IMG/VR virus record: IMGVR_UViG_3300022602_002355 | Coordinates: 1 to 57,815 of that record | DNA length: 57,815 bases | Source: a virus | Direction: 5' to 3' (one strand) | Shown here: positions 1-57,815 of the stretch, in pieces | How the letters are laid out: each line of letters opens with the position of its first letter | Numbering within the stretch: position 1 is the stretch's first letter | The notes under the pieces: model-generated | The model's database searches: none | The model's input: the letters and a program-made list of their open reading frames with translations, nothing else | Told to the model about the DNA's origin: nothing | Made by a program: the position numbers and the translations under genes

Positions 1-345
1 CATCATCATTTCATCCGAGAAGGAGAGTACATCGATGCTAGTAGCGATCGTGTTAAACAGGTTGTTGATAGCTGGCGCGGTGTGCGTCCAACTTTACACT
101 ATAGCATTAGCCGGGAAGATGTATTAGTCGGCCACGATCCATTCACTTTACCCGAAATGCCCTTGCTGTTGGAACAGGGATACCGCAAGCAGAAATTACG
201 AGCACACAGCAACTTTATGTGGAACAAACCAGTTAACGAATGGGCCTACAAATTTTGGGAAAATTTTGATGTGATGGTGGAAGCCAAGGCGAAGAATCTT
301 GCCAGTTTTGAGCTATATGAGTTCTGGAAAAGCCTTGAAGAATAA
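1..345 (+). CDS. uvsE: UV damage endonuclease (UvsE/UvdE), C-terminal part
   Basis: The gene is cut by the window start; 114 codons and the stop are present. The family nicks DNA 5' to UV photoproducts and other lesions using a TIM-barrel metal site, starting alternative excision repair. The fragment opens with three consecutive His, matching the metal-binding HH region of the barrel. It then has a W-x-G segment leading to LHYS (family pattern W..R.PK.H.S), RAHSNFM (family H-S/A-D/N-Y/F-I/M) and DVMVEAKAKN, matching the conserved D-x-M-x-E-A-K-x-K near the C-terminus. The order and spacing of these motifs fit the last third of UvdE. The gene faces a convergent minus-strand gene across a shared hairpin terminator. 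The assignment rests on motif recognition alone; the N-terminal part lies outside the window. Confidence 0.8.
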   Translation, partial: HHHFIREGEYIDASSDRVKQVVDSWRGVRPTLHYSISREDVLVGHDPFTLPEMPLLLEQGYRKQKLRAHSNFMWNKPVNEWAYKFWENFDVMVEAKAKNLASFELYEFWKSLEE

Positions 346-418
346 GTGACTACGGTTCTTTAACTTAAAACATACACCCCTGCCAATACCTAATTGAGTA
401 GCACATCATCTACAAAAA

Positions 419-443
419 GAAAAAGCACCCGAAGGTGCCTTTA
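419..443 (-). terminator. Intrinsic terminator between convergent genes
   Basis: Read on the minus strand, AAAGGCACC pairs with GGTGCTTTT around a TTCG loop and is followed by a T-rich run. It lies 18 bases after the stop of the minus-strand basic protein. On the plus strand the same stem is followed by only a short CTTT, so it probably also slows transcripts from the UV endonuclease gene. The rest of the 346-460 gap shows nothing recognisable. Confidence 0.8.
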
Positions 444-460
444 CTAAAACAAAATAAATC

Positions 461-748
461 TTACTTTGACTTTGGCTTGACTGCTGTCTTCTTTGCAACT
501 GGCTTCTTAACAGCTGGCTTCTTTGCAGGAGCCTTTGTTGCTTTTACTGCTTCTGCTTTAGGAGCACGTGGTTTACGTGGCTTCTTAGCAGGTGTTGAAA
601 GAGTTAATGGCTCTAAATCCAAAGCAACTGCAACAGGGTCTAATGCTGGAGCAGTAGTTACTACTTCTGCTGGTGCATCAACTTTATATGGTGCAACTGC
701 TACTTGTTCAGTAAAACCAAAAAACTTCTTGATATGTTTAATAACCAT
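461..748 (-). CDS. Lysine/alanine/proline-rich basic protein with histone H1-like tail
   Basis: This is a 95-residue protein. The first 15 residues look folded and basic (MVIKHIKKFFGF). The middle is Ala/Val/Pro-rich. The last 40 residues are a low-complexity K-K-P-A-V/T series like the C-terminal tail of histone H1 or bacterial H1-like proteins. Such tails bind nucleic acid without sequence specificity. An AAGGA ribosome site sits about 7 bases before the ATG. A role in DNA condensation or nucleoid binding is inference from composition only. It is the only leftward gene in this part of the window and has its own terminator. Confidence 0.6.
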   Translation of the reverse strand: MVIKHIKKFFGFTEQVAVAPYKVDAPAEVVTTAPALDPVAVALDLEPLTLSTPAKKPRKPRAPKAEAVKATKAPAKKPAVKKPVAKKTAVKPKSK

Positions 749-791
749 GATTGTTCCTTTTTGAAAAGTTATATACGTATATTTAACTATT

Positions 792-799
792 CATAAATA
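792..799 (+). promoter_or_regulatory. T4-like late promoter (CATAAATA)
   Basis: CATAAATA matches the late-promoter octamer seen before virion and lysis genes in this window (NNTAAATA). It lies 23 bases before a small ATG with a ribosome site and about 140 bases before the superoxide dismutase start, so the transcript would carry a long leader. Confidence 0.55.
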
Positions 800-822
800 T
801 CAGTAACAGAAAAAGGATCAAG

Positions 823-915
823 ATGTCAAGTGCCAATTTACCTTTAAACCACATTGGCTGTACTACGCAAAGACAGGGAAAGTTCGTAGTTAGGGGTCCT
901 TGGATGCCCTGTTAA
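823..915 (+). CDS. Possible 30-residue leader ORF before sod
   Basis: ATG at 823 follows AAAGGATCAAG, a reasonable ribosome site, and lies 23 bases downstream of the late promoter, the same spacing seen for true late genes here (20-25 bases). The 30-codon frame ends with TAA at 913-915. It contains two Cys and a GKFVVRGPWMPC ending. I recognise no family. The same DNA can form an elaborate RNA fold, so this could be a real micropeptide, a regulatory leader peptide, or chance. Confidence 0.3.
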   Translation: MSSANLPLNHIGCTTQRQGKFVVRGPWMPC

Positions 916-924
916 CCACTTGAC
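825..924 (+). ncRNA. Candidate structured 5' leader RNA with pseudoknot
   Basis: Four perfect helices can be drawn: GTCAAGTG 825-832 with CACTTGAC 917-924 closing the element; CCAAT 833-837 with ATTGG 853-857; ACTACG 862-867 with CGTAGT 885-890; and CAGGG 874-878, inside that loop, with CCCTG 907-911. The last two cross and would form a pseudoknot. The element begins just after the expected late transcript start and ends 13 bases before the sod ATG. It is not a tRNA cloverleaf and does not match a riboswitch or ribozyme class that I recognise. Confidence 0.4.
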
Positions 925-937
925 GAGATATTTACCT

Positions 938-1492
938 ATGTATAATTTCATTAGAACAATAGCTGAAGGGCGTACTCCAAAAGAGCTTAAACAGGTACCA
1001 TTACCTGTAGCTCGAGATGGTTTGGGTCGTAGCCTGAGTAAACAAGCTGTAGATTACCATTATGGCAAATTATACAAGGCCTATGTTGACCGTTTTAACA
1101 GCGGAGAAGGGGATGCCGATTTTAATGAAGCAGGCGCCTTCTTACACAGCATATACTTCAGTCAGTTCCGTAGCCCAAAAGGATCTAACAATCCAGTCGG
1201 AAACATACTAGAATTCATCGAAAAACATCAAAAAAGTTGGGATAAATTCAAAGAAAAGTTTGAAAAAACTGCCATGGGTATACAGGGTAGCGGATGGGTT
1301 TATTTGTCTAAAAGCGGCGAAATTAAGACCATTACTAACCACGAAATTAAAAATGATATTGTATTGTTAATCGATTGGTGGGAACATGCCTGGGCATTAG
1401 ACTATCAAGCAGATAAAAAGAAGTATCTAGAAAATCAATGGAAAATTATTGATTGGGATGTAATCAATACTAGAATCAACGGTATAACATAA
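938..1492 (+). CDS. sod: Fe/Mn-family superoxide dismutase
   Basis: This enzyme converts superoxide to oxygen and hydrogen peroxide in the cytoplasm. Counting from ATG 938 (184 residues), the four metal ligands are recognisable: His41 in DYHYGKLYKAY, His70 in FLHSIYF, and Asp146 with His150 in DWWEHAWALDYQ. GSGWVYL and the NPVGN segment also match the family. Length is close to bacterial enzymes (about 190-205). A TTG at 920 would add six residues, but it lies in a predicted RNA stem; ATG 938 fits the family N-terminus better, though neither start has a strong ribosome site. A long structured leader and a late promoter precede it. The likely role is protecting the infected cell or progeny from oxidative damage. 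Fe or Mn preference cannot be read from the sequence. Confidence 0.9.
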   Translation: MYNFIRTIAEGRTPKELKQVPLPVARDGLGRSLSKQAVDYHYGKLYKAYVDRFNSGEGDADFNEAGAFLHSIYFSQFRSPKGSNNPVGNILEFIEKHQKSWDKFKEKFEKTAMGIQGSGWVYLSKSGEIKTITNHEIKNDIVLLIDWWEHAWALDYQADKKKYLENQWKIIDWDVINTRINGIT

Positions 1493-1502
1493 GGGGAATA
1501 TT

Positions 1503-1736
1503 ATGTCAGACAAGCCATTAGAAGTACGTGAAGCAACCGAAGAAGATTTTGATTTAGAAGACGATATTACAAGTGACGAAGATTATGGGTTTATCATAGG
1601 GCCCGATGGGGAACTAAAGAGATTGTTTTTGCCCGAGGGTTTCGATTTAGATCCTCCATTACGCATTAAAAGAATATTAAAACTATTTGGAATCAAGGAT
1701 ATTAATGCGGCAACAGAGTGGAATACTCTCCATTAA
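1503..1736 (+). CDS. Small acidic hypothetical protein
   Basis: This 77-residue protein follows sod by 10 bases, with AAGGGGAATATT before the ATG, so the two are probably co-transcribed. The N-terminal 35 residues are strongly acidic (EATEEDFDLEDD). The C-terminal half has mixed charge and ends NAATEWNTLH. It overlaps the convergent zinc-ribbon gene by four bases. I recognise no family and assign no function. Confidence 0.7.
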   Translation: MSDKPLEVREATEEDFDLEDDITSDEDYGFIIGPDGELKRLFLPEGFDLDPPLRIKRILKLFGIKDINAATEWNTLH

Positions 1737-2020
1737 ATCTTACTAATATCTATATCGCTGTCGACGGGTAAATCCCATACCCGTTTACGCTCAACTCCCT
1801 TTCGTTGAGCAAATCTTTTAACATCACAGTTCGAGCAAACGTGAAAATAATTATTGCTCAAACGTCTGTGATCTAGTTTACCAATCTCTCTTTCAAAAAC
1901 ATCATTACAACTATCGCATCTAAACTCTGCGATAGTTTTTTTACGGTTGTAGACATGCACCTTGCCTAATTTGCTAGGTCGAGAATATTGCTTTTTAATT
2001 TGTCTTGTCTTTAAAAACAT
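1733..2020 (-). CDS. Small zinc-ribbon protein
   Basis: This 95-residue basic protein has two CxxC pairs, FRCDSCNDVF and HVCSNCDVKR, about 27 residues apart. That arrangement binds one zinc ion in ribbon folds used for nucleic-acid or protein contacts. The N-terminus is rich in Lys and Arg. There is no clear ribosome site before the only ATG, and a late-promoter-like TGTAAATA lies just five bases upstream, so translation may be leaderless or the start unusual. A plus-strand terminator lies inside its coding sequence. The function is unknown. Confidence 0.65.
   Translation of the reverse strand: MFLKTRQIKKQYSRPSKLGKVHVYNRKKTIAEFRCDSCNDVFEREIGKLDHRRLSNNYFHVCSNCDVKRFAQRKGVERKRVWDLPVDSDIDISKI
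1909..1942 (+). terminator. Strong plus-strand terminator inside the convergent gene
   Basis: AACTATCGCA (1909-1918) pairs perfectly with TGCGATAGTT (1928-1937) across a 9-base loop, followed directly by TTTTT. This is a textbook rho-independent terminator for transcripts coming from sod. It sits within the coding region of the minus-strand zinc-ribbon gene rather than between genes. Confidence 0.8.
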
Positions 2021-2025
2021 ATAGG

Positions 2026-2033
2026 TATTTACA
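2026..2033 (-). promoter_or_regulatory. Late-promoter-like TGTAAATA (minus strand)
   Basis: Reverse-strand TGTAAATA is identical to the octamer before phoH at 26829-26836. It lies only five bases before the ATG of the zinc-ribbon gene, closer than any other late promoter here. It is either a leaderless arrangement or a chance match. Confidence 0.4.
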
Positions 2034-2053
2034 TTCGGATTATAAAATCCAAA

Positions 2054-2061
2054 ACTAAATA
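2054..2061 (+). promoter_or_regulatory. Late promoter (ACTAAATA) of the adhesin operon
   Basis: ACTAAATA lies 44 bases before the ATG of the giant virion protein and is identical to the octamer at 36639. It would drive the 19-kb structural operon. GACAAGGACAAAAAAC before the ATG supplies the ribosome site. Confidence 0.65.
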
Positions 2062-2105
2062 CTGTTTGAAGTGCTATTTAGATATTAGCGACAAGGACAA
2101 AAAAC

Positions 2106-5100
2106 ATGGCTGGTCAAAGAACAATCAATATTGGTAATCAAAGCAATGACGGTACTGGTGACAGTATACGTGATGCGTTCAATAAAGTTAATGAAAACTT
2201 TAGCGACATTTATAACCTAGTAGGTGCAGGTAATGGATTCAGTTTCCTAAACCTAAACGAAGCTCCTAGTTATTTGCGAGCCAGTAATTCAGCTTCCGGA
2301 CAAGTAACAGTGTTAGGTATCAATGAGTTTGGTACCAAAATTCTTAACAAAACAATGGTTGCAGGTACTGGCATGCAGTTGGTATTGTATGATGATACTA
2401 TTATCATTAACAGTACATCTTCAAACTTGTCTTCTGAATCATCACCGGTCCTTGGTGGTAACTTAGATGGTCGAAATATCTATAACCTAGTTAACATGGA
2501 TAACAATGCCCCACACCATGACTACGATGCAGTTAGTCGCAAGTGGGTATATGATAACTTTGTAAACAGAGATGCAGAAACTGTTTATGATACAGGTGCC
2601 GGCAGTTCTTCGACAATATTTTACAGTTCTAGTACAATTAGACAAAATGTCAGTTTATTGACCACTGCTACAACTGGTACGCATTTGGTTAATAAATTCT
2701 ATGCTGATACTAAGATTGGCCTAGCAGGTACTTCAACTATTGACACATTCTCAGGATTACCAAATCCTGCATTAGGAACAATGACAGGGGCATTGTTACT
2801 ATTTAGAGATCCAGTAGATACTGATCATCCTAGTCAAGCCGCTACTAAAAATTATGTAGATAATAGTTCGTTTGTCAGCCAAGTTAACTTCTTTGTTAGC
2901 TTATATGGTAACGATAATAGAATCGATATTCCTGCTTACAAGAAAGGTCGTGCTTGGGCTTACGCATTTAAAACAATTAACCAAGCATGTTATGTTGCAG
3001 AACAATATTTGAACTCTACACAAGTTACACTAGGACCATACCAAAAAACAATTTCAATCTATAACGAAGAAGAATTTGTTACCTTAGCAAACTTGTCTAC
3101 TCCAAGTACAAGTGTACTTGATGCATCTCAATTTGGTATTACCCTAACTGTCGGGGTTCCAACAGCATTAGGGTCCGATGCTTTCCAAAATGGAAGTTTA
3201 TTCCCAGGTAACTATATTGTTGGTGCAAGATCAGGTGCCACCGCATTAATCGAAAGAATTACTACAGGTACAGAATCTTTAGGATCATTTGACTACTTTG
3301 AAAGATACGATGTTGTTCCAGTCGACTATGCTAGTTCATTTCCATCTGATCTAGAGTATCAAAGCGGTACCACAGCAACTACTATTACATATCGTTTTGT
3401 TACTCCTAACCTAATTAAGATTCCAAGTTTCTGGACAGACTATGGTTATACATTCAGAATAACAAGTGGTAGTCCAGATTATGCAACTGTTAGTCAAGGT
3501 ACTGTAGTTGAAACAGGATATTACACAGATGTAACAACAGGTTATGTGTATGATACCGTTACTGTTGATTTTACCCAAGGAACTTGGCCTACTAATACAA
3601 ATAATATTATCAACGGCAATTGGCATATCTACAGCGGATACGGCGGTACATTTGACTTAGGCGAAGAATTAATCTGGGGACAATATCAACCTAGAGAACA
3701 AATTACAATCAACATCGAATCAGGTGAGCACGAAGATCAATATCCTATTCGTGTTCCAAATAACGTTTCCCTAAAAGGTGACGAGTTTAGACGTAGTGTT
3801 GTTAAGCCTGCCAAATTATATGGATCACAAATTTCTAGTATTAGTGATTCTATTTTTGCAAATACAAAATTCTATCGAGATACTCAAGTTGACGGAATTA
3901 TTCCCGTACAACTTAACACATCTACAAACTATGCACAGCTATTAACTGATCCTATTAGCAATGCAACAACGGCTACTTATGCAGTTCCGTCTGCTGTTGT
4001 AAATTCAACACAAACAAACTCAACTGTATTCTCTGTTTACGAAGTAGGTACAAACGCAGAAGTTTATCCTCCTGCATCCTGGGTTGGGCAAGTATTCCAA
4101 GGCGGTGGAGGTCAAGGTGAAATTACCTCAGTTATTGGAAATACCTTTGCAGTTAACCTAGCTCAAAATGCAGAGTATGTTAATGAATTAACTGTTGCCT
4201 CAGGTACACAATTATTTGCAAATGGACATTACGGTACAAACAACTGGTATGCAGTTTATGAACCAATCAATTACGGATTCCATTATTTGCGAGATAGTTC
4301 ACGTTATCTTGACGTATTAACTACTACAACTAATAACGGTGGTTTCTTAAACGCGGCCGCTGTACTTGCAGAAAACAAAAAGTTTATTCAAACAGAAGTT
4401 ACAGATTGGTTTGCAACTAACTTTAGCTATTCTACAGCTACCCAAGAATTATGTTACAGAGATGCAGGTACTATTGTTGATGGCCTAGTTAGCGATTTAA
4501 CAACAGGCGGATGGTGGAGAACTGTCAACAACGGTGATAGTATTGTTAACTATGTAACAAGCCTAACTACAGCCTGTGTTGATACCATTTATCAAATTGG
4601 TGTAATCGCACAGTATGTTTTACAAAATACCACGTCGACAATTTATAATTCTCCAAGAGACTTTAGTTCGTCAATTACATACAACGAAAAGAGTTATCAG
4701 GTTAATGTATCAACTGCCACTGCGTTAGCTGTTGAAGTTGGTTGGACAATTATTGATCCTACTATTCCTGCAGGTTTCTCGACTATTACTGCTGTAAACA
4801 CATTTACCGGAGTATTAACTACTGACGTGGAAATGATTATCACTCCACGATTAACATTAACAAGTACAGCAACTTTTGTTGCACAAACTCTTGATGGTGC
4901 ATATACTTCTGAATCAGGTTCATATCTTGCGTTAGCAGACTTAGTACAAGCATGTGCTAGAATTGTTGCTAACGATCCTGCATTTAATCCTCCATTGTAT
5001 AACGATCAAATGGATGTGTTCTTAATGAACGATTCTACTATGATACGTTATTTGAGCTGTCAAGGCCATGGCGGTTTCATGAAGGTACTTGACCCTGCTG

Positions 5101-8100
5101 GTCAGATACTTGCAAAATCTCCATACACACAAACTGCATCTAGTTTCTCTAAGAGTTACAACCGTCATGTATTCAGCGGTGGTATGTTTGTTGACGGCTT
5201 TACCGGTAACGTTACTGCTACCCCTGATCCAAGTCAAGGAAGCTATGCACAATTAGATAGTAATAACCTTCCAACTAAGATTGCAGTTTATGGATTAGGA
5301 CGTCCTGATGTTTATAACACATCAACTTATGTAAGACCACAAACTCCGTGTTTCTTTGTAAACAACGGTATTACATACGATGTAGACTTTATTAGTGAAT
5401 TCGATCCTGTAGCTAACTACGGTGTGTTAAATCTTAATCCAGATGCGGCTGGCGGTGTTAAATCATTTACTTTCTCAGCTGGCAGTATTTCAGGATTTGC
5501 GGCAAATACAACAACTACACTAACATTTAGTAGTCCACAGGCACCAGGCGGTTTGGCCGCATACGGTACTGTAACCACTAACGGCACCGGTGTTGTTACC
5601 AATGTAACAGTTACATTCCCTGGCGTAGGATACGAAAGTGTTCCTACATTTACTATCGGTGGTGCTTTCCTAGGATTTAGCTACAATGCAGGAACTGGTG
5701 CTATTTCTGGATACAACATTATCCTTCCAGGTACTGGATATAAAGTAGGAACTCCAGTTAACTTTAATACTCCACAAGGCGGTACAGCGGCCGCGGCAAC
5801 TGTGTCTAGTGTGAACTCAAGTGGTGGTATTACTGGACTAACATTTAGCACTCATGGTACATTATACAATTCATCAAATGCTCCTGCAACATATACATTT
5901 GGTACTATAAACTATAACAATGTAACAATCCTAACCGAAGTAGGTTATTTAGGAACACTACCGACGGAGATTACTTTAGTTACTGCGGGTAACAGAAGTA
6001 TGTTGGCAAATGACTTTACGCAGTTAAATGACTTAGGTTACGGTATTTTTGCTACCAACGGTGGTTTTATTGAAAACGTTTCTATGTTCTCATACTACTG
6101 CCATACTTCTTACTATGCACTAAATGGTGCGCAATTAAGAACTATTACTGGTTCAAGTGCATACGGTGATTGGGGCTTGGTTGCTGAAGGTAGTAACCCA
6201 CAAGAAGTTCCTATTTCAGTTATCAATAAAAACCCAATGGTGGTTGAAGGTACTATTGTTAACACAGGAAATTATATTACCTTAGCAGGTGCTTCGACAA
6301 TTTATGTAAATTGCCCAGCAGGTTATATACCTCAGCTACAAAGCTATGTAGATATTTTACAAGATGGTTATGTTTATACCTATACTGTAAAGAGTGCCAC
6401 TTCTGTTGCAGATGGCAGTTATTCTAATTTATATTCTTTAGCAATTTCATATGGTGCGGCAGGAACAGGTCTTGCAGACGTTGCACCATTAGACGGTCAA
6501 GGAGTAACACTACGTATTGGTTACGATCAAGAATTAATTGGTCTACAATCAAGCGTTATCAGTCGCCCAAGCACTGCGATGATATTCAACGAAAATCCAA
6601 ATCAAGTTTATAAGATTTTATCTTATACTGATGAAGGTAATGATACTGTTATCGCAGAAGGTAATGTTGCTTATGATTACATCGTGCTTAACCCTTATAC
6701 AAACATAGCAGGTTTAGGTCAACAAGGTATTGGTAACATTAGTTGGGCAGACAAAAGGTATGTTGGTCCAAGTAATACACTACCAGTCGGTATCATTAAC
6801 TCGGGTACTGGTTATGCAAGCCTTGGCACATATCATGTTACGTTCCCAACTCCGCCGACTATTACTGCACAATCAAATGGCGTTAACGGAACTAATACTG
6901 CGCCAGTGAGTGTAATTAATATTACCGGTGCTAGTGGAACAATTCACCCTGGTATGATTTTCACAACAACTTCGTTGACAGCAGTTATTCCTGCTAATAC
7001 GTATGTTTCTTGGGCAAACTCTACAGGCAGTAATGTTACTACTGTTCGTTTAAACAATAACGTTTATGGATTGGCAAATAGTGATCATATCGGATTCGTT
7101 GGTGTAGCCGCGACAGGTACTGCTCACGTTAGTGCAATCAATACTATTGATTACATCCAATTAACAAATCACGGTGCAGGTTATCCTAACAATGTATTAT
7201 ACCAAACTGGTACTATTGATTCCCCAGGCGGTGGTGGTACACAAGCAACTGTAATCGGTAGTGTACAAGGTATCATCGGTTCAGACAGTATTAAGATTGC
7301 TCCATTAGGATCATTAGATCAAGCTCGTATTACAACCGGCTTGTCTGCATCAACACCATACTATTACTATTTTGGTTACCTAGGTAAGACCTACAGAATT
7401 ACCGGTTATACTCCTCCTTCAATCACAGGAGATGCAAGTTTTGGTGAAATTCAATTTGTTCTTGATTCAGACGGTGTAAGTGGATTACAAGACGAAATTA
7501 TTCTTCCAAATGCTGTTATCGGTATCGGCGGCAGTAACGCTGGTTTACAAGCAGGTATTGGAGCAGGCCAGACAGGTAACATCACTGTTAAGATTTCTAC
7601 ATTACGTGCTACGGCACATGACATGGTAGACGTTGGTACTGGCGGTTATGCTACAAGTAAGATTCCAAATGACTTATATGGTCCTCCATTGCAAGGTCCA
7701 TTCCAAAGTCAAGAAGTTAACATGATCGGTAAGGGTGTTGTTTATTATGTAACAACCGACCAAGATGGTAACTTCCGTGTTGGTGAATATTTTAACGTTG
7801 ACCAAGGTCACGGCACTGTTACAATTAGTGCTCCAATTGGTTTAAGCAACGTTGACAGTATTACATTCAAACGCGGTGATACAACTGTTAATAGATTTAG
7901 TACAGATGGTACTATGGCCGCAAACGCTACTACCAAAGTACCAGTCGAACAAGCGATTGTAACTTTTGTTAACAAACGTTTAGGTCTAGATCAAACAGGT
8001 GCGGTTTATCAACAGTCATTGTTAGGACCTGGCTTCTTAGATCGTACAGGTCTGTTGCCAATGACTGGTAACATCAACATGAATAGCGAAGCTATTATTA

Positions 8101-11012
8101 ATGTTTCGTTAACAGGTAATACTAGCACAAATGTTCCTAACAAGGGATGGGTTGATGAAAAATTAAGTCTATTTGGTATCTGGGCAACAGATTGGGACGG
8201 TATAACACCTCGTCCAAATTGGGGTAAAATGCAAGGGCCGTTAGACTTAGGCATGGATCCGATTACTGGCATTAGTACAGCAACACAAGCCGCAAGCAAG
8301 CGTTATGTTGATCAACGTGCTCAATTCTCAAGACTACCCGATGTAACATTAACAAATCCTGTTAATCAAGATTTAGTAATGTTCAGCAGTACAACCGTTC
8401 CATATAACACTGCAAGTCAGTACACTGTATGGTCAACAACTACTCAGGCTGTTAACGTTTCATTAAGCACAGCAACTATTACTAACACTTCTTCTGCAAA
8501 TGGCGGTGGCAGTGATGTAGCATTTACTCGTGTAAACAATACATTGACTATCAAACTAGTAGGCGGTAATGGAGCTAATAATCCAATTACTGACTACCAC
8601 GTTAATAACAATGCGGCTATTCAACAAAGCAAGTTAGCAATGCAGGCCGCAAATACTGCTCAAGTATCTGCTCCAAGATCATTTATACAAGCTGACTTAG
8701 GTTTAGCAACATTTGATCCATCATACTTTATGGCTACCAACGGTTGGGTTACATTTGACATCGGCAATAATGTTGTGCCAAATGCTACCAATACATACAA
8801 CCTAGGTAGCAACGCAGATCGTTGGGCAACTGTGTACGGTGTAAACGCAGACTTTACTGCTGGCACTACATTCCTTAGCACAACCACAGTCAACAATACG
8901 TTAACCGTTACACTGTCTACCAATGCAACTAACACAATGACAGGTGCATTAGTAGTAACAGGTGGTGTTGGTATCGGCCGAGATTTATGGATTGGTGGAA
9001 ACTTGTATGTTAATGGTAGTCGAACTATCATTAATTCAACTGCTATTGAAACAGGCGATGCATTAATTTATTTGTCAACCGCTACTTCTTCCGCAGTTGG
9101 TGCAAACAACAGCGGTATTGCTGTTGGTCCGGTAAGTACTCCTTGGATTACTTTCGAGTATGACGGTGTAGCTAACTTTGTATCAAGCAACGGTCTTAAA
9201 ACTTCGGGTGGTGTAGATTCAACAAGCATTACTACTGGTGATTTACAGATAGGTGGCGGTGTTGGTATTGGTAAGAATACCTATATGGGTGGAAGTTTAA
9301 ATGTTGCCCATGTAACTACATCCGGTTATGTTGTTGTAACAAATGATTTAACTGTATCTGGTAATGCTACTGTAACTAATACATTGAATGTTTCAAGCAC
9401 ATTTAATGTAGGTAATAAATTTAATGTACAGGCTGTTACTGGTAACTTAACAATCAATACTAATAAATTCCAAGTTGATGCTGGTACAGGTAATGTAATT
9501 ACAGCAGGCTCTATTGGAAGTACAGGATCATTTGTTGTAGGTGCTAGTAAATTTACTGTAGATGCTACTTCAGGTAATATTGTTGCGGCAGGTACTATTA
9601 CAGGTAATCTAGTACATACCTTAAGTTTCGATGGTTATTTAGGCAGTGGTTCATTTAATAACGGCAGTTCAGTATCAATTACAACTAACCAAAGTGCTAC
9701 TGGCGGTTCAAGTAACTTAGTTTCTCGTAATGCTAGTGGTGATGTAACAATTGGTGGTAATTTAACTGCAACCAATATCTGGGGTACATTAGAAACAGCT
9801 AGTCAGCCAAATGTAACAACAATGGCAGGATTAACTTCAGCAAGTGCCTTAGCAACAGTTGGCACAATTACATCCGGTGTATGGCACGGTAGTACTATTG
9901 ATAATACATACCTAACTAATAATACAATTAGTGGTATTGCATTAGGCAGTAATTTAGATAATCTAACAGCAGGAACTGGTATTACAATTGGTGGATCCGT
10001 TAGTGGAACATATAACGGTGGAACAGCTGAGACTATTGCCACTGTTCAAGATATTAGTACCAGTGCAAGTCCAACATTTAACGCATTAACAATTGGTGTG
10101 CTGGGTTCAAGCCAAGGAATTGTATTCACTAATGGCGGAGTACTTATTCCGTACACTAGTACAAATGTACGTCAGTTGACATTTGCACCAGAATCAGCTG
10201 TAAGCAACGGTGTTGCTGGTCAAGTAGATTTTGCTGTAGAAAATTTAAGCACTGCCGCAAACGGACAGGCGTCAGTATATGTTAGAGCAGACAATTCTGG
10301 CGCTAAAATACAACTGTTGGCGGCCAATAGTAATGCATCTACTCCAGTAAATAGCATGGGTGGATTGTATGGTACTAGCCCAAATGGTATGTTCCTTTGG
10401 GAGAATAGCAGTTGTCTTATGCAGTTCTTGGCCAGCGGAACTGGCGCGGCTTCTGCTTACAATGGACGTTCACCAGACAGCGTAGCTCAGTTAACAATCA
10501 ACGGAAGTTGGGACCATGCCAATGCATATAATCAAGCAACTGTTACAATTAATGGCGGATTAGGTGTAAGTGGAAAGATATATTCTGGTTCCGATATGTA
10601 TGCTACTATATTCCACGGTACCGCTACATCAGCATATTACGCTGACTTAGCAGAAAAATATCTAGCAGATGCTGACTGTGCACCAGGGACAGTTATGTCA
10701 TTTGGTGGTGTAGCAGAAGTTACAGCATCAGTAACTTATATGGACCGAAGAGTAGCGGGTGTTGTATCTACTAATCCTGCTCACTTAATGAATGACAAAT
10801 TAGAAGGCGGTATTGCTATTGCGTTAACAGGTCGCGTGCCATGTAAGGTTGTAGGTACAATTAAGAAAGGTGATATGTTAGTAGCAAGCGGCATCAAAGG
10901 TGTTGCTACATCAGATCCCGATCCTAAACTAGGAGCCGTAATAGGTAAAGCTCTCGAAGATTACAACAGTCAATCAATCGGGGTAATTGAAGTAGTAGTA
11001 GGGAGACTATAA
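2106..11012 (+). CDS. Giant virion protein, probable tail fibre/adhesin (2,968 aa)
   Basis: This is a mosaic structural protein. The N-terminus (about residues 17-33, GTGDSIRDAFNKVNENF) is a module recalled from T4-like aquatic phage virion proteins and recurs at the start of the next gene. Residues about 264-300 (G-x-A-x-A-F-K-T-I-N-Q-A) and 534-567 (ESGEHEDQYPIRVPNNVSLK) look like a pectate-lyase-type beta-helix. Tail-fibre units of the type M-T-G...P...A-A-T-K-x-Y-V-D occur near residues 230, 1985 and 2045. GGVGIG or GGLGVSG units occur near 2285, 2385 and 2820. The last 140 residues form a domain starting YYADLAEKY that is shared with the collagen-like protein at 14326 and resembles intramolecular-chaperone ends of fibres. 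No enzyme motif was seen. It probably contacts the host surface. Confidence 0.8.
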   Translation: MAGQRTINIGNQSNDGTGDSIRDAFNKVNENFSDIYNLVGAGNGFSFLNLNEAPSYLRASNSASGQVTVLGINEFGTKILNKTMVAGTGMQLVLYDDTIIINSTSSNLSSESSPVLGGNLDGRNIYNLVNMDNNAPHHDYDAVSRKWVYDNFVNRDAETVYDTGAGSSSTIFYSSSTIRQNVSLLTTATTGTHLVNKFYADTKIGLAGTSTIDTFSGLPNPALGTMTGALLLFRDPVDTDHPSQAATKNYVDNSSFVSQVNFFVSLYGNDNRIDIPAYKKGRAWAYAFKTINQACYVAEQYLNSTQVTLGPYQKTISIYNEEEFVTLANLSTPSTSVLDASQFGITLTVGVPTALGSDAFQNGSLFPGNYIVGARSGATALIERITTGTESLGSFDYFERYDVVPVDYASSFPSDLEYQSGTTATTITYRFVTPNLIKIPSFWTDYGYTFRITSGSPDYATVSQGTVVETGYYTDVTTGYVYDTVTVDFTQGTWPTNTNNIINGNWHIYSGYGGTFDLGEELIWGQYQPREQITINIESGEHEDQYPIRVPNNVSLKGDEFRRSVVKPAKLYGSQISSISDSIFANTKFYRDTQVDGIIPVQLNTSTNYAQLLTDPISNATTATYAVPSAVVNSTQTNSTVFSVYEVGTNAEVYPPASWVGQVFQGGGGQGEITSVIGNTFAVNLAQNAEYVNELTVASGTQLFANGHYGTNNWYAVYEPINYGFHYLRDSSRYLDVLTTTTNNGGFLNAAAVLAENKKFIQTEVTDWFATNFSYSTATQELCYRDAGTIVDGLVSDLTTGGWWRTVNNGDSIVNYVTSLTTACVDTIYQIGVIAQYVLQNTTSTIYNSPRDFSSSITYNEKSYQVNVSTATALAVEVGWTIIDPTIPAGFSTITAVNTFTGVLTTDVEMIITPRLTLTSTATFVAQTLDGAYTSESGSYLALADLVQACARIVANDPAFNPPLYNDQMDVFLMNDSTMIRYLSCQGHGGFMKVLDPAGQILAKSPYTQTASSFSKSYNRHVFSGGMFVDGFTGNVTATPDPSQGSYAQLDSNNLPTKIAVYGLGRPDVYNTSTYVRPQTPCFFVNNGITYDVDFISEFDPVANYGVLNLNPDAAGGVKSFTFSAGSISGFAANTTTTLTFSSPQAPGGLAAYGTVTTNGTGVVTNVTVTFPGVGYESVPTFTIGGAFLGFSYNAGTGAISGYNIILPGTGYKVGTPVNFNTPQGGTAAAATVSSVNSSGGITGLTFSTHGTLYNSSNAPATYTFGTINYNNVTILTEVGYLGTLPTEITLVTAGNRSMLANDFTQLNDLGYGIFATNGGFIENVSMFSYYCHTSYYALNGAQLRTITGSSAYGDWGLVAEGSNPQEVPISVINKNPMVVEGTIVNTGNYITLAGASTIYVNCPAGYIPQLQSYVDILQDGYVYTYTVKSATSVADGSYSNLYSLAISYGAAGTGLADVAPLDGQGVTLRIGYDQELIGLQSSVISRPSTAMIFNENPNQVYKILSYTDEGNDTVIAEGNVAYDYIVLNPYTNIAGLGQQGIGNISWADKRYVGPSNTLPVGIINSGTGYASLGTYHVTFPTPPTITAQSNGVNGTNTAPVSVINITGASGTIHPGMIFTTTSLTAVIPANTYVSWANSTGSNVTTVRLNNNVYGLANSDHIGFVGVAATGTAHVSAINTIDYIQLTNHGAGYPNNVLYQTGTIDSPGGGGTQATVIGSVQGIIGSDSIKIAPLGSLDQARITTGLSASTPYYYYFGYLGKTYRITGYTPPSITGDASFGEIQFVLDSDGVSGLQDEIILPNAVIGIGGSNAGLQAGIGAGQTGNITVKISTLRATAHDMVDVGTGGYATSKIPNDLYGPPLQGPFQSQEVNMIGKGVVYYVTTDQDGNFRVGEYFNVDQGHGTVTISAPIGLSNVDSITFKRGDTTVNRFSTDGTMAANATTKVPVEQAIVTFVNKRLGLDQTGAVYQQSLLGPGFLDRTGLLPMTGNINMNSEAIINVSLTGNTSTNVPNKGWVDEKLSLFGIWATDWDGITPRPNWGKMQGPLDLGMDPITGISTATQAASKRYVDQRAQFSRLPDVTLTNPVNQDLVMFSSTTVPYNTASQYTVWSTTTQAVNVSLSTATITNTSSANGGGSDVAFTRVNNTLTIKLVGGNGANNPITDYHVNNNAAIQQSKLAMQAANTAQVSAPRSFIQADLGLATFDPSYFMATNGWVTFDIGNNVVPNATNTYNLGSNADRWATVYGVNADFTAGTTFLSTTTVNNTLTVTLSTNATNTMTGALVVTGGVGIGRDLWIGGNLYVNGSRTIINSTAIETGDALIYLSTATSSAVGANNSGIAVGPVSTPWITFEYDGVANFVSSNGLKTSGGVDSTSITTGDLQIGGGVGIGKNTYMGGSLNVAHVTTSGYVVVTNDLTVSGNATVTNTLNVSSTFNVGNKFNVQAVTGNLTINTNKFQVDAGTGNVITAGSIGSTGSFVVGASKFTVDATSGNIVAAGTITGNLVHTLSFDGYLGSGSFNNGSSVSITTNQSATGGSSNLVSRNASGDVTIGGNLTATNIWGTLETASQPNVTTMAGLTSASALATVGTITSGVWHGSTIDNTYLTNNTISGIALGSNLDNLTAGTGITIGGSVSGTYNGGTAETIATVQDISTSASPTFNALTIGVLGSSQGIVFTNGGVLIPYTSTNVRQLTFAPESAVSNGVAGQVDFAVENLSTAANGQASVYVRADNSGAKIQLLAANSNASTPVNSMGGLYGTSPNGMFLWENSSCLMQFLASGTGAASAYNGRSPDSVAQLTINGSWDHANAYNQATVTINGGLGVSGKIYSGSDMYATIFHGTATSAYYADLAEKYLADADCAPGTVMSFGGVAEVTASVTYMDRRVAGVVSTNPAHLMNDKLEGGIAIALTGRVPCKVVGTIKKGDMLVASGIKGVATSDPDPKLGAVIGKALEDYNSQSIGVIEVVVGRL

Positions 11013-11668
11013 TGACATATCAATGGACAACAGCGACGAACTTAATCAACTTAGGTTCGTCACCTAACTCAGGCGACGGCGATAGCATTCGTGTTGCATT
11101 TGCTAAAGTTAACAACACATTTTTAGGATTGTTTACTGCAACTGCTACTGTTCTTCCAGCAACAAATAGTGTTGCAGGTGTTGTTATACCTGGAACAGGA
11201 TTATCAGTAGCACCTGATGGTACTTTATCGGTTACAGGTGCCGCTACTACTTCGACTGTTAATATCATCGACAATGCAGGTAGTGAGGCAATTGATATTC
11301 GAGCATATAGTGGAAGTTTTACATTACCGTCAAACACATCGACATTTGTATCACTTTTTACATTTAGTAACGTAGTTTATAGAGGAGCCGAAGTAGATAT
11401 TATAGCAAATAATACTACAGACAATACATTAGATTCTGCAACCAGTTACATGATAACTTACTTTAATGGGCATGCTACTACAGTGGGCATGAGTCCTACT
11501 TCTGTAAATACATCAGGTGCAGTAACAACCGCTATTTGGGAAATAGGCACTGCTACAGTTAATACAGCAACTAATGGAGTCAGTGTTAACTTGTACAATG
11601 TTAGCGGTTCAACTGCTACTAACCATGTGTACACTTGGCGAGCAAAAGTAACATTATTTAGATTGTAA
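11012..11668 (+). CDS. Virion structural protein, paralogue of giant-protein N-terminus
   Basis: This 218-residue protein overlaps the previous stop by one base (TAATG). Its first 40 residues (NLGSSPNSGDGDSIRVAFAK) repeat the N-terminal module of the 2,968-residue protein, including the D-G-D-S-I-R-x-A-F-x-K-V-N core, which may be a shared attachment piece. The rest is Thr/Ser/Asn-rich beta-type sequence typical of phage surface proteins. It has no signal peptide or catalytic motif. The exact place in the virion is unknown. Confidence 0.65.
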   Translation: MTYQWTTATNLINLGSSPNSGDGDSIRVAFAKVNNTFLGLFTATATVLPATNSVAGVVIPGTGLSVAPDGTLSVTGAATTSTVNIIDNAGSEAIDIRAYSGSFTLPSNTSTFVSLFTFSNVVYRGAEVDIIANNTTDNTLDSATSYMITYFNGHATTVGMSPTSVNTSGAVTTAIWEIGTATVNTATNGVSVNLYNVSGSTATNHVYTWRAKVTLFRL

Positions 11669-11671
11669 AAT

Positions 11672-14329
11672 ATGAGCGCACCAATTTGGTATACACCTTC
11701 TGGGTTTTTAGGAACAGCTACAGAACGAACAGCACAATCAATTCCGATTGTAGTTCAAGACTTTGGCCAAGCTGTTAACTTTTCTGTTATATCAGGAAAT
11801 TTACCTTCTGGACTAGTGTTAGATAAAGCTACTACGTCAACTAATATAATAGTTCCTAATCCAGACACAGGTGCTCTTACGACTGTGTCAGGTACAGTTT
11901 GTTTTATTGTAGGTGACCCTACAAGTGTTCCTAGCGTAATTAATTCTAAATTTGTTATTAGAGCATCTAATTCAGATGGCATCGCAGACGCCACATTCAA
12001 CATAGATGTGTTAGGTGAAGTTGCACCTGAGTGGGTAACAGATGGCGGAATGTTACCGATAGGTACTACTGGAGAATTATTTACAGTTAATCAAGAGCAG
12101 GTAAATTATCAATTAGTAGCAGAAGCAAATGTTTTAGAAAAAGGCCAACAATTAATTTATTTTATTGCAGATGGCGATGGTCAATTACCTCCCGGATTAG
12201 TATTAAGTGAGTCTGGTATTATTTCAGGTGTTGTTACAGAAGATTTAACTATCCCAACTTCGTCTTATCTAGCAGGGTACGACACATCTTATTACGATGC
12301 ATATCCATATGATGTAGTGTCTAAAGTAGGTGACCTAAGTACTGCTCCTAAATTTTATACAAAGATCTATCAATTTTATGTAACAGCTAGCGATGGTTTT
12401 AATAGTTCTAGAAGATTGTTTTCTATTCAATTATTTGATTCTAACAGCCTACGTGCTGATACTTCATACATTTCTGCCGATTCGGGATTCTTTGCAAGCG
12501 ATGGTTACTTGTTTGCACCTAACTGGTTGAGTCCAGTTAACTTAGGAACTAGACGTGCTGGTAATTATCAAATAATTGAAATTGGGACCTATGATCCATT
12601 CCCAAGTACAGGTCCTGTAACATTTGATTGGACTAGTGTAAGCGTTAATCCACAGATACGAGGAGTTGCTAATGGTGCAATAGATCCTAATACAGGTAGA
12701 CAGACACAAAATTTAGTCGGTGCTAGTATATTGTATCTAGAGAACATTACTACATTACCTAGTACGGGTCAATATTTTAGATTAGATTCATATGTGGCGG
12801 GTGCAGATTCAACTGAATACGAAATTGTATCAGTAACTGATACTGGCAATGGTACATGCTATCTAACATTCCAATATAACCCTGTGTTGTCAAATGGTGT
12901 AGTTATATACTCAACTTCATTAAAAACAACAATTCCAGATCAAACTAATTTGTACTTTGGTTCATTATCTAAACATCCAGATGGATTTAGTTTAGATTCT
13001 GCATCAGGCGACCTATATGGTCAAATTCCATATCTACCATCCTATAGTCTAACATATCAGTTTACAGTTAGAATGACTAAAACTGATGCGGTAACAGGAA
13101 ACGTTGTTAAGAGTGATAGGGTATTCTTAATGACTCTTAAAGGTAATATTGATAGTACAATGCAATGGATTACCGGAGATAGTCCAGGTGCCCTAAAGCC
13201 AGGATACACAAGTGAACTGTATATTCAAGCAGAGCATACCAATGCCACCGATGTTGCTGTACAATATACACTAGTGGGCGGAGAACTTCCTACCGGTTTA
13301 GAACTAATGCGTGATGGTACCATTGTAGGTACTGTTCCATATAACGGATTAACCTATGTCGATTATACCAGTACAACTCCATTTACAATTGATGGTGGTG
13401 CAACAACTATCGATAGACATGCTAGTTTCACTGTTACAGCTAACGATGTATATAGACTAAGTTCATTAACAAAAACTTTTTATATAGATTTACAAGATCA
13501 AGATTTTGGTAATACACAATTTAGTAATATCTATGTAAGACCGTTCCTTGCTAAGTCTGTAAGACAATCGTACAGAGATTTTGTGTTAAGCAAAACAACA
13601 TTTGATCCTACCACTATATATCGTCCTAGTGATCCCAAGTTTGGTATACAAAATCAAATTGCAATGACAATTGAGTTTGGTATACAAAGATTACAACTTG
13701 CAGATTATGTAGCGTGTCTACAAGAATATTTTTATAATAAACGTTTCTATTTTGGCGATGTTAAATCTGTAATGGCACAAGATGAGAATGGTAAGAATGT
13801 ATATGAATTAGTCTATGTAGATATTATCGATTCTGCACAGAATTCAGCAGGCGCAAGTCCTAATGATGTTACTGTTTTAGTAAATCAACAATTACAAGAC
13901 GTATATGTTAACAGTTTAGATAACTGGCAAGGAAGATTAGAAGGTGTTACTATTAATGGCGATACTATTCTCACTGACGAATATCTAAGACCTAGATATA
14001 TGCGCACACTTCAAGCAAATGGCCAGCCATTAGGATTTATTAAGGCAGTGCCAATTTGTTATGTTAAACCTGGCTACGGTGCAAGTACCGTAGAGAAAAT
14101 AAACTTAACAGGTTTTGATTTTAAATTAATTGACTTTGAAGTTGATAGATTAATCATAGATCAAACCATAGATTATACCAGTGATAAATATCTCAAGTTC
14201 CCAGCTACTGGAGAAACTTTCATTCCAGACGGTACTCAACCACTGGATCCGTTGGCTGGTCCAGACGGTATTATATTGGAAGCAGAAGACGGAACCGATC
14301 TATTCACACAAGGCGATATAGTTAAATGA
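11672..14329 (+). CDS. Virion protein with putative Ig-like (He_PIG-type) domains
   Basis: This 885-residue protein has at least three units of the putative-Ig type. In each, a stretch like [29 protein letters not shown] or [18 protein letters not shown] describes the L-P-x-G-L-x-L...G-x-I-x-G-x strand pair typical of He_PIG domains. The units lie roughly at residues 25-110, 125-250 and 500-620. The C-terminal third (from about residue 640, [16 protein letters not shown]) is a different region with [20 protein letters not shown] that I recall from T4-like aquatic phage virion proteins. It overlaps the next gene by ATGA. The probable role is host-surface or capsule binding on the tail. Confidence 0.65.
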
Positions 14330-17300
14330 GTACAATTAGTAATCTACCGATAATTTCAACAATAACTAACACCGTTATCATTCCGGTAGTAGACACTTAT
14401 TCGCCAATTGAACAAACTAAACAGGCTACAGTAGGACAAATACAAGCATTTATTAGTAAGAGTATTTCACAAGGTGCAACAGGTTTGCAAGGAACAACAG
14501 GTGCCACAGGAGCAACAGGTGCAGGTGCTACTGGCGCTACTGGAGCAACAGGTGCTACAGGACCAAATGGTCCAATTGGTAGTACAGGTGCTACAGGACA
14601 AGGAGCAACAGGTGCTACAGGACCTACAAGTACAGTTCCTGGTCCAAGTGGTGCTACTGGTGCTACTGGAGAAGGCGCCACTGGTGCTACTGGTCTAAGA
14701 GGATTACAAGGTTATGTAGGAGCAACTGGTGTTCAGGGTGCTACTGGGGCAGGTGCTACAGGTGCTACAGGTATCGGTAGTACAGGTGCAACCGGTAGTC
14801 AAGGTGCTACAGGTCCAGCGGGTGCTACTGGTGCAGGTGCAACAGGCGCTACAGGTATTGGTAGCACAGGTGCTACTGGTGTACAAGGAAATGTTGGAGC
14901 CACAGGTGCAACCGGTGGTGTTGGTGCTACTGGAGTAGCAGGCCAAGGCGGCACTGGAGCAACAGGCGCTACAGGTGCAACAGGCCCACAAGGAAATGTA
15001 GGTCCTGTCGGAGCTACAGGTAGTACAGGTGCTACTGGTATACAAGGAACAACGGGTGCTACTGGTGTAGGATTTAAAATTAACGCATATGGCAATTATC
15101 CTAGTCCAGATGATAGAACACAATATAATAATTCAGGAACTGGGTTTGTATTTTTAGCAACCAATACAAACTTTTTATATATTTTACAATCAACTTCAAC
15201 ATGGGGACCTCCTGTGTTGTTTGGTGCAATTGGTAGTACAGGTGCCACTGGATATAACGGTGCTACAGGTGCAAGTGGTACAGGGTATCTATGGACAACA
15301 TACGATGCAGGTGGGGTAACACCATTTGACGGAGAAACTTCCACCCTTACTATTAACAATTACAATACATCTACGTTTGGTTATCAAACAGGTTCACGAG
15401 TACGTGCAAGTGTTCAAGCAGATTACACACAATGGTTTGAAGGACAGATTGATCTAGTAGATTACGTACACGGAATTATACAAGTACAAGTAGATAGAAT
15501 TGCAGGAGTTGCAAGTACAACAAGTTACAATTTATCAATTTCAGGAGAAATTGGTAGCACTGGATTTGAAGGTAATCAAGGAAGTACCGGAGCCACAGGT
15601 AGTGGTGCTACCGGAGCCACAGGGGCTACTGGCGCAACTGGTGCCACAGGACCATTAGGTCCAATCGGTGCTACAGGCGCATCAGGTGCTACAGGTAGTA
15701 TCGGTGCTACAGGTAGTACAGGTGCTACAGGACCACAAGGAGCGACAGGATTAGGAGCGACAGGTGCCACAGGTATGTTCGGTGCTACAGGTGCTACTGG
15801 TCAATATGGTAGTACAGGTGCTACCGGTCCATTAGGAGGAACAGGTGCTACCGGAGCTACTGGTGTACAAGGTGCTACCGGTTATCAAGGAAGTACGGGT
15901 GCGCAAGGAAGTACTGGCGCTACAGGAATCGGAGCAAGTGGTGCTACTGGAGCAACAGGAGCAACAGGAGTACAAGGTGCTACAGGACCTAATGGTGCTA
16001 CTGGTGCCACTGGCCAAGGTTTTCCTGGTGCTACAGGTGCCACTGGCGGTCCTGGTTCCACAGGTGCTACTGGGTTTGGTGCTACTGGTGCTACTGGTCT
16101 TAATGGACAGAACGGCGGACCTGGTGCTACTGGTGCTACTGGCTCGGGTGCTACTGGTGCTACTGGTGCAAGCGGATTTGCAGGAACTAGTGTTATAATT
16201 ATAGGCAGTGTTTCTACTAGTACTGATTTACCATATCCATATACAGGTGCTACTGGTAATTCTTATATTAACCAAGGCGATGGAAATCTTTACGAATGGT
16301 TAGGAACATGGACTAACGTAGGTACTATTGTTGGTGTAGGTGCTACAGGTGCTGTTGGACAAACAGGTGCTACTGGTTTAGGTACTACCGGCGCTACTGG
16401 TGCTTTTGGTTCTACTGGTGCTACTGGTCAGCAAGGTGCTACTGGAAATGCAGGGGATGTAGGAGCATCAGGCCCTACAGGTGCTACTGGTGCTACAGGT
16501 GTAGGTGCTACTGGCGCTTCTGGTTTACCTGGTGCTACAGGTAGTGGTGCTACTGGCGCTACAGGACCATACGGCGCTTCTGGCGCTACTGGGCCATTAG
16601 GTTCTACAGGTGCTACTGGATTAGGTGCTACAGGTGCCACTGGCCCGCAAGGTGCCACTGGACAAACTGGTCCATCAGTTATATCAACTACGGCAAATGC
16701 ATTATATGTATTTGATTTAAATTCTGGTTCGTATGTAGGCGGATCCGTTGGTAATAATGCATCTTCAATTGTTGCTAGAGATTCAACTGGTACTATTAAC
16801 GCTACTACAATTAATGCTACCACGGTTAATGCTACAACATATAACGGAACAGTAGGACAAGCAAATAATCTGTATGTAACCGACGGAGGTTATTATCAGG
16901 TCGGTGAAATCAGCGGACTTTACAATTCATTAATTAATCAATTTACCACAGGAACTATAGTTGCAAGAGACGGTAACGGAACGATCTACAGTAACGGAAT
17001 GGTTATTGCAGACGGGAATGATCTTATTTGGGTAACCGGTGGAGCATCTAATTACGAAACACTAGGTTCTAGTATTTCTGTAAATAGAATTCAAGCAAAT
17101 AGCGGTTTTGGAATGTCATTAGTCAGCGACGGTGGTGGTTTTAAATTATACACCGGCGGAGTTGAATCAGTGGTTATTAGTACCGGAACTGTAACTGCTA
17201 AAGTGTTTACTGCTAACATATTTGCTGGTACTGCTACCAGTGCTTATTATGCTGACTTGGCAGAAATTTATGCAACAGATCAAGTATATCCAGCAGGCAC

Positions 17301-17591
17301 AGTAGTTCGAGTAGGCGGAAGTGCCGAAGTTACTGCTATTACTACAAGCGAATGTTATGTACTAGGTGCAATTAGTACCAATCCTGCTTATCTAATGAAT
17401 AGAGATGCTCCAGGTCAACCTGTTGCACTAACTGGTCGAGTGCCTATGTTATTAGCAGGACCAGTTAAGAAAGGCGATCCAATTTGGCCATATGCAAATG
17501 GTGCTGGTTGGAATCAAGACAACGGTAAACAGCCATTTGCGTTTGCCCTAGAGGACGGTGGTCCTGGACTAGTGGAGTGTGTAATTAAATA

Positions 17592-17592
<1 letters not shown>
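14326..17592 (+). CDS. Collagen-like tail-fibre protein with C-terminal YADLAE domain
   Basis: This 1,088-residue protein starts with a 47-residue module ([12 protein letters not shown]...) that is paralogous to the start of the next gene. Three long blocks of Gly-x-y triplets follow, dominated by Gly-Ala-Thr, separated by two beta-type inserts near residues 247-410 and 625-670. The sequence ends with a domain beginning [19 protein letters not shown] that is shared with the end of the 2,968-residue protein. Collagen triplets in phage fibres form trimeric triple helices; Thr in the y position is unusual and could replace hydroxyproline-type stabilisation. It overlaps its neighbours by 4 bases and 1 base. 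The role is inferred as a fibre or adhesin. Confidence 0.75.
14476..15071 (+). repeat. Gly-Ala-Thr triplet block 1 (DNA unit GGTGCTACAGG-like)
   Basis: Nine-base units encoding Gly-x-y, mostly GGT-GCT-ACA or ACT, run without a break except for inserts such as Gly-Pro-Asn and Gly-Leu-Gln. Synonymous third bases vary, which keeps the DNA repeats imperfect. It is a coding repeat, not a CRISPR or satellite. Confidence 0.85.
15553..16190 (+). repeat. Gly-Ala-Thr triplet block 2
   Basis: Second collagen-like block of the same protein. It begins after a beta-type insert at [11 protein letters not shown] and runs to the GASGFAGTS boundary. The nine-base coding units are as in block 1, with scattered Gly-Pro-x, Gly-x-Gln and Gly-Ser-Thr triplets. 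Confidence 0.85.
16338..16671 (+). repeat. Gly-Ala-Thr triplet block 3
   Basis: Third and shortest block. It follows a short insert ([16 protein letters not shown]) and precedes the [13 protein letters not shown] transition into the C-terminal region. Confidence 0.8.
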
Positions 17593-19037
<1,445 letters not shown>

Positions 19038-19038
19038 C

Positions 19039-20604
19039 ATGCTACAAAGATATTTTGTTACTGTAGATCATCCAGACTACAAAACTGATGTTCATACAGA
19101 ATTACAAGCATACCAAGGTAGCTCTACTATTCCTGTAAGATCAGTACAATGTATTGATTCGTGCGATGGTAGTGAATACAACGGCATATTCATGCTTTCT
19201 GCAGATGAGGCCGCGCAACTTGTAAATGATCCTAGAGTACGAGCAGTAGAACAACCTGCGGCTGATCGAGGATTATATCCATCACATTCAGGAAGCCGAT
19301 CAGGTCCATTTGATAGATCAAGCACAGTTACCTATGGTTTAAAAAATTGGGCATTGAGTAGATGTATCAATAACTATGATAATTTTTCTTCATTCTCTAG
19401 CACATCAACTCCATACACATACAATTTAGATGGCACCGGTGTTGATATTATTATTATGGATACAGGTGTCGAAGCCGGTCATCCAGAGCTAGCAGTTAAC
19501 TCAAATGGAACAGGAGGTAGCAGAGTTGTTAATTGGGACTGGACTCAATACGGTTTCATTAGTTCTGCACCAACAGGCGGATTTTTAGGGGATTGGGACG
19601 GACACGGTAGTAATGTTGCAACTATTGCGGCAGGTAACACTTGCGGATGGGCGCCGGGGGCCGCAGTATATTCATTAAGAGTAGTAGGTAGCGATTCCGG
19701 TAATGTACTAGATATAACTACAAAGTCTACTTTAGGATTAGTAGATGAATTCAGTGCCTGGGAAAGTATCCGTGCATTTCATCTTGCTAAAACACCTACC
19801 AGTACAGGATACATTAGACCAACAATAGTATCGTGCAGTTACGCATACAATTATTCATTTAGCACCATCAAGAGTGTTAATTACAGAGGTACAACTTATA
19901 CAACTAGTACATTCAATGCTAATTACGGGTTGATCAAATCGTTAACTAGTACGTTTGGTGCTAGAATATCATACATCGAAGCAGAAATAGAAAGTTGTAT
20001 TGCGGCAGGAATTGTAGTAGTAGGTGCCGCAGGCAATAACAGTATGAAAGTAGATGTGCCAACTGGAATTGATTATAATAATTATTATGTGGATAATTCA
20101 AATACTACATATTATTATCATCAAGGAAATACACCAAGTGCTACACCCGGATGCATCTGTGTAGGGGCTACTGATATTTACGCACCAGATCATAAGGTAT
20201 ATTTTAGTGCCACTGGTCCTAGAGTTGATATTTTTGCACCAGGTGTGGAAATTATGGGTGCATATAGTAATACCAATTACATTGTGGCCGCAGTACAAGA
20301 TGGCAGAAATACATCATATTACCTAAATAAAATATCAGGCACTAGTCAAGCAACACCTAATGTTACTGGTTTAAGTGCATTGCTGTTAAGTTTACGTCCT
20401 TGGTACACAGCAACTAATGTATTAAATTGGATTAATTCTGTGTCATCTAAAGGTCAACTTAATGAGAGTTATTACACAGGCTATACTTTAGGTGGTGTAA
20501 ACATTGGAGTCGGAACTTATACAAATTTAGCAAGTTTGCAAGGTGCAACTAACGGATATCTATATATGCCGTTTAATTCTGCAACACCCGGCAATATCAG
20601 CTGA
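19039..20604 (+). CDS. Subtilisin-like serine protease (family S8) in the fibre operon
   Basis: This 521-residue protein carries the catalytic triad of subtilases: Asp141 in IIIMDTGVEAGHPEL, His189 in DWDGHGSNVA, and Ser436 in ISGTSQATPNVTG. The oxyanion Asn333 is in GAAGNNS. Residues 1-75 resemble an I9-type propeptide (FMLSADEAAQLVNDPRVRAV is a typical end). There is no signal peptide, so it acts in the cytoplasm during assembly or is carried on the virion. It follows the collagen-like gene by one base and lies in the late operon. It may process fibre proteins, as intramolecular-chaperone ends require cleavage, or it may degrade host surface proteins. Inserts near residues 215-310 are longer than in subtilisin. 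Confidence 0.85.
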   Translation: MLQRYFVTVDHPDYKTDVHTELQAYQGSSTIPVRSVQCIDSCDGSEYNGIFMLSADEAAQLVNDPRVRAVEQPAADRGLYPSHSGSRSGPFDRSSTVTYGLKNWALSRCINNYDNFSSFSSTSTPYTYNLDGTGVDIIIMDTGVEAGHPELAVNSNGTGGSRVVNWDWTQYGFISSAPTGGFLGDWDGHGSNVATIAAGNTCGWAPGAAVYSLRVVGSDSGNVLDITTKSTLGLVDEFSAWESIRAFHLAKTPTSTGYIRPTIVSCSYAYNYSFSTIKSVNYRGTTYTTSTFNANYGLIKSLTSTFGARISYIEAEIESCIAAGIVVVGAAGNNSMKVDVPTGIDYNNYYVDNSNTTYYYHQGNTPSATPGCICVGATDIYAPDHKVYFSATGPRVDIFAPGVEIMGAYSNTNYIVAAVQDGRNTSYYLNKISGTSQATPNVTGLSALLLSLRPWYTATNVLNWINSVSSKGQLNESYYTGYTLGGVNIGVGTYTNLASLQGATNGYLYMPFNSATPGNIS

Positions 20605-20610
20605 TAAATA
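20603..20610 (+). promoter_or_regulatory. Late promoter (GATAAATA)
   Basis: GATAAATA overlaps the stop codon of the subtilase gene and lies 23 bases before the next ATG, the standard spacing for late promoters in this window. Confidence 0.65.
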
Positions 20611-20633
20611 GATAACAACTGTGAGACATTCAA

Positions 20634-21236
20634 ATGACTAGTACTGTAACCAATTTTAGTAACAATATAAACACACTATACCCTGTAGCAGGTGTAGATA
20701 ACGACACACAAGGTTTTAGAGATAACTTTACCTATATTCAAAACGCCCTAGGAAGTGCGGCTAATGAAATTTCAAATCTACAAGCAGGTAGCGTTAATGT
20801 TACAGAAAGCACAAACGACTTTTATTTCAGTACAATTTACCGAGCAGAATTGCAAGCAGAATCTTTAGTAACTCCTGCTGTAAATGTTTTAACAACGGTA
20901 AACACATCAGTTAGTTTTCTATTAGGCGGCTATCAAACAATTCAGGTTAGCACATCGTCTGCAACCTTAACCGTTACAGATTGGCCAAGTGGAAGTACTC
21001 CTTCGTCTGGTAAAATTTCTTTTGAAATCTATAACGCAAATACTAATACTACTGCAACCTTAACAGTATTAACAACTCCTGGCTTTACACTTAAGGTAGA
21101 TCAATATAGTACTTCTACAATAAATTTAACATCTAGTTCTTATTACAATCCTGTAATTATCGAAATGTGGTCTAATACACAGTCTCCAAATGGCGCTAGT
21201 TTATTCTTAAGAAAAGTAGGCGGAACCTATCAATGA
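20634..21236 (+). CDS. Virion structural protein, T4-like aquatic phage type
   Basis: This 200-residue protein begins TVTNFSNNINTLYPVAGVDN followed by D-T-Q-G-F-R-D-N-F, an N-terminal sequence I recall from structural proteins of T4-like aquatic phages and a diverged relative of the GDSIRxAFxKVN module of the larger proteins. The remainder is Ser/Thr-rich beta sequence ending in LFLRKVGGTYQ. It has its own late promoter. No enzymatic motif was seen. Confidence 0.65.
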   Translation: MTSTVTNFSNNINTLYPVAGVDNDTQGFRDNFTYIQNALGSAANEISNLQAGSVNVTESTNDFYFSTIYRAELQAESLVTPAVNVLTTVNTSVSFLLGGYQTIQVSTSSATLTVTDWPSGSTPSSGKISFEIYNANTNTTATLTVLTTPGFTLKVDQYSTSTINLTSSSYYNPVIIEMWSNTQSPNGASLFLRKVGGTYQ

Positions 21237-21484
21237 GCTTAAATTTTCATCCACTTTTAGGTGATCTTACTTCTTTGAAAGATACTGATATAGAGGAAAA
21301 AGTAAGCGAACTTAGCAGAAAATATATGATTGCTATGAAGTATGGCTATAATGATGTACTTTACCAAATCATTGCGGCATTAGATGCTTATAAAATGGAA
21401 CTTCAAAAACGCCAACAAGCCGCATTAGCATCGGTAAACAAAAATCAAAACAAAGAACTTGGCAATCTTATCAAAGTGAATTGA
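21233..21484 (+). CDS. Small conserved phage protein
   Basis: This 83-residue, mostly helical protein joins the preceding structural gene through an ATGA overlap. It opens LNFHPLLGDLTSLKDTDIEE and continues with charged helices (KYMIAMKYGYNDVLYQIIAALDA). It resembles small proteins next to fibre genes in related phages. No function can be assigned; it could be an assembly factor for the fibres. An early promoter starts within its last codons. Confidence 0.6.
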   Translation: MSLNFHPLLGDLTSLKDTDIEEKVSELSRKYMIAMKYGYNDVLYQIIAALDAYKMELQKRQQAALASVNKNQNKELGNLIKVN

Positions 21485-21509
21485 CTTTAACTTTACAGAA
21501 GTGTATAGT
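21481..21509 (+). promoter_or_regulatory. Sigma70-type promoter (TTGACT-17-TATAGT)
   Basis: TTGACT at 21481-21486 and TATAGT at 21504-21509 are separated by exactly 17 bases. The next ATG is at 21516, so the A of the start codon is about the +1 position and the mRNA would be leaderless. Confidence 0.75.
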
Positions 21510-21515
21510 TAACTG

Positions 21516-22034
21516 ATGAGAACCACAGACTACGGAGAGGTAATTTTAAATACATCAGATGTATTATCTGGCCTGTATTCTGGTAAAATTGTCGATCTAA
21601 ATAATATATTTTTAGACGACCCCGAAGAAGTAAAAAAGTTCAATCAAGCTATCAAGGAAAATTTTGATAAGCTCAATTCGTTAAAAATCTACCAAGATCC
21701 TAACATTAGTATAGATGAGTTTGATAAAACCAATCAATCAAATTGGTTTATGCCCGACGATTACTGTCCAAATTTAATGGAATATCTATACGGGTGTTGT
21801 ACAACCGCAGAACAAATAGATAGAGTAAATCAAGAATTAGAACTGTTTAGCCAACATGGCATGATAGACCTATTATTTTATCTTAAATACTTAGTAGATA
21901 CTATGCGTGAACACAAGATAGTATGGGGTGTAGGACGTGGCAGTAGTGTAGCAAGTTATGTGCTATTCTTAATAGGTGTTCACAAAGTTGATAGTATAAA
22001 ATATGAACTTGATATACACGAGTTCTTAAAATAA
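21516..22034 (+). CDS. DnaE/PolC-like fragment protein of unknown role
   Basis: In this 172-residue protein the C-terminal 40 residues (GRGSSVASYVLFLIGV at 140-155, then KVDSIKYELDIHEFLK) closely resemble the segment of bacterial DNA polymerase III alpha subunit that reads G-R-G-S-A-A-G-S-L-V...D-P-x-x-Y-x-L-x-F-E-R-F-L. The upstream region (CCTTAEQIDRVNQELELF) is plausibly the adjacent helical part. The catalytic Asp motifs that follow in DnaE are absent because the protein stops there, so it is not a polymerase. It begins an early operon from a leaderless-type promoter. It could be a decoy that binds host clamp loader or replisome parts, or a relic. Confidence 0.55.
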   Translation: MRTTDYGEVILNTSDVLSGLYSGKIVDLNNIFLDDPEEVKKFNQAIKENFDKLNSLKIYQDPNISIDEFDKTNQSNWFMPDDYCPNLMEYLYGCCTTAEQIDRVNQELELFSQHGMIDLLFYLKYLVDTMREHKIVWGVGRGSSVASYVLFLIGVHKVDSIKYELDIHEFLK

Positions 22035-22045
22035 GGAGATTTAAA

Positions 22046-22351
22046 ATGGCAAGACAATATAGAACAATGAACGGCAAAGTAGTTGACATGGACAAACTAT
22101 TGGTTCAAAATGAAATGATGCCAGCAGTAGGCAATGTGCGTATGAACGCCCGCGGTGACGAATTAGGACCTGGTGGTAAGATTGTTAAGACACGTGAACA
22201 AAAAATGACAGCATATTACGAAAACAATCCAAATGCACAGCCTAGTAGCCCAAGACCAATTCCTACAAAACCTGTTCAACAGGCCGCACCTGCACCAGTT
22301 CAAGAATCAACAGTTGATGTTAAAAAGTCAACAAAGCCACAAGGTGAATAA
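22046..22351 (+). CDS. Conserved hypothetical protein with Pro/Ala-rich tail
   Basis: This 101-residue protein has a strong ribosome site (AAGGAG) before the ATG. The first 60 residues contain ARGDELGPGGKIVKTREQK, a pattern I recall from T4-like aquatic phages next to gene 31. The tail (residues 65-101) is Pro/Gln/Ala-rich and probably disordered. It sits directly before the co-chaperonin. I assign no function. Confidence 0.6.
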   Translation: MARQYRTMNGKVVDMDKLLVQNEMMPAVGNVRMNARGDELGPGGKIVKTREQKMTAYYENNPNAQPSSPRPIPTKPVQQAAPAPVQESTVDVKKSTKPQGE

Positions 22352-22687
22352 ATGACAGTAGCAAGAGGAACGATAAACCCAATTCGTGACAGAATACTCG
22401 TCACTGATATGAACTTCGGAGATGTTAAAGCCGCTAGTGGAATTATTATTCCCGGCGCTGACGGGAAGACCGCTGGTATTCATCCACGGTGGGGCAAAGT
22501 GTGGGCAGTAGGTCCGCAACAAAAAGATGTTAAGGTAGGAGAATGGATTCTTATCGAACACGGCCGTTGGACTCGAAAATTTGAAATTGAAGAAAACGGA
22601 GAAGTAATCCGTGTACACGGAGTAGACAACAAAGCAATTATGATGTCTGCAGATGAAAAACCAAATGATGTTTTAAGAGGAAACTAA
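22352..22687 (+). CDS. 31: GroES-like co-chaperonin (gp31 type)
   Basis: This 111-residue protein has the GroES fold signature: NPIRDRILVTD at the start (GroES RPLHDRVIV), a mobile loop at about residues 21-37 ending SGIIIPGADGK, then GKVWAVGPQ (GroES G-x-V-x-A-V-G), VKVGEWILIEHG and a C-terminal DNKAIMM (D-x-L-A-I). T4 gp31 replaces GroES on host GroEL to fold the large capsid protein gp23; the same job is inferred here. It starts one base after the preceding stop and overlaps the MazG-like gene by one base. No GroEL gene is in the window. Confidence 0.85.
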   Translation: MTVARGTINPIRDRILVTDMNFGDVKAASGIIIPGADGKTAGIHPRWGKVWAVGPQQKDVKVGEWILIEHGRWTRKFEIEENGEVIRVHGVDNKAIMMSADEKPNDVLRGN

Positions 22688-23055
22688 TGACAAATCCATT
22701 TCGCGACCAAGAGAAATTTATGAAGGCTTGTGATCAAAGCACAGATACCTTCAATGAGGCACAATTTGAAATGTACAAAAATCTAATCGAAGAAGAATTT
22801 AACGAGCTAGTTGCGGCTGAAACAGCCAACGACCGAGTTGAACAATTAGATGCTTTAATTGATATTTTGGTTGTTACTATTGGCGCATTACACAGTATGG
22901 GCGCAGATGCTGAAGGTGCTTGGAAAGAAGTTATGCGTACCAACTTTGCTAAGATTGACAAAGAAACAGGCAAGGTCCGTAAACGTGAAGATGGAAAGGT
23001 ATTGAAACCCGTAGGGTGGATGCCTCCAGAGTTGGCTCCATTTGTGGGCAAGTAA
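22687..23055 (+). CDS. MazG/PRA-PH-like nucleotide pyrophosphohydrolase
   Basis: This 122-residue all-helical protein has the EExxE...ExxD metal pattern of the MazG superfamily: EEEFNELVAAE in the first long helix and EQLDALIDILVVT in the second. Then comes ADAEGAWKEVMRTNFAKID...GKVLKPVGWMPPEL, matching the phage MazG/HisE-like proteins. Such enzymes hydrolyse (d)NTPs or related nucleotides to monophosphate and pyrophosphate; in phages they are thought to adjust nucleotide or alarmone pools. The last gene before a strong terminator. Confidence 0.75.
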   Translation: MTNPFRDQEKFMKACDQSTDTFNEAQFEMYKNLIEEEFNELVAAETANDRVEQLDALIDILVVTIGALHSMGADAEGAWKEVMRTNFAKIDKETGKVRKREDGKVLKPVGWMPPELAPFVGK

Positions 23056-23058
23056 CTC

Positions 23059-23085
23059 AAAGGGTCTTGACAGACCCTTTTTTTT
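23059..23085 (+). terminator. Terminator overlapping the next promoter
   Basis: AAAGGGTCT pairs with AGACCCTTT, followed by a run of T (eight in total). The tight loop and its flanks contain TTGACA, which is the -35 box of the promoter of the next operon. Confidence 0.9.
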
Positions 23086-23095
23086 ATTATACAAT
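23067..23095 (+). promoter_or_regulatory. Sigma70-type promoter (TTGACA-17-TACAAT) inside terminator
   Basis: A consensus TTGACA sits in the loop of the terminator hairpin. TACAAT follows after exactly 17 bases at 23090-23095. The ATG at 23101 begins five bases later, so the transcript would again be close to leaderless. Confidence 0.75.
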
Positions 23096-23100
23096 GTATT

Positions 23101-23346
23101 ATGGGATTCAAATATTCATATGATGTAACTAAGGCGGCTCGAGAAATTAATGCGGCCGCGTACGATGCTACGTCTAGACTTAATGACGGATTTATTCAAT
23201 GGGGTGCTAAACAAGATTTGTACATCCTAAAATGGATTGTCGAAGATGCACTACGGCGCTGTTCAAGTTTTGGTGATACCGAAGCAGAATGGCTTAAACA
23301 AAAAGAGCAGGAAAAACTTATAAGGATACTTAAAAGTGACGTGTAA
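23101..23346 (+). CDS. Small hypothetical early protein
   Basis: This 81-residue, helical, charged protein (MGFKYSYDVTKAAREINAAA at the start) is probably translated from a leaderless mRNA. The middle, WGAKQDLYILKWIVEDALRR, looks like an amphipathic helix. It overlaps the following small zinc-binding ORF by 11 bases. I recognise no family. Confidence 0.6.
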   Translation: MGFKYSYDVTKAAREINAAAYDATSRLNDGFIQWGAKQDLYILKWIVEDALRRCSSFGDTEAEWLKQKEQEKLIRILKSDV

Positions 23347-23482
23347 AACTTGCGGTAAAGACTATAGTCCAAGTTGCGACTTTCAACAAGGCCGTTGTCC
23401 TAATCACCCGCCTATGATAATGCTAGATAATTACAAGGCTAGATTTTATAATCTATTACAGTGGTTTAGAGGAAAGAAATGA
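23336..23482 (+). CDS. 48-residue zinc-finger-like microprotein (GTG start)
   Basis: A GTG at 23336 opens a 48-codon frame overlapping both neighbours. The product begins V/M-TCKTCGKDYSPSCD and continues QGRCPNHPP, giving CxxC...C...CPxH, a treble-clef or ribbon-like set of four Cys plus His. The C-terminus is basic (NLLQWFRGKK). I recall similar tiny proteins in T4-like aquatic phages. Translational coupling to the gene before is likely. DNA or RNA binding is inference. Confidence 0.6.
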   Translation: MTCKTCGKDYSPSCDFQQGRCPNHPPMIMLDNYKARFYNLLQWFRGKK

Positions 23483-23658
23483 GCTTAGAAAAAAGAATGG
23501 CAGAAATGATGGTACCAATCGATGCATGTATTCGATTAACCGATGATCGAAATGAAATGCTTATGTTGGCATGTGCCATGCTACAGCGTGTACACGAAAT
23601 ATTCGATTCTACCCTAGGCGAAGACGGGCGCAAGCAGATGTTTAAGGATCTTACTTAA
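23479..23658 (+). CDS. 59-residue hypothetical protein
   Basis: The ATG at 23479 overlaps the preceding TGA (ATGA), and the stop overlaps the next ATG (TAATG), so the frame fits perfectly between two genes. The product is helical and Met-rich (EKRMAEMMVPIDACIRLTDD, then LMLACAMLQRVHEIFDSTLG). AGAGGAAAGA upstream provides a ribosome site. The function is unknown. Confidence 0.6.
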   Translation: MSLEKRMAEMMVPIDACIRLTDDRNEMLMLACAMLQRVHEIFDSTLGEDGRKQMFKDLT

Positions 23659-24407
23659 TGTTTTTCTTTTTTAGAAAAAGCACAGTAGTTCTTGATTGTT
23701 TTACAGATAATAACTACCTGCATGATTTTTTGCCTATCGATTATGGACATAAGTTTTATCCCGATTGGTGGAAACAATTACCAAAAGATTTTGTCAGCAA
23801 AAAAAGTCCTACACAATTAAAACTCAACACGATGAAGTCGTGCAGGGGTTTGATTAGCTATTATCAAAATAGTGCTGTAATTCCTCTTTGGAGTGATTAC
23901 AATATTAAAATTGGTAGTTTAAAAACTCCCAAGGTTATGTTTGAATCTGCAAGTCAATACAAGGGAGTATTTCACGAGCCCGAGCAATGGGGCAATTATC
24001 TACCATCGACGAAATACGGGCACCTGAAACTTGATTGTCCCTGGTTCATTAGAGAAAAAGAAGGCATACAATTTTCGTTCTCTCAACCTTTCTATAACAA
24101 CCTAAACCCTACAGAATATTTGTTCTGTCCCGGTATCGTTGACTACAAATATCAAAATTCAGGAAATTTAAACATAATGTTCGATTTCCGAGATGACGAA
24201 CGAATCATAGAACTTAGAGCGGGCGAACCTGCGGCTATGATTATTCCGCTTACAGAGAGAACACTTAAAATTAAAACACATTTAGTTTCCCCACAGGAAC
24301 TTAATAATATGAATCCAAAGCCTATTACTTTTAATCATCATTATCAGTTTGTTAAAAAGGCAATGGATAAAAAAGAGGCTAAATGCCCATTCGGATTTGG
24401 AAAATGA
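23658..24407 (+). CDS. Conserved hypothetical phage protein
   Basis: This 249-residue protein contains the segment YPDWWKQLP, then STxxxxTMKSCRGLISYYQNS with AVIPLWSDY, a family I recall as widespread in T4-like aquatic phages but without a known function. The middle region (FHEPEQWGNYLP, LDCPWFIREKEG) and FCPGIVDY are also well formed. Trp and Tyr are abundant. The start overlaps the previous stop. The C-terminus KCPFGFGK is Cys/Gly-rich. It precedes a cytidylyltransferase-like gene, so a role in sugar or surface chemistry is possible but unproven. Confidence 0.55.
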   Translation: MFFFFRKSTVVLDCFTDNNYLHDFLPIDYGHKFYPDWWKQLPKDFVSKKSPTQLKLNTMKSCRGLISYYQNSAVIPLWSDYNIKIGSLKTPKVMFESASQYKGVFHEPEQWGNYLPSTKYGHLKLDCPWFIREKEGIQFSFSQPFYNNLNPTEYLFCPGIVDYKYQNSGNLNIMFDFRDDERIIELRAGEPAAMIIPLTERTLKIKTHLVSPQELNNMNPKPITFNHHYQFVKKAMDKKEAKCPFGFGK

Positions 24408-24877
24408 TATTCAATAAAATAAAACAATTAAAAGAAGATGGATTAAAAGTAGGAATAGTATTCAGTTCATTCGATCTGTTTCATGCAGGTCATGTTGCTA
24501 TGCTGGCAGAAGCAAAGAATCATTGTGATTACTTGATTGCCGCATTACAAACTGATCCTACTATTGACAGACCCGATACTAAAAATCCTCCGATTCAAAG
24601 CATTGTAGAAAGACAAATTCAAGTTAGTACAAATCGTAACGTAGATGAAGTTGTGGTTTATCAAACAGAAAAAGATCTAGAAGACTTATTGCTTATTCTT
24701 CCTGTCGATGTTAGAATATTAGGTGTAGAGTATAAAGACGTAGAATTTACAGGCAAACAAATTTGTCTAAATCGAGGAATTGAAATTGTCTACAATGGAC
24801 GAGATCATTCGTTTAGCAGTTCAAGTCTACGCAAGCGTGTAGCACAAGCTGAGAAAAGTAAAAATGCGAAATCTTAA
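24404..24877 (+). CDS. HxGH-type nucleotidyltransferase (cytidylyltransferase-like)
   Basis: ATG 24404 overlaps the upstream TGA (ATGA) and is preferred to ATG 24383. The 157-residue product has VGIVFSSFDLFHAGH (HxGH at residues 27-30), matching the nucleotide-binding start of glycerol-3-phosphate or ethanolamine-phosphate cytidylyltransferases. The C-terminal SFSSSSLRKRV corresponds to the second nucleotide-binding motif (I-S-T-T/S-x-x-R/K-x-R). The central segment has ERQIQVSTNRNVDEVVVY, typical of the family. It transfers a nucleotide (often CMP) to a phosphorylated substrate; the substrate cannot be read here. Confidence 0.75.
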   Translation: MIFNKIKQLKEDGLKVGIVFSSFDLFHAGHVAMLAEAKNHCDYLIAALQTDPTIDRPDTKNPPIQSIVERQIQVSTNRNVDEVVVYQTEKDLEDLLLILPVDVRILGVEYKDVEFTGKQICLNRGIEIVYNGRDHSFSSSSLRKRVAQAEKSKNAKS

Positions 24878-25055
24878 ATTAGTCGATGCAGTAATTCAAT
24901 TGCATGATATTGCTCGTATGGTCGAAGCAGAAGTTGGCATAGGCGAATTAAGTAACGATATGCGAGCATTAGCAGATAGATTACATCTATATTCTATTCA
25001 AGACGATAAAGCAAATACAATAGCACAAAACATTATTAATCAGGTAAAAGAATGA
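24864..25055 (+). CDS. Small helical hypothetical protein
   Basis: This 63-residue protein overlaps the end of the nucleotidyltransferase gene by 14 bases and the start of the clamp loader gene by 4. It is predicted almost all-helical (LVDAVIQLHDIARMVEAEVG) and acidic. Its place right before gene 44 suggests coupling to replication, but I recognise no domain. Confidence 0.55.
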   Translation: MRNLKLVDAVIQLHDIARMVEAEVGIGELSNDMRALADRLHLYSIQDDKANTIAQNIINQVKE

Positions 25056-25975
25056 AAGAATTATGGGTAGAAAAATACCGTCCTAAAACAGTTGACGGTT
25101 ATGTATTTAGAGATGCGGCACAAAAGAAACAAATCCTAACTTGGATCAAAGAAGGCAGTATCCCTCATCTATTGTTGAGTGGAGGTCCAGGTATTGGTAA
25201 GACAACACTTGCCAAGATGTTGTTGAATGAAATTGGTATTCCCGATTATGATATTTTAGAAATCAATGCATCACGTGAACGTGGTATTGATGAAGTTAGA
25301 GATCGTATTACAAACTTTATTCAAATGATGCCGTTTGGCCCATTTAAGGTTGTATTGTTAGATGAGGCAGATTTCTTAACACAATCAGCACAGGCCGCAA
25401 TGCGTGGTGTGATGGAAGAATACAGTAACACCAGTAGATTTATTCTAACTTGCAATCAACCACAGTTGCTTAGTCCAGCTATTCACAGTCGTTGTCAACA
25501 GATGCATTTTGCAAGCATTGACAGAACAGATTTTACTGCAAGAGTGCTTACAATATTGATCGAAGAAAATGTCGAATTTGATCCAGACATTATTGATAGC
25601 TATGTGCTAACAACTTATCCAGACTTAAGAAAGTGTATTAACTTCGTACAACAAAATGTACAGGATGGAAAGTTAATTGCTCCTAATAACGGAGATGTCG
25701 ATACAGTAGATTACAAAGTCGAAATGGTTAAGTTATTTAAAGCAGGCAAAATACAAGAAGCACGTAAGCTATTGTGTGCTAGAGCTAGACCAGAAGAGAT
25801 TGAAGGAATTTTCCGTTGGTGTTATGACAACATCGAATTGTTTGGAAGAAACGAAGAAGAAAAAGATCAAGCAATTATTATCCTTAAACAAGGAGCAGTT
25901 GATCATAGACTTATCGGAGATCCAGAAATCAATCTGTCTGCTACATTTGCCAAACTAGCAAGAGTACAACAATAA
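25052..25975 (+). CDS. 44: Clamp loader large subunit (gp44-like AAA+ ATPase)
   Basis: This 307-residue AAA+ protein has Walker A GGPGIGKT at residues 44-51, Walker B VVLLDEAD with DEAD at 104-107, sensor-1 LTCNQP and the SRC arginine-finger motif at 146-148, all diagnostic of clamp loaders. The N-terminal WVEKYRPKTVDGYV is the usual RFC/gp44 start. It uses ATP to open the gp45 clamp and place it on primed DNA. T4 has gp62 directly downstream; here a terminator follows, so the small subunit must lie elsewhere or be absent. Confidence 0.93.
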   Translation: MKELWVEKYRPKTVDGYVFRDAAQKKQILTWIKEGSIPHLLLSGGPGIGKTTLAKMLLNEIGIPDYDILEINASRERGIDEVRDRITNFIQMMPFGPFKVVLLDEADFLTQSAQAAMRGVMEEYSNTSRFILTCNQPQLLSPAIHSRCQQMHFASIDRTDFTARVLTILIEENVEFDPDIIDSYVLTTYPDLRKCINFVQQNVQDGKLIAPNNGDVDTVDYKVEMVKLFKAGKIQEARKLLCARARPEEIEGIFRWCYDNIELFGRNEEEKDQAIIILKQGAVDHRLIGDPEINLSATFAKLARVQQ

Positions 25976-25978
25976 AAT

Positions 25979-26020
25979 AAAACCGCATAGTCGATTGCAG
26001 GTCGGTTACTATGCGGTTTT
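25979..26020. terminator. Bidirectional terminator between gene 44 and phoH
   Basis: AAAACCGCATAG (25979-25990) pairs perfectly with CTATGCGGTTTT (26009-26020) around an 18-base loop. Runs of T or A on both sides allow it to work in either direction for the two convergent genes. Confidence 0.85.
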
Positions 26021-26046
26021 CTGTTGACTGGTTTTCGAGTTAAAAA

Positions 26047-26796
26047 TTATTCGTTATCTAATTCCTTATAAATTTTAAGAACTTCTCTTACCGCTGGATG
26101 GCGCTCGACATCCTTGACCTCAAATTTTGCCATAGCGATCATACGCGAATCACCCCCTTGTCCGTATAAATCGCAGAATTCTAGCAAACCGTTTTCGCTT
26201 GGGCGATCGGCTTGATTTAGGTCTCCGGTAACTATCATTCGGCTGTTTTCGCCGAGTCTGGTTAATAACATCTTCATCTGTGACGGTGTAGCATTTTGCA
26301 TCTCGTCTGCTATTACAAATGCGTTCTTAAACGTTCGACCGCGCATATAAGCAAGTGGACTAATTTCAATAACGCCATCCTCTAACATTTCTGCTATTTC
26401 TTTCGGATGGTAATATTCTTCGAATACGTCGAAGATTGGACGAGTCCAAGGCTCCATTTTTTGATTCAATGTACCAGGTAAAAAGCCATGGTCTTCGTCT
26501 ACCGATACAGCAGGGCGAGTAACAATAATTTTACTGATTTGACCTTCTTTAAACAGCTTGATAGCCATTTGAACCGCAAGCATAGTTTTACCCGTTCCCG
26601 CAGGACCGATGGCAAAAACAATATATTTCTTAGGGTTTTTAAGTAGATCAACGTAAAATTCTTGGCTCACGTTGCGTGGGACAATATTAACTTGTTGCTT
26701 TTTACGCAGATATTGGTTGATTTGAATCAAGTTTTGACCTTGATTTTGATTAGATTCAAAGCGTGGATCACGCTCTTTTCTTCGTGCTCTAGACAA
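26047..26796 (-). CDS. phoH: PhoH-like ATPase, TTG start
   Basis: This 249-residue PhoH-family P-loop ATPase has Walker A GPAGTGKT at residues 64-71, the PhoH signature RPAVSVDEDHGFLPG and Walker B FVIADEMQN around 162-169. NSRMIVTGDLNQADRP matches the family sensor region. An ATG at 26841 would extend it, but the DNA there holds a late promoter (TGTAAATA), while AAAGGAGG lies 6-7 bases before TTG 26796. TTG is therefore the likely start. PhoH proteins in phages are common; their role in phosphate stress or RNA metabolism is still debated. The promoter points to late expression. Confidence 0.88.
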   Translation of the reverse strand: MSRARRKERDPRFESNQNQGQNLIQINQYLRKKQQVNIVPRNVSQEFYVDLLKNPKKYIVFAIGPAGTGKTMLAVQMAIKLFKEGQISKIIVTRPAVSVDEDHGFLPGTLNQKMEPWTRPIFDVFEEYYHPKEIAEMLEDGVIEISPLAYMRGRTFKNAFVIADEMQNATPSQMKMLLTRLGENSRMIVTGDLNQADRPSENGLLEFCDLYGQGGDSRMIAMAKFEVKDVERHPAVREVLKIYKELDNE

Positions 26797-26828
26797 ATTA
26801 TGCCTCCTTTTTGAGCGACCTGCATAGA

Positions 26829-26836
26829 TATTTACA
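26829..26836 (-). promoter_or_regulatory. Late promoter (TGTAAATA) for phoH
   Basis: The reverse strand reads TGTAAATA, 32 bases before the TTG start and 18-25 bases before the AGGAGG ribosome site. It lies inside the longest open frame, which argues against the upstream ATG. Confidence 0.6.
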
Positions 26837-26879
26837 TCCAAACGAAAAAAACATAATCAAATAGGTATCTTTTGAATCG

Positions 26880-26887
26880 CATAAATA
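26880..26887 (+). promoter_or_regulatory. Late promoter (CATAAATA)
   Basis: CATAAATA lies 21 bases before ATG 26909, with GAAGAGAG as ribosome site. It is divergent from the phoH late promoter 43 bases away. Confidence 0.65.
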
Positions 26888-26908
26888 TTAACATTGAAGA
26901 GAGCTCTC

Positions 26909-27475
26909 ATGCACGATATAGTAGACATTATTAAGAATATACAAACATTATCCGTCAATGATAGTGCGTTTAAAATCCTAAAAGACTTTGAACGTGTATT
27001 AGACGAATTAGATATCTATGTATTTGCCAACTGGGAAGATGGTGAATTACTTGCTGGTCCAGAAGTAACTCGTTATGCAGTTGCTTGCAAATTCCTATGG
27101 CCACGAGATAAGATGCCAGATCCAGAAGGTGGAGAGCGTTTACTAGACTACGGATGCAAAGTAGTTTATAGAAAAGAATCATTAATGGTTCCACGTAAAG
27201 TATACAAACCAAGCGATTTTCGCCCTGGTACAAAAAAGGGTAAGATTGATGCACACCCAGTTTGGGTAGTAGATATCACTATACCTAAGAAACTAATGCA
27301 AGATATATTCCAAGGTTATGATGATAAAGAAAATCGTAAACTTGCTGATATGATGCGTATAGAAGAATTAACACAAATGAATGCTGGGGCGGCCGCAGGT
27401 GATGCTATAGATACTCAGCCAACTGAACCAACTGACATGGGAGGCACAGATGTACAAGCACCAGCACCGCAATAA
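26909..27475 (+). CDS. Conserved late protein, probable structural or assembly
   Basis: ATG 26909 is chosen over an upstream TTG because it has the GAAGAG ribosome site. The 188-residue product has a helical N-terminus (MHDIVDIIKNIQTLSVNDSA), then a compact central part with WEDGELLAGPEVTRYAVACK, LLDYGCKVVYRK and HPVWVVDITIP, and a disordered Ala/Pro/Gln tail. I recall this pair of genes (this and the next) from T4-like aquatic phages without a named function. The late promoter implies a virion or assembly role. It overlaps the next gene by 26 bases. Confidence 0.55.
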   Translation: MHDIVDIIKNIQTLSVNDSAFKILKDFERVLDELDIYVFANWEDGELLAGPEVTRYAVACKFLWPRDKMPDPEGGERLLDYGCKVVYRKESLMVPRKVYKPSDFRPGTKKGKIDAHPVWVVDITIPKKLMQDIFQGYDDKENRKLADMMRIEELTQMNAGAAAGDAIDTQPTEPTDMGGTDVQAPAPQ

Positions 27476-28208
27476 ATTGTTTGAAGGTTTAAGATCAAAG
27501 GATCTTAAAGGATTTGTTTCCGATGTGTTCACCATTGACCAATACAAGAGTAAAATGGGCGAAGACAAGGATATCACTGTTATAGGCTTTAAAGTAAATG
27601 ATAAATTTCCTGCAACAGATTTGATGGAATTTATTGAAAAAGGTTATCCGTATGTTCTAGATGCTGACATGAGTTCAGGTGAAGAACAAGATGGACACTA
27701 TCAAGTGTTTGTTGAGATGGAAAGAAATAAAAATCTTCCAAAACAATTACACAATCTATTAAGAGGCATTAGTCAACTAACTGATAATTGGGATTGGCGT
27801 TTTAGATACCACAAAGATTTTCAAGGCTATGACTTTAGCGAAGAAGCGATAACAGAGCATGTTCCCTTAGATCCAGAACAATATGAAAATAAAATAACAG
27901 AAATTAAAAATGAATCTGTTGGAGAGTTTTTTGATCAGGGTGCAAATGAAGTTGTTATAGACGAAAATAATACTTTGTTTGTTTCTAAACCTTATTCAGG
28001 CGAGATCAGTATGAACTTGTTAGCATTGGGTGACTATGAAACTATTAAAGAAAGTATTCAAGGTCCTATTCAATTAGACGAAGCAAGTCAAAGCCAAGTA
28101 ACTTTCCTAGAAAAGTATCTCGGTAATTACGAAATACATAAAATTAATAATATGTTCCTAATTAGGAATGGAGATAAAGCGGCAATCGTTAAGAAAGATA
28201 GGTGGTAA
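27450..28208 (+). CDS. Conserved late hypothetical protein
   Basis: This 252-residue protein overlaps the preceding late gene by 26 bases in another frame. GGAGGCACAG before the ATG is a good ribosome site. It contains a central acidic region (DADMSSGEEQDGHYQVFVEM) and an aromatic stretch NWDWRFRYHKDFQGYDFSEE. The C-terminal 60 residues form a compact unit ending NMFLIRNGDKAAIVKKDRW. It has no membrane segment or catalytic motif. The function is unknown. Confidence 0.55.
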   Translation: MYKHQHRNKLFEGLRSKDLKGFVSDVFTIDQYKSKMGEDKDITVIGFKVNDKFPATDLMEFIEKGYPYVLDADMSSGEEQDGHYQVFVEMERNKNLPKQLHNLLRGISQLTDNWDWRFRYHKDFQGYDFSEEAITEHVPLDPEQYENKITEIKNESVGEFFDQGANEVVIDENNTLFVSKPYSGEISMNLLALGDYETIKESIQGPIQLDEASQSQVTFLEKYLGNYEIHKINNMFLIRNGDKAAIVKKDRW

Positions 28209-28209
28209 C

Positions 28210-28674
28210 ATGTGGCTATTAAGTTTCCTACCAGATAACTGGTTGCATCTTGCGGTATTTGCAATTTTAGCAACCGGCGGAGCATTATACTTGATAGGGT
28301 TATTACTAAACCTTTATCCACCTTCATATCCATACAGAGAACCTGTTAGAATTATTTCTACAGTTCTTATGATTGCCGGCGTATATTGCTACGGCAGTTA
28401 CGACACAGAAATGCACTGGAGATTGAAAGTAGAAGAGGTCCAGGCTAAGTTAGATGCGGCTGAAGCAAAAAGTAACTCAGTTAATGCTCAAGTACAAACT
28501 AAAATAGTTGTACAAAAACAAATAATACACGACAGACAGGTTGTAGTACAAAAAGAAATACAAACAGTAGAAAAACGCATCGACGAAGAATGTAAATTAG
28601 ATCCAGTGATACCTAAAATATTAAACGATGCGGCAGTTAATCCTACAACAATACCACCAGGCGGTAAAAAATGA
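28210..28674 (+). CDS. Probable inner-membrane spanin (Rz-like)
   Basis: ATG 28210, one base after the upstream stop, is preferred to an earlier in-frame ATG. The 154-residue product has two membrane segments (about residues 10-31 and 44-62). A long periplasmic coiled coil follows (VEEVQAKLDAAEAK through VVVQKEIQTVEKRIDEE), and the end is C-KLDPVIPKILNDAA, a Cys-containing motif like that in Rz-type i-spanins. It overlaps the lipoprotein gene by ATGA, the typical i-spanin/o-spanin arrangement. The complex fuses inner and outer membranes in the last lysis step. Two membrane segments instead of one is a variation. Confidence 0.7.
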   Translation: MWLLSFLPDNWLHLAVFAILATGGALYLIGLLLNLYPPSYPYREPVRIISTVLMIAGVYCYGSYDTEMHWRLKVEEVQAKLDAAEAKSNSVNAQVQTKIVVQKQIIHDRQVVVQKEIQTVEKRIDEECKLDPVIPKILNDAAVNPTTIPPGGKK

Positions 28675-28946
28675 AACGGTTACTATTACTTTTAATTCCT
28701 TTAATGATCTTAACAGGTTGCAAGGAAGATGCTGTTCCAATTGTGGCTAAATTTCCAGACGTGCCTGCTGATTTAAAAGTAGCATGTCCAGACCTAGCAT
28801 CAGTAGATCCTAAGACTGACAAAATAAGTGATGTACTTACTGTTGTTACATCTAACTATAGCCAATACTACGAATGTAAGATTAAAGTAGACAATTGGAT
28901 TGAATGGTATAACAGTCAAAAAGCAATATTTGATAAGGTAAACTAA
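28671..28946 (+). CDS. Probable outer-membrane spanin lipoprotein (Rz1-like)
   Basis: This 91-residue protein has a signal peptide MKRLLLLLIPLMILTGC with a lipobox (LTGC, lipidation at Cys17). The mature part PDVPADLKVACPDLASVD...SNYSQYYECKIKVDNWIEWY matches the o-spanin-like pattern of CP-x-L, NY-x-x-Y-x-x-C and W-x-x-W-Y. Two further Cys could form disulfides with the partner. Overlap with the i-spanin candidate supports pairing. Confidence 0.7.
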   Translation: MKRLLLLLIPLMILTGCKEDAVPIVAKFPDVPADLKVACPDLASVDPKTDKISDVLTVVTSNYSQYYECKIKVDNWIEWYNSQKAIFDKVN

Positions 28947-28947
28947 T

Positions 28948-29352
28948 ATGAAAAAATCATTACTGGCATTATCGTTATTAACATTATCGGGGTGTGCAGT
29001 AGTAGATGCATACATGATGACAAAGTATGATCCAAACGAATACGCACTAATTACAAGCATTCGAGCAGAAGCACAAACTTACAAAGATCATTGTGACGAT
29101 CTAGCATTTAGTAGAAATGCCGCAACCAAAGTAGCTACTGATACTCAAACTTTTGTATTATATAGCGAACATATTCCTAAAAACAAGGATATGATTTCCG
29201 CAGGTAATCAATTAAATGAAATAGCAAAAGGATTGGCAGATCAATATGCTAAGACAGATAAAGTTAGTCCTGCATTTTGTAAAATCAAATTTAACAGTAT
29301 AGAACAATCTGCAGATAAAATGCAAACAGTTATTGGAGGAAGACCAAGATGA
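28948..29352 (+). CDS. Lipoprotein of the lysis region
   Basis: This 134-residue protein starts with a lipoprotein signal (MKKSLLALSLLTLSGC, lipidation at Cys16). The mature part is helical with three further Cys (HCDDL, AFCKIKF). It lies two bases after the o-spanin gene and overlaps the following gene by four. Its role is unknown; an envelope position is certain if the signal works, and a lysis or superinfection-exclusion role is inference. Confidence 0.65.
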   Translation: MKKSLLALSLLTLSGCAVVDAYMMTKYDPNEYALITSIRAEAQTYKDHCDDLAFSRNAATKVATDTQTFVLYSEHIPKNKDMISAGNQLNEIAKGLADQYAKTDKVSPAFCKIKFNSIEQSADKMQTVIGGRPR

Positions 29353-29612
29353 GCGTAGAACAATTACAGCAACAATTAGGTGAGTGCTTTAATGGCTCAC
29401 AAGATCCTAATGTACAACAGGCCGCACAAACTGCTAATCAATATACAGAAATGTTTAAAGCAGGCCAGTTAAACAAAGACGAATATACTCAGCTAATAGC
29501 TGATATTGCTAGAACAAACGAAATAAACAAAAGTGTAGATAATCAGCAGGTATTAGAATACATGAATGTAGCAATTAATGGTCTAATTACTTTAGCAAGT
29601 TTAGCGGCGTAA
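29349..29612 (+). CDS. Small Gln-rich protein of the lysis region
   Basis: This 87-residue protein (ATGA overlap with the lipoprotein gene) has a Gln-rich helical body (EQLQQQLGECFNGSQDPNVQ) and a hydrophobic C-terminal stretch AINGLITLASLAA that could touch a membrane. I recognise no family. A 62-base AT-rich gap with a late promoter follows. Confidence 0.55.
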   Translation: MSVEQLQQQLGECFNGSQDPNVQQAAQTANQYTEMFKAGQLNKDEYTQLIADIARTNEINKSVDNQQVLEYMNVAINGLITLASLAA

Positions 29613-29641
29613 TATACATATATAATTTATTTTTTTAAGCC

Positions 29642-29649
29642 ATTAAATA
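29642..29649 (+). promoter_or_regulatory. Late promoter (ATTAAATA) of endolysin
   Basis: ATTAAATA lies 25 bases before the endolysin ATG, with GAGAGGGG between as the ribosome site. Confidence 0.65.
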
Positions 29650-29674
29650 CTGCTATAACCGAGAGGGGTATTCA

Positions 29675-30298
29675 ATGGCAGACGATTTCATTCTAACGCA
29701 AGACCAACTGGCACAAATAATTCCAGGCAATCCTTACGTTGAACACTGGTATAACGCATTATCTCAATGCTTACCTGATTACGATATCACAACTCCACAT
29801 CGCATTGCGGCTTTTTTAGCTCAATGCGCACACGAAAGTGGAGGTTTTACAGCAATCAAAGAAAATTTAAATTACCGTGCAGAAACTTTATCTAAAGTTT
29901 GGCCGCGTTTATTCCCTGCAGATATAGCACAGCAATATGCACACAATCAAGTAGCGATTGCCAATCGTGCATACGGCGGGCGAATGGGTAACGGTGATGA
30001 ATCAAGTGGTGATGGATTTAAGTTCTGCGGTCGTGGACTAATTCAAATCACAGGACGTAGTAATTATCAAGCGTTCTCAGATAGTTTACAAATGAGCATA
30101 GATGATGCTCCTGCGTATCTAGCAACTTTTGAAGGTGCCGTACAAAGTGCCTGTTGGTTCTGGGAAGCTAACAATTTAAACGCATTAGCAGATAAAGGCG
30201 ATATTTTAACACTAACAAAGAAAATTAATGGTGGTACACTAGGATTAGACGATCGCACTCGTCGTTACCAACATGCATTACAAGTAATCGGAGCATAA
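29675..30298 (+). CDS. Endolysin, glycoside hydrolase family 19 (chitinase-like lysozyme)
   Basis: This 207-residue protein without a signal peptide has the GH19 pattern: FLAQCAHESGGF with the catalytic Glu54, then NLNYRAETLSKVWP, a G-N-G-D-E-S-S-G-D-G-F loop with the second acid, and FCGRGLIQITGRSNY. The C-terminal LTKKINGGTLGLDDRTRRYQ is also typical. It cleaves the peptidoglycan glycan strand at the end of infection; release across the inner membrane needs a holin, and a candidate lies two genes downstream. It has its own late promoter. Confidence 0.9.
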   Translation: MADDFILTQDQLAQIIPGNPYVEHWYNALSQCLPDYDITTPHRIAAFLAQCAHESGGFTAIKENLNYRAETLSKVWPRLFPADIAQQYAHNQVAIANRAYGGRMGNGDESSGDGFKFCGRGLIQITGRSNYQAFSDSLQMSIDDAPAYLATFEGAVQSACWFWEANNLNALADKGDILTLTKKINGGTLGLDDRTRRYQHALQVIGA

Positions 30299-30299
30299 T

Positions 30300-30857
30300 A
30301 TGAGTTTAGTAGATACAGTTTTAAATCTAATCAATAAAAAACCAAAAGACGCACCAACAGGTTCACGTAGCGAGCGTGAAGCAAAGATCAAAGACAAAGC
30401 GGGTATGGTTATTAACGTGTTTGCTTTGTTATTGGCAATCAACGCATGGTATGGCGGATCATTAAGTAGTACTGTCATGAACAATACTATCAAAGCAAAT
30501 GATGTATGGAATTTTTATCAGGCAAAAAGTATTAAACAAACAGATTATCAATTAGCAAGTGAACAAACTAACGACCCTAAAAAAGCTAAAGCATGGGCTG
30601 AAAAAGCGGCTAGCTATGAAGAAGGTCCCGAAGGCAAAAAAGCATTGTTTGAAAAAGCCAAGAAACTTGAAGCAGATCGTGACGAAGCTAAAAAGCGTAG
30701 CCCATGGATCAGTTATGCAAGTACCGCATACCAATTAAGTATTGTTGTACTATCAGCAAGTATTCTAGCAGTCAGCATGTACTTGTTCTGGGGTAGTTTT
30801 GTAGTAGCAGGTATCGGATTATTATTAATGAGCCAAGGGCTCTTTTTATGGTTTTAA
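30300..30857 (+). CDS. DUF4337-like membrane protein
   Basis: This 185-residue protein has an N-terminal basic segment, one membrane segment (AGMVINVFALLLAINAWYGG), then a periplasmic or cytoplasmic helical hairpin containing NDVWNFYQAKSIKQTDYQLA. At least two more membrane segments follow at the C-terminus. The N-D-x-W-x-F-Y-Q-A-K-S-I-K core is the recognisable mark of DUF4337. It sits between endolysin and holin-like genes, so a lysis-timing role is possible; the family function is unknown. Confidence 0.65.
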   Translation: MSLVDTVLNLINKKPKDAPTGSRSEREAKIKDKAGMVINVFALLLAINAWYGGSLSSTVMNNTIKANDVWNFYQAKSIKQTDYQLASEQTNDPKKAKAWAEKAASYEEGPEGKKALFEKAKKLEADRDEAKKRSPWISYASTAYQLSIVVLSASILAVSMYLFWGSFVVAGIGLLLMSQGLFLWF

Positions 30858-30874
30858 TTTTTTAGGAGCAAAAA

Positions 30875-31603
30875 ATGCCAGAAAGCGCAAGTGAAAAGAA
30901 AAAAGAAGATTGGATGAATTCTAAATGGCGTCCAATGATGGGTTGGATGTACATGTTAGTCTGTTTTATGGACTTTGTAGGATTTCCAGTTCTTTGGAGT
31001 TTAATACAGGCATACGACCACGGAAATGTCACAAGCCAATGGCAACCACTAACACTACAGGGTGCAGGGTTATTCCATATCGCAATGGGTGCTGTTATTG
31101 GTATTAGCGCATACGGCCGCACACAAGAAAAACTAAACGGTGCCGAAGGCGGCGGTTTAGGATCATTTGGTCCAGGTGTAGGAACTACCTATGTTCCGCC
31201 CTCAGGAACTACTACACCAACAGGAGGGTTTGGAAATGCGTCAACAACACCAACAGCAGGATTTTCGAGCGGGTCAACAGCATTTGGCTCTGCGCCAGCA
31301 GGAGGATTCGGCGCACCCGCCGCAGTACCTGCTACAAGCGGGTTTGGAAGCGCATCTCCAGCACCAGCTACAACACCAGCACCAGCCACAGGAGGGTTTG
31401 GATCGGGTTTTAATAGCGGGTCAGGGGCAACACCCGCACCACAAGCTCCAACAGTTACCGAAACAGTCGACGTAACTGTAAATGTAAAGGAAACAGGAGT
31501 AGGTAGTGCAACACCAAATACACCAGTTCCAGTTACTGGACAGGTTGCTCCTGGGTTTGGCGGAAAGTTAGGTCCTGTTCCAGCAGATGATCCGATATTA
31601 TAA
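30875..31603 (+). CDS. Probable holin (3-TM type) with long Gly-Phe-rich tail
   Basis: The first 90 residues carry NSKWRPMMGWMYMLVCFMDF, a start typical of three-TM holins of gene-transfer-agent and phage type, with membrane segments near 20-45 and 68-86. It should make the inner-membrane lesion that releases the endolysin. The remaining 150 residues are low complexity, rich in Gly, Ala, Thr and Pro with about six GFG units (GGFGNAS, SGFGSAS, GGFGSGF). A tail this long is unusual for a holin. TTTAGGAGC supplies a strong ribosome site. The start is at ATG 30875. Confidence 0.65.
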   Translation: MPESASEKKKEDWMNSKWRPMMGWMYMLVCFMDFVGFPVLWSLIQAYDHGNVTSQWQPLTLQGAGLFHIAMGAVIGISAYGRTQEKLNGAEGGGLGSFGPGVGTTYVPPSGTTTPTGGFGNASTTPTAGFSSGSTAFGSAPAGGFGAPAAVPATSGFGSASPAPATTPAPATGGFGSGFNSGSGATPAPQAPTVTETVDVTVNVKETGVGSATPNTPVPVTGQVAPGFGGKLGPVPADDPIL

Positions 31604-31612
31604 GGAAACAAC

Positions 31613-31819
31613 ATGAAAAAATTACTATTGTTAATAGCAAGCGTAGCATTGGTGGGCACAGCCTATGCAGGCGGCGAGATGAAAAGTGTGTGTCATGATA
31701 AATTAGACAAGGCCGGCAAGCCAGTTAAAGATAAGGAAGGTAACAGTATCCAAGTTTGTAAGACTATTAAAGTTCATAAAAAATTGGATGATACAACTCC
31801 TGTACCAGTCAAAAAGTAA
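31613..31819 (+). CDS. Small secreted protein with two cysteines
   Basis: This 68-residue protein has a classical signal peptide (MKKLLLLIASVALVGTAYA, cleavage after Ala19). The mature chain of about 49 residues is Lys-rich and has two Cys (SVCHDK and QVCKTI) placed for one disulfide. GGAAACAAC precedes the ATG. It is the last gene of the lysis region. A periplasmic role is likely; the function is unknown. Confidence 0.65.
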   Translation: MKKLLLLIASVALVGTAYAGGEMKSVCHDKLDKAGKPVKDKEGNSIQVCKTIKVHKKLDDTTPVPVKK

Positions 31820-31822
31820 TAA

Positions 31823-31851
31823 TTGACAAATCCCAAAAGGTATAGTATAAT
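31823..31851 (+). promoter_or_regulatory. Perfect sigma70 consensus promoter (TTGACA-17-TATAAT)
   Basis: TTGACA at 31823-31828 and TATAAT at 31846-31851 with exactly 17 bases between is the full bacterial consensus. It drives dnaJ, pdf and the clpA-like gene. The -10 lies inside a 32-base palindrome. Confidence 0.9.
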
Positions 31852-31866
31852 TGTACTATACCTTTT
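31835..31866 (+). terminator. 13-bp palindrome overlapping the promoter; likely terminator or operator
   Basis: AAAAGGTATAGTA (31835-31847) and TACTATACCTTTT (31854-31866) are perfect inverted repeats around TAATTG. Read-through RNA from the lysis operon would form a hairpin ending in UUUU. On DNA the same palindrome covers the -10 box and could bind a dimeric repressor. Which role applies cannot be decided from sequence. Confidence 0.6.
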
Positions 31867-31879
31867 CTAATGGACTGCT

Positions 31880-32722
31880 GTGGATTATTATAAAACATTA
31901 GGCGTTGCTAAGAACGCTTCCGAAGATGAAATCAAAAAGGCTTATCGCAAACTAGCGATGAAGCACCATCCTGATCGCACAGGAGGGGATGATGCTGAAT
32001 TTAAAAAAATTCAAGAAGCATACGCTACACTAAGTGATTCGCAAAAACGTGCCCAATACGATAATCCTCAACCTCAAGGATTTGGAGGATTTGATTTTGG
32101 CGGAGGTGTTCCGCCCGGAATGGAAGACATTCTTTCTCAAATGTTTGGTGGCGGATTTGGCGGTGGCCCGTTTGGTAACAGCTTTAGACAACGACAACCG
32201 CAACGAAATAACACTGTTGGGTTACAAACTCAAATTACATTAGAAGAAGCATACGCAGGCAAGGAAATAATCGCTAGTTTTAAATTGCCGTCGGGTGGCG
32301 AACGCACTATTGAAGTTAAAATTCCGCCTGGTATACAAAATGGTACAACATTAAGAGTGCAAGGAGTAGGCGAGCATATTCATACTCACTTGCCGCCTGG
32401 TGATGTTCACCTAACAATTAATGTCCTTCCTAGTAGTGAGTTTTACCGGGACGGAGATGACCTAGTTAAAGAATTAGAAATATCAGTATGGGATGCTATT
32501 CTGGGCAAAGATATAACTGTAAACTGCATAGGCGGTAGACAAGTTGTTGCTACAGTACCGCCTGGGGTTCAGCCAGGTGCTACATTACGATTGCACGGAT
32601 ATGGCATGCCTAATCAACGTGACTCTAGATTTAGAGGCAATATGATGTTAAAATTAAAAATAGTAATTCCGACTAATTTGACCGAGACACAAAAAGATTT
32701 GGTCAAGCAACTTTCGAATTAA
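31880..32722 (+). CDS. dnaJ: DnaJ/CbpA-like co-chaperone, GTG start
   Basis: This 280-residue protein begins with GTG, because the in-frame codon row upstream meets a stop at 31868. The J-domain (residues 1-65) has the HPD motif at 30-32 in [10 protein letters not shown] Gly/Phe region follows ([10 protein letters not shown] to GGGPFGNS), then the two beta-sandwich client-binding domains ([33 protein letters not shown]). The zinc-finger CxxCxGxG repeats of DnaJ are missing, so it is class II (CbpA type). It would stimulate host DnaK. It has no clear ribosome site before the GTG. Confidence 0.9.
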
Positions 32723-32730
32723 ATACCTTT

Positions 32731-33237
32731 ATGTTACAAATTGTAAAATTTCCAGACCCAATACTAAGAGAGCGGATGCCCGATTTTGATTTTGAGAATC
32801 CTATTATGGATCCAAAAGAACTCGAACGAGAAATGCTTGCGGCCATGTTTGCTAATAATGCAATCGGGCTTGCGGCTAATCAAGTAGGCATTCGTACACG
32901 AGTCTTTACCATAGGAGATAAAGAAAATTTCCTAATGGCTAAAGCATATTTTAATCCAAAGGTTATTGCAAATACCAGCGACATTAAAGACCTAGAAGAA
33001 GGTTGTCTAAGTTTCCCTGGTGTGTATGTTAATATCAAACGCCCTAGTGCAATTAAAGTAGAATATCAAAATGCAGACGGTGAAACCGAAACAGCAGAAT
33101 TCGAAGGTTATGACTGTAAGGTATTCTTACACGAATATGACCATTTGGAAGGCATTACATTCCAAGATAGAGTAAGTCCACTTAAATGGGCTATGGCAGT
33201 AAAGAAATCAAAACCAAATAAAAGGAAAGGCGTATAA
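32731..33237 (+). CDS. def: Peptide deformylase
   Basis: This 168-residue enzyme removes the N-terminal formyl group from new proteins. All three family motifs are present: GLAANQVG (Gln51), EGCLSFP (Cys92 metal ligand) and HEYDHLEG (His134, Glu135, His138). FPDPILRERMPDF at the start is standard. Phage deformylases are known from aquatic T4-like phages. It lies eight bases after dnaJ and overlaps the next gene by one base. Confidence 0.95.
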   Translation: MLQIVKFPDPILRERMPDFDFENPIMDPKELEREMLAAMFANNAIGLAANQVGIRTRVFTIGDKENFLMAKAYFNPKVIANTSDIKDLEEGCLSFPGVYVNIKRPSAIKVEYQNADGETETAEFEGYDCKVFLHEYDHLEGITFQDRVSPLKWAMAVKKSKPNKRKGV

Positions 33238-35513
33238 TGTTAGAACCAAATAGCGATCTAGAAGGAATTTTTGAGCGAGCAGTAGCAATCGCGGCTAAAA
33301 ATCAACACGAGTATATTACTCTTGAACACTTCTTATATAGCATGGTTACAGATCAAAAATTTGGTCAGTTGCTTACAGACTTCGGAGCAGAAGTTGATGA
33401 TTTGAAAAAGAATCTTGAAAAATTTATCCATGATGATTTGAATGAAATTAAGTCTAATAAACCAGACGCTAAACCAAAGAAGACAAATACTGTAGAACGT
33501 ATGTTAAATCGTGCGTTTACACAGGTGTTATTCAACGGCCGTAATGTTATTGAACCAATTGATTGTTTTATCAGTTTATTTTCAGAGAAGAAAAGTTTTG
33601 CTAACTTTTTTATTCGAAAGGCTAAAATTGATAAAGATAAATTTATCGAATTTATCAACAACGAAGCTGATACACAAGAGGGTGAAGTTAAGGAAGTCAA
33701 CACCAAACAACTTGAACGTTTGATTGTACAGTATTGTCTTAATCTTACTGCAAAGGCAAAAGCAAAGCAAATCGATCCTGTTATCGGTCGAGAAAAAGAA
33801 ATCGAAGACATTACTCTTGTGCTAGCACGTAGACAAAAAGCCAATGTTATGTTAGTAGGTGATCCGGGCGTGGGTAAGACTGCTATTGCAGAAGGACTTG
33901 CACGTAGAATCATCGAAGGCAATGTTCCAAAGTTTATTAAAGACAGTACAGTTTATAGTCTAGACATTAGTGCTATGTTGGCTGGTAGTAAGTATCGCGG
34001 AGATTTTGAAGAGCGCCTAAAGTTAGTCATTACTGCATTAGAAAAGAAAAAGAATTGTATTCTGTTCATTGACGAAGCACACATGATGAGTGGTGCAGGT
34101 GCAGTAAGCGGTGGAAGCAATGATATGGCCAATATGTTAAAGCCAGCATTGGGCAAAGGCACTATTAAAGTTATTGCTTCAACTACATGGGAAGAATACC
34201 GTAAACACTTTGAAAAGGATCGTGCTTTAATGCGTCGATTCCAACGTGTTACCGTAGATGAGCCTAGCGAAGCAACTGCTATTAAAATTATTAAAGGTCT
34301 ACGTAAGTATTACGAAAAACATCACGGTGTTAAGATTACTAACCAAGCAGTTATTGATTCAGTTAAGTATTCTATCAAGTACATGTCTGATAAGAAATTA
34401 CCAGATAAGGCAATTGACTTAATCGATTGTGCATGTGCTCGCTTTAAAGTTCGTGACGAAGAGTCAGGTATTGTTGATCATGACGAAATTATGTTTGAAG
34501 TTGCTAAAGTAACAAACTTGCCACTAGAACAAATTTCTGCTAAAGAAAACAAGAACCTGAAAGACCTTGATAAGAATATGCGTAGCAAAGTCTATGGCCA
34601 AGAACAGGCTATCGATATTTTGTTAGATAAAATCTTTATTGCTCAAGCAGGACTTAAAGGACTTAATAAACCAGTTGGTAGTTTCTTGTTTACAGGACCC
34701 ACAGGTGTTGGAAAGACCGAAACTGCTAAAGTATTGGCAGGAGGCTTAGGTGTAGAATTAGTACGTTTTGATATGAGTGAATATCAAGAGAAACATTCTG
34801 TTGCTAAGTTTATCGGAGCTCCTCCGGGCTATGTCGGTTTTGAAGATAATGCCGGTATGCTTATCACTAAACTTCAAGAGCATCCAAACAGCGTTTTATT
34901 GTTTGACGAAATTGAAAAAGCTCATCCAGACGTTGCTAATGTATTGTTAGGATTGATGGACAATGGATTTGTTACAGGAAGTAATGGCAAAAAGGCCGAT
35001 GGTCGAAATGCAATCATTATCTTAACTTCTAATTTGGGCTCAGCAGACAACGAACGTAATGCAGTTGGATTCGGTGGACTAGAACGTGAAGACGAAACTG
35101 ATACAGCAATTAACGCATTCTTTAAACCCGAGTTCCGCAATCGTTTAGATGGTATTATTAAGTTTGGTAAACTTGATCACAGCACAATGGCTAAGATCGT
35201 TAAGAAATTCATCGACGAACTTAATGCGTTGTTGAAAGAAAAGAATGTACATGTTAAACTTGATGGCGATGCAGGTGAACTTTTGATTAAGAAAGGGTTC
35301 AATCGTAAGATGGGTGCAAGACCACTACAACGAACCATTGACGACATGATCAAGAAGCCGTTAAGTAAAGAAATCCTTTTTGGTAATTTAGTGAACGGTG
35401 GTATTGTAGAAGTTACTGCCGACGATGGTGAATTAAAACTAAAATTTATCGAAGTGCTACCGGTTGAAAAACCCAAAGTAGAAGAAGAAGATGTTAGTCA
35501 AGAAGACAACTAA
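33237..35513 (+). CDS. clpA: ClpA-like AAA+ unfoldase
   Basis: This 758-residue protein has full ClpA layout: an N-domain (EHFLYSMVTD at about 22-35), D1 Walker A GDPGVGKT (about 208), Walker B CILFIDEAHMM, D2 Walker A GPTGVGKT (about 487) and Walker B VLLFDEIEKAHP. The long coiled-coil M-domain of ClpB is absent. In D2 a loop reads NERNAVGFGG with VGF at 610-612, the place where ClpA has its IGL ClpP-docking tripeptide, so host ClpP binding may be kept. It would unfold proteins, possibly feeding host ClpP with phage-chosen targets. No clpP gene is in the window. Confidence 0.88.
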   Translation: MLEPNSDLEGIFERAVAIAAKNQHEYITLEHFLYSMVTDQKFGQLLTDFGAEVDDLKKNLEKFIHDDLNEIKSNKPDAKPKKTNTVERMLNRAFTQVLFNGRNVIEPIDCFISLFSEKKSFANFFIRKAKIDKDKFIEFINNEADTQEGEVKEVNTKQLERLIVQYCLNLTAKAKAKQIDPVIGREKEIEDITLVLARRQKANVMLVGDPGVGKTAIAEGLARRIIEGNVPKFIKDSTVYSLDISAMLAGSKYRGDFEERLKLVITALEKKKNCILFIDEAHMMSGAGAVSGGSNDMANMLKPALGKGTIKVIASTTWEEYRKHFEKDRALMRRFQRVTVDEPSEATAIKIIKGLRKYYEKHHGVKITNQAVIDSVKYSIKYMSDKKLPDKAIDLIDCACARFKVRDEESGIVDHDEIMFEVAKVTNLPLEQISAKENKNLKDLDKNMRSKVYGQEQAIDILLDKIFIAQAGLKGLNKPVGSFLFTGPTGVGKTETAKVLAGGLGVELVRFDMSEYQEKHSVAKFIGAPPGYVGFEDNAGMLITKLQEHPNSVLLFDEIEKAHPDVANVLLGLMDNGFVTGSNGKKADGRNAIIILTSNLGSADNERNAVGFGGLEREDETDTAINAFFKPEFRNRLDGIIKFGKLDHSTMAKIVKKFIDELNALLKEKNVHVKLDGDAGELLIKKGFNRKMGARPLQRTIDDMIKKPLSKEILFGNLVNGGIVEVTADDGELKLKFIEVLPVEKPKVEEEDVSQEDN

Positions 35514-36189
35514 ACTTTTTTACGGAAAATATCCGTATAAAATCGAAACAAAGGTAAAGGGCGCAAGCTCTTTACTTCGTCGCGGGTACAACTATATTCT
35601 CGATTTTTGTAATTCAAACAGGAGTGAGATCTCACAGTCATGGACATATAGAGGGGTAATGTTTTCTAAGATTGATAAGGACATTCTTTTAGAATATGCA
35701 GAAACAATTAAACCATACTTAGAAAAAGATAACGAGATTAAAAAACGTACCGAAGGTAGTGTTATTAGTTTTTTTATCGAAGATAAGCCCACCTATGATA
35801 AAATTAGTCAACACATGTTTAGGTGGATCTCTGAAGTACATGAACCCGGTAGTCAAGAAGATTTAGACTTTCTGCTGGCCAACGGTGCTAAAAAGATTCT
35901 CGTTGACGAGATCCCTTATGGAAAATATAACTATAAAGTTACTTTAAAATGTGACCTAGCAGTTAATCGACGTAGTGACTTTTTTAGTTGGTTGTCTAAG
36001 TATACTGAAGATACTTTTAAGGTTAGTAAAGAAACTGCTAGATGGCTTAAAAACGAAAGAAAATGGAGTGCAGATCCGTTTATATATGTTAGTAATTCAT
36101 CTATGCTAACAATGATGGGTATGTATGTATCAGGGCATATTAGACGGATAGATCAGTACGTTCTACGTAGTTCTATTCATACGGAATAA
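35491..36189 (+). CDS. Conserved hypothetical protein with internal repeat
   Basis: This 232-residue protein overlaps the clpA-like gene by 23 bases. GAAGAAGA precedes the ATG. A motif occurs twice: FYGKYPYKIETKVKG near residue 10 and IPYGKYNYKVTLKCD near 140, which suggests a duplicated beta unit. The C-terminus is YVSNSSMLTMMGMYVSGHIRRI. I do not recognise the family. It is the last gene before a late promoter. Confidence 0.5.
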   Translation: MLVKKTTKLFYGKYPYKIETKVKGASSLLRRGYNYILDFCNSNRSEISQSWTYRGVMFSKIDKDILLEYAETIKPYLEKDNEIKKRTEGSVISFFIEDKPTYDKISQHMFRWISEVHEPGSQEDLDFLLANGAKKILVDEIPYGKYNYKVTLKCDLAVNRRSDFFSWLSKYTEDTFKVSKETARWLKNERKWSADPFIYVSNSSMLTMMGMYVSGHIRRIDQYVLRSSIHTE

Positions 36190-36192
36190 ATA
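36185..36192 (+). promoter_or_regulatory. Late promoter (AATAAATA)
   Basis: AATAAATA lies 20 bases before the virion protein ATG, with AAGGGA between as ribosome site. Confidence 0.65.
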
Positions 36193-36212
36193 GTGTATTA
36201 AGGGATTATAAC

Positions 36213-36626
36213 ATGGCCGGATTAAGCATACCATTAACTTTTGTATCACAAGTTTCATCATCTACTACTGCAACCACAGTACAGATTGTGTATCCACAAT
36301 TAACCACAGGAAACTTAACCTACATAAGCAACCCAGAGAAGGGCGATGGATATTTCGGCTCTAGCGATGGATTACATACAGTAACCTATTCTGTAGCACA
36401 GAATTTCATAGGTGAAATTAAAATGCAAGGTACGCTAGCACTTAATCCTATTGACGTTAGTTCTACACAAACTGATTGGTTTGATATCGTAGGAACCGAC
36501 ATCGTTTACCCTTATCCAGGCTCAAATAACACACAATATGCCAATTTTACTGGACTTTTTGTGTGGGTTCGTGGCGTAGTTGTCATAAGCCAAGGAGCCG
36601 TTACTGTACTCAACTACAATCATTAA
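36213..36626 (+). CDS. Small virion structural protein
   Basis: This 137-residue all-beta protein contains EIKMQGTLALNPIDVSSTQT followed by DWFDIVGTD and FTGLFVWVRGVVVISQGAVT ending LNYNH. This pattern (Q-G-T-L...W-F-x-I...T-G-x-F-x-W-V-R...G-x-V/I) is one I recall from structural proteins of T4-like aquatic phages. It has a late promoter. Its place in the virion (tail, baseplate or decoration) is not known. Confidence 0.6.
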   Translation: MAGLSIPLTFVSQVSSSTTATTVQIVYPQLTTGNLTYISNPEKGDGYFGSSDGLHTVTYSVAQNFIGEIKMQGTLALNPIDVSSTQTDWFDIVGTDIVYPYPGSNNTQYANFTGLFVWVRGVVVISQGAVTVLNYNH

Positions 36627-36638
36627 TAGTAAAATCCA

Positions 36639-36646
36639 ACTAAATA
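36639..36646 (+). promoter_or_regulatory. Late promoter (ACTAAATA)
   Basis: ACTAAATA, identical to the octamer at 2054, lies 63 bases before ATG 36710. The leader contains a small hairpin, ATCTT-AAAA-AAGAT at 36683-36696, and GATCGGTGAAAC before the ATG. Confidence 0.6.
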
Positions 36647-36709
36647 CTCTATTAATTGGGTGTTTAGCTGTATCATTGCGACATCTTAAAAAAGATCGGT
36701 GAAACTATT

Positions 36710-37060
36710 ATGCTATTAAATGAATTTTTCGGTAAGTCACAAACTCATGATGTAACTGACAAAAATAAGTTCAGAGAAGAACAAGTCATGGACGAAGTAT
36801 TTGAATATATCTTAAATCAAGATGATCTACATAAGAAGTTTTTCTTACCAACTGCAAACAAAGTTAAGAATACTAAAAAAGACGATCCTAAACTCTGGGA
36901 ACCATTAGTCAATCACGGTTGCATGAAGTTTTACAAAGAAAAAGAAATCATCGAAGATCCTAGAGATTTGTTTACTAAAAAAATGAGAGAGAAACTATGT
37001 CAGCGTTTTGCTAAACATTTTCACGATGACATACGTAAAGACGAATACAAATTAGGATAA
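36710..37060 (+). CDS. Late hypothetical protein with capsid-targeting-like N-terminus
   Basis: This 116-residue charged helical protein starts MLLNEFFGKSQ. It shares the E-F-hydrophobic core with T4 internal-protein leaders (MKTYQEFIAE) and with later genes here, but lacks a clear L/I-x-E cleavage site. It ends with TAA; one codon (TTC) later, in the same frame, an ATG starts the next gene. A region DDPKLWEPLVNHGCMKFYKE is followed by RDLFTKKMREKLCQRFAKHF. The function is unknown. Confidence 0.5.
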   Translation: MLLNEFFGKSQTHDVTDKNKFREEQVMDEVFEYILNQDDLHKKFFLPTANKVKNTKKDDPKLWEPLVNHGCMKFYKEKEIIEDPRDLFTKKMREKLCQRFAKHFHDDIRKDEYKLG

Positions 37061-37063
37061 TTC

Positions 37064-37942
37064 ATGGCAGGTAAAAGACTTTCATCTGCTGGTATCGATG
37101 TTGCCCGTGTAACCAAGGATGATTTCACTGCGGCTAAGGCTAAAATAGATCCACTATTAAAGAAAGCAGGTATTACAGCAGGATGGACTTCAGGTGGGGC
37201 AGGTAGTTTTGACCCAGAGCACCCATACCCTGGCACATTAAGAACAGACTCTGGGGATATCGACATTATGATCGATCCTCAAGAATTATTACATAAATTT
37301 CCAGCCGACATCGAAGCATGGAACGCATCATCAAAGAAGCCATTAGGTCCTAAAGCACTAGCAACAGCATTTGCTGATCCTGCTAAAAAAATTAAATTAC
37401 AAATGAGTGCTAGTAAAGCCGCGTTGGCAAACTATATGACTCAACACGGTATGCCAACTGATCCAGGAACACTTACCGTACAATATTCAGCTAACAATAA
37501 AAATTATTCAATCGACCTAATTGTTAGACCTCGAGATAGTTGGAATTTACACACGCACGATTTTAGTTTAGACCCTGGTATGCGTGGTGGCGATTTATGG
37601 AATGAAATTTATCCAGCACTGGCTAAAGTTAGTAGTCAAAAGAAATTCATTGATCCCAAAACAGGCGAAGAAAAAGGTAATATCCAATTTAGTCCAGACA
37701 AAGGATTAGTTGATAGAGAAACAGGACAAGTAGTTGCTAGTGGCGCTGAAAAAGATAAGATTGCTAAATTTTTAATTGGCCCAGAAGCGGGTGCTCGTGA
37801 CATATCCAGTCTAACCGGAATTAAAAATGCCTTGCGAAAATATCCAGATAAATGGAACGCAGTTAAACAATTTTTCCCAACACAAGAAAACATTCAATTT
37901 GGTTCAGGTGCGTGGATGCGTAAAATGATGGAGAGACTATAA
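37064..37942 (+). CDS. Polymerase-beta-fold nucleotidyltransferase 1
   Basis: This 292-residue protein shows the nucleotidyltransferase-fold pattern: WTSGGAGSF (G-S/G helix start, residues 41-49), TDSGDIDIMID with Asp65/Asp67 as metal-binding pair, and YSIDLIVRP with a third Asp near residue 151. Substrate is unknown; related enzymes act on RNA ends, proteins or antibiotics. It is in frame with the preceding gene across one stop codon. TTAGGATAATTC gives a fair ribosome site of its own. Its neighbour downstream is a second member of the same fold. Confidence 0.6.
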   Translation: MAGKRLSSAGIDVARVTKDDFTAAKAKIDPLLKKAGITAGWTSGGAGSFDPEHPYPGTLRTDSGDIDIMIDPQELLHKFPADIEAWNASSKKPLGPKALATAFADPAKKIKLQMSASKAALANYMTQHGMPTDPGTLTVQYSANNKNYSIDLIVRPRDSWNLHTHDFSLDPGMRGGDLWNEIYPALAKVSSQKKFIDPKTGEEKGNIQFSPDKGLVDRETGQVVASGAEKDKIAKFLIGPEAGARDISSLTGIKNALRKYPDKWNAVKQFFPTQENIQFGSGAWMRKMMERL

Positions 37943-38961
37943 TGCGTATTATAGAAATTCTCAAAGAGGGCGGTTGGGATACTGCGGCTACACAAGGAAC
38001 AGTTATTACTCCTAGTGTTACCAAACAAGGATTAGCCGCTATGAATAAATTCTTAGAAGGCTTTAATCAATATCTAAAACAAAAAGGAATTGGTCCAGTT
38101 CGTGCAGGTACACCTACAGGAAGTAGTGCATATCACAATGTCGATCCAGAAACAGCAATCTACGGCGATATAGATTTACAAATTATTGTACCAGAGATTC
38201 CAGAGTTAGCAGGTAAGACACAATCACAGGTACAAACCTATTGGCACAAATTAGCAGGTGATTATGTCGCGGCACATCCTAATGTAGCACATGAAGAAAG
38301 TAAACCGGGTCATCCAGTATTACCAATCGGTAATAATCAATTTGTGCAAGTGGATATGATGATACACCCTGAACCATTGGCTAAATGGGGTGCGGCTCGT
38401 ACTATTCCAGAACGCGGAGTTAAAGGATTATTGCACGGGAACATGTTCTCTGTATTCGGTGAATTGTTAAACATGAGTATACAACACAGTGGTGTACAGT
38501 TTAAGGTTAGAGATAATGTAAGACAACCGTACACTACCACACGCAAAAACTATGAATTGAAAACTATTAGCACAAATCCGGAAACATTTGTCTATGATAC
38601 GTTTATGCACGAAGCACAATTATTGGGAATTAAACATCCAAAAATTGATCCGTTGTTAAAACAATTCCCTGGAAAGAACTTAGAAGATGTTAAAATATCT
38701 AATCTAGTTAATGCCGTTAAAGGATTTGCACGTAGTTGTGACATGAACAATATGTTTACACAAGGCGAATTATCTGGATTCATGTCAGGCGAAGATTTCT
38801 TAAAACAATTCTGGGAACGATATGAAGGTAAGGCATTAAAAGACATCGCTGGATCTAAGAGAGATAAGGCAATTGGTAACCCAGATGCAGAAGCTCGTGC
38901 CGAAGCAGATAAACAAAAAATATTAAGCGGATTAAAAATGGTTAAAGGACTGTTTCAATGA
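37942..38961 (+). CDS. Polymerase-beta-fold nucleotidyltransferase 2 with capsid-targeting-like leader
   Basis: This 339-residue protein starts MRIIEILKE followed by GG, resembling T4 capsid-targeting leaders and ending in L-K-E/G, which fits the gp21 protease site L/I-x-E. The fold motif is GTPTGSSAY (Gly60-Ser61), IYGDIDLQIIV with Asp76/Asp78, and VQVDMMIHPEP with Asp138. Its pattern parallels the preceding gene, so the two form a tandem pair. The C-terminal half (NPETFVYDTFMHEAQLLG) is helical. Packaging in the head and injection into the host is inference. Confidence 0.6.
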   Translation: MRIIEILKEGGWDTAATQGTVITPSVTKQGLAAMNKFLEGFNQYLKQKGIGPVRAGTPTGSSAYHNVDPETAIYGDIDLQIIVPEIPELAGKTQSQVQTYWHKLAGDYVAAHPNVAHEESKPGHPVLPIGNNQFVQVDMMIHPEPLAKWGAARTIPERGVKGLLHGNMFSVFGELLNMSIQHSGVQFKVRDNVRQPYTTTRKNYELKTISTNPETFVYDTFMHEAQLLGIKHPKIDPLLKQFPGKNLEDVKISNLVNAVKGFARSCDMNNMFTQGELSGFMSGEDFLKQFWERYEGKALKDIAGSKRDKAIGNPDAEARAEADKQKILSGLKMVKGLFQ

Positions 38962-41759
38962 ACCTATTTGAAATCTTTAATAACCCTAGAAGAGTAATCA
39001 ACGAAGGTATAGATCACCCCGAGGACCTTATTATTCAACAAGGTGCGGCTGGTGCTGACCGTGTTATTGATGAGCTTTCAGGATTGAGCAAAGATTCAGG
39101 AACAGTTACTATCAAGTGGGATGGTTTCCCAGCAGTTGTATTTGGTCGTGATGCAAGTGGACAATTAGTGTTTGTTGATAAACACATGTTTGATAAAATT
39201 GCAAAAGGCAAGATGGAATTTACAACTATTCAAGATTATGATATTAGCCGTGAAGCAGATCGTGCAAGTCTTTGGCAAGCAGAAGAAACAATTCGTCCAG
39301 CATTAGATGCTATTGTACCGGCAGTAAAAGATCAATATTGGATGGGCGATTTAATGTGGACGGGTGTTCCAAAAACAGTCAACGGATATTATGATTTTAA
39401 ACCTAACACAGTAGAATATCGTATTCCTGTAGACAGCGAATTAGGTAATAAGATAGAAAACAGTGTAGGCGGAATTGCTGTACACACATTTATTCCCGGT
39501 CTTGGTCAAGGCGATGTACCATTAAAAGGACTTAAAGGATTAAAAGATAAAGCAGGCATTACTTTCTTAACAAGTGAGATGCATGAAAAGCCTAAAGTAA
39601 CTGTTGATCCTAAATTAGTAAACCATGCTAAAGCAGTCGTGAATCAATACAGAGGTGCTGTAGATAAATTCATGTCAGACCTAACTGCTATGAAAGGCAA
39701 GATGGTATTAACTGCCATGAGCCCATTCATTACTAGCATGTTAGAAGAAAATGATATTAGTAATGAAATTGTTCCTAGATTTTTAGAATTTTTAAAGAGC
39801 AGATTAAGCCCGGCCGCCGCACAGAAATTCTTAGGTGCAAATCAAGACGGCTGGTTGTTTCAAGCAGATGGCGGTGCTATGGGATTGCTAGGTGTGTGGA
39901 GCATGTGGGCCGCTGTGACAGATTTAAAAATTCATACAAAACAAATTATCGATAGTCAGCAACAGGGCAGTGAAGTTATTGCGTTGATTGACGGTCAAAC
40001 AAGTCACGAAGGTTATGTATTCGGATCAGGCAAGGACAAATTAAAATTAGTTGATAGACTAGGATTTAGTCGTGCTAACTTTGCTAAACATAAAGTACCA
40101 GATGAAGAAATCCAGGCTAAGAGTAAAACTCCATTAGCTGTATTTTGTTTCGGTCGTATGAATCCTCCTACACTAGGACATAAACTAGTAATGGAGAAAA
40201 CAGTACAGATGGGTGGCAAGAACGCATTTATTTTCTTAAGTAACAGCGAAGGTAAAGATGATCCTTTAGACCCAGCAACTAAGGCCGCTTTCATATCTCA
40301 AATGTATCCTAATTTTGCAGGACATATTGTAAAAGATTTCGTACAAGGTCCTATATATGCGGCTAACTGGTTATACGACAGAGGCTTTCGTAACATGGCG
40401 TTTGTTGCAGGAAGCGATAGATTAGGCAAGGAAAAAGGCAGTATTGAAAAACTATTAAATAGTTGGAACAGCGGTCCTGTGCGTACAACAGACAATTCTC
40501 GAGGTGAACAAGGTCGCGAACATGTTGTCATACAATTTGTCAGCAGTGGTCAGCGAGATCCAGATAGCGAAGGAATACAAGGGTACAGTGGAACTAAAGC
40601 AAGACAGGCCGCAGAAGCAGGCAATGAAGCACAGTTTCAACAATTTACAGGAGTCAAGTCAAATGTTGTTGTAGGTGGCAAAACTCTGTATCAAGCAACA
40701 AGAGAAGGTTTGGGGATTAAAGATCAACAACCTCCACAACCGACTCCGGGGAATAATATGAAATTAAACACATTTACTAATCAACATACAACTAATGAAG
40801 ATTTAGGCGCAGGTGGCGAACACACTGGTATGAGTCCTGTTAATGGAAATACGCAGAAATTAGATATGAGCGGGCATGGTAGAGGATGGAATTCTGCAAT
40901 GCAAAATCCAGAAGAATACGATACAGATGATCATCCAAATGAAAAATTTGCTCGTCTTAATAAACTTAAAGACAAGTTAAGTGGAATAAAATCAGAGCTA
41001 GCAAAACGTAAAGTTAAAGAAAGCATGGCAGGAGTTGGCATGGAACAACATGCTCGCGAAACTGGTCAACGCTGGAAGGGATATGCCGGTGGCGAAAGTT
41101 CCGGAATGGACGAAGCACAGTTTAATAGTAAACAAGAAGTCATTGATTATTTTGTTAAGAATGGTAAGAGTGCATCTGCAGGTGCTATGGCATGGGAACG
41201 AGGTTGGAGAGGACATACTCCTAAAAAGAAAAAAGAATTGCGTCCACCTGTAAGAAGCTATCATGATGATTTAGATGACAAGCGTTACAATGAAGCTATG
41301 TTACCAAAAAGCGATTTTGTAGGTTCCAAGAAAAATAAATTAGGGCCTGCTGGACAACTAAAAGGCAACATGAAACGCCCTGCACGTCAGGGTGACCTAG
41401 TAGGCGGCAGTGAAAGTATTGAAGAATTATCATTTATGGGCAGTCCTTGTACTAAGGATTGTAGCGGACATAAAGCAGGTTTTAATTGGGCGAAAAAGAA
41501 TAGCGGTAGATTAGCGGCTTCACCTAGTCAAAGTTTTAATAACGGTGCGGCTATTCAACAAGCACAAAAAACAAAAAAGAAAAGAGTTAGAACACCTGAT
41601 GTAGCAGAAGATCAACGCTTAGATAAAAGTTGCTGGAAAGGTTACCGAAAACAAGGTACTAAAATGAAGGGCGGCACTCGTGTAAACAACTGCGTCAAAG
41701 TAGGCGAAGCTTGGGAAAACGAAATTGCAAAAGCTATCAAATTATTAGAAAACAAGTGA
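38958..41759 (+). CDS. Fusion: ligase-like domain, NMNAT-like adenylyltransferase, basic tail
   Basis: This is a 933-residue multidomain protein. Residues 50-370 look like an ATP-dependent ligase-type nucleotidyltransferase: KWDG at 53-56 (motif I K-x-D-G), MGDLMWTG as a motif-III-like strand, HEGYVFG near 352 (motif IV) and KLK near 361-363 (motif V). Residues about 395-580 form an HxGH-class adenylyltransferase: FCFGRMNPPTLGHK (T-x-G-H variant) and YSGTKARQAAEAG (second motif). The last 350 residues are basic, disordered and contain PCTKDCSGHKAGFNWAKK and CWKGYRKQGTKMKGG, pieces I recall from structural-type proteins of T4-like aquatic phages. The N-terminus MNLFEIFNN...VINE/G may be a capsid-targeting leader. 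Confidence 0.6.
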   Translation: MNLFEIFNNPRRVINEGIDHPEDLIIQQGAAGADRVIDELSGLSKDSGTVTIKWDGFPAVVFGRDASGQLVFVDKHMFDKIAKGKMEFTTIQDYDISREADRASLWQAEETIRPALDAIVPAVKDQYWMGDLMWTGVPKTVNGYYDFKPNTVEYRIPVDSELGNKIENSVGGIAVHTFIPGLGQGDVPLKGLKGLKDKAGITFLTSEMHEKPKVTVDPKLVNHAKAVVNQYRGAVDKFMSDLTAMKGKMVLTAMSPFITSMLEENDISNEIVPRFLEFLKSRLSPAAAQKFLGANQDGWLFQADGGAMGLLGVWSMWAAVTDLKIHTKQIIDSQQQGSEVIALIDGQTSHEGYVFGSGKDKLKLVDRLGFSRANFAKHKVPDEEIQAKSKTPLAVFCFGRMNPPTLGHKLVMEKTVQMGGKNAFIFLSNSEGKDDPLDPATKAAFISQMYPNFAGHIVKDFVQGPIYAANWLYDRGFRNMAFVAGSDRLGKEKGSIEKLLNSWNSGPVRTTDNSRGEQGREHVVIQFVSSGQRDPDSEGIQGYSGTKARQAAEAGNEAQFQQFTGVKSNVVVGGKTLYQATREGLGIKDQQPPQPTPGNNMKLNTFTNQHTTNEDLGAGGEHTGMSPVNGNTQKLDMSGHGRGWNSAMQNPEEYDTDDHPNEKFARLNKLKDKLSGIKSELAKRKVKESMAGVGMEQHARETGQRWKGYAGGESSGMDEAQFNSKQEVIDYFVKNGKSASAGAMAWERGWRGHTPKKKKELRPPVRSYHDDLDDKRYNEAMLPKSDFVGSKKNKLGPAGQLKGNMKRPARQGDLVGGSESIEELSFMGSPCTKDCSGHKAGFNWAKKNSGRLAASPSQSFNNGAAIQQAQKTKKKRVRTPDVAEDQRLDKSCWKGYRKQGTKMKGGTRVNNCVKVGEAWENEIAKAIKLLENK

Positions 41760-41980
41760 ACGATCTAGACGAAATAAAAATTCTTGCAGGTATTAGTAAT
41801 CGCCCTCGATTACGAGAATACAGCTCCCATCTAGAAGAAATAAATAAAGGTATAAACATATCTGTTACAGGCACTGAAAAGGGACGGTTGCAGAAAGAAC
41901 ACAATATTAAACCAGGAACTCCAGAATGGTTTAAATTGTGGTTTAGTTTACCGTATTTTACAGGCGAAAAACCAATATGA
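41756..41980 (+). CDS. Small conserved phage protein (GTG start)
   Basis: GTG 41756 overlaps the preceding stop (GTGA) and gives a 74-residue product starting V/M-NDLDEIKILAGIS; an earlier ATG would overlap 49 bases. The end IKPGTPEWFKLWFSLPYFTG is a motif I recall from T4-like phages of water. It overlaps the next gene by four bases. The function is unknown. Confidence 0.55.
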   Translation: MNDLDEIKILAGISNRPRLREYSSHLEEINKGINISVTGTEKGRLQKEHNIKPGTPEWFKLWFSLPYFTGEKPI

Positions 41981-42357
41981 GAGCAAAAGAGTTTATTTTT
42001 AAAGAAGCAAAGGATTTTAAACCTAATGAGTTTAGACACGATGCTATGGCAGGATTACCTGGTGCTCATGCTTGGCCAGAATTAGATAACAGCTCTGGGT
42101 ATCTTGCATATCGTTTCGGAGTCGCACTTGCCGGACAGCCAGATCAAAAGATGGATGTAGTTGGACCAACTGGATTGAAGATGGTTACTATTGCGTACAC
42201 TCCTGCAGAACAAGCAATTTTAGATGCGGCCGCTGGATTAGTAGGAACACCTAAAGTACGATTAACACCAGATAGTAGTACAGAATTAGCAGACACAAAT
42301 AAACAAAGCCCTGTTGCCAATTGGAATAAACATGCTAACGGGAAAATGAAAAAATGA
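41977..42357 (+). CDS. Hypothetical protein with capsid-targeting-like N-terminus
   Basis: This 126-residue protein starts MRAKEFIFKEAKDF; E-F-I...K-E/A parallels T4 MKTYQEFIAE/A, although the P3 position is Phe rather than Leu or Ile. The body has MAGLPGAHAWPELDNSSGYL and ends SPVANWNKHANGKMKK. It overlaps both neighbours by four bases. Its function is unknown; internal head protein suspected. Confidence 0.5.
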   Translation: MRAKEFIFKEAKDFKPNEFRHDAMAGLPGAHAWPELDNSSGYLAYRFGVALAGQPDQKMDVVGPTGLKMVTIAYTPAEQAILDAAAGLVGTPKVRLTPDSSTELADTNKQSPVANWNKHANGKMKK

Positions 42358-42638
42358 AAATTGTAGAGTTGATCAATGAGAGTGATGACAATTGGGATGA
42401 GTTATCTCAAAAAGTATCAAAAAAATCAGCTGATCAAGCAATCAAACATCTTCAAAAGGATTTAAAAGATCCTATTGGATATGAAGCAGTGGACCATATG
42501 ATGACCAGTATAGCTAAAAAATACAATATGACTCCTCATAACCTACATTTATTATTTGTAGAAAAAGTTGGCACTACACCAGATGTTTGGATTAGAAAAA
42601 TCGGTCCAAGTTTAGACAAGTGGATTAACAAAAAATGA
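42354..42638 (+). CDS. Small helical protein with capsid-targeting-like N-terminus
   Basis: This 94-residue protein starts MKIVELINE/S, fitting the leader pattern with an I-x-E cleavage site. The remainder is basic and helical (KVSKKSADQAIKHLQKDLKD), as in T4 internal proteins. It overlaps both neighbours through ATGA. The function is unknown. Confidence 0.5.
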   Translation: MKIVELINESDDNWDELSQKVSKKSADQAIKHLQKDLKDPIGYEAVDHMMTSIAKKYNMTPHNLHLLFVEKVGTTPDVWIRKIGPSLDKWINKK

Positions 42639-42802
42639 AAATCAACGAATTATTAGAATCAGCTACCTCGGGTGGTACTAGTTCGGGCGCAATAGCATCT
42701 GTTGTAAATCCAGGCGGCAAAAAGAAAAGCGAAGTAGGTTCATTGTTCGGCGGAAGCTATGGTGAAACAATGAATAATAAACCTAAGAAAAAAACCAAAA
42801 TA
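42635..42802 (+). CDS. 55-residue protein with capsid-targeting-like N-terminus
   Basis: ATG 42635 overlaps the upstream stop (ATGA); the frame ends at TAG 42800-42802. The product starts MKINELLE/SATSGG with an L-x-E site and continues as a flexible Gly/Ser-rich, Lys-rich chain (ASVVNPGGKKKSEVGSLFGG). It is too short to hold an enzyme domain. Placement and leader fit a small internal protein. Confidence 0.5.
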
Positions 42803-42818
42803 GTTAAGAGATAACATT

Positions 42819-43601
42819 ATGATGAATGAACATAAAAAAGGTGTAAAGGCGGTAAAGTACACAACTAAGCCAAGAAACTTTGTTGCTAAAAATGCTACTA
42901 CAGCTGGTGCAGGTGCTCACAAAGATAAAAAGAAAGCCGCTAAACAAGGTGAAGTGAAACATAAGAATAAAGATTATGCAGAACATCTTGAACAATCACT
43001 TAAATTAGCACTGTCGGAAGGCAGACATGGTTACGATTCTTATGGATATAGTCTTGCGCCGGGACATGATGAGGGCGAACCAGTTTACAGTCGCTACCAT
43101 GATGTAGCAGGCGGCGGAGCACCTCGTAATTATTCTAGTGCAAATTCTCAAGGCGGAGCATATGATGTTTACATTGACGGACGTCGTTGGAAAACATTCG
43201 ATACCCGTAGCCATGCATCAGCCGTTGCTAACAAACTAATTGCCAAAGGTAAAAGAGCCCAAATTAAAGCAGTTTCTGAAAGTTTTGCCAAAGAAGATCA
43301 TGGCGAATTTGGCAAGGCTAGTTTTGATACAGCAATTAGCTCAAAGATTCAACCTAGCAATCATCAGCAAATTGGTCGCAAAGATCCCAGAAGTCAGATC
43401 GGTGAAGGCGAAGATGCAGAAGGTGCAATGGCACGTACACAACTAATTGGTGCGGCTAAACAAGCATTAGAACTTGCTGGTAAATTGAAAAGCGATACTC
43501 AATTAGATTCTTGGGTACAATCCAAAATTACTGTAGGTACTAATTATATTGATACTGTTTATAATTTCTTAATGAATGGTAAACAAGACGTAGACAAATA
43601 A
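42819..43601 (+). CDS. Late structural-type protein
   Basis: This 260-residue protein starts with a basic segment (KYTTKPRNFVAKNATTAGAG, then AHKDKKKAAKQGEVKHK). The C-terminal 60 residues (GAMARTQLIGAAKQALELAG and ITVGTNYIDTVYNFLMNG) form a helical unit I recall from several structural proteins of T4-like aquatic phages. The middle contains YDVYIDGRRWKTFDTRSHAS, a small beta unit. It ends the late operon before a terminator. A virion position is inferred. Confidence 0.55.
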   Translation: MMNEHKKGVKAVKYTTKPRNFVAKNATTAGAGAHKDKKKAAKQGEVKHKNKDYAEHLEQSLKLALSEGRHGYDSYGYSLAPGHDEGEPVYSRYHDVAGGGAPRNYSSANSQGGAYDVYIDGRRWKTFDTRSHASAVANKLIAKGKRAQIKAVSESFAKEDHGEFGKASFDTAISSKIQPSNHQQIGRKDPRSQIGEGEDAEGAMARTQLIGAAKQALELAGKLKSDTQLDSWVQSKITVGTNYIDTVYNFLMNGKQDVDK

Positions 43602-43613
43602 ATCACAAAAGCA

Positions 43614-43642
43614 TTGACTTCTCCTGTGTAGGTATATATACT
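43614..43642 (+). promoter_or_regulatory. Sigma70-type promoter (TTGACT-17-TATACT) nested in hairpin
   Basis: TTGACT at 43614-43619 and TATACT at 43637-43642 with a 17-base spacer. The -10 box lies in the loop of the terminator hairpin, and the transcript would start near the right arm, leaving CAGGAG free as ribosome site. Confidence 0.8.
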
Positions 43643-43663
43643 ATAGCACACAGGAGATTTTTT
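43621..43663 (+). terminator. Terminator hairpin overlapping promoter and ribosome site
   Basis: CTCCTGTGT (43621-43629) pairs perfectly with ACACAGGAG (43648-43656), followed by ATTTTTT. Read-through RNA would terminate and would also hide the AGGAG ribosome site. RNA started at the nested promoter lacks the left arm, so the site is open. Confidence 0.75.
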
Positions 43664-43933
43664 ATGAGTAAAGCATTTGGCGCACCAGAGCAGGCAAAAA
43701 TCAAACAAATCGTTTCAGAAGGCATGACAGTTATGCAAGAGATTCAAGATTTGACAGATGGTCTCAACGAGACTATTAAAGCAGTAGCAGAAGAACTAGA
43801 AGTAAAACCCAGCGTTATTAAAAAAGCAATTAAAGTATCAATGAAAGATCAATGGGATCAAGTTTGGAGAGAATTTGACGATCTCGAAACTATTGTCGAT
43901 ATTTCTGGACACTCTCATCGCCGTGAAGAATAA
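43664..43933 (+). CDS. dsbA: DsbA-like DNA-binding protein
   Basis: This 89-residue helical protein has QIVSEGMTVMQEIQDLTDGL followed by ETIKAVAEELEVKPSVIKKA and KVSMKDQWDQVWREFDDLE. The pattern resembles the DsbA protein of T4-like phages, which binds double-stranded DNA near late promoters and has a similar length (T4: 89). A nested promoter and a good ribosome site precede it. The assignment is by overall helical pattern and length, so it is moderate. Confidence 0.5.
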   Translation: MSKAFGAPEQAKIKQIVSEGMTVMQEIQDLTDGLNETIKAVAEELEVKPSVIKKAIKVSMKDQWDQVWREFDDLETIVDISGHSHRREE

Positions 43934-44226
43934 TGAACGATTTATTCTACGGTATTTTTTCTTGGATCAAAGATGATTTTAGAAGTCATCCTTTTCGTTT
44001 TTGTATCGAGCTTCTTGCTTGGGCTATTAGTATTGGCTGTAGTATCACAATGGCCCTTACAGTCCCTACACCACCTCTCATTGTTCTTTATCCTATTTGG
44101 ATCAGTGGTTGTGCTATGTACGCTTGGGCTAGTTACACTAGGAAATCATTTGGCATGTTGGCTAATTACATCCTGTTAGTATCGATCGATACAACTGGAT
44201 TGATTAGGATGTTAACGCATCTATGA
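43933..44226 (+). CDS. Small membrane protein
   Basis: This 97-residue protein has about three hydrophobic segments: RFCIELLAWAISIGCSITMA, PPLIVLYPIWISGCAMYAWA and FGMLANYILLVSIDTTGLI. A short charged N-terminus (WIKDDFRSHPF) precedes them. It overlaps its neighbours by 1 and 4 bases. I recall similar membrane proteins in T4-like phages of water. The function is unknown. Confidence 0.6.
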   Translation: MNDLFYGIFSWIKDDFRSHPFRFCIELLAWAISIGCSITMALTVPTPPLIVLYPIWISGCAMYAWASYTRKSFGMLANYILLVSIDTTGLIRMLTHL

Positions 44227-44753
44227 TTAAAGTATTTGAGAATTGTATTCCTATTGAACTGCAAAATCGATATTTAGATTTTGCTAATAAGTTAGATTGG
44301 ATTTACAATAACTCAACTATATATAATCAAGAAGTCAAAGAATCTAGAATAACGGATGAGATTTATGATGTCGGACAATTATCTCGTCCGCTTTATCCTA
44401 AAGAATATCATTCATTTGACCCACTAATAAAATTGTTTGATCAACAGTATGTGTTAAGAATAAAATACAATTTATTGTGGCGTTGTGCAGATACATTAGG
44501 AAGATGGAATTCTCCACATAGGGATATGGAGGAGAACGAATATGTATCTGGAATATATTATGTAAAAGACAGTGATGGCGATACTGTTTTTTTTGGTGAT
44601 ACAATAACAAGAATTACACCCAAAAAAGGAACACTGGTAATTTTTCCTTCTAACTTGTTACACGCATCATCTAACCCACAAATCAGTCAAGAACGCATCG
44701 TGATTAATTTTGTAGCAAGACAGAAAGATATAAATATTAGTGCGAAAGGTTAA
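44223..44753 (+). CDS. 2-oxoglutarate/Fe(II)-dependent oxygenase
   Basis: This 176-residue double-stranded beta-helix protein has the iron triad His99-x-Asp101 (SPHRDMEEN) and His147 (SNLLHASSNP), with Arg158 (ERIVINF) to hold 2-oxoglutarate. YVSGIYYVKD and GTLVIFP are standard strands of prolyl-4-hydroxylase-like members. It hydroxylates an unknown substrate. Related proteins are frequent in aquatic T4-like phages. It shares the early operon with the DsbA-like protein and ends next to the DNA polymerase leader. Confidence 0.85.
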   Translation: MIKVFENCIPIELQNRYLDFANKLDWIYNNSTIYNQEVKESRITDEIYDVGQLSRPLYPKEYHSFDPLIKLFDQQYVLRIKYNLLWRCADTLGRWNSPHRDMEENEYVSGIYYVKDSDGDTVFFGDTITRITPKKGTLVIFPSNLLHASSNPQISQERIVINFVARQKDINISAKG

Positions 44754-44801
44754 GCAAGCCATAAATTGCTAACAAGGTATTTTGCAAGCCGTAAATTGCA
44801 A
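44753..44801 (+). promoter_or_regulatory. Duplicated hairpin operator before DNA polymerase
   Basis: Two near-identical hairpins lie head to tail. The first is AGCAA-GCCATAAA-TTGCT (44753-44770). The second is TTGCAA-GCCGTAAA-TTGCAA (44782-44801). Each has a 5-6 bp stem and an 8-base loop differing at one base. The second abuts the GGAG ribosome site (44803-44806) of the polymerase gene. T4 gp43 represses its own translation by binding a 5-bp, 8-base-loop hairpin at this position. Confidence 0.65.
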
Positions 44802-44813
44802 TGGAGAAAATAA

Positions 44814-47483
44814 ATGAGTTATGTCGATGCCATCTGGAATCGCGACACTGATACTGTTCACGTTGTCGAGCGAGATCCAAAAAAGGGTAGAATCTACACA
44901 GATTACCCAGCCCGTTATGTGTTCTATCATCCAGACCACAAGGGAAAATACAAATCAATCTTCGGCGAAAGCCTATCAAAAGTTTCTTGTAAGAATTGGA
45001 AAGAATTTATCAAGGAACAAAAAATCCATTCAGGACAAAAATTATACGAAAGCGATATTAATGCGGTCTTCCGTATTTTAGAAGAAAACTATCTTGGTAA
45101 AGAACCTCCAAAACTAAATGTAGCATTTTGGGATATTGAGGTGGACTTCGATCCAGAACGTGGTTATGCGTCTCCAGAAGATGCGTTCATGCCAATTACT
45201 GCGATTGCTGTTCACCTACAATGGTTAGATACTCTTGTTTGTCTTGCTGTTCCTCCAAAGACACTAACAATGGAGCAAGCACAAGAGCAAATTAAAGAAT
45301 TTCCTAATACTATCTTGTTTGATAATGAAGCAGATATGTTAGAAACATTCTTAACACTAATAGAAGATGCTGATGTACTAAGCGGTTGGAACAGCGAAGG
45401 CTTTGATATGCCGTACACAGTTAACCGTATTATTAAAACACTGAGCAAAGAAGACACACGCAGACTTTGTTTGTGGAATCAATTTCCTAAGAAGCGTGAA
45501 TACGAAAAGTTTGGTAAAGATGCAGTTACTTATGACCTAATCGGTCGTGTACACGTTGATAGTTTAGAATTGTATCGTAAGTATACATATGAAGAACGTC
45601 ATAGTTACAGACTTGATGCTATTGCCGAATATGAATTAGGTGAAAAGAAAACACAATACGAAGGTACACTTGATCAACTATATAACAATGACTTTAAAAA
45701 GTTCATTGAATATAACAGACAAGATACTGCACTTCTAGATAAGTTAGATAAAAAACTCAAATTCATTGATTTGGCAAATACTGTTGCACACGAAAATACA
45801 GTATTAATTCAAACTACAATGGGTGCTGTTGCTGTTACTGAACAAGCAATTATCAACGAGGCACATCATAGAGGTTTAATTGTTCCTAGTCGTCCTAAGC
45901 GAGATGAAAATCTTGATACACAGGCCGCAGGTGCTTATGTTGCATATCCTAAAAAAGGATTACATGACTATATAGGATCAATGGATATTAACTCGCTGTA
46001 TCCATCTGTAATTCGTGCATTAAACATGGGTCCAGAAACAATTATTGGGCAGTTGCGACAAGATTATACCAAAGAAGAAATTGAAAATAAAATGGCCAAG
46101 GGCGCAAGTTTTGCGGCCGCGTGGGAAGGTAAGTTTGGCAGTAACGAATACGAATTTGTTATGAAGCGAGATATTGCTCACGACATTATTATCGATTGGG
46201 AAGATGGTCGAACTGATGTATTAAGCGGTGCTCAGATCTACGAATTAATCTTTGAAAGCAACCAACCTTGGATGCTTAGTGCTAATGGCACAATTTTCAC
46301 ACACGAACACGAAGGAGTTATTCCCGGATTGTTAAAGCGTTGGTATGCCGAACGTAAAGAAATGCAGGCAAAACTAAAAGAAGCAATCAAAGCGGAGAAT
46401 AAAATTGAAGAAGAATACTGGGACAAACGACAACTCGTTAAGAAGATTAACCTTAATAGCCTGTATGGTGCTATTCTTAACGCTGGGTGCCGCTTTTTTG
46501 ATAATCGTATCGGGCAGTCAACCACCCTTACAGGCAGAGGAATTGCCAGACATATGGCATCTAAAATTAATGAAGTCATCACAGGCGAATACGACCACCT
46601 CGGAAAAAGTATCATTTACGGAGATACTGACTCAGCCTATTTTAGCGCCTATCCATCCTTGAAGAAAGATATTGAAAAGGGTGCTATTCCATGGAATAAA
46701 GATACTGCTGTTCAACTATATGATACTATTTCCGATGAAGTTAATAGTACCTTCCCACAATTCATGGTAGATGCACATCATTGTCCAAAGTCACGTGGTG
46801 AAGTTATTAAGGCTGGTCGTGAAATTGTTGCTATTAAAGGATTGTTCATTACTAAGAAACGTTATGCTGTATTGTATTATGATAAGGAAGGCAAGCGACA
46901 AGACGTTGATGGTAAGCCAGGTAAGATCAAGGCCATGGGATTGGATTTGAAACGCAGTGATACTCCTGAATTTATGCAAAAGTTCTTAGAAGAAGTTTTG
47001 ACTAAAGTTCTTAACGGTAGTCAAGAACAAGAAATTCTAGATATGATTAGCGAATTCCGAACTGAATTCAAGGCCCGCCCTGGTTGGGAAAAAGGTAGTC
47101 CAAAACGTGCAAACAATATTACTGAATATCAGGCTAAAGAAGCCAAGTTTGGTAAAGCTAATATGCCAGGACATGTACGTGCAAGCATTAATTGGAATAC
47201 ATTGAAGCGTATGAACGGTGACAAATATAGTCAACAGATTGTAGATGGTATGAAAGTTATTGTTTGTAAGGTAAAAGATAATCCACTTGGATATACTTCA
47301 GTAGCATATCCAGTAGATGAAATGCGTTTACCTAAATGGTTCCAAGAATTACCGTTTAATCACGCAGAGATGGAAACAACTATTATTAACAACAAGCTGG
47401 AAAATCTTATTGGAGTGTTAGAGTGGGATTTAGAATCTACTACACAAAACAATAATTACAATTCTTTATTCACATTTGATTAA
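44814..47483 (+). CDS. 43: Family B DNA polymerase (gp43)
   Basis: This 889-residue replicative polymerase has the 3'-5' exonuclease motifs FWDIEVDFD (Asp107/Glu109), SGWNSEGFDMPY (about 190-202) and YNRQDTALLD (about 300). The polymerase motifs are DINSLYPSVI (A, about 391), KKINLNSLYGAILN (B, about 542) and YGDTDSAYF (C, about 603-611), all intact. Length is near T4 gp43 (898). The C-terminal tail ends SLFTFD, a likely clamp-binding peptide. It copies the phage genome with the gp45 clamp encoded just downstream. Translation may be controlled by the double hairpin before the ATG. Confidence 0.97.
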   Translation: MSYVDAIWNRDTDTVHVVERDPKKGRIYTDYPARYVFYHPDHKGKYKSIFGESLSKVSCKNWKEFIKEQKIHSGQKLYESDINAVFRILEENYLGKEPPKLNVAFWDIEVDFDPERGYASPEDAFMPITAIAVHLQWLDTLVCLAVPPKTLTMEQAQEQIKEFPNTILFDNEADMLETFLTLIEDADVLSGWNSEGFDMPYTVNRIIKTLSKEDTRRLCLWNQFPKKREYEKFGKDAVTYDLIGRVHVDSLELYRKYTYEERHSYRLDAIAEYELGEKKTQYEGTLDQLYNNDFKKFIEYNRQDTALLDKLDKKLKFIDLANTVAHENTVLIQTTMGAVAVTEQAIINEAHHRGLIVPSRPKRDENLDTQAAGAYVAYPKKGLHDYIGSMDINSLYPSVIRALNMGPETIIGQLRQDYTKEEIENKMAKGASFAAAWEGKFGSNEYEFVMKRDIAHDIIIDWEDGRTDVLSGAQIYELIFESNQPWMLSANGTIFTHEHEGVIPGLLKRWYAERKEMQAKLKEAIKAENKIEEEYWDKRQLVKKINLNSLYGAILNAGCRFFDNRIGQSTTLTGRGIARHMASKINEVITGEYDHLGKSIIYGDTDSAYFSAYPSLKKDIEKGAIPWNKDTAVQLYDTISDEVNSTFPQFMVDAHHCPKSRGEVIKAGREIVAIKGLFITKKRYAVLYYDKEGKRQDVDGKPGKIKAMGLDLKRSDTPEFMQKFLEEVLTKVLNGSQEQEILDMISEFRTEFKARPGWEKGSPKRANNITEYQAKEAKFGKANMPGHVRASINWNTLKRMNGDKYSQQIVDGMKVIVCKVKDNPLGYTSVAYPVDEMRLPKWFQELPFNHAEMETTIINNKLENLIGVLEWDLESTTQNNNYNSLFTFD

Positions 47484-47490
47484 AATAAAT

Positions 47491-47519
47491 TTGACTTTAC
47501 TCAAAAACCTAAATATACT
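47491..47519 (+). promoter_or_regulatory. Sigma70-type promoter (TTGACT-17-TATACT)
   Basis: TTGACT at 47491-47496 and TATACT at 47514-47519 with a 17-base spacer. The start of the clamp gene is 18 bases further on, with AAAGGAAAA as ribosome site. CTAAATA overlaps the -10 box, so late polymerase might also use it. Confidence 0.8.
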
Positions 47520-47537
47520 TAACAAAAGGAAAATATT

Positions 47538-48275
47538 ATGAGAGACATTTTGCAAGACATCGTAAGCCATACACACAATCTTGGCTTTTTAAATATCGTC
47601 AAGGTTACAGGCGAGCCAACTAAAACTGCTATCGACGCTATTTCGGACGATCGCAAGGTAGTTATGTTTGGTGAAACGACTACACCAAACCCAGAAATGC
47701 TTGGCACATTTGGTATGCCACAGCTTAATAAGTTAAAATTCCTATTAGATGGTCCAGATTACAAAGGTGATGCTACTATTGCTATCTATCGAGGCGATAA
47801 GGCAGGACACGTTGACATTCCACTAGGTGTTAACTTTGATAGCGCATTAGGTGATATCCACAATGACTATCAATTTATGAATGTTGATATTATCAACGAA
47901 AAAGTTAAAACAGGTAAGTTCCGTGGCGTTACTTGGCACGTAGAAGTTACTCCGACTGTACAGGCTATCCAACGTTTTGCGTTCCAGGCAGGTGCTAACA
48001 ACGAACACGAAACTTTCTTAGCAAAAACAGACGGTGATAAGCTAGTGTTTAGCTTTGGAGATACAAGTACACACAATGGCGAATTTGTATTTGCTACTGG
48101 TGTTACAGGTAAGATCACTAAGGCATGGACATGGCCAGTTAGTAGCGTTCTTGCTATTTTGAAGATTGCTGATGCTAACAATGCAAAACTTAGCTTCTCA
48201 AATGACGGTGCAATGCAAATTACACTAGATAGCGGTATTGCAACTTACAAGTATATTATTCCAGCACAAGCATGA
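47538..48275 (+). CDS. 45: DNA polymerase sliding clamp (gp45-like)
   Basis: This 245-residue beta-rich protein has DIVSHTHNLGFLNIVKVTGE at the start, LGTFGMPQLNKLKFLL in the first domain and WPVSSVLAILKIADANNAKL with MQITLDSGIATYKYIIP at the end. This layout of two similar halves fits gp45 of T4-like aquatic phages, and length is near T4 gp45 (228). Position directly after gene 43 and under its own promoter supports the call. It forms the ring that holds the polymerase on DNA and activates late transcription in T4. Confidence 0.75.
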   Translation: MRDILQDIVSHTHNLGFLNIVKVTGEPTKTAIDAISDDRKVVMFGETTTPNPEMLGTFGMPQLNKLKFLLDGPDYKGDATIAIYRGDKAGHVDIPLGVNFDSALGDIHNDYQFMNVDIINEKVKTGKFRGVTWHVEVTPTVQAIQRFAFQAGANNEHETFLAKTDGDKLVFSFGDTSTHNGEFVFATGVTGKITKAWTWPVSSVLAILKIADANNAKLSFSNDGAMQITLDSGIATYKYIIPAQA

Positions 48276-48634
48276 TAAAAGGTATAAATCAGGGTGGCAG
48301 ATATATTAAGGTTGTCGGCGGACAACCTGGAGGTAATTATATTAACAACTACTCTGGTTCTCAAGGTGTAGGTAATATGAGATTCAATACTACCAACCAA
48401 AACATAGAAATATGGGATGGTAATAGTTGGATAACCATGCAGACAACTTATGCCACAGTGGAATTAGAATACGAAGCAGTAAATCTATTAGATTGGGCTA
48501 AAGAAAAACGTGCCGAAGAACAGCGAGTAAAAGAGTTGATTAAAACTAATCCTGCTGTTAAAATAGCATATGAAAATGTTTTAAAAGCACAAGAACAATT
48601 AAAAATAACAACTATATTGAGTACAGATGAATAA
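48272..48634 (+). CDS. Conserved hypothetical phage protein
   Basis: This 120-residue protein (ATGA overlap with the clamp gene) has a Gly/Asn-rich N-terminal half (RYIKVVGGQPGGNYINNYSG, FNTTNQNIEIWDGNSWI) that looks like a small virion beta domain. A charged helical half follows (LLDWAKEKRAEEQRVKELIK). I recall related proteins in aquatic T4-like phages. It has no known function. Confidence 0.55.
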   Translation: MIKGINQGGRYIKVVGGQPGGNYINNYSGSQGVGNMRFNTTNQNIEIWDGNSWITMQTTYATVELEYEAVNLLDWAKEKRAEEQRVKELIKTNPAVKIAYENVLKAQEQLKITTILSTDE

Positions 48635-50273
48635 AGAACCAGTTAACCTAACCCCATTACAAAAGGACTACGCTGTATACTTGCCCGCTATCAGCAGTTT
48701 CTATAGCACGTACATAGCAAAGCAACGCCTAGAAAAGTTCATTGCAGATGAAAGAATTCCTGCAGGATTCGATCGAGGAATTGAAGGCATGAACTTTTTA
48801 AATCCTGAACAAGGATACTTTACATACAAATATGGATTGTATTCAGCAGGTCACGCACAGTTAGACTTACAAAAAAGTCTAACACAAGAATCAATGATTC
48901 AACAGCGAGATCGTGCTAACACAATGATCTTAGGCGATTCAGGTGGATACCAAATTGGTAAGGGTGTTCTTAAGTTTGACTGGCTAGACTTCGAAGGTGC
49001 AAGTGCTAACAAGACACGTCAACAAATCCTAGAATGGTTAGAATTAACTGCCGACTGGTCAATGATGCTAGACGTTCCAACATGGGCATGTGATCACGTA
49101 CATAGTCCAAAGACAGGATTAAAAACTGTTGAAGAATGTTTAGAAAAGACTAGATTTAATAACGAATATTTTTTAAAGAATCGCTTAGGACAAACTAAGT
49201 TCTTAAATGTTCTACAAGGATGGGATTGGGATTCTGCCGAGAACTGGTATAACGGTGTTAAAGAATTTAGCGATACAGCAGTGTGGGGAGACAAAGCCGC
49301 CGAAGGTTGGGCGTTTGGAGGTGCTAACATGTGTAAGATGGACATCACTCTTAAGCGTCTAATGACCATGAGAGAAGATGGCATGTTAAAAGGTAAGAAT
49401 TGGATTCACTTCTTGGGTACAGCACAATTAGACTGGGCGTGTTACTTAACAAGTATCCAACGTCAAATCCGTAAACACATTAATCCAGAACTTACAATTA
49501 GTTTTGACTGTGCAAGCCCGTTTATTGCTACTGCACACGGGTTAGTTTATACCAACGCACAGCATACAACTAAACGTTGGTCTGTTATTATGGACAAGGC
49601 TCCAGATAATAAAGCACTTTCAGGAAGCGATATTCCATTCCCGTTTGAATCAACTATTGGTCGTAGATTAACAATGGGAGATATTGCGTATTATGATCTC
49701 GGAGTAAGAAAGACAGATGCTGAATTAGGCAATGTTAAATTTAATCATTTAGATCCATCGCACTATCATGTTGTTCCTAGAATGAATAAGTTAGGTAAGA
49801 TTCCAAATAGAACAAGTTGGGATAGTTTTGCCTACGCATTGATGATGGGACATAATGTTGAATGTCATATTGTTGCTGTACAACGTGCTAATCAACTAAT
49901 GGATATTGAAACAGCCAGAGTCAAGCCTGATTGGCGTCATTGGAAGAAACTAAAAGACTCTGAAATAAGCAGTGATCAATACTCTGAATGGGTTCCACGT
50001 AACATTTTATATTTTAATCGTTTTGTAGAAGAACTGTTTAATACACAAACTAAAGCAGAAGCATTTGAAATGATTGAACAAGCCAAGACCATGCTTAATT
50101 CTATGATGGGTATGCGTTTACGTGGCGGTAATGCAAATAATATCTATGGAACATTATTTGATACAGACGAAGTTGTTCTAGATAAATCAGTATCACCGGT
50201 TAGTGCTATGCCAGTACTAGATGAAGATAAGTTAGATGATCTTGAATCGGAATTCTTAGATAAGGGAGAATAA
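48627..50273 (+). CDS. dpdA: TGT/DpdA-like deazaguanine transglycosylase
   Basis: This 548-residue protein shares the active-site layout of tRNA-guanine transglycosylases: ILGDSGGYQIG (Asp104; TGT D-S-G-G-F-Q), MMLDVPTW (Asp149), FLNVLQG (TGT base-pocket V-Q-G), GWAFGG (227-232; TGT G-x-x-G-G) and SFDCASP (Asp294; TGT F-D-C-V-x-P, nucleophile). The CxCxxC zinc site of TGT was not found. DpdA proteins exchange guanine in DNA for a 7-deazaguanine, protecting from restriction. FolE, QueD-like and QueE-like genes lie downstream, which favours a DNA role over tRNA. It overlaps the previous gene by eight bases. Confidence 0.75.
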   Translation: MNKEPVNLTPLQKDYAVYLPAISSFYSTYIAKQRLEKFIADERIPAGFDRGIEGMNFLNPEQGYFTYKYGLYSAGHAQLDLQKSLTQESMIQQRDRANTMILGDSGGYQIGKGVLKFDWLDFEGASANKTRQQILEWLELTADWSMMLDVPTWACDHVHSPKTGLKTVEECLEKTRFNNEYFLKNRLGQTKFLNVLQGWDWDSAENWYNGVKEFSDTAVWGDKAAEGWAFGGANMCKMDITLKRLMTMREDGMLKGKNWIHFLGTAQLDWACYLTSIQRQIRKHINPELTISFDCASPFIATAHGLVYTNAQHTTKRWSVIMDKAPDNKALSGSDIPFPFESTIGRRLTMGDIAYYDLGVRKTDAELGNVKFNHLDPSHYHVVPRMNKLGKIPNRTSWDSFAYALMMGHNVECHIVAVQRANQLMDIETARVKPDWRHWKKLKDSEISSDQYSEWVPRNILYFNRFVEELFNTQTKAEAFEMIEQAKTMLNSMMGMRLRGGNANNIYGTLFDTDEVVLDKSVSPVSAMPVLDEDKLDDLESEFLDKGE

Positions 50274-50274
50274 T

Positions 50275-50616
50275 ATGCCACGTAAGAAAAAAGATGAAAT
50301 TGCAAAAGTTGCGCCAGTTCCAGCCGGAACGCCATTAGTAAATGATGCCGGTAAGGTTGTTGCTATTGCCGATGGTAAACCAGCAAAAGGACCTAAGGTT
50401 ACTCCAGCTAAACAGACAAAAAAAACAACCGAAACTTGGCCTAAAGTTACTGTAGGTAGTCACTTAACTGTGACCACTTATGAAAATGGCAAGACTGAAC
50501 TTAAATGGGATGACGAAGCGTTGGCTCGAGATATTCGCAATGCTCTTGCCGAGTATGAAGCCAGTTTGGCAAAGCCAAAACGTAGCAGAAAGCCAAAAGA
50601 TATTGCTATTTCTTAA
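50275..50616 (+). CDS. Lys/Pro-rich hypothetical protein
   Basis: This 113-residue protein follows the transglycosylase gene by one base, with AAGGGAG before the ATG. Its N-terminal 55 residues are a basic Lys/Pro/Ala linker (MPRKKKDEIAKVAPVPAG). The central TWPKVTVGSHLTVTTYENGK and KWDDEALARDIRNALAEYEA form a small folded unit. The basic end (KPKRSRKPKD) may bind nucleic acid. An early promoter overlaps its last codons. The function is unknown. Confidence 0.55.
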   Translation: MPRKKKDEIAKVAPVPAGTPLVNDAGKVVAIADGKPAKGPKVTPAKQTKKTTETWPKVTVGSHLTVTTYENGKTELKWDDEALARDIRNALAEYEASLAKPKRSRKPKDIAIS

Positions 50617-50631
50617 ACTTTAATATATAAT
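50603..50631 (+). promoter_or_regulatory. Sigma70-type promoter (TTGCTA-17-TATAAT)
   Basis: A weak -35 TTGCTA (50603-50608) and a perfect -10 TATAAT (50626-50631) with a 17-base spacer. The next ATG is at 50638, at the predicted +1, as in the 21481 promoter. Confidence 0.6.
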
Positions 50632-50637
50632 TTATAC

Positions 50638-51168
50638 ATGAACAGAGATTACGCAGACGGAGTAACAGCAGAGAATATTACATTCTTTGTAGGTTTAGAA
50701 GTCGAACACACAGCCGCATACGGAATGGAAACCTTATTTGTTACAGGTGTACATGATCCAGATGTTATCTTAGATATGGCAAAAGAACACGGTGTCAAAC
50801 ACATTTACTTTGGTGCTAATCAGAGTTTTCCAAAACTCGATATAAATGATGTAACAAGTTGGCGACCATGGGAAAATATGATCAAATCCTGCTTGCAACA
50901 AGATTTTTGGTGTACGTTAGATTTTGATGTATCTTGTGTTGAAGGTGTATTAGAAGGCGGACTTAACGAATATAGAAAATTCATTTCTATGATCAGTGTT
51001 AAGATCCCGTATATTAATCAATTCAATTATCATGCAACTGTAAAGATTGATGATAAAGATTTCGAAGCAACTAATCCAGGTGTATGGACACATAGGCTCC
51101 GTGACTTACAACGTGAAACAAAGTTTACGGATTGGGATCAATATAAAGATGACGAGATTCAAGAATGA
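50638..51168 (+). CDS. Conserved hypothetical protein next to queD-like gene
   Basis: This 176-residue protein is probably translated from a leaderless mRNA. It contains FFVGLEVEHTAAYGMETLFV, a segment VKHIYFGANQSFPKLDIND, then TSWRPWENMIKSCLQQDFWC followed by TLDFDVSCVEGVLEGGLNE. The alternation of strands and helices could be a radical-SAM-free alpha/beta fold, but I cannot name it. I recall it next to QueD-like genes in related phages. Overlap of four bases with the next gene suggests coupling. Confidence 0.55.
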   Translation: MNRDYADGVTAENITFFVGLEVEHTAAYGMETLFVTGVHDPDVILDMAKEHGVKHIYFGANQSFPKLDINDVTSWRPWENMIKSCLQQDFWCTLDFDVSCVEGVLEGGLNEYRKFISMISVKIPYINQFNYHATVKIDDKDFEATNPGVWTHRLRDLQRETKFTDWDQYKDDEIQE

Positions 51169-51551
51169 TTATTAAACAAGATATTAGGCCATTAAAGATG
51201 ATTTGGGTTACCTTTCAAAAAGAAGGTATTCACAAGTATCCAGCCGCACTAACAGATCCTGCTCTTAAAACAGGCGACGAGTACGATGTTAGTTTCTTAG
51301 GATATCCACATCGTCATACATTCCATTTTAAAGTATGGATTCAAGTAACACACAATGATCGTGATATTGAATTCATTCAGTTTAAACGCTGGTTGGAAAA
51401 ACTCTACACAGGGTTACTACAACTAGATTACAAGAGTTGTGAAATGATGTCAGATGAATTACATGACGTTATTTCTCACAGGTATCCAAATCGAGAGATT
51501 TGGATTGAAGTCTCCGAAGATGGAGAAAATGGTTCATTTATTAAGTACTAA
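51165..51551 (+). CDS. queD: QueD-like 6-carboxytetrahydropterin synthase homologue
   Basis: This 128-residue protein has the T-fold pattern of the 6-pyruvoyl-tetrahydropterin synthase family: VTFQKEGIHKYPAA at the start, GYPHRHTFHFKVWIQV with an H-x-H zinc pair, DRDIEFIQFKRWLEKL in place of the usual G-x-V-x-D-F-x-x-L-K, and IWIEVSEDGENGSF with a Glu near the position of the family's pterin anchor. Some family residues are replaced, so activity is not certain. QueD makes the second intermediate of preQ0 synthesis. DpdA-, FolE- and QueE-like genes are nearby. Confidence 0.5.
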   Translation: MIIKQDIRPLKMIWVTFQKEGIHKYPAALTDPALKTGDEYDVSFLGYPHRHTFHFKVWIQVTHNDRDIEFIQFKRWLEKLYTGLLQLDYKSCEMMSDELHDVISHRYPNREIWIEVSEDGENGSFIKY

Positions 51552-51568
51552 AATAAGGAAATAGAAAA

Positions 51569-51814
51569 ATGGCAATTCCTGCCTATATTCAAAAAACTCT
51601 CCGCTTGAAACCCGAAGTTGAAAAGATCTTTGATGATCTAGAAGCATGGCATGATCATTGCCGTTTCAACCTTCTTCCTTTTAACCCTACAGACTTGTAT
51701 AAGTCGAAAGAATATCGCGATTGGCAGTATCGCAAGAACGGCGGCAAGTTCCGCGAACGCAAACCTTACTTAGGTAAGAATCCACGGTACAACAATGACC
51801 GTATTTCTAATTGA
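51569..51814 (+). CDS. Small conserved phage protein
   Basis: This 81-residue protein has AAGGAAATAG before the ATG. It contains KPEVEKIFDDLEAWHDHCRF followed by NLLPFNPTDLYKSKEYRDW, a pattern I recall from T4-like aquatic phages. The basic C-terminus (GKFRERKPYLGKNPRYNNDR) is probably flexible. It overlaps the glycosyltransferase gene by 20 bases. The function is unknown. Confidence 0.55.
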   Translation: MAIPAYIQKTLRLKPEVEKIFDDLEAWHDHCRFNLLPFNPTDLYKSKEYRDWQYRKNGGKFRERKPYLGKNPRYNNDRISN

Positions 51815-52865
51815 TCTAGAAGCTGTCGAGACTAGGTACACTGGCGAATGGAAAAGCCATGTACCTAATCTCTTGCGAAAGGCAGGACACGATGTTCAAA
51901 TTATATCTGGCCCTACTGATATTCCTTCAGCCACTACTCCTGGTGCTTTTCTTAATTTTGGCGGTACCAATATATATAAGTCAGCACAGGTTGAGCAGAT
52001 GGGTAGGTTGTTTTGCGACGGAGCCGTTCATCCCGGTGATCACTTTATCTTTACTGATGCTTGGCACCCTGGTATCATAAATTTAAAGTACATGAGTGAA
52101 TTGTTAAAAATTCCAGTAACTATTCACGCATTATGGCACGCCGGCAGTTATGATCCAGCAGATTTTTTAGGTCGCTTAATTGGTGATACACCGTGGGTTA
52201 GGAACGCTGAAAAGAGTTTCTATCACGCAATTAATCACAATTACTTTGCTACAGAATTTCATATTGAAATGTTCTGTAAAAATCTGTTAGGATATGAAAG
52301 TTCTGACATTGTTCGAAAATTTGCTAAAAACAAAATTGTACGAACAGGTTGGCCAATGGAGTATATGGATAGTACGTTAACAATGTACAAGAACATGCCC
52401 AAGCGTGATCTTATTTTGTTTCCGCATCGTATTGCTCCAGAAAAACAAGTTGAAATATTTAGAGACTTAAAAGAGCAACTACCCCAGTATGAATTTGTAA
52501 TTTGCCAGGATCAACATCTAACAAAGAATGAATATCATAATTTGTTAGGTGAAGCTAAGATAGTATTCAGTGCTAACTTACAAGAAACTTTAGGCATTAG
52601 TTGTTATGAAGGCGCATTGGTAGATGCTATACCGATGGTGCCGGATCGTTTGTCATACAGCGAAATGTATTATGAAGGATTTAAGTATCCTAGTGAATGG
52701 ACTGAAAATTGGGATAGTTATTTACAAAACGTCGAAAAATTATGTCATCATATCCTTGTAACAATGACACACTATGAGAAACGTATTCCGCAGGTAAGAA
52801 AACAAGCACTAGATTTAACTGAATATTTTTTTAGTGCAGATAAGTTATTGGAAAATATTAAATGA
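51795..52865 (+). CDS. GT-B-type glycosyltransferase
   Basis: This 356-residue protein has two Rossmann-like halves. The C-terminal one contains LILFPHRIAPEKQVEIFRDL, EFVICQDQ and FSANLQETLGISCYEGALVD followed by AIPMVPDRLSY, the strand-helix pattern E-x-x-G-x-x-x-x-E-A/G with donor-binding Glu residues of the GT4 type. The N-terminal half begins MTVFLIDLEAVETRYTGEWK. Donor and acceptor are unknown: DNA base, virion protein or host polysaccharide are possible. It overlaps the dehydrogenase gene by four bases, suggesting a joint sugar pathway. Confidence 0.7.
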   Translation: MTVFLIDLEAVETRYTGEWKSHVPNLLRKAGHDVQIISGPTDIPSATTPGAFLNFGGTNIYKSAQVEQMGRLFCDGAVHPGDHFIFTDAWHPGIINLKYMSELLKIPVTIHALWHAGSYDPADFLGRLIGDTPWVRNAEKSFYHAINHNYFATEFHIEMFCKNLLGYESSDIVRKFAKNKIVRTGWPMEYMDSTLTMYKNMPKRDLILFPHRIAPEKQVEIFRDLKEQLPQYEFVICQDQHLTKNEYHNLLGEAKIVFSANLQETLGISCYEGALVDAIPMVPDRLSYSEMYYEGFKYPSEWTENWDSYLQNVEKLCHHILVTMTHYEKRIPQVRKQALDLTEYFFSADKLLENIK

Positions 52866-53653
52866 TTGGAATTATTGGATTAGGTTTTGTAGGAGGTGCT
52901 ATTAAGGCATCAATTGATTGGGATCCTTCTACGGTATTAGTCGACGCAGATCCGTCACGCGGTACACATCCGTTTGAAGATCTAGCAAGAACAGAAGGTG
53001 TGTTTATTTGTGTCCCAACTCCGCAGGATGACGATGGAACATGTGACACAAGTATCCTAGAAGATATTCTAGCAAAATTAAAAGCACTAGATTATCATGG
53101 TGTTATTATTAGTAAATGCACAGCACCGCCCGATGTGTACACTCGCTTAAATGATCAATATATTAATCTAGTTCATGCTCCAGAATTTCTTACTGCGGCT
53201 AATGCTGTAAGAGATTATGCCAATGGTACCTTTGCCATTATTGGCGGCCGTGTTAAAGCCTATAGAGATCTAGCAGAAAAGATTATTAGAGAAACACAGC
53301 CTTCATTAGAATATGTACAACATTGTTCTATCGCCGAAGCAAGTCTAGCAAAATATACGATCAATTGTTTTATGAGTACAAAAGTAATATTCATGAACGA
53401 ACTAGCTAATTTAGCTAAACTGTCTAACTGCGATTATAATATAGTTGCTGGTTTGGTTAAAATGGATCCACGCATAGGCAAAAGCCACATGCAGGTACCA
53501 GGACCAGACGGATTGTACGGATTTGGCGGAGCATGCTTTCCAAAAGATACTAGTGCATTGCTCAAATATGCAGAAAGCGTTGGAGCTCAATTAAATGTAT
53601 TAGATGCGGCTGTAAAGAAAAATACACTGCTACGTTTGACAGAACCTAAATAA
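52862..53653 (+). CDS. UDP-sugar 6-dehydrogenase-like protein, shortened
   Basis: This 263-residue protein has the NAD site GLGFVG (Gly6-x-Gly8-x-x-Gly11), FICVPTP, the linker region APEFLTAANAVRDYANGTF, and the catalytic cysteine motif GFGGACFPKDTSAL with Cys225. This is the UDP-glucose/GDP-mannose dehydrogenase family, which oxidises the sugar C6 alcohol to a uronic acid. Usual members have 400-450 residues; the C-terminal UDP-binding domain is missing here, so the substrate may differ. The stop is followed by a 51-base gap without a promoter that I can see. Confidence 0.8.
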   Translation: MIGIIGLGFVGGAIKASIDWDPSTVLVDADPSRGTHPFEDLARTEGVFICVPTPQDDDGTCDTSILEDILAKLKALDYHGVIISKCTAPPDVYTRLNDQYINLVHAPEFLTAANAVRDYANGTFAIIGGRVKAYRDLAEKIIRETQPSLEYVQHCSIAEASLAKYTINCFMSTKVIFMNELANLAKLSNCDYNIVAGLVKMDPRIGKSHMQVPGPDGLYGFGGACFPKDTSALLKYAESVGAQLNVLDAAVKKNTLLRLTEPK

Positions 53654-53704
53654 TCAAGTAAAATAACTTAAAGACATCCACGTCATTAACTCGGAGAATA
53701 ATAA

Positions 53705-54469
53705 TTGACAACATTTACAACAGAAGATTTACAGAATGCACTCAATGGTGCAGAACAAATGAGCGATAAAGGCTACGAAGAAGCATACCTAGGCGACCAC
53801 TTGCGTTTTAAAATGAAACGTGAAGGTAAACGTTTTTGGGCAGGCGACAACATCAGCGAATATGTTACCGAAGAATTCAAAGCTAAACTAATCGACGAAG
53901 CAACAGAAGCATTTGAAACAGTTCTTGATCGATTGCTTATTGATCAAGAAAACGATCCTAACAGTAAAGGCACAGCACGTAGGCTTGCCAAGATGTACTT
54001 TAACGAAATAATGGCAGGTAGATATGATCCAGCACCAGACGCAACAGCATTTCCAAACGACAGCGCAGACCGTTATGAAGGTATGTTGGTTGTTCGTAGT
54101 GAGCTTCGCAGTATGTGTAGCCATCATCACCAACCCGTGGTTGGCGTTGCTTATATTGGCATTATTGCCGCCGAGAAACTTATCGGCTTATCAAAATACA
54201 CAAGAATTGCACAGTGGTGTGCCCGACGTGGAACTCTCCAGGAGGAACTTTGTAATGATATTGCTAGGGAAATCCAAAAAGCCACAGGCGCCACAGACTT
54301 AGGCGTATACATTCAAATGACACATGGGTGTTGTGAGAACAGAGGAATTATGGCTAAGAGTAGTTTAACACAGACTACAGTATTGCGTGGCGCATTTAAA
54401 GATGATATGGGAACAAAGAAAGAATTCTTTGACAATATTAAGATGCAACAAGAGTATGCTTCTAAATGA
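53705..54469 (+). CDS. folE: GTP cyclohydrolase I (FolE), TTG start
   Basis: TTG 53705 with CGGAGAATAATAA before it is preferred; the next ATG is 18 codons in. The 254-residue product has the zinc residues Cys138 and His141 in RSMCSHHHQP, plus Cys209 in MTHGCCENRG. KLIGLSKYTRIAQWCARRGTLQEEL matches the family core (G-L-S-K-x-x-R...R-x-Q-x-Q-E). It turns GTP into dihydroneopterin triphosphate, the first step of both folate and 7-deazaguanine synthesis. In this operon the second use is likely, with the DpdA-, QueD- and QueE-like proteins. Confidence 0.93.
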   Translation: MTTFTTEDLQNALNGAEQMSDKGYEEAYLGDHLRFKMKREGKRFWAGDNISEYVTEEFKAKLIDEATEAFETVLDRLLIDQENDPNSKGTARRLAKMYFNEIMAGRYDPAPDATAFPNDSADRYEGMLVVRSELRSMCSHHHQPVVGVAYIGIIAAEKLIGLSKYTRIAQWCARRGTLQEELCNDIAREIQKATGATDLGVYIQMTHGCCENRGIMAKSSLTQTTVLRGAFKDDMGTKKEFFDNIKMQQEYASK

Positions 54470-54693
54470 TAAGTGATTTAATTCTTTTATTTGTTGTACT
54501 AGGGCTCGGTATGCTTATTGGACACAATTGGCATTGGGAAAGTGAGCGTACTTACAAGGCACGACTATTGAAAGAATTAGATAGTGAACTTAAAGACGAA
54601 CTAACTGTAGCAAATAATCTAAATGATAGTCTTAAACAAGACCTGGCTGAATTAAAATCTAAACTACGCAAACTTCAATTAGAAAGGAAATAA
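54466..54693 (+). CDS. Small membrane-anchored coiled-coil protein
   Basis: This 75-residue protein overlaps folE by ATGA. One N-terminal membrane segment (LILLFVVLGLGMLIGHNW) is followed by a charged coiled coil (ELKDELTVANNLNDSLKQDL). It resembles an i-spanin in outline, but the lysis cassette is elsewhere and no lipoprotein partner lies beside it. The function is unknown. Confidence 0.55.
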   Translation: MISDLILLFVVLGLGMLIGHNWHWESERTYKARLLKELDSELKDELTVANNLNDSLKQDLAELKSKLRKLQLERK

Positions 54694-54694
54694 A

Positions 54695-54889
54695 ATGGCA
54701 AATAAATTAGGTAAATTAGCAAAAGTAAATGAAAACATCACTCTTAATCGTTACGATAACGGTTGGATGGTAGAAGTCAGTGGTCGCAATAAGAAGGACG
54801 ACTGGGCATCTGTTAAAACTCTTTGTAACACAGAAGAAGAACTTATTGCTGTGATTAAAGAGTGGAATTTAATGGATTTGGAAAACTAA
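54695..54889 (+). CDS. Small hypothetical protein
   Basis: This 64-residue protein starts one base after the previous stop, with AAAGGAAATAAA as a ribosome site. Its centre, RYDNGWMVEVSGRNKKDDWA, suggests a small beta sheet, and the end is a short acidic helix. I recall similar frames in T4-like aquatic phages. The function is unknown. Confidence 0.55.
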   Translation: MANKLGKLAKVNENITLNRYDNGWMVEVSGRNKKDDWASVKTLCNTEEELIAVIKEWNLMDLEN

Positions 54890-54898
54890 GGAAATATC

Positions 54899-55396
54899 AT
54901 GGCAACTTGGACCGTTAGTACATATTATAAAAAGTCTTGTCAAGAAGTTGAATCATATCATCAACGAGAAGGCGAGGGCAAAGTCACAGTCACTAACGGT
55001 TTCCGTTATGGCGAATGGACTGTAGAAACTTCAGACGATAAACCGCCAGAGTTTGAATTTACATTTGTACCTGGCGGTGACGGAAAGAAAGACAGCATTG
55101 ATATGCTAGACTGCGAAGTCAACAACATCGAAAGCGTTGACCTTGTTGAAATGTTTGACGGCGGTTGCTGGTACGATATTGACATTGAAGGATTAGAAGA
55201 AGACGAGGAAGAAGAGATCCGTGAATTCCTCGAAGAAAACACTCCTTACGATTTAGAAGAAGAAGGTTGGATGCAAGGCGATACCCATTGGTGGATCTGG
55301 GGTCCAATCGAAATTAAAGATGAAGATGGCGAAACTGTACGTATCATTTGTGCAGACGCCGACGGTAATGTTGTTGATTTTAAGGATGAAGAATGA
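54899..55396 (+). CDS. Acidic conserved hypothetical protein
   Basis: This 165-residue, very acidic protein has a central run of Glu/Asp (GLEEDEEEEIREFLEENTPY) and Trp-rich segments (FDGGCWYDIDIE, GWMQGDTHWWIWGP). Acidic surface and size would allow DNA mimicry or inhibitor activity, but there is no motif proof. TAAGGAAATATC before the ATG is a good ribosome site. It overlaps the next gene by four bases. Confidence 0.55.
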   Translation: MATWTVSTYYKKSCQEVESYHQREGEGKVTVTNGFRYGEWTVETSDDKPPEFEFTFVPGGDGKKDSIDMLDCEVNNIESVDLVEMFDGGCWYDIDIEGLEEDEEEEIREFLEENTPYDLEEEGWMQGDTHWWIWGPIEIKDEDGETVRIICADADGNVVDFKDEE

Positions 55397-55686
55397 GCTG
55401 GCTTAAAAGAAAAATCCGCAATTGGTTAAACAACGATGATAGCGAATTAGTTGAATTATCAAAGATTCGTAGTAACACCCTCGGTATTGGTAGAGCTACA
55501 GAGTTAGACAATAATAATAAACTGTCTTTTTCTATGCATAGAGCAAGAGGCGGAACTGTTGTAGAAACTTCTAATTATGATAGAATCAAAGACCGACATA
55601 ATACTACGTTATATATTATTACTAACGAACAAGACCTTGGACATGAAATTGCCAAGATTTTTACCATGGAATCACTGCGTGGCTAA
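55393..55686 (+). CDS. Small conserved hypothetical protein
   Basis: This 97-residue protein starts with an amphipathic basic helix (MSWLKRKIRNWLNN). The body, ELDNNNKLSFSMHRARGGTV and RHNTTLYIITNEQDLGHEIA, has alternating strands and helices. It overlaps its neighbours by four and 44 bases. I recognise no family. Confidence 0.5.
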   Translation: MSWLKRKIRNWLNNDDSELVELSKIRSNTLGIGRATELDNNNKLSFSMHRARGGTVVETSNYDRIKDRHNTTLYIITNEQDLGHEIAKIFTMESLRG

Positions 55687-55885
55687 ACATAGAAAGTTAC
55701 CGTATCCAACACAAGTTCCGGGATTAGACCAACAGCATCAATGGTATTTAGAATATAATGTAGACGCAATTAATTTGGGTCGTATGTGTGAAGAATTTCC
55801 GGGGTTGCGAAAATCCTGGGAACAGTTTAAAATGATGTATCAACTTTGTAAGAGTAAAGATGAAACTAACAAACAAAATTCTTAA
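55643..55885 (+). CDS. Small hypothetical protein
   Basis: ATG 55643 gives an 80-residue product (MKLPRFLPWNHCVAKHRKLP); earlier in-frame starts would overlap the previous gene more. It contains DAINLGRMCEEFPGLRKSWE with QFKMMYQLC, a helical unit with Cys. It overlaps the next gene by 26 bases. The function is unknown. Confidence 0.45.
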   Translation: MKLPRFLPWNHCVAKHRKLPYPTQVPGLDQQHQWYLEYNVDAINLGRMCEEFPGLRKSWEQFKMMYQLCKSKDETNKQNS

Positions 55886-56354
55886 TTGGTTGGAAGCACA
55901 CGGGCGTAAGCGTGTTATTCTTGATCGCGAAAGCAATGAACCATATCTAGAACGCTACTACGTTTTTCTAAAAGATCGTAAATGGTTTCCATTTAACGTG
56001 TTTGTACATAAGTTTCTTAAAAGTGATCCAGACGAGGTACATGATCATCCATGGCCATATGCCACACTTATTCTTAAAGGTGGCTATTATGAATACGTTC
56101 CTCGATTTAATTCACAAGGTTGGAAAATCGGAGAGACACGCTACTGGCGTGGTCCTGGACATTTCCGTATTTGTGGTCCAAAGAGTTTTCATCGTATTGA
56201 ATTACATCCAGATGTAACTGCATGGACTTGTTTTATCCCCGGACCACAAATCCGTGAATGGGGTTTTTTAGTAGGCCATTTTGAAAATCAAAAATGGATA
56301 CACAATGAAGATTTCTTAAAGGCTCGACGTGAAAAAGCAAATAATAACATATAG
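55860..56354 (+). CDS. Cupin-like conserved phage protein
   Basis: This 164-residue protein has the double-stranded beta-helix look of a cupin: DPDEVHDHPWPYATLILKGG (H-x-H type metal motif followed by strand and G-G turn), YYEYVP, and ICGPKSFHRIELHPDVTAWT as the second motif with His. Metal-dependent cupins include isomerases, dioxygenases and sugar epimerases. Its place between small hypotheticals and a phosphoribosyltransferase does not fix the substrate. It overlaps the next gene by 26 bases. Confidence 0.65.
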   Translation: MKLTNKILNWLEAHGRKRVILDRESNEPYLERYYVFLKDRKWFPFNVFVHKFLKSDPDEVHDHPWPYATLILKGGYYEYVPRFNSQGWKIGETRYWRGPGHFRICGPKSFHRIELHPDVTAWTCFIPGPQIREWGFLVGHFENQKWIHNEDFLKARREKANNNI

Positions 56355-56826
56355 TGATTATGAAAATTTAATTAGCAACATTTGTAGAGAAATACATCAT
56401 AGCGGATGGACTCCAGACTATGTTGTAGGACTTACTCGCGGCGGGCTAATTCCTGCCGTTTTCCTTAGCCACTGGCTAGATGTTAAAATGAATAGTTTAG
56501 ACATTAGCCTTCGAGATGGCGGTGATTGCGTTAGTAACGCAGGTATGGCCGCAGATGCATTTGACGGAAAGAATATTCTTATTGTTGATGACATTAACGA
56601 TACAGGCGCTACATTTAATTGGTTGATGCGTGATTGGATGGATATGGCTCATCCAGAGAGCGAAGTATGGGAAAAGGTCTGGAACGGTAATGTTAAATTT
56701 GCTGTAGTTGTAGATAACTTATCAAGTAAGTCTAAGGTTAGTATGGATTTTGTTGGAATGGAAATAAACAAAGCAGACGAAGATGTCTGGATTGAATTCC
56801 CTTATGAGGAGTGGTGGAAAAAATGA
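56329..56826 (+). CDS. Purine-type phosphoribosyltransferase, GTG start
   Basis: This 165-residue protein has the PRPP-binding signature ILIVDDINDTGATF (residues about 85-98) and the VVGLTRGGLIPAVFLSHWLD segment, as in xanthine-guanine or hypoxanthine phosphoribosyltransferases. It would turn a free base and PRPP into a nucleotide. In a 7-deazaguanine operon it might handle purines or a deaza-base, which is inference. GTG 56329 is the only start that keeps the N-terminal strand. Confidence 0.85.
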   Translation: MKKQIITYSDYENLISNICREIHHSGWTPDYVVGLTRGGLIPAVFLSHWLDVKMNSLDISLRDGGDCVSNAGMAADAFDGKNILIVDDINDTGATFNWLMRDWMDMAHPESEVWEKVWNGNVKFAVVVDNLSSKSKVSMDFVGMEINKADEDVWIEFPYEEWWKK

Positions 56827-57011
56827 CACAAGTTAAAGAAGGTAGTAAATGGGCCGGGGCAGATGGAAAAAGATTTCATGTCATTCATGTAATTGAAGCC
56901 AAAGATGGACACACATGGGTACATTATGAGCAAGACGGCGTGAAAGAATCACGCGAGTTTAGTTGCTATATCGAAAGTTTTTTAGAAAGATTTAGAGCGT
57001 TACCAGAATGA
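56823..57011 (+). CDS. Small hypothetical beta protein
   Basis: ATG 56823 overlaps the previous TGA (ATGA). The 62-residue product has a VKEGSKWAGADGKRFHVIHV start, then HTWVHYEQDG and REFSCYIESFLERF, the pattern of a small SH3-like barrel with a terminal helix. It overlaps the next gene by four bases. The function is unknown. Confidence 0.55.
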   Translation: MTQVKEGSKWAGADGKRFHVIHVIEAKDGHTWVHYEQDGVKESREFSCYIESFLERFRALPE

Positions 57012-57601
57012 TGATATCTAAATTTAACTATATTACAGCAAAGGCGCAGAATAAACTTTGCCGTTCCCTTATATATACGTTATCTAAATTAGAAAACATA
57101 GTAACATCTCCAGTTACATGGTTATTTCGATTAAAGGACGATTCAACTAAGATTATGACCGCCTATGAAATTCAACAAATAAAAACTGTTGATTTTAAAT
57201 GGTCAACTAGTGCATCGGGTGCAACTGGAACAACATCAAGACCGGCCGGACAGCGTGTTGGTTATACTGTCGGTAATGGATTTACACCACCGAGAGATTC
57301 TATCACATTTAATAGTGCAGATCGTAAACCTGTTCTGATTATCACTGGTGATGGTGACGTAGAATGGCATGGAAAACCTTCGGAGGCCGCAAAAGCATTA
57401 GAACGATCTTTTCAATTTACAGTAGAAGATATGAAAGGTGTTACTAAGGCCGCTAGACGCAGATATTATTTAAAGGCCTGTCAAAATATTCTAAATAAAG
57501 CAGAGAGTATGGAACATGCCGAATTTATTGACTTTTTAAAGAAACAAGTGTACAATAGAGAACGCAAAGTTATTATAGACAGTTTACAAGGAACAAATTA
57601 A
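57008..57601 (+). CDS. Conserved hypothetical protein
   Basis: This 197-residue protein (ATG 57008, another ATG three bases later) has a basic N-terminus, a Ser/Thr/Gly-rich central linker (WSTSASGATGTTSRPAGQRV) and SADRKPVLIITGDGDVEWHG. The C-terminal part (ARRRYYLKACQNILNKAESM) is helical. It overlaps the QueE-like gene by one base. I recognise no family; similar proteins probably exist in related phages. Confidence 0.5.
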   Translation: MMISKFNYITAKAQNKLCRSLIYTLSKLENIVTSPVTWLFRLKDDSTKIMTAYEIQQIKTVDFKWSTSASGATGTTSRPAGQRVGYTVGNGFTPPRDSITFNSADRKPVLIITGDGDVEWHGKPSEAAKALERSFQFTVEDMKGVTKAARRRYYLKACQNILNKAESMEHAEFIDFLKKQVYNRERKVIIDSLQGTN

Positions 57602-57815
57602 TGTCAAAAATTAAAGTGGCGGAGCTTTTTTACTCTATACAGGGAGAGGGTAGATATATGGGAGTGCCCAGTGTGTTCCTTAGAACATTTGGTTGCAATT
57701 TTACTTGTAAGGGCTTTGGTATGCCAAAAGGCGAACTAAGCGATGAGGCAGACACTATTGCACAAGTAGCATTCCATTACGACAAGTACGAACAATTACC
57801 ATTGGTTAGTACAGG
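57601..57815 (+). CDS. queE: QueE-like radical-SAM 7-carboxy-7-deazaguanine synthase, 5' part
   Basis: The 71 visible codons contain ELFYSIQGEGRYMGVPSVFL with RTFGCNFTCKGFGMPKGEL, the N-terminus of QueE (E-x-F-x-S/T-x-Q-G-E-G...G-x-P-x-x-F-x-R-x-x-G-C-N). The cluster motif starts C-x3-C but the expected third Cys two residues later is Phe, so the third ligand must come from beyond the window, as in QueE variants with longer spacing. QueE makes 7-carboxy-7-deazaguanine, the ring-contraction step of preQ0 synthesis. It completes folE, queD-like and dpdA-like as a pathway; queC is not in view. Confidence 0.78.
   Translation, partial: MSKIKVAELFYSIQGEGRYMGVPSVFLRTFGCNFTCKGFGMPKGELSDEADTIAQVAFHYDKYEQLPLVST

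Follow-up and report, generated by a model that had tools for sequence, protein, structure and literature searches.

Proteins that phages inject with their DNA, such as IPI, IPIII and Alt, can decide host range, evasion of defence and takeover of the host; to our knowledge, sets of injected proteins are known for only a few phages. The T4 internal proteins IPI, IPII and IPIII have an N-terminal leader of 10-19 residues with an L/I-x-E cut, which in IPI (MKTFKEF...ITE/A, the slash marking the cut) has a two-part layout. Alt, with the leader MELITELFDE, is an ADP-ribosyltransferase that is packed and ejected. The T4 protease gp21 cuts at L/I-X-E, and the capsid-targeting sequence has 10 residues (PMC9026906). 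After ejection, the leader-bearing proteins Alt and IPI are active inside the host (PMC9026906, PMC3012670). In phages phiKZ and SPN3US, ejection proteins are cut by the prohead protease after x-x-E and then ejected, and their propeptides are mostly much longer, often >100 residues, with other motifs (PMC5694885). MuF and polyvalent effectors are macromolecule-modifying enzymes that are predicted to be packed in the head and injected (PMC9503650). Finally, the cytidylyltransferase T4-GC190 has been detected in purified virions of the cyanophage S-SM1 (PMC3037559).

The window analysed here, a 57,815-nucleotide stretch of viral DNA with 74 called genes, belongs to a freshwater-type T4 relative with a row of genes, late-expressed by inference, whose tagged products are probably packed in the virion and delivered with the DNA. 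The features of this row are the following, with slashes marking predicted cuts:

36639..36648, plus strand: late-promoter-like ACTAAATACT, upstream of the run
36710..37060, plus strand: A, 116-aa protein (ORF) with the leader-like start MLLNEFFGKS, without L/I-x-E
37064..37942, plus strand: B, 292-aa pol-beta/family X-like nucleotidyltransferase (NTase; AlphaFold model, PDB matches), leaderless (M/AGKRL)
37942..38961, plus strand: C, 339-aa pol-beta-like NTase (AlphaFold model, PDB matches)
37942..37968, plus strand: leader of C, MRIIEILKE/GGWDT, predicted cut after E9 (L-K-E/G), from orthologues
38958..41759, plus strand: D, 933 aa, in which DUF6267 is fused with a cytidylyltransferase-like domain and a Cys module (PF19782, phrog_3041)
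38958..39005, plus strand: leader of D, MNLFEIFNNPRRVINE, predicted cut I-N-E/G, from orthologue leaders
39006..40094, plus strand: DUF6267 domain of D, with ligase-like motifs KWDG, GDLMW, EGYVF and KLKL
40143..40808, plus strand: cytidylyltransferase-like domain of D, with FGRMNPPTLGH (phrog_3041)
41756..41980, plus strand: conserved 74-aa gene with GTG start, overlapping D, without leader (homologous loci)
41977..42357, plus strand: E, 126-aa protein, leader MRAKEFIFKE/A (orthologues)
42354..42638, plus strand: F, 94-aa protein, leader MKIVELINE/S (ORF)
42635..42814, plus strand: G, 59-aa basic protein, leader MKINELLE/SATSGGTS (ORF)
42819..43601, plus strand: H, 260-aa DUF7230-like protein, leaderless here (MMNEHKKGVKA; orthologues)

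A sequence-only reading of this DNA had pointed to six products with similar N-terminal starts, and all six ORFs are present with those N-termini. They begin with M-x3-E-[FIL]-[FIL], constitute six of the nine genes of the run and all lie between 36710 and 42814, where the last leader gene actually stops (the run had been taken to end at 42802). No other window gene shares this start, and the expression ^M.{2,4}E[FILVM][FILVM] matches the same six only, so the proposed search for further genes with this leader yielded none among the 74. This count is partly circular because the pattern was derived from these six genes. The stricter pattern, in which the Glu is also required, matches three window genes versus 0.26 expected from shuffled N-termini. 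An L/I-x-E site, claimed for four of the six leaders, is indeed present in four; the exceptions are E, which has F-x-E with Phe at P3, and A, which has no site. The orthologues of A begin with MKLFEFF or MKLLEFF, likewise without a nearby cut site.

In the T4 control, the strict pattern gave nine matches against an expectation of about 1.6; ipII, ipIII, alt, gp21, gp22, gp24 and gp2 are among them, and the substrates known for gp21 in T4 are recovered. The loose pattern has a background of about 2% of genes; it was dropped as evidence, because in most of T4 and in S-SM1 it barely exceeds the shuffled expectation. The link to GC190 depends on homology and mass spectrometry, since S-SM1 shows no enrichment of the leader pattern by itself relative to shuffled sequences.

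Homologous loci provide what we regard, from sequence comparison, as the strongest support for capsid-targeting leaders. All 44 distinct leaders from five orthologous families end in [hydrophobic]-x-E, with I or L at P3 in 40 of them and G, A or S at P1' in 37. Leaders vary in sequence and in length (8 to 24 residues), whereas the Glu and the protein body are conserved. In D, [I/L]-x-E before G is kept in 12 of the 13 distinct leaders tabulated, across an 8-residue spacer difference; the leader in the distant locus L029 ends with I-T-E/V. The leaders of C orthologues include MRIKELFE/GG, MRIRELLE/GG and MRAHEFLKE/GG. Relatives of B carry leaders of 8-16 residues ending in xxE before A or S, and the leaderless B starts exactly at their predicted cut position. 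Cleavage in the head is inferred from this site conservation and the leaderless allele. The protease itself, gp21, whose homologue was to be checked, is absent from this 57.8-kb fragment, yet it is encoded by three relatives, G001, G002 and G003, near-complete genomes among them; in G001 it adjoins gp22 and gp23, and the three starts are MSFLLRE/S, MLDAFKKLFE/S and MSVLLNE/K. Head proteins of the near-complete relatives thereby show a site of this type as well. A DNA-level search of phage records gave no match, and there are no virion data for this phage or close relatives.

B and C are both predicted to adopt the pol-beta superfamily nucleotidyltransferase fold with three catalytic Asp residues, which are invariant in each (D65, D67 and D151 in B; D76, D78 and D138 in C). 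The AlphaFold model of B has a pLDDT of 86, and its top PDB matches are DNA polymerases lambda and beta (E 2e-5). For C the pLDDT is 80, the top match is DNA polymerase lambda (E 5e-4), and residues 1-12 fall below 50, that is, they are unstructured in AlphaFold. TM-scores of B and C against polymerases lambda and beta in the PDB are modest (0.3-0.46), and a PDB sequence-profile search with B, C and D found no match. No relatives of B and C were detected among phage records by tblastn, and isolates with these NTases are thus unknown in that collection. The second pol-beta NTase had been described as leaderless and lying between the two large enzymes; the former is correct, but B (37064-37942) precedes both leader-bearing enzymes. 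Two more genes of the run, 41756-41980 and 42819-43601, are also leaderless.

D matches PF19782 (DUF6267) with an E of 1e-37. The core residues of each of its four ligase-like motifs are invariant in A3, and their order, judged by eye, is that of motifs I, III, IV and V of the ligase/capping superfamily. That this part is a ligase is inferred from the invariant motifs only, without profile support, and comparisons of D with T4 gp30 and RnlB by hhalign gave no match. The fold search bears out the two pol-beta-fold proteins of the sequence-only reading, whereas no profile supports its ligase. A literature search, with most subscription papers outside its scope, found nothing on DUF6267. The second half of D matches the phrog_3041 cytidyltransferase (E 1e-34), is 31% identical to S-SM1 T4-GC190, and carries the (H/T)xGH motif in FGRMNPPTLGH; its match to Pfam PF01467 is below the cut-off. 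By these matches, we class it as cytidylyltransferase-like.

The two halves of D are homologous to cyanophage T4-GC190, found in S-SM1 virions and beginning with the leader MKKFSAFLNE/A, and T4-GC71 (DUF6267). In these cyanophages the two are separate genes, with the DUF6267 protein leaderless, whereas in D both are fused behind one leader. On capsid targeting in cyanophages, the literature search (most subscription papers again being outside its scope) returned only a review. The D leader shares the two-part layout of the IPI leader. The cassette differs from the T4 internal proteins in its leader sequences and in including large NTase-fold enzymes, and no homology was found between its mature parts and those proteins. 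Similarly, Alt is an ADP-ribosyltransferase, while those of the window are pol-beta-fold NTases together with a DUF6267-cytidylyltransferase; and MuF and polyvalent effectors ride fused to head proteins instead of using a cleavable leader.

Downstream of D, the 74-aa gene is 47-61% identical across homologous loci. Orthologues of E have the leaders MRAKEFITE, MRAREFVNE and MRAKEFIVE, and a scan for MRAKEF starts found 52 relatives. The F domain recurs behind MRAKEFIFE and MRAKEFIIE leaders in L084 and L085. G has the counterpart MKIQEIITE/TATAGSTS in both near-complete relatives, and its start is similar to the probable mature gp23 start E/SATAGSTSAGN. H is leaderless here, but its orthologues do bear leaders (MKIKQLLDE/AKKGVKA, MKITQILE/S).

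In IMG/VR, the leader MRAKEF[I/V]xE recurs at the start of proteins from at least 13 clusters that are unrelated to each other; one of these is a PF03496 ADP-ribosyltransferase, as in Alt. Among 12 larger contigs with such leaders, five encode gp21, and all five have gp23 matches. Sharing only via recent DNA copying was rejected, as the motif is encoded by 71 distinct DNA versions that include changes at third codon positions. Codon choice in this motif is narrow, with AGA, AAA, GAA and TTT dominating.

We consider it very likely that the run is a late cassette of capsid-targeted internal proteins. The leader would bind the product to the scaffold core of the prohead, as the T4 capsid-targeting sequence does; a gp21-type prohead protease would cut after [L/I]-x-E, removing the leader; and the mature protein would remain beside the DNA inside the head until its ejection into the next host. 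Among the cargo would be the two pol-beta (family X)-fold NTases and the DUF6267-cytidylyltransferase fusion that bears ligase-like motifs. In this scheme packaging, cleavage and ejection are inferred, as are the substrates and the identity of the ligase. Our best guess is that nucleic acid is what the enzymes act on during the first minutes of infection, most likely by processing ends, gaps or nicks in the incoming genome; the main alternative job is modification of host nucleic acid or of a defence signal, and activity is inferred in either case. The proposal that this phage packs enzymes is mostly supported by comparative evidence; its further parts, that they are injected and modify nucleotides in the host, are still inferred.

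Leader-borne entry and cleavage could be real and the enzymes nevertheless serve head maturation or DNA packaging, without functioning in the next host. Polymerase-like and ligase-like cargo would suit filling and sealing DNA in the head, and T4 gp2, a virion DNA-end protein, has a similar start (MAIFQIINE/S). We find this unlikely: T4 Alt and IPI, with such leaders, are ejected and active in the host (PMC9026906, PMC3012670), and one MRAKEF cargo is an ADP-ribosyltransferase, which needs host NAD and protein targets. It is still less probable that the shared start is an N-terminal helix that binds a membrane or a partner and has nothing to do with the capsid, its Glu conserved for other reasons. 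The leaders are short and amphipathic-looking, and for this group packaging is an inference without direct experiments; but leaderless bodies begin right after the Glu position, the sites obey the gp21 rule at P3 and P1, T4 head-core proteins show the same pattern, and a homologue is present in virions. Convergence by chance or at start sites, where K, R, I and E codons are frequent, might be suspected of a loose pattern that was chosen after the genes were seen and matches about 2% of genes as background. This is scarcely credible given six leaders among nine genes, the retention of the pattern in different families and lineages while synonymous codons changed (71 distinct DNA versions of MRAKEF[I/V]xE), and the 13 unrelated bodies; the conservation pattern already disfavours it.

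If the leader rule of these putative capsid-targeted proteins holds, one could list from sequence the enzymes that uncultured T4-like phages package, and the injected proteins of T4-like phages other than T4 would become directly testable. It would also provide natural leaders with which to load enzymes into phage heads. A wider proposal, which we hold tentatively and would stop just short of endorsing, is that a portable capsid-address code forms a general injection system in freshwater T4-like phages and that this cassette is a DNA-end repair kit. Unrelated enzymes would gain or lose a cleavable leader of about nine residues; the cargo would include family X-like polymerases, ligase-like proteins, ADP-ribosyltransferases, candidate metalloproteases and GH19 hydrolases, and the cassette would bring ready-made DNA-end repair enzymes in with the genome.

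The run had also been said to follow a late promoter. The promoter-like ACTAAATACT is present, and a TAAATA core is found 60-72 bases 5' of the first cassette gene in all 10 homologous loci examined; in one relative, by comparison, 35 of 187 genes have it. Late expression of the cassette is inferred from this conserved motif, without transcript data. An identical decamer also precedes the gene at 2106, which encodes a 2968-aa fibre protein.

The window is an entire IMG/VR record, 57,815 bases long, and represents a fragment of a T4-like phage genome; it has no nucleotide-level relative in the phage collection. It encodes tail fibres, a gp44-like clamp loader, a T4-type DNA polymerase, endonuclease V, a gp31-like protein and MazG. 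The genes of the run under study are closely spaced, and most junctions overlap by a few bases:

36710-37060, gene A
37064-37942 and 37942-38961, genes B and C, pol-beta-like nucleotidyltransferases
38958-41759, gene D, fusion protein of 933 residues
41756-41980, 74-residue gene within the run, absent from the sequence-only reading
41977-42357, 42354-42638 and 42635-42814, genes E, F and G, the last encoding a small basic protein
42819-43601, gene H, DUF7230-like

A TAAATA late-promoter-like motif lies 60-72 bases upstream of the first gene in all ten homologous loci examined. The six N-termini in the run are as the sequence-only reading described, and L/I-x-E fits four of them; the 41977 product has F-K-E at the cut position and the 36710 product has no cut site. 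The start M-x(2-4)-E-hydrophobic-hydrophobic occurs in 6 of the 74 called window genes, only the run's six. In a near-complete relative, contig G001 (253 called genes), six matches lie outside the homologous cluster, one of which (gene 51461, MRAKEFIIE) is probably a true leader-bearing member, and the background is therefore near 2%. The pattern in six of nine run genes is far above this; it was derived from the same genes.

As a positive control, a stricter pattern was run on 150 kb of T4. Nine matches were observed versus about 1.6 expected (ipII, ipIII, alt, gp21, gp22, gp24, gp2, 61.1 and one in alc), and six are named core or shell proteins. Cleavage of such T4 proteins has been reviewed; the gp21 rule is L/I-X-E, and the first ten residues of IPIII are enough for targeting (PMC9026906). 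Gene 61.1 (L065:18966-19130; MKTFKEFIKE/D, slash marking the predicted cut) and gp2 (L066:26061-26885; MAIFQIINE/S) have capsid-targeting-leader-like starts, and the uncharacterised 61.1 product is possibly an internal protein. Cyanophage S-SM1 showed no enrichment with either the loose or the stricter pattern. The second half of D aligns with S-SM1 gene 190 (T4-GC190) across 200 positions at 31% identity; the S-SM1 product starts MKKFSAFLNE/A (MKKFSAFLKE/A in the P-SSM4 orthologue). Mass spectrometry of purified S-SM1 virions detected GC190; the text consulted gives no N-terminal data (PMC3037559).

Across relatives, the bodies of B, C, D, E and H are conserved and the leaders differ in sequence and length. 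B leaders include MRAQEFISE/S, MRIQELITE/A, MKIFELLIE/S, MKIRELLE/S, MRIRDLFE/A, MKITELLFE/S, MRAREFVRE/S and MNSIAKHTKIATNIAE/A, always followed by GKRLA or GRRLA. Since window B starts M/AGKRL, this leaderless protein begins at the predicted cut. Five families together give 44 distinct leaders, of which 40 have I or L at P3 and 37 have G, A or S at P1'; Glu at P1 was a search requirement. D retains [I/L]-x-E/G despite an 8-residue longer spacer in one clade, and its leader shares the two-part layout of the T4 IPI leader, MKTFKEFTSTTTPVSTITE/A. Whether leaders were swapped by recombination or re-evolved cannot be told from the present data.

D matched 27 IMG/VR loci at 61-69% identity; two of these lie on G001 and G002, contigs that are 214,617 and 245,550 bases long. 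The prohead protease gp21 was not found on the 57,815-base window, and the families searched yielded no portal or capsid gene there. Among relatives, G001, G002 and a third contig encode gp21 (Peptidase_S77). In G001, gp21, gp22 and gp23 are grouped and start MSFLLRE/S, MLDAFKKLFE/S and MSVLLNE/K, respectively. Mature gp23 probably starts at LAE/SATAGSTSAGN; the exact position in this group is inferred from its location ahead of the conserved mature part. The G start resembles this probable mature start (LLE/SATSGGTSSG in the window versus ITE/TATAGSTSASN in relatives).

Predicted models of B and C are confident (pLDDT 86 and 80), the leader being the lowest-confidence part of C. Among solved structures they match DNA polymerases lambda and beta best, with modest TM-scores, and the DxD pair and third Asp are invariant, which upholds their assignment to the pol-beta fold. 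D had been read as a ligase plus adenylyltransferase fusion. Its second domain is cytidylyltransferase-like; the other part is DUF6267 (PF19782), in which the motifs KWDG, GDLMW, EGYVF and KLKL have core residues that do not vary. Their order may be read as ligase motifs I, III, IV and V, which profiles did not confirm. The C-terminal module of D (41625-41753, SCWKGYRKQGTKMKGGTRVNNCVK) recurs among the relatives' H-family proteins, and in S-PM2 a protein encoded close to the DUF6267 gene has it as well; judged by sequence, it is a second module common to these proteins.

An IMG/VR scan for DNA encoding MRAKEF[I/V]xE listed matches in 80 loci, at least 90 in number, at least 83 with a Shine-Dalgarno-like stretch. 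Among the matches listed, the mature parts form at least 13 unrelated clusters; the E family is the biggest, and the F domain is also present. Cargo among them includes an ADP-ribosyltransferase exoenzyme-family protein (PF03496, E 9.5e-13), GH19 hydrolases and HExxH-string proteins. Of 12 larger contigs with this leader, five carry gp21 and the same five matched gp23; the other seven have neither and may therefore be missing that part of the genome.

The simplest account of the run is a T4-type internal-protein cassette carrying enzymes. Packaging and cleavage of its proteins are well supported by inference, and their ejection into the host would follow from the T4 precedent. What the cassette then does biochemically is open. 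Processing of incoming DNA is favoured, as the cassette combines two family X-like folds with a ligase-like protein, and remains at most a tentative proposal; the main alternative is that the cassette modifies host nucleic acids or defence signals. Capsid targeting by cleavable leaders is already known in T4, and a review suggests it as a route for T4-like phages to carry various proteins (PMC9026906). The novel points are that the cargo includes enzymes, that leaders change while bodies are conserved, that a leaderless allele exists and that one leader spans unrelated families; no paper on these points was found in the literature searched.

Individual MRAKEF-leader and other leader-bearing genes were as follows:

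L089:6643-7242 (-), MRAKEF-leader gene, ADP-ribosyltransferase exoenzyme family (PF03496)
L089:7242-7946 (-), adjoining MRAKEF-leader gene, may be ADP-ribosyltransferase-like by eye, no Pfam match
L132:4042-4701 (-), MRAKEFVSE leader, then Tat-like signal MSRRGFLGALGAGAMAASG and GH19 domain
G001:112628-113014, HELTH string
G001:51461-52006, HEAYH string
L080:11007-11528, HELVH string
L135:3073-3858, HELNH string

The L132 product might be injected and then exported, or its start might be misplaced. The four HExxH proteins are candidate packaged metalloproteases; a Pfam scan of those from L080 and L135 matched no family. Two very large T4-like contigs, L083 (524,565 bases) and L121 (338,435 bases), carry gp21, gp23 and the MRAKEF leader.
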